Positions 1 through 15,958 of a stretch of 15,958 bases of DNA are shown one piece after another (positions within the stretch are counted from its first letter, which is position 1; each line of letters begins with the position of its first letter). This stretch comes from Chloroflexota bacterium (GTDB lineage: Bacteria > Chloroflexota > Anaerolineae > Ardenticatenales > Ardenticatenaceae). The stretch lies in contig DOUV01000971.1 of the NCBI GenBank assembly GCA_003520455.1, positions 1-15,958 of the forward strand, read 5' to 3'. The translations under genes were made by a program, and so were the position numbers. Under the pieces are notes generated by a model. The model saw nothing but the letters and a program-made list of their open reading frames with translations, was not told the DNA's origin and made no database searches.

Positions 1-289
1 TTCATGTCGGATGACCCACTAGAGCACCCGTCGAGGCGCCGGACGTCCGAAGCCTCGGAGACTTCGAACGTCCGGCCCGCTTCAAACTCTCTTAGGGTAC
101 CAGGAATTTCGTCCTATCGGCGGCAGCGTTGGAACCTCGTCAAGCTGAGGCAGCGAAGATGCGGTAAGCTACACCGGTCACCGGAACCGTGAGGGGTGGC
201 GCCTGCCGCTCACGAGTTTGATGGCGACCAGCAGCCTGCCGAGACGCGAAAACGGCTTCGACGCCGCCCGGACCGATTCGCGTTTGATA
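1..289. other. gene-free left edge with one long hairpin
   Basis: No credible coding region is seen on either strand. The only clear structure is an inverted repeat: 38-52 pairs with 62-76 around a 9-nt loop, 15 bp with a single C/A mismatch on the plus strand that becomes a G-U pair in a minus-strand transcript. No T-run follows it on either side, so it is not a standard intrinsic terminator. It could mark the end of a gene lying left of the window or be a repeat element. Confidence 0.4.
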
Positions 290-318
290 TTGCCATGGTG
301 GTCGCCTGGTGCTATGAT
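290..318 (+). promoter_or_regulatory. sigma-70-type promoter of the HIT gene
   Basis: The -35 box TTGCCA is at 290-295 and the -10 box TATGAT at 313-318, separated by exactly 17 bp. The predicted start of transcription, near 325, gives a leader of about 50 nt to the ATG at 374. This also argues against the longer in-frame start at 218, which lies upstream of the promoter. Confidence 0.7.
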
Positions 319-373
319 CTCGGGTTGGCGCCGTCCTGTTCAACCGTGCGCGCACAAGGGGAAGACTGGCCTG

Positions 374-727
374 ATGGGAGCTGATTGCGTTTTCTGTCGA
401 ATCGTTGCCGGCGAGATTCCATCCAAAATCGTCCACCAGGATGACGAGGTCACCGCGTTCCACGACATCAACCCGCAGGCGCCGGTTCACATTCTGATCG
501 TGCCCAACGAGCATATCGCTGACATCACGCGAGTCACAGCCGAGAAGGAACCCCTGGTGGGCCACATGCTCCACACGGCCGCGCGCATTGGCGCCGAGCA
601 AGGGCTGAATACGATGAAGAGGGGCTATCGCCTGGTGATCAACTACGGCGCCAACGCCGGGATGCAGGTCCCGCACCTGCACCTGCACCTGATCGGCGGC
701 CGAACGATGCGCTGGCCTCCCGGCTGA
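374..727 (+). CDS. hinT: HIT (histidine triad) family nucleotide hydrolase, HinT type
   Basis: A 117-residue protein of normal HinT length. It opens with the CVFCRIVAGEIP block (Cys5 and Cys8, a zinc-binding pair in some relatives) and ends with the signature triad H101-x-H103-x-H105 followed by LIGG. Members of the family hydrolyse purine phosphoramidates and aminoacyl-adenylates in the cytoplasm; the middle His of the triad is the usual nucleophile. The ATG at 374 was chosen because the family's conserved N-terminus begins there, an AAGGGGAAG site lies about 10 nt upstream, and a good promoter lies between this start and the longer in-frame start at 218. The gene stands alone, 210 bp ahead of yqeY. 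Confidence 0.93.
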   Translation: MGADCVFCRIVAGEIPSKIVHQDDEVTAFHDINPQAPVHILIVPNEHIADITRVTAEKEPLVGHMLHTAARIGAEQGLNTMKRGYRLVINYGANAGMQVPHLHLHLIGGRTMRWPPG

Positions 728-807
728 ACGCGACACCTGACAGGTGGTCGCGAAGGCAGGCCAGGCTGAATCCTTCGGATCCGACTCTGGTCGATAGGCT
801 TTTTCCC

Positions 808-906
808 TTGAAAGTCGGTCGCCCCGATCATCTGCTTCCCTCTACAGGGAACATCGACGCGAGCTGCGCGTTTTATAAGCAGATCCTCGGAGATGGCAGG
901 CCGGAC
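808..906 (+). pseudogene. remnant of a VOC/glyoxalase-family gene (N-terminal fragment)
   Basis: Reading from the TTG at 808, the frame gives KVGRPDHLL and then NIDASCAFYKQILG, which closely resembles the first strand and helix of VOC (glyoxalase/bleomycin-resistance) domains, where DHLVLTV is followed by DIDA-x-xAFY-x-x-VLG. After about 33 residues the similarity ends and the frame runs on to a stop at 991-993, inside yqeY. A functional VOC module needs about 110-130 residues, so this is a broken fragment, with further small changes in the DHLVLTV segment. The match is by eye from one short motif; chance similarity is possible but the spacing of DHL, DA, AFY and LG fits well. Confidence 0.45.
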
Positions 907-937
907 AACTGGCGCAGGAACGGGCAAGTAGAAGAAT

Positions 938-1411
938 ATGTCAACCAAAGAACAGTTCCAGAACGATTTGAAACAGGCTCTCAGGAATCGTGATACGGTA
1001 CGCCGCGATGCGCTCCGTTTGTTGCTGGGAGCTGTCAAAAACGCCGAGATCGAGAAAGGCGGCGAGTTGACCGAATCCGAGCTGAATGCCCTGCTGCACA
1101 AGCAGGCCAAACAGCGCCGCGATTCAATCACTGAATTCGAGCGAGGAGGACGCGCCGACCTCGTGGCGCACGAGCAGGCGGAGCTGGCTGTGATCGAGAG
1201 TTACCTCCCCCGCCAGATGACCGAGGAGGAAATTCGCCGGGCGGCCAGCGCCCAGATCGCGGCTGCCGGTGCGTCGGGTCCCAGGGATATGGGCAAAGTG
1301 ATGGGTCCCCTGATGGGCCAGTTGCGAGGCCGCGCCGACGGTGCGACTGTGCAACGCATCGTCCGCGACTTGCTCACCCAGGACGAGGCCGGCACCGAAC
1401 GCTCGGGCTAA
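938..1411 (+). CDS. yqeY: GatB/YqeY domain protein
   Basis: A 157-residue protein with the typical YqeY pattern: an N-terminal helical part (LKQALRNRDTVRRDALRLLL, then NAEIEKG), a central ESYLPRQMTEEEI segment, and a C-terminal GPRDMGKVMGPLMGQLRGRADG segment matching the tail domain shared with GatB. In GatB the related domain contacts tRNA during transamidation; the free-standing protein has no firmly established reaction. The ATG at 938 follows a weak GAAG site. The stop codon (1409-1411) overlaps the AAGGAG ribosome-binding site of pgpH, so the two genes are probably translated from one message. In Firmicutes yqeY also lies in the neighbourhood of pgpH and ybeY, though with more genes between. 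Confidence 0.93.
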   Translation: MSTKEQFQNDLKQALRNRDTVRRDALRLLLGAVKNAEIEKGGELTESELNALLHKQAKQRRDSITEFERGGRADLVAHEQAELAVIESYLPRQMTEEEIRRAASAQIAAAGASGPRDMGKVMGPLMGQLRGRADGATVQRIVRDLLTQDEAGTERSG

Positions 1412-1420
1412 GGAGTTGCG

Positions 1421-3622
1421 GTGGACACCGCTGACAGTGTCAAGGATGTGCTGCCATCTCCACGCCGGCAGCCGGTGACCGTGCGACACCGGCTGTTGGG
1501 AGGGCTTTGGGCCGGGCTGCTTGTCATCGCCTTGAGTGCGACGCTGGTCTCTGATCTGTTACCCGCCCAGGGCGGCCTCAGTGCTGGCGTCGTCAGCCCG
1601 ACCGACATTACGGCGCCGCGCCAGATCACCTATCAGAGTGCGATTCGCACGGCGCGTGCCCAGGACATTGCGGCCGCGCGAGTCGAACCGATCTACACCC
1701 CGCCCGACCGGGCGCAGGCGTTCCAGCAAGGCTCGACGGCACAGGCGATTGCCGACTACATTGAGGCGGTGCGCGGCGATATCTACAGTAGCACCGAGAG
1801 CAAGGCCCAGATGATCACCGCCATGGAGGATGTCCACTTCTCGCCGACGGCGATCGAGATCATCCTGGGGTTGACCGACGCCCAGTGGCACAGTGTGGTC
1901 GGCGAGACGCTGCGGATCCTCGACTCCACCATGCGCCGCGAGATTCGTGAGGGCCAGGTTGCCGTTGTGCGGCGTGGCATCTCAAACCAAATCGGGGCTG
2001 ACCTCAGTGAGGCCCAGGCCGACATCGTCGAGGCCTGGGTCAGTGTGTTGGTCGTCCCCAACAGCTTCCTCGACGCCGAGCGGACGGAGAAGGCTCGCCA
2101 GGAAGCCCGTGCGCAGGTTATACCCGTCGAACAGACCTACGTGCAGGGTCAGATTATCATCCGCCGCGGTGAGGTCGTGACGCCGGAGCAGGTCGAAGCG
2201 CTCGAGGTCCTGGGACTGCAACGAACTCGCGCTGACTGGCGCCAGGTCGTCGGCCGGAGCCTGTTCGCGATCCTGCTCGTGTTAGCCCTCATCGTCTATC
2301 TCGTCCGCCTTCACCCGACGATTTGCATCAACCAGCGTGCCCTGGGCGCGATTACAGCCCTCACGATCATCTTCGCCGCCACGGGCAAGATCCTCATCCC
2401 GATAGGTGGCACCCTGAGCTACCTGGTGCCGAGCGCGGCCGCCGCGATGCTTCTGGCCGTGCTCCTCAACGCGGAATTGGCGACGGTGGTGACCCTGGTC
2501 TTGTCGCTCATTCTGGGCTTCATCAGTGGCTCCCTCGAGCTGGCAACCTACACCTTTGTCGGCGGGGTCATTGCCGCGCTTAGCCTCAGCCGCGTCGAGC
2601 GGCTGGCCGAGTTTGTTTGGGCCGGGGTGTTGGTGGCGCTCGCCAACGTGGCCGTGGTCCTGGCCTTTGGATTGGCCACCACGGTGCGGCCGCCGATGGA
2701 GTTGCTCAGCAACGGTGGCGCTGCAGTCGTCAACGGCGTCATCTCCGCCAGCCTGACCCTGGCCGGGTTCTACGTGCTGAGCAACCTGCTTGGCATCACG
2801 ACCTTCCTCCAACTGATGGAGCTGGCCCGACCGACCTCACCGCTCTTCAAAGAACTCCTCATCAGGGCGCCGGGCACCTATCACCACAGTATCATCGTCA
2901 GCAATCTCGCCGAGCGGGCCGCGGAGGAGATCGGCGCTGATCCGCTCCTGGTCCGCGTGGGTGCCTACTATCACGACATCGGGAAGATCCGCAACCCGCA
3001 CTTCTTCGTCGAAAATCAGACCAATGGCCACAACCTGCACGATCAGCTCGACGACCCGGAACGGAGCGCGCGGCTGATCATCGAGCACGTGACCGAAGGC
3101 GTGAAGCTGGCGCGCAGGCACGGGCTGCCCCCGCCGGTGATTGATTTCATTCTGCAACACCACGGCACGACTGTGGTCTCCTACTTCTATCACAAGGCGT
3201 GCGAAGAGAATTCGGGCCGCCGCCAGGTCACCCTCGACGACTTCCGATATCCCGGGCCCGTGCCTCAAAGCCGTGAGGCCGCGATCTTGCTCCTGGCCGA
3301 TACGATCGAGGCGGCCGCGCGCGCGAATCGCCCGCATGGGGCCGAAGAGGTGGACGCCCTGGTCCGCAAACTCATCGCGAAGCGCCAGGGAGAGGGCCAA
3401 CTCGACGACTGCGAGATTACCCTGCGCGACCTCGACCGGATCCGCACGGCCTTTAACGAGGTGTTGCAAGGCATCTATCATCCCAGGATTGAGTACCCCA
3501 GCGACGAACTGGTCCCCGTTGCCGTTCCCGGCGACGCCGAACGGCCCGTCGTTGCTGAAGGAGCCACCGGTGGCGAGCAACGTGGAACTCCAGATCGACG
3601 AGCGGTGGGCGCCACAGGTTGA
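1421..3622 (+). CDS. pgpH: 7TM-HD family membrane phosphohydrolase (PgpH-type c-di-AMP phosphodiesterase)
   Basis: A 733-residue membrane protein with the full family layout: an N-terminal membrane segment (about 26-46), an extracytoplasmic domain (about 50-270), a bundle of hydrophobic segments (about 279-465), and a cytoplasmic HD domain (about 480-690). The metal ligands are visible: H488/H489 in TYHHS, H518-D519 in YHDIGK, H580/H581 in QHHGT, and D627 in ADTIEAA. Relatives such as Listeria PgpH hydrolyse the second messenger c-di-AMP to pApA. It starts with GTG at 1421, 5 nt after AAGGAG (1410-1415). The last 53 nt, coding for a charged tail outside the HD domain, overlap ybeY in another frame. 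The family call is very secure; c-di-AMP as substrate is inferred from the family. Confidence 0.93.
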   Translation: MDTADSVKDVLPSPRRQPVTVRHRLLGGLWAGLLVIALSATLVSDLLPAQGGLSAGVVSPTDITAPRQITYQSAIRTARAQDIAAARVEPIYTPPDRAQAFQQGSTAQAIADYIEAVRGDIYSSTESKAQMITAMEDVHFSPTAIEIILGLTDAQWHSVVGETLRILDSTMRREIREGQVAVVRRGISNQIGADLSEAQADIVEAWVSVLVVPNSFLDAERTEKARQEARAQVIPVEQTYVQGQIIIRRGEVVTPEQVEALEVLGLQRTRADWRQVVGRSLFAILLVLALIVYLVRLHPTICINQRALGAITALTIIFAATGKILIPIGGTLSYLVPSAAAAMLLAVLLNAELATVVTLVLSLILGFISGSLELATYTFVGGVIAALSLSRVERLAEFVWAGVLVALANVAVVLAFGLATTVRPPMELLSNGGAAVVNGVISASLTLAGFYVLSNLLGITTFLQLMELARPTSPLFKELLIRAPGTYHHSIIVSNLAERAAEEIGADPLLVRVGAYYHDIGKIRNPHFFVENQTNGHNLHDQLDDPERSARLIIEHVTEGVKLARRHGLPPPVIDFILQHHGTTVVSYFYHKACEENSGRRQVTLDDFRYPGPVPQSREAAILLLADTIEAAARANRPHGAEEVDALVRKLIAKRQGEGQLDDCEITLRDLDRIRTAFNEVLQGIYHPRIEYPSDELVPVAVPGDAERPVVAEGATGGEQRGTPDRRAVGATG

Positions 3623-4058
3623 CCCCGCGCGCCTGCAACGTGCCGTCACGACCACGCTTGAGGTGGAGGGCATCAGCGGCGAGCCGGGCGTGACCGTCGT
3701 CCTGGTTGGCGACGAGGAGATGATCCACCTGCACGAGGCCTACCGCAACGAGCCGGTCACGACCGATGTGCTGAGCTTCCCGTACGATCAAAGCGAACCC
3801 GATCCCAGTGGTGAGATGGTTGGCTATCTGGGCGACGTCGTCATCTGCTACCCGCAGGCGGCCCGCCAGGCCGAGGAAGAGGGCCACAGCACTCAGAATG
3901 AACTGGATCTCCTGGCCGTGCACGGCACCCTGCACCTGCTCGGATATGATGACGAGACCGCCAATGACCAACTGCTCATGTGGGCCCACCAGGAGCGCGT
4001 GCTGCATCGCCTGAGCCTCGGCGCTGTGGCACCCCGCCCGCCCAAAACCAACGGTTAG
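3570..4058 (+). CDS. ybeY: YbeY endoribonuclease, rRNA maturation factor
   Basis: A 162-residue protein of normal YbeY length. It has the YRNEPVTTDVLSFP block, with the conserved Arg at residue 59, and the metal motif HGTLHLLGYD at 118-127. YbeY proteins bind zinc and act in 16S rRNA 3'-end maturation and ribosome quality control. The usual motif is HGxLHLxGYDH with three His ligands; here H118 and H122 are present but the third position, residue 128, is Asp. The GTG at 3570 was chosen because AAGGAG lies at 3558-3563 with a 6-nt spacer and the conserved region starts soon after. It overlaps the end of pgpH by 53 nt, which suggests translational coupling. An open frame extends further upstream inside pgpH but has no support. 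Confidence 0.92.
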   Translation: MASNVELQIDERWAPQVDPARLQRAVTTTLEVEGISGEPGVTVVLVGDEEMIHLHEAYRNEPVTTDVLSFPYDQSEPDPSGEMVGYLGDVVICYPQAARQAEEEGHSTQNELDLLAVHGTLHLLGYDDETANDQLLMWAHQERVLHRLSLGAVAPRPPKTNG

Positions 4059-4074
4059 CCCTGTCGGAAACAAG

Positions 4075-4109
4075 AACACGCCCCGACTGCTGTGCAGTCG
4101 GGGCGTGTT
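4075..4109. terminator. bidirectional hairpin terminator between convergent operons
   Basis: A perfect 16-bp stem (4075-4090 with 4094-4109) encloses a TGT loop. On the minus strand it is followed by TTGTTTCC, a T-rich tract, 18 nt past the last gene of the leftward operon. On the plus strand it lies 16 nt after the ybeY stop but has only TTG after it. It most likely ends both transcripts, with the better tail for the minus strand. Confidence 0.8.
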
Positions 4110-4126
4110 GCGCTCGAGGCTCTCGC

Positions 4127-4486
4127 TCAGGCGGGGGGCGTCGCATGCCGGCCGCGCCAGTAGACAATCAGCCCGGCAACCGCCACCGCGGCACTGCCCA
4201 CCCCAACCGCGGCGAGAGTTCGCCCGGTGTCCCAGCCCCAGAACGTGGCGCGCGCCTGATGGTGCTGCGCGAGGAGATCCCCCTTGAGTTCGGCGCGAAA
4301 GGTAGGATCGGGCACGTACACGGGTCTCAGCAGGCGCGCGACGTCCTCCGCCAACCGAAGCAAGGGCTCCAGGTCGGCAGCTCTGGCGGGGAACAGCGCC
4401 AGAAAGGTTCCGGCTTGCCCGGTCTCGCCCGCCGCCAACCGATCGGCGTGCGCTGCCAGAATCTCGGTTACCAGGTCATCGTCCAT
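4127..4486 (-). CDS. small single-span membrane protein, possible anti-sigma factor
   Basis: A 119-residue protein. The N-terminal part is acidic and helical (EILAAHADRLAAGE, then FPARAADLEPLLRLAEDVARLL and VPDPTFRAELKGDLL), followed by one membrane segment at about 90-110 and a short basic tail. The series of repetitive acidic helices, a DPTFRAEL-type block and then a membrane span resembles proteins paired with ECF sigma factors in Chloroflexota, so an anti-sigma role is plausible. There is no Cys/His zinc motif, so it is not a classic ZAS anti-sigma factor. It is third in the leftward operon, 29 nt after degV. The ATG at 4486 follows AAGGAG with a 5-nt spacer; longer in-frame starts would run into degV. 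The gene is well supported; the function is inferred from context. Confidence 0.72.
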   Translation of the reverse strand: MDDDLVTEILAAHADRLAAGETGQAGTFLALFPARAADLEPLLRLAEDVARLLRPVYVPDPTFRAELKGDLLAQHHQARATFWGWDTGRTLAAVGVGSAAVAVAGLIVYWRGRHATPPA

Positions 4487-4515
4487 TACCACTCCTTCGC
4501 CTCCAGGACCGCCCC

Positions 4516-5361
4516 TCATGGTCGTGCCGGACTCACAATCACTCCGATGATCCCGGGGCCACCATGAACCGTCAGTGAGGCGGGCAGCTCGGCCGTAAAG
4601 CTCCGTTCGCACTGGAAATGGGCTTGTACCTCACGCAGCAGCATCCTGGCCTCATCCGTGGCGCGGGCATGAATGACAGCCGCCCAGACGGGCCGATCCA
4701 CTCCAACCTGCTCTTCCGCCCAGGTCACGAGCCGAGCGAGCGCTTTGCGCCGCGTCCTGACGCGCTCGCCGGCCTGGAGAAGGCCACTCTGGACCACAAT
4801 CAGGGGCTTGAGATCGAACATCGTCCCCAGCGCGCCCTGCAACCGGCCAACCCGCCCACTGGCCTGGAGATACTTCAGCGTCGCGGGTGTGAGTACGAGG
4901 GCGGTGTGCTCGCGGCGCCACTGCAGGCGGTCGAGAATCGCGCTCAGGTCGGCCCCGGCGCCGGCCATCTCGACCGCCTCCCAGACCTGAAAACCCAGCC
5001 CGGCGCTGATCGAGGCACTGTCCCAGACCGTCACATCGACGTCCGGCACCTCCGTGCGAGCCAGTTGGGCCGATTGGAAGGTCCCGCTCAAGCCGGACGA
5101 GAGGGTAATCGCCAGGAGTGGGCCCTTGCTGGCCAGGCGCTGATAGGCCTCGGCGAAATCCGCGGGCGCGGGCTGGGAGGTCTGTGGGATGAGGCCCGAT
5201 TCCATCACCCGGTAGAAATGCGCCAGATCCAGGTCGACCCCTTCACGGAAGGAGTGCCCGTTGTACTGGACGGCGATGGGGATGCGGGGCACCGCATAGT
5301 CCTGCCAGAAACCACTGGGGAGGTTACAGGTGCTATCGGTGACGATCTGAATCGTGGGCAT
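4516..5361 (-). CDS. degV: DegV family protein (fatty-acid-binding, FakB type)
   Basis: A 281-residue protein, the usual DegV length. It begins IQIVTDSTCNLP, the family's first loop, then has TSQPAP at 61-66 and SSGLSGTFQSA at 88-98, the segments that hold the fatty-acid carboxylate in solved members, and a C-terminal domain with GRVGRLQGALG. In Firmicutes such proteins (FakB) present exogenous fatty acids to the kinase FakA for phosphorylation; no fakA is seen in this window. The ATG at 5361 lies 13 nt past the sigma-factor stop with only a weak GAAG site, so translation probably depends on coupling to the upstream gene. The 40 extra codons open upstream lie in the sigma-factor gene and are not part of the family. 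Confidence 0.9.
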   Translation of the reverse strand: MPTIQIVTDSTCNLPSGFWQDYAVPRIPIAVQYNGHSFREGVDLDLAHFYRVMESGLIPQTSQPAPADFAEAYQRLASKGPLLAITLSSGLSGTFQSAQLARTEVPDVDVTVWDSASISAGLGFQVWEAVEMAGAGADLSAILDRLQWRREHTALVLTPATLKYLQASGRVGRLQGALGTMFDLKPLIVVQSGLLQAGERVRTRRKALARLVTWAEEQVGVDRPVWAAVIHARATDEARMLLREVQAHFQCERSFTAELPASLTVHGGPGIIGVIVSPARP

Positions 5362-5374
5362 CTTCGGGTCAAGC

Positions 5375-5935
5375 TCATTGGTGTTGATGAAAGCCGCGCT
5401 GCTCGAGCTCTCGCCGCAGCGCCTGGAGCGTGCGATGGTAGAGCGACTTGACCGCGCCTTCAGTTCGCCCCATGATCTCACCGATCTGGGCGTTACTCAG
5501 CCCCTCCCCAAATTTGAGGTGAAGCAACATTTGCCGCTCAGGATGCAGGGCCTCGATCGCCCGCCAGAGCGCTGATTCCTCTTCGTGGCTCTCGGTCACC
5601 CGGTCGGGGGCATCCCGCCGCCGACCGGGCAGTGGGAGATCGTCGAGGGCCACGACGCGCCGCCGGCTCTGGTCGCGGTGCCAGTTAGCGATCAGATTAT
5701 GAGCAATACGGTACAACCAGGCCGAGAGCGGCGCGCCGCGATGGCGATAGCGCGGAAGCGAGGCGAGCGCTCGAAAGAAGACCCGCGCCGTCAGATCCTC
5801 GGCGTCGTGGTTGTTGCCGACCCGGTAATAGATATAGTTGTAGATACGATCCACGTAGAGCTCGTAGAGTTCGCCGAACGCGCCCGCCTCTCGCTTCGCG
5901 CGTTCGATGAGTTCAGCTTCGCGATCCTCGGCCAC
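5375..5935 (-). CDS. ECF-type RNA polymerase sigma factor
   Basis: A 186-residue sigma-70 family protein with only regions 2 and 4. Region 2 spans about 20-90 (FGELYELYVDRIYNYIYYRVG, then DAEDLTARVFFRAL, the polymerase-binding and -10-recognising helices, and WLYRIAHNLIANW). Region 4 spans about 125-180 (LHPERQMLLHLKFGEGLSN, then the helix-turn-helix AQIGEIMGRTEGAVKSLYHR). It directs RNA polymerase to an extracytoplasmic-function regulon that cannot be read from this window. The GTG at 5935 follows GGAGG at a 5-nt spacing. It is first in a three-gene operon with degV and a small membrane protein. Its own promoter is of housekeeping type, so autoregulation through an ECF promoter is not obvious. 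Confidence 0.94.
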   Translation of the reverse strand: MAEDREAELIERAKREAGAFGELYELYVDRIYNYIYYRVGNNHDAEDLTARVFFRALASLPRYRHRGAPLSAWLYRIAHNLIANWHRDQSRRRVVALDDLPLPGRRRDAPDRVTESHEEESALWRAIEALHPERQMLLHLKFGEGLSNAQIGEIMGRTEGAVKSLYHRTLQALRRELEQRGFHQHQ

Positions 5936-5967
5936 AAGGCCCTCCGCATCGCCCGCCGGGTCGCAAC

Positions 5968-5989
5968 AAAAAAAACACCCGACCGGGTC
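5968..5989 (-). promoter_or_regulatory. possible transcription attenuator in the sigma-factor leader
   Basis: Read leftward, a short GC hairpin (ACCC, GGTC loop, GGGT) is followed one base later by eight consecutive T residues (5968-5975). It lies between the operon promoter and the sigma-factor start. The stem is only 4 bp, so termination would be inefficient or conditional. Confidence 0.35.
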
Positions 5990-6016
5990 AATGGTTACGC
6001 AATCTTTGCAAAATTT

Positions 6017-6058
6017 GGCCGACCGATCTGGCCCGAGACCGGGCCGGACAGGTCGGCC
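6017..6058 (-). promoter_or_regulatory. long hairpin in the leader of the sigma-factor operon
   Basis: An 8-bp outer stem (GGCCGACC at 6017-6024 with GGTCGGCC at 6051-6058) encloses a 6-bp inner stem (6030-6035 with 6040-6045) capped by a 4-nt loop. Leftward of it the message reads AAATTTT. Together with the T8 hairpin further on it makes a highly structured leader of about 140 nt. Confidence 0.45.
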
Positions 6059-6084
6059 TCCTTACCTGATTCTGGCAACTGCCG

Positions 6085-6113
6085 AGTATATCAACTTTTG
6101 GCACGAAATTCAA
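6085..6113 (-). promoter_or_regulatory. sigma-70-type promoter of the sigma-factor operon
   Basis: On the minus strand the -35 box TTGAAT (6108-6113) and -10 box TATACT (6085-6090) are separated by exactly 17 bp. The predicted transcript starts near 6078, leaving a leader of about 140 nt before the GTG at 5935. Confidence 0.7.
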
Positions 6114-6369
6114 TTTTCCATCCGCTCGCCGCTCGTTGCGGCGCCCGCGTTTGTTAAGGACTGGTCGAGTCCGCGCCACAACTGCAAGGAGAGCACACTG
6201 ACGTTACGGTCCAAATAGAGAGCGTCCCGGCCTCCTCTGTAAGGGACGCCGGGCAAGGGCGCAAGCTGAAATCACTCCTGACCTGCTCACTTCTTCAGCG
6301 ACTCCCCACTCGGAAACGAGTCGTGGCCCGATTCTTGCGAGGTCAAAGGATGAAGGTACCGGCAGTACT
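6114..6369. other. gene-free region rich in inverted repeats
   Basis: No coding region is supported. Several hairpins are visible: CGCCGC with GCGGCG around TCGTT at 6127-6143; GCGTCCC (6222-6228) with GGGACGC (6243-6249), which competes with CCCGGC pairing to GCCGGG a few bases on; and ACTCG, a GAAA loop and CGAGT at 6308-6321. They could belong to a leader or small RNA read rightward, but I see no convincing promoter for one and no match to a known riboswitch. Confidence 0.3.
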
Positions 6370-6423
6370 GTTCCACTGATCATGCGCGTGGAACGCTCTG
6401 GACCGGATTTCGATCTAATCGAA
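6370..6423. promoter_or_regulatory. two operator-like palindromes upstream of the response regulator
   Basis: GTTCCAC (6370-6376) and GTGGAAC (6388-6394) form a 7-bp inverted repeat with an 11-bp spacer. TTCGAT (6409-6414) and ATCGAA (6418-6423) form a 6-bp inverted repeat with a 3-bp spacer. Both lie 56-109 bp ahead of the likely -35 box of the response-regulator gene and have the size and symmetry of dimer-binding sites. No matching regulator is identified. Confidence 0.35.
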
Positions 6424-6478
6424 GTGGCTTGCCAGCAATCCAGGCGCCAGGGAGTTTGTGGGCTGACGCAGTTGCGCC

Positions 6479-6507
6479 TTGACAATCTGCGAAGCTACTC
6501 CTGGTAC
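6479..6507 (+). promoter_or_regulatory. candidate promoter of the response-regulator gene
   Basis: A consensus -35 box TTGACA lies at 6479-6484. At 17 bp the -10 position holds TGGTAC, which is poor; GGTACA at 18 bp is no better. A weak -10 beside a perfect -35 is typical of promoters that need an activator, which would fit the palindromes upstream. Confidence 0.35.
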
Positions 6508-6523
6508 AAAACGGAGCGGCAAA

Positions 6524-6892
6524 ATGGACAAGAGCATCCTGGTGATCGAAGACGATGCTACGCTCCGGAACTTGCTCAGCGAGATTTTGGAGTTCGAAGG
6601 CTACCAGGTCATCACCGCCAGGGACGGGCTTGACGGATTGGAGAAACTCAAGGACAACCGGCCTGTGCTCATCCTGCTCGATTTGATGATGCCGAAGATG
6701 GATGGTATTACCTTCGTCGAGGAATTGGAACGCCGGGGACTCCACCCGATGATCCCTGTTATCATCCTCACAGCAGATCATCTCGCCCGCGAGAGGGTCA
6801 GCCGCGTCGAGCCCGAAGGCTACATCGAGAAGCCGATGGAGATTCGAACCCTGTTGGAGGAGATCACTCGCATCACACTCGATGCAGGGTAA
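6524..6892 (+). CDS. single-domain response regulator (CheY-like receiver)
   Basis: A 122-residue stand-alone receiver domain. The acidic pair is E9-D10-D11 in VIEDD, the phospho-acceptor is D53 in ILLDLMMPKMDG, the switch Thr is T83 in IILTAD, and the conserved Lys is K103 in YIEKP. All catalytic residues are present, so it should be phosphorylated by a histidine kinase; there is no output domain, so it must act by protein contact or phosphorelay. The ATG at 6524 follows GGAG (6513-6516) with a 7-nt spacer; a longer in-frame start at 6479 falls in the -35 box. It has no intact kinase neighbour; only a kinase remnant lies 1.2 kb away on the other strand. Confidence 0.92.
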   Translation: MDKSILVIEDDATLRNLLSEILEFEGYQVITARDGLDGLEKLKDNRPVLILLDLMMPKMDGITFVEELERRGLHPMIPVIILTADHLARERVSRVEPEGYIEKPMEIRTLLEEITRITLDAG

Positions 6893-7070
6893 CCGTAACT
6901 TCGGTCCCCTGGAACGAGACAGGGGCGAGCGAGGGAGTGTTGATAATCCGATCAGGGTTACATGCTCCAGGAAAGCGGCCCCCGCTGGGGTGGCTTATGC
7001 CCCAGGGTGGCGACACGACACGAGTTGACCGCGGGCGAATTCAACACCAGGGCCGAATGCCAGGGCGACG

Positions 7071-7095
7071 AAAAACGCTGCGCCGGGCCACCGGC
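7071..7095 (-). terminator. weak terminator candidate for the leftward small-gene cluster
   Basis: On the minus strand a 5-bp GC stem (7082-7086 with 7091-7095, 4-nt loop) is followed after 6 nt by TTTTT (7071-7075). It lies 72 nt past the last small gene. The gap between stem and T-run makes it a poor intrinsic terminator. The rest of 6893-7166 holds only short hairpins, such as CCCCT with AGGGG at 6906-6925 and AACGGA with TCCGTT at 7141-7155. Confidence 0.25.
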
Positions 7096-7166
7096 TCCCG
7101 CCTGGAATCGCTGATCAGCCCGCCAATGTGATCGCGCGACAACGGAGCTTCCGTTCCGGGAGTGAC

Positions 7167-7421
7167 TCAGTTCGGGCCATCAGTGTCCCAGGCACCTTTG
7201 ACCGGTTGAAGGTCCGATTCATTCTTCACAGCCCATCGCAGTCCGACCAGTGTCAATCGAAGCACCGCCCGGTGGGCCAACAATTGCCCCCGGAGTGCCT
7301 GGCGGCGTTCTCTTTGTTCGCCTAAGAGCCGTCGTTGTTCTGCGGCGATCTGGCAAAGTGCTCGGCTCAGCGAAAGCTGGGTGCGTAGGGTCTCGAGTAA
7401 TGCATCGTACTCTGCATTCAT
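7167..7421 (-). CDS. small helical protein, third gene of the cluster
   Basis: I do not recognise the family. The predicted protein has 84 residues. The first 60 are strongly helical and rich in Leu, Gln, Glu and Arg with coiled-coil-like spacing (LLETLRTQLSLSRAL, then IAAEQRRLLGEQRERRQAL), followed by a more hydrophobic stretch (RAVLRLTLVGLRWAV) and a polar tail. There is no signal peptide or Cys/His motif. The ATG at 7421 is preceded by TGAGGGCG, in which the stop codon of the upstream gene overlaps the GAGGG ribosome-binding site, and the gap is only 9 nt; this tight coupling is the main evidence that it is real. The helix pattern recalls small chaperones such as FlgN only in general shape, so I assign no function. 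Confidence 0.58.
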   Translation of the reverse strand: MNAEYDALLETLRTQLSLSRALCQIAAEQRRLLGEQRERRQALRGQLLAHRAVLRLTLVGLRWAVKNESDLQPVKGAWDTDGPN

Positions 7422-7430
7422 CTGACGCCC

Positions 7431-7613
7431 TCATTCATCACGTGACGATCCATCGTTCCCGGTGTCCTTCAGTATCGCCAGCCACAGGGCGTGGAGTCGT
7501 CCCTCTTCCTGGTGGAGTCGGCGAAACTCCTCCAGGAGCGACCCCATCCGTGCAGCACCCGATAGAAGTTGCTGCAACTCCGCCTCCGCCATGAACGCCT
7601 GGTTCCACTTCAT
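7431..7613 (-). CDS. small helical protein, second gene of the cluster
   Basis: I do not recognise the family. The 60-residue product is almost entirely one amphipathic helical stretch (FMAEAELQQLLSGAARMGSL, then LEEFRRLHQEEGRLHALWLAIL) with a short polar tail ending SSRDE. The ATG at 7613 follows a purine-rich GAAGGGGAAGGG site, 15 nt after the stop of the first small gene, and its own stop overlaps the ribosome-binding site of the third. The product is acidic and soluble-looking, with no membrane segment. Its place in the tandem set suggests that the three proteins work together, perhaps as helical-bundle partners; this is inference from arrangement only. Confidence 0.58.
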   Translation of the reverse strand: MKWNQAFMAEAELQQLLSGAARMGSLLEEFRRLHQEEGRLHALWLAILKDTGNDGSSRDE

Positions 7614-7628
7614 CCCTTCCCCTTCGTC

Positions 7629-7814
7629 TCAACTGCGGACCGTTTGCTCTGCAAACCAACGTTGACACAACACGGCCTGCTGCTGATCAACTATGAGACG
7701 CTGAAGCTCAACCATGAATTGCGTCACCAATTCCATTGCCTGCAGACGCGTGGCGATAAGTTGGTTGGTGGTTGCCGAGAGTTGTTCTCGCCACTCCTCT
7801 TGCTTCGGACTCAC
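7629..7814 (-). CDS. small helical protein, first gene of the cluster
   Basis: I do not recognise the family. From the GTG at 7814 the product has 61 residues, mostly helical and rich in Gln and Leu (EEWREQLSATTNQLIATRLQ, then LVTQFMVELQRLIVDQQQAVL). That start has a good GAGGTG site 9 nt upstream and gives a size like the next gene. The frame stays open up to a GTG at 7991 (120 residues), with an ATG at 7835 between; the extra residues are Pro/Gly-rich, unlike the rest, so I favour 7814. The stop lies 15 nt before the second small gene. No clear promoter is seen; transcription may begin further right, near or within the kinase remnant. Confidence 0.5.
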   Translation of the reverse strand: MSPKQEEWREQLSATTNQLIATRLQAMELVTQFMVELQRLIVDQQQAVLCQRWFAEQTVRS

Positions 7815-8067
7815 GGTACCAGCCACCTCTCGCATCCCGTGAGAGAGCCAGACAGCATTTTCGCTGCCAGAATGCGTCGGCCAGCCGGGAGACAAGGCAC
7901 TTCTCGCCAGGGCCCTGGCGACCATCCCCGCCGGCGGCACGTCTTCTGCGCACACCTTCTCATCGCCCGGCTCCCGCTGGCAACCCGCCACTCATCCGAC
8001 TTCCTTCGACGAGGGCGGGAAGATCGTCAGGCTGCGACGACCTGTGGAGCGCCATTTCTGCCAATTC

Positions 8068-8385
8068 CTACCTGGACGGGAGGAAAACAGTGAAGATGCT
8101 ACCTTCCTCCTGGCGGCTCGTCACCTCCACCGTGCCTCCATGCAGGCCGATAATCTCTTTAACCAGGGAGAGACCCAACCCCAATCCCGGGCTGGGTCGG
8201 CCTGGGACAGTTTCGATCCGGTAGAAGCGGTTGAAGATCCGCTCCTGGTCCTCGGGAGCAATCCCAATCCCCTTGTCGGCGACGGCGACGGCGACCTGTT
8301 CGTCCCGCCGCTCGAGCCGCACGGTGATCGTTCCACCGTGCGGGCTGTACTTGATAGCGTGGGGCAATGCTTTGGAGCCGGGCAC
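8068..8385 (-). pseudogene. C-terminal remnant of a sensor histidine kinase (HATPase domain)
   Basis: The frame encodes about 100 residues of a HATPase_c domain: a partial N box (HAIKYSPHGG), the G1 box ADKGIGIAPEDQERIFNRFYR, the G2 box GLGLGLSLVKEI, and a normal end (GGTVEVTSRQEEGSIFTVFLP). A kinase needs at least a dimerisation/phospho-acceptor helix and the start of the ATP domain; here a TGA lies two codons upstream of the GTG at 8385, and none of the three frames beyond shows kinase sequence. The key N-box Asn, in the usual NAxKY, is His. It is therefore most likely an inactive fragment left by a deletion or rearrangement near 8386. The reading frame of what remains is intact, so decay is recent or the fragment is still used. 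Confidence 0.75.
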
Positions 8386-8668
8386 ATTTCATGCCAGAAG
8401 TCTTTTTGGTAGCTGTGATTGTACGGCTTTCAACCCGGCGTATCTACTCACTGCGCAGTTGAGCCGCCGGCCGCGGGCAATTGCCCCCTTCCCCGATCAC
8501 ACGCTCCTGAGCGAGTCAGGTGCGCCGCACCGCCTCCCGGCCGGGCGAGCAAGGGGTGCGCGTGTGGCTCAGCCGGTGTCTGGATCGCGAGCCAACCGCG
8601 AGCAGCGCTCTGCGGTTCGCTATACGGCCTGGCTCACTTTGGCTCACCTCGGGCGAAGTGAAGAAGAA
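8386..8668. other. gene-free stretch beside the kinase remnant
   Basis: No frame on either strand has a recognisable domain, and none is preceded by a good ribosome-binding site. Short inverted repeats occur, for example the 10-bp palindrome ACTGCGCAGT at 8450-8459 and AACCGC with GCGGTT in 8594-8617, but nothing ties them to a function. The stretch joins the truncated kinase to the palindromic element and is probably rearranged DNA. Confidence 0.35.
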
Positions 8669-8736
8669 CGATGTGTTCATATTTCTGTAAAAGTGGCGTG
8701 TACGCGCCACTTTTACAGAAAGTGAGATACACCATC
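8669..8736. mobile_element. 68-bp palindromic mini-element flanked by a 10-bp direct repeat (MITE-like)
   Basis: A perfect 17-bp inverted repeat (8682-8698 with 8705-8721) surrounds the 6-nt centre TGTACG. The arms continue outward as imperfect inverted repeats: GATGTGTTCATA on the left against GATGGTGTATCTCAC on the right. Immediately outside, the same 10 bases TGAAGAAGAA occur at 8659-8668 and 8737-8746 in direct orientation, as expected of a target-site duplication. It has no coding capacity. It looks like a miniature inverted-repeat element or the fused ends of a lost insertion sequence. The direct repeat is of simple GAA type, so coincidence cannot be excluded. Confidence 0.5.
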
Positions 8737-8844
8737 TGAAGAAGAAGGAGACGATCAAGTCGGAAAGCGACGCGGCCCCCTCCACGCCGCGCGAGCGCTG
8801 CGAACTTCCCTCGGGGCGACAACCACGGTTGGAGTACGAGGGCA

Positions 8845-8873
8845 TTGTCACACAGCGGACCTGGTACTATAAT
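8845..8873 (+). promoter_or_regulatory. strong sigma-70-type promoter of the nuclease-like gene and hpt
   Basis: The -35 box TTGTCA is at 8845-8850 and a perfect -10 box TATAAT at 8868-8873, with 17 bp between. Transcription would start near 8880, giving a leader of about 95 nt before the TTG start at 8975. Confidence 0.78.
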
Positions 8874-8974
8874 TCTTGTAGCATATACAGGACCGAATCC
8901 AAAACGCAAGGATAGTTCTGTCGGTTGTTGCCCTTCTAAAAGCAATCCAATCCGGCGAGAAGGGATGTTCTGGT

Positions 8975-9358
8975 TTGAGCGAAGTGCGAGACTCTCAGTC
9001 TACGTTTGCACATACCGCCGAAGAAGAGTTCGGGCGACTGCTTGACTATTATGGAATTGAGTGGCAGTACGAACCGCACACGTTCCCTCTGGCCTGGGAC
9101 AACGCAGGCAACGTTACCGAAGCCTTCGTCCCGGATTTCTACCTTCCCCAGCAGGATCTTTACATCGAGTTGACGACGTTGCGGCCGCGGCTCAACAGCC
9201 GCAAGAATCGCAAGATTCGACGCCTGAAAGAACTATATCCGGACGTGAACATCAAGCTTCTGAAACGGCGCGACTTGCGGGCACTCATGCTCAAATACGG
9301 CCTGGATCATGCGGCCGAAAAGATTCAAGGCTCAGAGGCGCAGAAGGGAGACACGTGA
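8975..9358 (+). CDS. small PD-(D/E)XK nuclease-like protein encoded ahead of hpt
   Basis: A 127-residue protein with the layout of a minimal restriction-endonuclease fold: an N-terminal helix with acidic residues (AEEEFGRLLDYYGIEW), then YEP, the strand AFVPDFYLP (D54), the strand LYIELTT (E65), a basic helix (SRKNRKIRRLKELYP) and a last strand NIKLLKRRD. The classical Lys after E-x is Thr here, and nearby Lys/Arg residues may substitute, so catalysis is uncertain. Similar proteins are, to my memory, often found in Chloroflexota and Actinobacteria. It uses a TTG start, 9 nt after GAAGGGA (8959-8965); a GTG three codons later is the alternative. Its stop overlaps the hpt start by 4 nt, so the two are translationally coupled. 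DNA or RNA cleavage is inferred from the fold only. Confidence 0.75.
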   Translation: MSEVRDSQSTFAHTAEEEFGRLLDYYGIEWQYEPHTFPLAWDNAGNVTEAFVPDFYLPQQDLYIELTTLRPRLNSRKNRKIRRLKELYPDVNIKLLKRRDLRALMLKYGLDHAAEKIQGSEAQKGDT

Positions 9359-9939
9359 AGGCATTGCCGCTGGAAGCGTACGAAGACTATCGAGCGACTA
9401 TTCGTGAGATCCTGATCTCATCCGAGCAAATCGAGCAGTGTGTCTCTGAGATCGGATGGGCCATCTCTCAGGACTACGCCGGGCGCATGCCGTTGTTGGT
9501 GGGCGTGCTCAAGGGAGTCGTCCCGTTCATGGCCGATCTCCTCAGAGCGATCACAATCGCAGTTGAGGTCGATTTCATGGCGATCTCCAGCTACTCGCCG
9601 GAGATGCGCCACCGCGGCGCCGTTCGGGTCGAGAAAGACCTGGAGACGTCCATCGCCGGTCGCCATGTTCTTTTCATCGAGGATGTGATCGATACCGGAC
9701 TGACCTTAAACTATCTGTTACGCAATCTCCGCGCGCGTGAACCGGCGAGCCTGGAAGTCTGCACGCTTTTCAATAAGCCCCACCACCGCTTGATCGATAT
9801 TCGGCTCAAATACAAGGGCTTCGATCTGCCCGATCGCTTTGTCGTCGGGTACGGCCTGGATTACCGCGAGAAGTACCGCAACCTCCCGTTTGTAGGACTC
9901 CTCGATCCGCAAGTACTGCAAGGTGGGACGAATAGTTGA
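9355..9939 (+). CDS. hpt: hypoxanthine phosphoribosyltransferase
   Basis: A 194-residue purine salvage enzyme that joins hypoxanthine or guanine to PRPP to give IMP or GMP in the cytoplasm. The PRPP-binding signature is VLFIEDVIDTGLTL, with E109-D110 and the phosphate loop VIDTG. The pyrophosphate loop LKG is at 52-54 and the flexible loop SSYSPEMRHRGAVRV starts at 78. The base-binding end FVVGYGLDYREKYRNLPFVG is complete. The GTG at 9355 lies in a GTGA overlap with the stop of the nuclease-like gene and follows GGGAG. Length and motifs are normal. It is the last gene of the two-gene unit and meets the leftward RNA locus at a shared hairpin. Confidence 0.95.
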   Translation: MKALPLEAYEDYRATIREILISSEQIEQCVSEIGWAISQDYAGRMPLLVGVLKGVVPFMADLLRAITIAVEVDFMAISSYSPEMRHRGAVRVEKDLETSIAGRHVLFIEDVIDTGLTLNYLLRNLRAREPASLEVCTLFNKPHHRLIDIRLKYKGFDLPDRFVVGYGLDYREKYRNLPFVGLLDPQVLQGGTNS

Positions 9940-10032
9940 GAAGCGACGCCCGGCATGGCGCAAAACGGTGCATTACACGTTCCGAAGTGCGACGCAGAGA
10001 CGTCCCCGTGCACTACCACTCCAACCCGGGCG

Positions 10033-10068
10033 AAAAGAAAACGCGCGCCCAGCACGAGCAGGCGCGCG
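10033..10068 (-). terminator. intrinsic terminator of the leftward RNA, possibly shared with hpt
   Basis: An 8-bp GC stem (10042-10049 with 10061-10068) has an 11-nt loop. Read leftward it is followed directly by TTTTCTTTT (10041-10033), a typical intrinsic terminator. Read rightward there is no T-run, so any effect on hpt would be weaker. Confidence 0.75.
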
Positions 10069-10432
10069 CTCCTCTCAAAAACGGGAGCCCCAACTAACCT
10101 TCCGGTTCTTCCACCGTTCCCCGAGCTTCCTCATCGAGCTGACTTGCCTGACGCTCATCAACTCAACGATCTGCTCGGTGGTCTCCCGCGGCTCCACTTT
10201 TCGAGCGTTCCACCTGTGTCTCTTCCGAAGAAGCTACACCTTATGGTACCCTGTCAAAGCTTCATCACCTTGGGAACCCGCTCGCTTTGGCCTCGTTCAA
10301 TCCTCTTTGAGTGGTTAACCCACCCAGAGTCCCAAATCTGGCCTCTGCGCCAATGGAATCGCCTTCCAATTTGTTGGGGCTTCCCTCCCCTTCAGAAAGT
10401 GGCCTCTATGCGAAGCCTCTTCCCTCCAGGCA
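10034..10432 (-). ncRNA. candidate structured non-coding RNA, about 400 nt, unknown family
   Basis: A near-consensus promoter on the minus strand and an intrinsic terminator bound about 400 nt that contain no credible protein gene; the best leftward frame is about 40 codons with no ribosome-binding site. The transcript can form many local hairpins: CUUC-UUCG-GAAG (10222-10233), AACC-GGAA-GGUU (10096-10107), a 6-bp stem with loop at 10309-10325, and UGGAA/UUCCA at 10354-10368, plus a long-range CCACCG/CGGUGG pair (10111-10116 with 10176-10181). UUCG and GNRA loops are hallmarks of stable RNA. The motif GAGGCCA occurs three times (10400-10406, 10339-10345, 10288-10294 in plus coordinates). I looked for the conserved cores of RNase P RNA, tmRNA, SRP RNA, 6S RNA and group I/II introns and saw none. 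Confidence 0.65.
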
Positions 10433-10437
10433 CTTGT

Positions 10438-10490
10438 ATCATACCTCACTTCGGACCCGATGTCAACATCCTCTATTTTGAATTTATAAT
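10438..10490 (-). promoter_or_regulatory. near-consensus promoter with A/T-rich upstream element, drives the leftward RNA
   Basis: On the minus strand the -35 box TTGACA (10461-10466) and -10 box TATGAT (10438-10443) are 17 bp apart. Just upstream, 10471-10490 is almost pure A/T and resembles the UP elements of rRNA promoters. It is the strongest promoter in the window, and it points into a region without a protein gene. Transcription should start near 10431. Confidence 0.8.
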
Positions 10491-10581
10491 GTGCGACATT
10501 TTATCGATATATTCCTTCATCATTGTGACGTTTTTTAACCGATTATAGGTACTGCACCGGCCAGCACCCGGAACCAGACGC

Positions 10582-10610
10582 TTGGCGATCCGCCGATGGT
10601 CCGCTAAAAT
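10582..10610 (+). promoter_or_regulatory. promoter of the M20 peptidase gene
   Basis: The -35 box TTGGCG (10582-10587) and -10 box TAAAAT (10605-10610) are separated by 17 bp. A start near 10617 gives a leader of about 25 nt that carries the AGGAG ribosome-binding site. Confidence 0.6.
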
Positions 10611-10642
10611 TTATACCCTCCCCTCACGCTCAGGAGAACCTC

Positions 10643-11839
10643 ATGGCCGTTGATTCGATCCAGACCTTACTCACCCATGCACCCGTGCAAGCCGCGCGTG
10701 AGCGCTTCGTGGCAAGCCGCGACGAGATCATCGAACACGCCATCACGATCCAGCAAATCCCGGCCCCCACAGGCGCCGAGGGTGAACGCGCCGCCTGGGT
10801 CTGTTCTCGGTTCGAGCAACTCTGCCTGGCGGACGTGAGGCGCGATGCGCTCGGCAATGTCTACGCTCGCCGGCCGGGCCGCGCCGGCCACCCGGCTGTC
10901 ATCGTGGCCGCCCACCTGGACACGGTGTTCTCCGCCGAAACTGATTTGAGGGTGCGCCGCGACCGGGCCACCGGTCGAATCTACGGTCCGGGCCTGGGCG
11001 ACAACAGCCTCGGCGTGGCTGGGCTCCTCGTGCTGGCCGAGGTGATGCAGGATCTCGCCATTCCCACGCCCGGCGATGTCTGGTTCGTGGCGGATGTCGG
11101 CGAGGAAGGCCTGGGAAATTTGCGTGGCATGTGCGCGGTCACCAACGCTCTCGGCGACCAGGTCAGCGCCGTCATTGCTGTGGAGGGCGGCGGCTTCGGC
11201 ATGATCTGCCACCAGGGAATCGGCGTGCGCCGGCTGCGAATTGAGGTCCGGACCCCCGGTGGCCATGCCTGGTCGGATTTCGGCGTGCCGAGCGCGGTGC
11301 ACACACTGCTGCGCCTGGGTGCGGCCCTGACGGAGATGCAGATCCCGCCCGCACCGATGACTACCTTCAATATCGGCATCATTTCGGGCGGTACCACCAT
11401 CAACACGATCGCCCACGAGGCCCACCTGCTGCTCGATCTCCGGTCGGAGGCCACACCGGCCCTGAACGCGCTCGAGGAGCAAACCTACCGCATCGTGGCC
11501 GGGGCGCGCCGCCAGGCCGCCGATGGGGTAGAGATCGAAATCGAGCAGATCGGCAATCGCCCCAGCGGTCACATTCCCCGCGACCATGCGCTGACCCGCC
11601 TGGCCACGGCAGCGTTGGAAGCCGTGGAGATCCCCACCGATCAGATCGGGTACCGCTCCGGCAGTACCGATGCCAACATTCCCCTGAGCCGGGGAATCCC
11701 GGCCCTCTGCCTGGGCCTGACCGACACCTACAACGCCCACCGCACCGACGAATTCATCGAACCGACACGCCTGCCGCAAGGGCTCACTCAGTTGCTTCTC
11801 GTGGTCCTGGCTGCCGCGGGCGGCCTGATGGAAGAGTAG
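10643..11839 (+). CDS. M20 family zinc metallopeptidase/amidohydrolase
   Basis: A 398-residue cytoplasmic enzyme of the M20 clan. Likely metal ligands and catalytic residues are H91 and D93 in AHLDTV, D120 in GPGLGDNSLG, E154-E155 in VGEEGLGN, E181 in VEGG and H366 in YNAHRTDE. The lid or dimerisation domain contains the usual TPGGHAWSDFG (H208). The family removes amino acids or acyl groups from peptides and related amides (PepT, ArgE, DapE, CPG2); the D-x-G to GDNSLG form and the overall length are closest to PepT/CPG2-like members, but the substrate cannot be told. The ATG at 10643 follows AGGAG with a 6-nt spacer. It is transcribed alone from its own promoter. There is no signal peptide. 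Confidence 0.92.
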   Translation: MAVDSIQTLLTHAPVQAARERFVASRDEIIEHAITIQQIPAPTGAEGERAAWVCSRFEQLCLADVRRDALGNVYARRPGRAGHPAVIVAAHLDTVFSAETDLRVRRDRATGRIYGPGLGDNSLGVAGLLVLAEVMQDLAIPTPGDVWFVADVGEEGLGNLRGMCAVTNALGDQVSAVIAVEGGGFGMICHQGIGVRRLRIEVRTPGGHAWSDFGVPSAVHTLLRLGAALTEMQIPPAPMTTFNIGIISGGTTINTIAHEAHLLLDLRSEATPALNALEEQTYRIVAGARRQAADGVEIEIEQIGNRPSGHIPRDHALTRLATAALEAVEIPTDQIGYRSGSTDANIPLSRGIPALCLGLTDTYNAHRTDEFIEPTRLPQGLTQLLLVVLAAAGGLMEE

Positions 11840-11863
11840 GTTGCTCAATTGGTTGCGGCGCGG

Positions 11864-11979
11864 CGCACCTCGCTTCCTGTGGAGCGCCAGGCGGCCAGGA
11901 TGGCAGGTGCGTCGCACCTTCGCGGAAGGTCCCTCGACATCCTGGCGTGCGCCCGCTGCCGAACCCGGGCGCGTCGCAC
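11864..11979. repeat. cluster of nested and overlapping palindromes
   Basis: GCCAGGATG (11894-11902) pairs with CATCCTGGC (11938-11946). Inside are AGGTGCG-T-CGCACCT (11905-11919) and ACCTTC-GCG-GAAGGT (11916-11930), which overlap and so exclude each other. CGCACCT also occurs at 11864-11870, and GCGTCGCAC is repeated directly at 11909-11917 and 11971-11979. The cluster fills most of the 214-bp gap between the peptidase and GDPD genes. It resembles REP-type or mini-element DNA; it could also act as a terminator for the peptidase message, although no T-run is present. Confidence 0.5.
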
Positions 11980-12053
11980 TTTGAGAATTGAACCGCCCTG
12001 CTCCCAACCGCTTCAGACCGTGACCCTTTAAGAAAGTGATAGAATCAGCGCGT

Positions 12054-13052
12054 ATGCGAGAGAAAGAATCCCGCGAGCCATCAGCGGACAGGATGGTCGC
12101 CAGGCCCCACCCGGAATCCGTCATCCGCACGACCGGTGGGCGCATCGTGGATTTGAAGGTGCACCGCTGCCTGTGGAGCGGTACCTACCCCGCGAACTCG
12201 TTGCCTGCCATCGAGGAGTGCTACCGCGAGGCGGTCGCCCGAGTCGAGATCGACGTGTGTATGCTGCGCGACGCCGACTTCCTGGTAATCCACGATCTCG
12301 AGCGAGGCGACTCGACGAACGGGAGCGGACCTGTGGGCGACCGCACCCGTCGCGAGGCCCAGTCGCTGCGGATCCTGTGGGATGACCGGCTCTCCACTGA
12401 GCGCCCGCCCCTGTTCAGCGAGATGGCCGGGTTGATCCGCGAGCAGGCATCCCCCACGCTGATGGAGCTCGACCTGCAAGAGGTCCGGCCGATACCCTGG
12501 CCGCGTGTCGAAGAGCTGGTACGCCTCGTCGAGCCGGTGAAGGAGCGCGTCGTCTTCAACAGTCAGGCCGACTGGAACCTGCGCCGCCTGTTGCACGTGG
12601 ACTCGACGCTTCCCATGGGCTTCGACCCTGCTGCGTACCTGGACTGGGTGCCAGAGGGATGGGAATCAGAAAGCGCGGGCCTGCCCCGTGGCGCCTATAA
12701 CTACCTCGACGCACACTGGCTGGCCGCTGCGCGGCTTACGCCCGTGGCCGACTACCTGGCAGACCGGCTGGGTGGCATCCTGCGGCTGGTGCCCGGCGCC
12801 CGTGAGGTGCACTTCCGGCTGGCGGCTTTCGAGCGAATTCTGGACGATGGCGTGGCCAACGCCGCTGACCTCTTCCACCGCCACGGCATGTTGCTGGATG
12901 TCTGGACGCTTGACGCGGGCACGCCCCGCTGGCGGGAGCGCCTTGCCCGCGCGCTCACCGCCGGGGTAGATGTGGTCACCACCAATACCCCGCGCGCCCT
13001 CTCCGCCGCCGCCCGCGAGGACCTCTCCCACCACCCGGCCTCTGAAGCCTGA
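12054..13052 (+). CDS. glycerophosphodiester phosphodiesterase (GDPD) family protein
   Basis: A 332-residue protein of the GDPD TIM-barrel family, which hydrolyses glycerophosphodiesters to glycerol-3-phosphate and an alcohol. Active-site pieces are H37-R38 in VHRCLW, E65-x-D67 in VEIDVCMLRD, and H80-D81 in VIHDLE; later strands LMELDL, VVFNS, LLDVWTLD and the family-type ending GVDVVTTNTP are present. The usual HRG..PENT block reads HRC..PANS, so the Glu of PENT is missing, and substrate or activity may differ. There is no signal peptide, so it is cytoplasmic. The ATG at 12054 was chosen: TAGAAT at 12040-12045 would start RNA almost exactly there, giving a leaderless message, and no ribosome-binding site is visible. 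A GTG at 12036 is the alternative. It converges with sbcC across a 114-bp gap that has no clear terminator. Confidence 0.85.
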   Translation: MREKESREPSADRMVARPHPESVIRTTGGRIVDLKVHRCLWSGTYPANSLPAIEECYREAVARVEIDVCMLRDADFLVIHDLERGDSTNGSGPVGDRTRREAQSLRILWDDRLSTERPPLFSEMAGLIREQASPTLMELDLQEVRPIPWPRVEELVRLVEPVKERVVFNSQADWNLRRLLHVDSTLPMGFDPAAYLDWVPEGWESESAGLPRGAYNYLDAHWLAAARLTPVADYLADRLGGILRLVPGAREVHFRLAAFERILDDGVANAADLFHRHGMLLDVWTLDAGTPRWRERLARALTAGVDVVTTNTPRALSAAAREDLSHHPASEA

Positions 13053-13166
13053 GTTTGCTCATCAGGCAGCAACAGGAGCGGTGAAGCGTGCTTCGGGTGC
13101 CCCACCCCTTTCAATTCACAGCCTTTCTCTCTTCGTTTCCGCGGTTCCTTGCCAGGAGAGCCGGTC

Positions 13167-15725
13167 TTAGTTGATGGTGACGGTGCTGCCGTTGGGGCCT
13201 TTGATCACGTCGATCCGCACGGGGAAGGCGTCCTTGAGCTCATCCAGGTGGGTGATGACCAGGATGCGCTCGAAGTCGTGCTGGACGGCCGTAATCGCTT
13301 CGACCAACCGCTCACGGCCCTGCGCGTCCTGGGTTCCAAAGCCCTCGTCCATCACCAGCGTTTGGAGCCGGGCCCCGGCCCGCCGTGCCAGGAGCTTGCT
13401 GAGCGCGATCCGCAATGCGAAATTGATGCGGAAGGCTTCACCCCCACTGAAAAGCTCGTAGGGACGCTCCCCCTGCTCGTCCGCAATGATGATGTCGAGG
13501 GTTTCGATGGGCGTATCGGTCGTTTTGCCCTCACGCTGAGTCTCGATCCGAACGCTCATGCGACCGTCGCTCATCCGCGCCAGCAGCGCGTTGGCCTCGT
13601 CCTCGATCTCGGGGATCGCCGTCTCGATCAGCATGGCCTGGATGCCACGCTTGCTGAAAGCGTACTGGAGCTGAGTGAAGATGGTGCGCTCCTCAGTCCA
13701 GGCGTCCAGCTCACGGAGCTTCTCGGGGAGCTTGGCGGCCTGCTGCTCGGCGAACTCAAGCCGCTGCCGGGCGGCACCCAGCCGCCGCTGAGCCTCGGTG
13801 GCCTGCCGCTGGAGATCGGTGACCAGGGCCAATTGTTCCTCGGCCTGGCGGGCCAGTTCGGCGCGCCGGGCGAGCATGTGGCGGAGGTCGGCGATCTCGG
13901 CCTGAATCTGGCCCAGGCGAGCCTGCCAGACGCCAACCTGCTGCTGGAGCGCCCCAACCATCGTCTGTTCGTCGTTACGGCGCTCGCGGGCGACGCAGAG
14001 TTCGTTGTGCTCGCCGTCGAAAGCCTGTAGCTCGCGCGCGCGCTGGCGAGCCTGCTCGTGCAGCGCGCGATTGTAGCCCAGCGCCGCGACGGTCTGATCC
14101 AACTGGGCCAGGCGCTCCTGGATATCGAGCGCGTAGTCTTTCGCAGCCAGGCGTTGATGGAGCGCCGCCGCGCTCTGCTCGGCACGCTCGAGGTCGAGCG
14201 CGGCCCGGCCGGCCTCGGTGAGGGCCTGCTCAAGACGCGCGACCTGGCCTTGCCAGTGACCGAGTTGGCGCAGCCGCCCCTCGGCCTCTTCAACGATACG
14301 CACGCGCCGGCTGATCTCGTCGCTCAGCGCCTGCATTCGGGCCCAGTTCTGGCGGTAGCGATTGCCGAGCTCAGTCCCCTCACGCTGCACGTCTTTGAGC
14401 ACCTCATCCCGGTGCTCGGGCGAGAGCGGCTGGCGGCAGACCGGGCAGAGAACGCCCTCTTCATGCTCGAGCAGATCGAGACGCTCGCGCAGGCTGTTCA
14501 TCAGTTCCTTCAAGTGGCTGTTTTCCTGGGCGCGGGCGGCGGACTCCTCTCGGGCCTGCTGGAGGTCGAGGAGTTGGCGCTGGTGCTCGCGCTGGAGACT
14601 CTCGAGGTGGGCCAGTTCGGCCTGCGCCTGCGTGAGGGCAGTGCGCATCTCATCCACTCGCAGGGCGCGCGGGCGCAGATCGGTGGCAGTCCGCTCAGCC
14701 ACCTTCAACTCACTCTCGAGTTGGGCGCGCGCCGCGTCGAGCGCGCGTTGAACGGTGCCCTGCTCGCTCTGGAGCGCCATGAGTTGCTGGGTGACCTCGC
14801 CCCAATGCTCGAGCTCCCGCCTGGCGGCGAGTAACTGCTCGTAGCCGGCTTCGATGGCATCGGTGCGCACCAGGAGGTCATCGTAGCGCCGGATCCGCGC
14901 CTGGCGCTCAGCGATCCGGCGCTGGAGGTCGAGCATCTGGTGCTCGGCATCGGTGGCCTGACGCTCGGCCTCGGTCAACTGTTCGGCCTTCAAGTCAAGT
15001 TCGCGCTTGTGCTCGTAGAGCACACGCAGGCTGGTCTCCTCCGCCCGCAGCCGCTGGCCCAGCCCATTCGCCGCACTCTCGCTGGTAATAACGACCTGTT
15101 CGAGCTCGGGGATCGCCTCTGTCCAGCGCTTGATTTCCTCCAGTTCGTGCTCGACTGCCTCGCGTTCCTGCTCGGCTGCGCGCGCTTTCTCGCGAGCCCG
15201 CTCGGCGTACGTGTCGTAGATGGTTAGCCTCAGGATGTCCCCGAGGATCTGCTTGCGCTCAGCGGGCCGCCGGGTCGTGAACTCGTCGGCCCGCCCCTGG
15301 AGCAGGAACGCCGAGTTCACGAAGGTATCGTAGTCAAGCCGAAGGAGGTCGATGATCTTCTGCTGTGTCTCGCGGATGGCCGGCTCGCTCAAGGGCACAA
15401 AGAAGCTGTTGCGACGGACCTGCAACTCGAGCACCGAACTGCCGCGCCCCCTGGTGGAGCGCTTGCGGATGATGCGATAGCGGTCGCGGCCGAGGTCAAA
15501 CTCGAAGTGGACCTCCATCTCGCTCTCGCCGCGACTGATCAGGTCATCGTCCCGCCTGGCGCGGGCCTTGCCCCACAGGGCCCAGGTCATGGCATCGAGC
15601 AACGCCGATTTGCCGTGGCCGTTATCGCCGGTCAGACAGGCCAGATGGATGCCGCTAAAATCAATCGCTCCATTGCTGCCGCGGTAGCTCATGAAGTTCC
15701 GAAGCTGGAGCTTGACGGGGACCAT
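13167..15725 (-). CDS. sbcC: SbcC/Rad50-type exonuclease subunit, SMC-like ATPase
   Basis: An 852-residue DNA-repair ATPase with all Rad50/SbcC landmarks: Walker A GDNGHGKS at 33-40; two long coiled-coil arms rich in Glu, Gln, Arg and Leu; a zinc hook C427-P-V-C430; the ABC signature FSGGEAFRINFALRIALS (SGGE at 760-763); Walker B LVMDEGFG with D793-E794; and the H-loop VITHLDEL. With the nuclease SbcD (Mre11) it opens hairpins and protein-blocked DNA ends. It is shorter than the E. coli protein (about 1050) but within the usual bacterial range. The ATG at 15725 follows GAGGTAGGG. It has its own promoter, and no sbcD lies within the window; a partner gene would have to be further right, beyond a terminator-like hairpin, or elsewhere. 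Confidence 0.94.
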   Translation of the reverse strand: MVPVKLQLRNFMSYRGSNGAIDFSGIHLACLTGDNGHGKSALLDAMTWALWGKARARRDDDLISRGESEMEVHFEFDLGRDRYRIIRKRSTRGRGSSVLELQVRRNSFFVPLSEPAIRETQQKIIDLLRLDYDTFVNSAFLLQGRADEFTTRRPAERKQILGDILRLTIYDTYAERAREKARAAEQEREAVEHELEEIKRWTEAIPELEQVVITSESAANGLGQRLRAEETSLRVLYEHKRELDLKAEQLTEAERQATDAEHQMLDLQRRIAERQARIRRYDDLLVRTDAIEAGYEQLLAARRELEHWGEVTQQLMALQSEQGTVQRALDAARAQLESELKVAERTATDLRPRALRVDEMRTALTQAQAELAHLESLQREHQRQLLDLQQAREESAARAQENSHLKELMNSLRERLDLLEHEEGVLCPVCRQPLSPEHRDEVLKDVQREGTELGNRYRQNWARMQALSDEISRRVRIVEEAEGRLRQLGHWQGQVARLEQALTEAGRAALDLERAEQSAAALHQRLAAKDYALDIQERLAQLDQTVAALGYNRALHEQARQRARELQAFDGEHNELCVARERRNDEQTMVGALQQQVGVWQARLGQIQAEIADLRHMLARRAELARQAEEQLALVTDLQRQATEAQRRLGAARQRLEFAEQQAAKLPEKLRELDAWTEERTIFTQLQYAFSKRGIQAMLIETAIPEIEDEANALLARMSDGRMSVRIETQREGKTTDTPIETLDIIIADEQGERPYELFSGGEAFRINFALRIALSKLLARRAGARLQTLVMDEGFGTQDAQGRERLVEAITAVQHDFERILVITHLDELKDAFPVRIDVIKGPNGSTVTIN

Positions 15726-15835
15726 GCCCTACCTCGAAGAAAAGGCCGCCCGTGGCGACCTGGCAGGATAGCGCTCAGATCCGATGCGCAAGCCGCGCTG
15801 GCGGCGGGGAAGCAAAAGGGTGCAATGCGGCTGCT

Positions 15836-15864
15836 ATTGTACCATGGCGAGAGGAGAAGAACAA
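15836..15864 (-). promoter_or_regulatory. promoter of sbcC
   Basis: On the minus strand the -35 box TTGTTC (15859-15864) and -10 box TACAAT (15836-15841) have a 17-bp spacer. The transcript would start near 15829, about 100 nt before the ATG. Confidence 0.62.
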
Positions 15865-15900
15865 TCTTTCGACAGGCCAGAGGAGGCCACGCCAGGAGCG

Positions 15901-15934
15901 GTGGAAAGAAAGAGCGCTCCGGTGAGGAGCGCTC
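15901..15934 (-). terminator. intrinsic terminator of a leftward gene beyond the right edge
   Basis: GAGCGCTCC (15912-15920) and GGAGCGCTC (15926-15934) form a 9-bp stem with a 5-nt loop; read leftward it is followed by TTTCTTTCC. The design is the same as the hairpins at 4075-4109 and 10042-10068. It lies upstream of the sbcC promoter, so it most likely ends a different minus-strand gene outside the window. Confidence 0.65.
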
Positions 15935-15958
15935 CGATAAGACGACCGGGTGTCCTAG

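What the first reader, a model, noticed from the sequence alone, without database searches (positions are those of the whole stretch)
10034..10490. Unrecognised, probably abundant structured RNA of about 400 nt on the minus strand
Seen: TTGACA-17 bp-TATGAT with an A/T-rich upstream element, pointing into about 400 nt without a credible gene and ending at a GC hairpin followed by TTTTCTTTT. The interior has UUCG- and GGAA-capped hairpins, further stems, and three copies of GAGGCCA. Known: such promoters are typical of stable-RNA genes, and UUCG/GNRA loops are common in folded RNAs. Inferred: a housekeeping-type or lineage-specific non-coding RNA. The signature cores of RNase P, tmRNA, SRP and 6S RNA were not found.
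Basis: partly seen in the sequence, partly recalled or inferred. Interest (0 to 1): 0.8.

Follow-up and report, generated by a model that had tools for sequence, protein, structure and literature searches.

The report
New large structured RNA beside hpt
A folded RNA of about 355 letters with its own gene switch sits next to a purine-salvage gene in a Chloroflexota bacterium, has relatives in one class of that phylum and matches no RNA family on record, so it looks like a new RNA family whose job is still unknown.

Summary
On the minus strand a TTGACA-17-TATGAT promoter (10466-10438) drives about 355 nt of non-coding, strongly folded RNA (z -7.9) ending in a U-tract. P1 is supported by covariation: 8 of 12 pairs change on both sides, 96.8% of cells pair, 0 of 500 shuffles reach this. 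Of 31 loci (window plus 30 found without using hpt) 22 are convergent with hpt; 8 have no hpt in the 2.7-3.1 kb held, so hpt control is unlikely to be the core function. No Rfam 15 family matches the RNA in the window or in 38 loci. RNase P, 6S and tmRNA lie elsewhere in 17, 15 and 17 of 18 genomes, 16 of which carry the RNA. A kink-turn-like element is kept in 6 of 7 members of the window's subgroup, but no L7Ae protein was found (0 of 18). Most likely a stable trans-acting structured RNA; the function is inferred and no transcript was seen.

The parts
10438..10466 (-). sigma-70-type promoter TTGACA-17-TATGAT of the RNA
   Evidence: a promoter with at least 10 of 12 bases lies within 120 nt upstream of P1 in 30 of 39 loci (1.5% of shuffled stretches)
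10077..10432 (-). the structured RNA, about 355 nt; start about 6 nt after the -10 box is inferred, end at the U-tract
10388..10430 (-). 5' hairpin domain; by spacing absent in 11 of 39 loci where the -10 box lies 8-16 nt from P1
10373..10385 (-). helix P1, 5' strand (GGGAAGCCCCAAC)
   Evidence: covariation
10368..10371 (-). helix P1b, 5' strand AAUU (31 of 40 copies), paired with GGUU 10099-10096
10364..10367 (-). GGAA, 5' side of the purine-rich internal loop (GGAA in 24 of 40 copies)
10188..10271 (-). kink-turn-like element: 10271-10254 (AAGGU-GAU-GA-A-GCUUUGA) with 10200-10188 (AAAGU-G-GA-GCCGC)
   Evidence: in register in 6 of 7 members of the window's subgroup; generic k-turn scan not above chance
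10222..10233 (-). UUCG-capped hairpin inside the k-turn arm
   Evidence: the loop sequence differs in relatives
10100..10103 (-). GGAA, 3' side of the purine-rich internal loop (GGAA in 16, AGAA in 10 of 40 copies)
10083..10099 (-). GGUU of P1b (38 of 40 copies) and helix P1, 3' strand (GUUGGGGCUCCC)
   Evidence: covariation
10077..10081 (-). U-tract after P1; P1 plus U-tract probably form a terminator (inferred)
   Evidence: TTTT within 20 nt after P1 in 30 of 40 copies
10033..10068 (-). separate GC hairpin with T-rich tail, between the RNA and hpt
9355..9939 (+). hpt, hypoxanthine phosphoribosyltransferase, convergent with the RNA
   Evidence: Pfam Pribosyltran E 3.8e-22; relatives so named

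Best explanation
It is an independently transcribed, stable, non-coding RNA of about 355 nt, a member of an undescribed RNA family of one Chloroflexota class. Shown by sequence: a promoter of its own, a conserved long-range helix P1 that closes the RNA end to end, a strongly conserved P1b next to a purine-rich loop, a structured but fast-changing interior, mostly one match per genome, and kept gene order in many genomes. Inferred: it is transcribed and stable, and acts in trans as a folded particle. P1b with the loop beside it would be the recognition site (for a protein not yet known, or for another copy of the RNA), the interior arms would give shape or lineage-specific contacts, and P1 with the U-tract would also end transcription.
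For: P1 and P2 covariation: 16 full-length RNAs, 8 of 19 pairs changed on both sides, 93.8% of cells paired against 88.0% shuffled, 0 of 500 as high, slid controls 32-56%; 40 copies, P1 with P1b, 8 of 12 pairs, 96.8% against 92.1%, 0 of 500, slid controls 25-58%. Fold z of P1-to-P1' below -3 in 37 of 40 and of the interior alone below -2 in 37 of 40; interior 124-368 nt. Promoter at least 10 of 12 in 30 of 39. One match per genome in 31 of 32 positive genomes (only 11 candidates per genome were scored). Place kept beside hpt in 22 of 31 loci although hpt there is only 53-78% identical to the window's, and no hpt in reach in 8 of 31, which argues for a function in trans.
Against: No transcript evidence was available. 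No partner was found: L7Ae 0 of 18, TROVE in 5 of 16 RNA-positive genomes. The purine loop is GGAA on both sides in only 12 of 40 copies and all-purine on both sides in 19 of 40. The interior cannot be aligned across the whole family, so most of its structure rests on energy alone, and two diverged copies have no significant fold (L095 z -1.4, L097 z -1.1). The 3' strands of the 40-copy alignment were placed partly by pairing score or by eye, which favours P1; the first 16 were aligned by sequence.
Confidence: 0.57

Rival explanations
1. A cis-acting partner of hpt: convergent transcription or antisense pairing with the hpt 3' end tunes hpt expression or ends both transcripts.
For: 22 of 31 loci are convergent with hpt; in the 21 scored by script P1' ends 23-273 nt from the end of the hpt match; in L023 the P1 3' strand overlaps the end of the hpt frame; 11 of the 17 closest hpt loci of a 60-genome draw have the RNA there.
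Against: 8 of 31 loci have no hpt in the 2.7-3.1 kb held and one has it on the other side, with the RNA core unchanged; antisense action would not need a conserved closing helix and folded interior.
Confidence: 0.16
2. A very divergent version of a known housekeeping RNA (RNase P, 6S, tmRNA, SRP).
For: Size, strong promoter, class-wide and mostly single-match occurrence.
Against: No Rfam match to the RNA; RNase P elsewhere in 17 of 18 genomes (14 over cut-off), 6S in 15 of 18, tmRNA over cut-off in 17 of 18; in L085 an RNase P gene lies about 1.3 kb from the new RNA; ARAGORN finds no tmRNA in 38 loci.
Confidence: 0.02
3. Guide or scaffold RNA, or remnant, of a mobile or defence element.
For: A constant terminal domain with a variable interior resembles guide RNAs (recalled); one locus (L101) carries two tandem copies; the small protein 8975-9355 has weak matches to Phage_endo_I (E 0.004, below cut-off) and to PADLOC PDC-S69 (E 3.6e-5).
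Against: 31 of 32 positive genomes have one match; no transposase or reverse transcriptase among the 10 window proteins scanned, and the other PADLOC matches are broad ATPase, HD and response-regulator domains; no match at 1e-5 in phage or plasmid records and only a chance match inside a coding gene in viral contigs.
Confidence: 0.07
4. A catalytic RNA (ribozyme) acting on itself or another RNA.
For: Size, elaborate fold, conserved P1b and loop, k-turn-like arm in the subgroup.
Against: No ribozyme family of Rfam matches (the RNase P match in L085 is a separate gene); few positions are conserved outside P1, P1b and the loop.
Confidence: 0.1

Closest known systems
OLE RNA (ornate, large, extremophilic; Bacillota)
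   Same: Large orphan structured RNA; OLE has a k-turn needed for function (passages of PMC9723947). The window's subgroup has a k-turn-like element in register in 6 of 7.
   Different: No Rfam match; OLE is about 600 nt (abstract); its k-turn binds YbxF/OapC, and no L7Ae-family (PF01248) protein was found in 18 genomes. That YbxF belongs to PF01248 is recalled.
GOLLD and ROOL RNAs
   Same: Large folded bacterial RNAs; cryo-EM shows RNA-only multimers (abstract of PMC12286853), a possible precedent for an RNA without a protein partner.
   Different: No Rfam match; no match in phage records at 1e-5; four exact patterns in viral contigs gave one chance match.
6S RNA, RNase P RNA, tmRNA
   Same: Stable fold and mostly one copy per genome.
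   Different: Separate genes for each lie elsewhere in most of the same genomes.
Y RNA / YrlA with Ro60 (TROVE)
   Same: Ends joined by a conserved stem with an internal loop and a variable remainder (recalled, not from a call).
   Different: TROVE found in only 5 of 16 RNA-positive genomes.
Chloroflexi-1 motif (RF01698)
   Same: Structured RNA candidate of the same phylum (passage of PMC2864571).
   Different: Listed there for Chloroflexus aggregans; its Rfam model does not match here.

Membership tests
RNase P RNA (RF00010) | Rfam model match | tested here: not met
   no match to the RNA in window or 38 loci; RNase P elsewhere in 17 of 18 genomes and beside the RNA, as a separate gene, in L085
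6S RNA (RF00013) | Rfam model match | tested here: not met
   6S elsewhere in 15 of 18 genomes
tmRNA (RF00023) | tRNA-like domain and tag frame | tested here: not met
   ARAGORN none in window or in 38 loci; tmRNA elsewhere over cut-off in 17 of 18
bacterial SRP RNA | Rfam model match | tested here: not met
   presence elsewhere in the genomes not tested
OLE RNA | Rfam model match | tested here: not met
OLE RNA | k-turn bound by an L7Ae-family protein | tested here: inconclusive
   k-turn-like element in 6 of 7 subgroup members, not above chance in a generic scan; PF01248 in 0 of 18 genomes while 7 of 14 control genomes ring
Y RNA | Ro60/Rsr (TROVE) partner in the genome | tested here: not met
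   5 of 16 RNA-positive genomes
riboswitch or other 5' leader | lies just upstream of a gene on the same strand | tested here: not met
   the next gene is hpt on the opposite strand in the window and in 21 other loci of 31; the rest were not checked one by one, and in L038 a frame begins just behind the RNA on the same strand
GOLLD/ROOL-type RNA-only particle | homo-multimer formation | not testable with these tools
   needs mass photometry or cryo-EM
protein-coding gene | conserved open frame | tested here: not met
   longest stop-free run per frame varies from 19 to 101 codons among 15 RNAs; the interior does not align across A2; no test of synonymous bias was run

The most novel reading that the evidence does not exclude
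A new large RNA machine of one Chloroflexota class: an RNA of a few hundred nt whose two ends form a conserved core (P1, P1b and a purine-rich loop), working as a particle without an L7Ae-type partner, either as an RNA-only multimer like GOLLD, ROOL or OLE, or as an unrecognised ribozyme or RNP core.
Probability: 0.33. Interest if true: 0.9.

Novelty: categorically new. Interest (0 to 1): 0.78.

Why it matters
Bacterial RNA families above 200 nt are few, and several are central machines (recalled). This one is found across a class, mostly once per genome, often in a kept gene order, keeps its core helix by compensatory change, and matches no family of Rfam 15. It gives a defined object (sequence, ends, promoter, core motif) for RNA-seq, knock-out and cryo-EM. 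'Categorically new' is meant at the level of the RNA family: its general kind, large structured RNA of unknown function, has precedents (OLE, GOLLD, ROOL), and whether its mechanism is new is not known.

Tried and rejected
BLAST of the RNA in phage and plasmid records: nothing at 1e-5; only short matches at E<=5. Peptidase neighbour as bait in genome contigs: 14 loci, none with hpt, and model R1 finds no copy in the six nearest (L001-L006). BLAST of the RNA in 4 genomes at E<=10: short matches only. Phylum draw of 400: 4 genomes at E<=1e-3, three of them in the terminator part (query 361-393), one real (L023). Of the 18 matching genomes, three matches (L034, L040, L042) were rejected as chance after reading. 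R1 in 400 genomes of the phylum: 12 at E<=0.05, two clear (G376, G287), the other ten at 18-24 bits not pursued. Viral-contig patterns: none, none, one chance match in a coding gene, none. RNAalifold on the first 15 RNAs supports only P1 and P2. Generic k-turn scan over 16 RNAs: 8 with a hit against 9.0 expected (stems 3 and 3), 12 against 8.8 (4 and 2), 5 against 3.2 (4 and 3): not convincing alone, and the window's own element is not among the hits because of its wobble pairs. A competing local hairpin CCAA-GNAA-UUGG in the 5' strand of P1: 86.1% of cells paired against 84.4% shuffled, 21 of 500 shuffles as high, weaker than P1. Coding: rejected. Partners L7Ae and TROVE: not supported.

Rows left out of counts: further loci of a copy already counted (L027, L045, L046, L047, L059-L061, L065-L072, L075, L090, L092, L094); G476, whose two P1 strands lie on different contigs (L041, L073); G658 and G684, whose matches were not fetched. 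L085 was mis-scored by the script and added by eye. Five of the eight diverged hpt-linked copies were placed by eye, because the script's score did not clearly beat its controls or picked another place (L096, L098, L099, L104, L106). Offsets of six diverged copies were wrong and corrected; the counts given are from 91 onwards. Model R1 took a local hairpin as its 5 pairs and acts mainly as a sequence profile, so 32 of 396 is a lower bound.

Full report
What is in the window. On the minus strand a promoter TTGACA-17-TATGAT (10466-10438, 11 of 12 consensus bases) with an A/T-rich stretch behind it points into a non-coding stretch. The 355 nt from 10431 to 10077 fold with z -7.88, 0 of 100 shuffles as stable. 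In 96 tiles of 330 nt over both strands of the window z has mean -0.59, sd 1.43 and minimum -4.27; three cuts of the stretch give -5.2 to -8.8 on the minus and -2.0 to -4.0 on the plus strand. The ends pair with each other: GGGAAGCCCCAAC (10385-10373) with GUUGGGGCUCCC (10094-10083), followed by UUUUU (10081-10077). A separate GC hairpin with a T-rich tail follows (10068-10033), then hpt on the plus strand (ends 9939).

Known families. Rfam 15 at gathering score: nothing in the window; at E<=10 on 9950-10600 two chance matches. At E<=1 on all 38 homologous loci: tRNAs beside the RNA, an RNase P gene about 1.3 kb from the RNA in L085, and weak matches far below their gathering scores. ARAGORN finds no tRNA or tmRNA in the window.

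Finding relatives. No whole genome is held for the window. BLAST of the RNA in 400 genomes drawn from the phylum gave one real match (L023, E 7.4e-5, 87% over query 39-74). It lies at the end of hpt, convergent with it, behind a TTGACT-17-TATGAT promoter: the anatomy and place of the window copy. The L023 RNA then matched 18 of 298 genomes of its class at E<=0.01, its own included; on reading, three matches are chance and the other 15 genomes hold the RNA or, in G476, parts of it. A model of the 5' part (R1, 14 sequences) matched 32 of 396 genomes of the class at E<=1e-3; in 29 of these both P1 strands were verified on one locus. Among 400 genomes of the phylum only G376 and G287 matched clearly; both are of that class. 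The tool names no class; the nearest hpt proteins with names are from Anaerolineae, Ardenticatenaceae or Chloroflexi bacteria. The order of G448, whose hpt is 78% identical to the window's, has the RNA in 3 of 4 genomes held.

Starting from hpt instead: of 60 genomes of the class 55 have an hpt-like gene at E<=1e-30. I scored the 30 loci fetched (L090-L119) and read 12 of them. Among the 17 closest hpt loci (L090-L106) the RNA lies convergent in 11: three typical (L090, L092, L094) and eight diverged (L095-L099, L101, L104, L106), five of these placed by eye. In G420 and G439 (L091, L093) it lies elsewhere (L037, L038). I saw none at L100, L102, L103 and L105; L107-L119 scored at most 18.0, within the range of the controls (up to 19.0). 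So at least 13 of the 60 have it; the loci of the other 25 genomes with hpt were not inspected.

Anatomy across the family: 40 copies in 39 loci (window; 30 loci from BLAST or R1; 8 loci from hpt, of which L101 has two tandem copies). P1 with P1b: 12 pairs, 8 with changes on both sides, 25 cells with such changes, 96.8% of cells paired against 92.1% in shuffles; 0 of 500 shuffles as high for four of five measures and 13 of 500 for the count of pair types; 25-58% paired when slid. On 16 full-length RNAs aligned by sequence: 19 pairs, 8 with two-sided change, 93.8% against 88.0% shuffled, 32-56% when slid. Against: pair 71/482 of that alignment is unpaired in 4 of 16 and 65/488 in 7 of 16. P1b reads AAUU in 31 and GGUU in 38 of 40. 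The 4x4 loop beside it is GGAA on the 5' side in 24 of 40, and GGAA (16) or AGAA (10) on the 3' side; both sides GGAA in 12 of 40, both sides all-purine in 19 of 40. The interior is 124-368 nt; its own z is below -2 in 37 of 40 (exceptions L030, L095, L097) and the z of the whole is below -3 in 37 of 40 (exceptions L077, L095, L097). TTTT follows P1 within 20 nt in 30 of 40. A promoter with at least 10 of 12 bases lies upstream in 30 of 39 loci, against 1.5% of shuffled stretches; L080, L082, L078 and L099 show none of 9 or better within 120 nt. In 11 of 39 the -10 box sits 8-16 nt from P1, leaving no room for a 5' hairpin; in most others it is 45-63 nt away.

A kink-turn-like element. In the window's subgroup the motif GGY-GAU-GA-A-GCUU with AAGY-G-GA-GCC occurs in register in window, L039, L044, L036, L032 and L038, with 2-3 of 3 C-stem and 4-5 of 5 NC-stem pairs; L037 fails (0 of 3). 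It agrees with the kink-turn consensus as I recall it. A generic scan is not above chance, so the case rests on the in-register conservation, and L032 and L036 are close relatives. An L7Ae-family protein, the usual partner, was found in 0 of 18 genomes while 7 of 14 control genomes rang.

What it is not. RNase P is present elsewhere in 17 of 18 genomes (14 over cut-off), 6S in 15 of 18, tmRNA over cut-off in 17 of 18. Of these 18, 16 carry the RNA (G476 in two pieces) and G412 and G495 do not; among the 16 the figures are 15, 13 and 15. TROVE is in 5 of 16 RNA-positive and 0 of 4 R1-negative genomes. In the window and in 21 further loci of 31 the next gene is hpt on the other strand, so it is not a leader there. 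It is no multi-copy repeat: 31 of 32 genomes give one match, though only 11 candidates per genome were scored.

How it most likely works. The promoter, the end-to-end helix and fold, and the RNA's presence in 8 of 31 loci without hpt in the 2.7-3.1 kb held favour a stable RNA acting in trans. P1b and the loop beside it look like a recognition site; the interior changes fast, as arms of a particle or lineage-specific contacts would. A role in cis on hpt is the main rival, because 22 of 31 loci are convergent with hpt (21 by script, L085 by eye). Neither is shown.

Literature. Searches for structured RNAs of Chloroflexi or Anaerolineae, for large ornate RNAs and for hpt-linked non-coding RNA listed no title or abstract that describes this RNA. 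I saw the listings, passages of PMC2864571 and PMC9723947, and the abstract and section list of PMC12286853. Most subscription papers are not in that library.

Noticed in passing
window 8682-8721: Two 20-nt arms, 95% complementary and directly abutting; the surrounding 8581-8910 folds with z about -4 on both strands.
   Followed up: partly
window 8068-8385 (-): HATPase_c domain on a 105-aa frame, looks like the end of a histidine kinase without its front part.
   Followed up: no
window 8975-9355 (+): Small protein just before hpt with weak matches to Phage_endo_I (E 0.004, below cut-off) and PADLOC PDC-S69 (E 3.6e-5); similar-looking frames precede hpt in several relatives.
   Followed up: partly
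L101: Two tandem copies of the RNA in one apparent transcription unit, behind a 5' hairpin and a TTGACA promoter.
   Followed up: partly
L038: RNA lies on the other side of the endonuclease-like gene and hpt, pointing away, as if that pair had been inverted.
   Followed up: no
L085 2843-3077: An RNase P RNA gene, cut by the end of the locus, lies about 1.3 kb from the new RNA.
   Followed up: no
window 10378-10367 (-) and relatives: The 5' strand of P1 can also form a local hairpin with a GNRA-like loop; the statistics are weaker than those of P1.
   Followed up: yes
class of G376: Many genomes have two or more hpt-like genes; among the loci inspected the RNA was seen beside the type closest to the window's.
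   Followed up: partly
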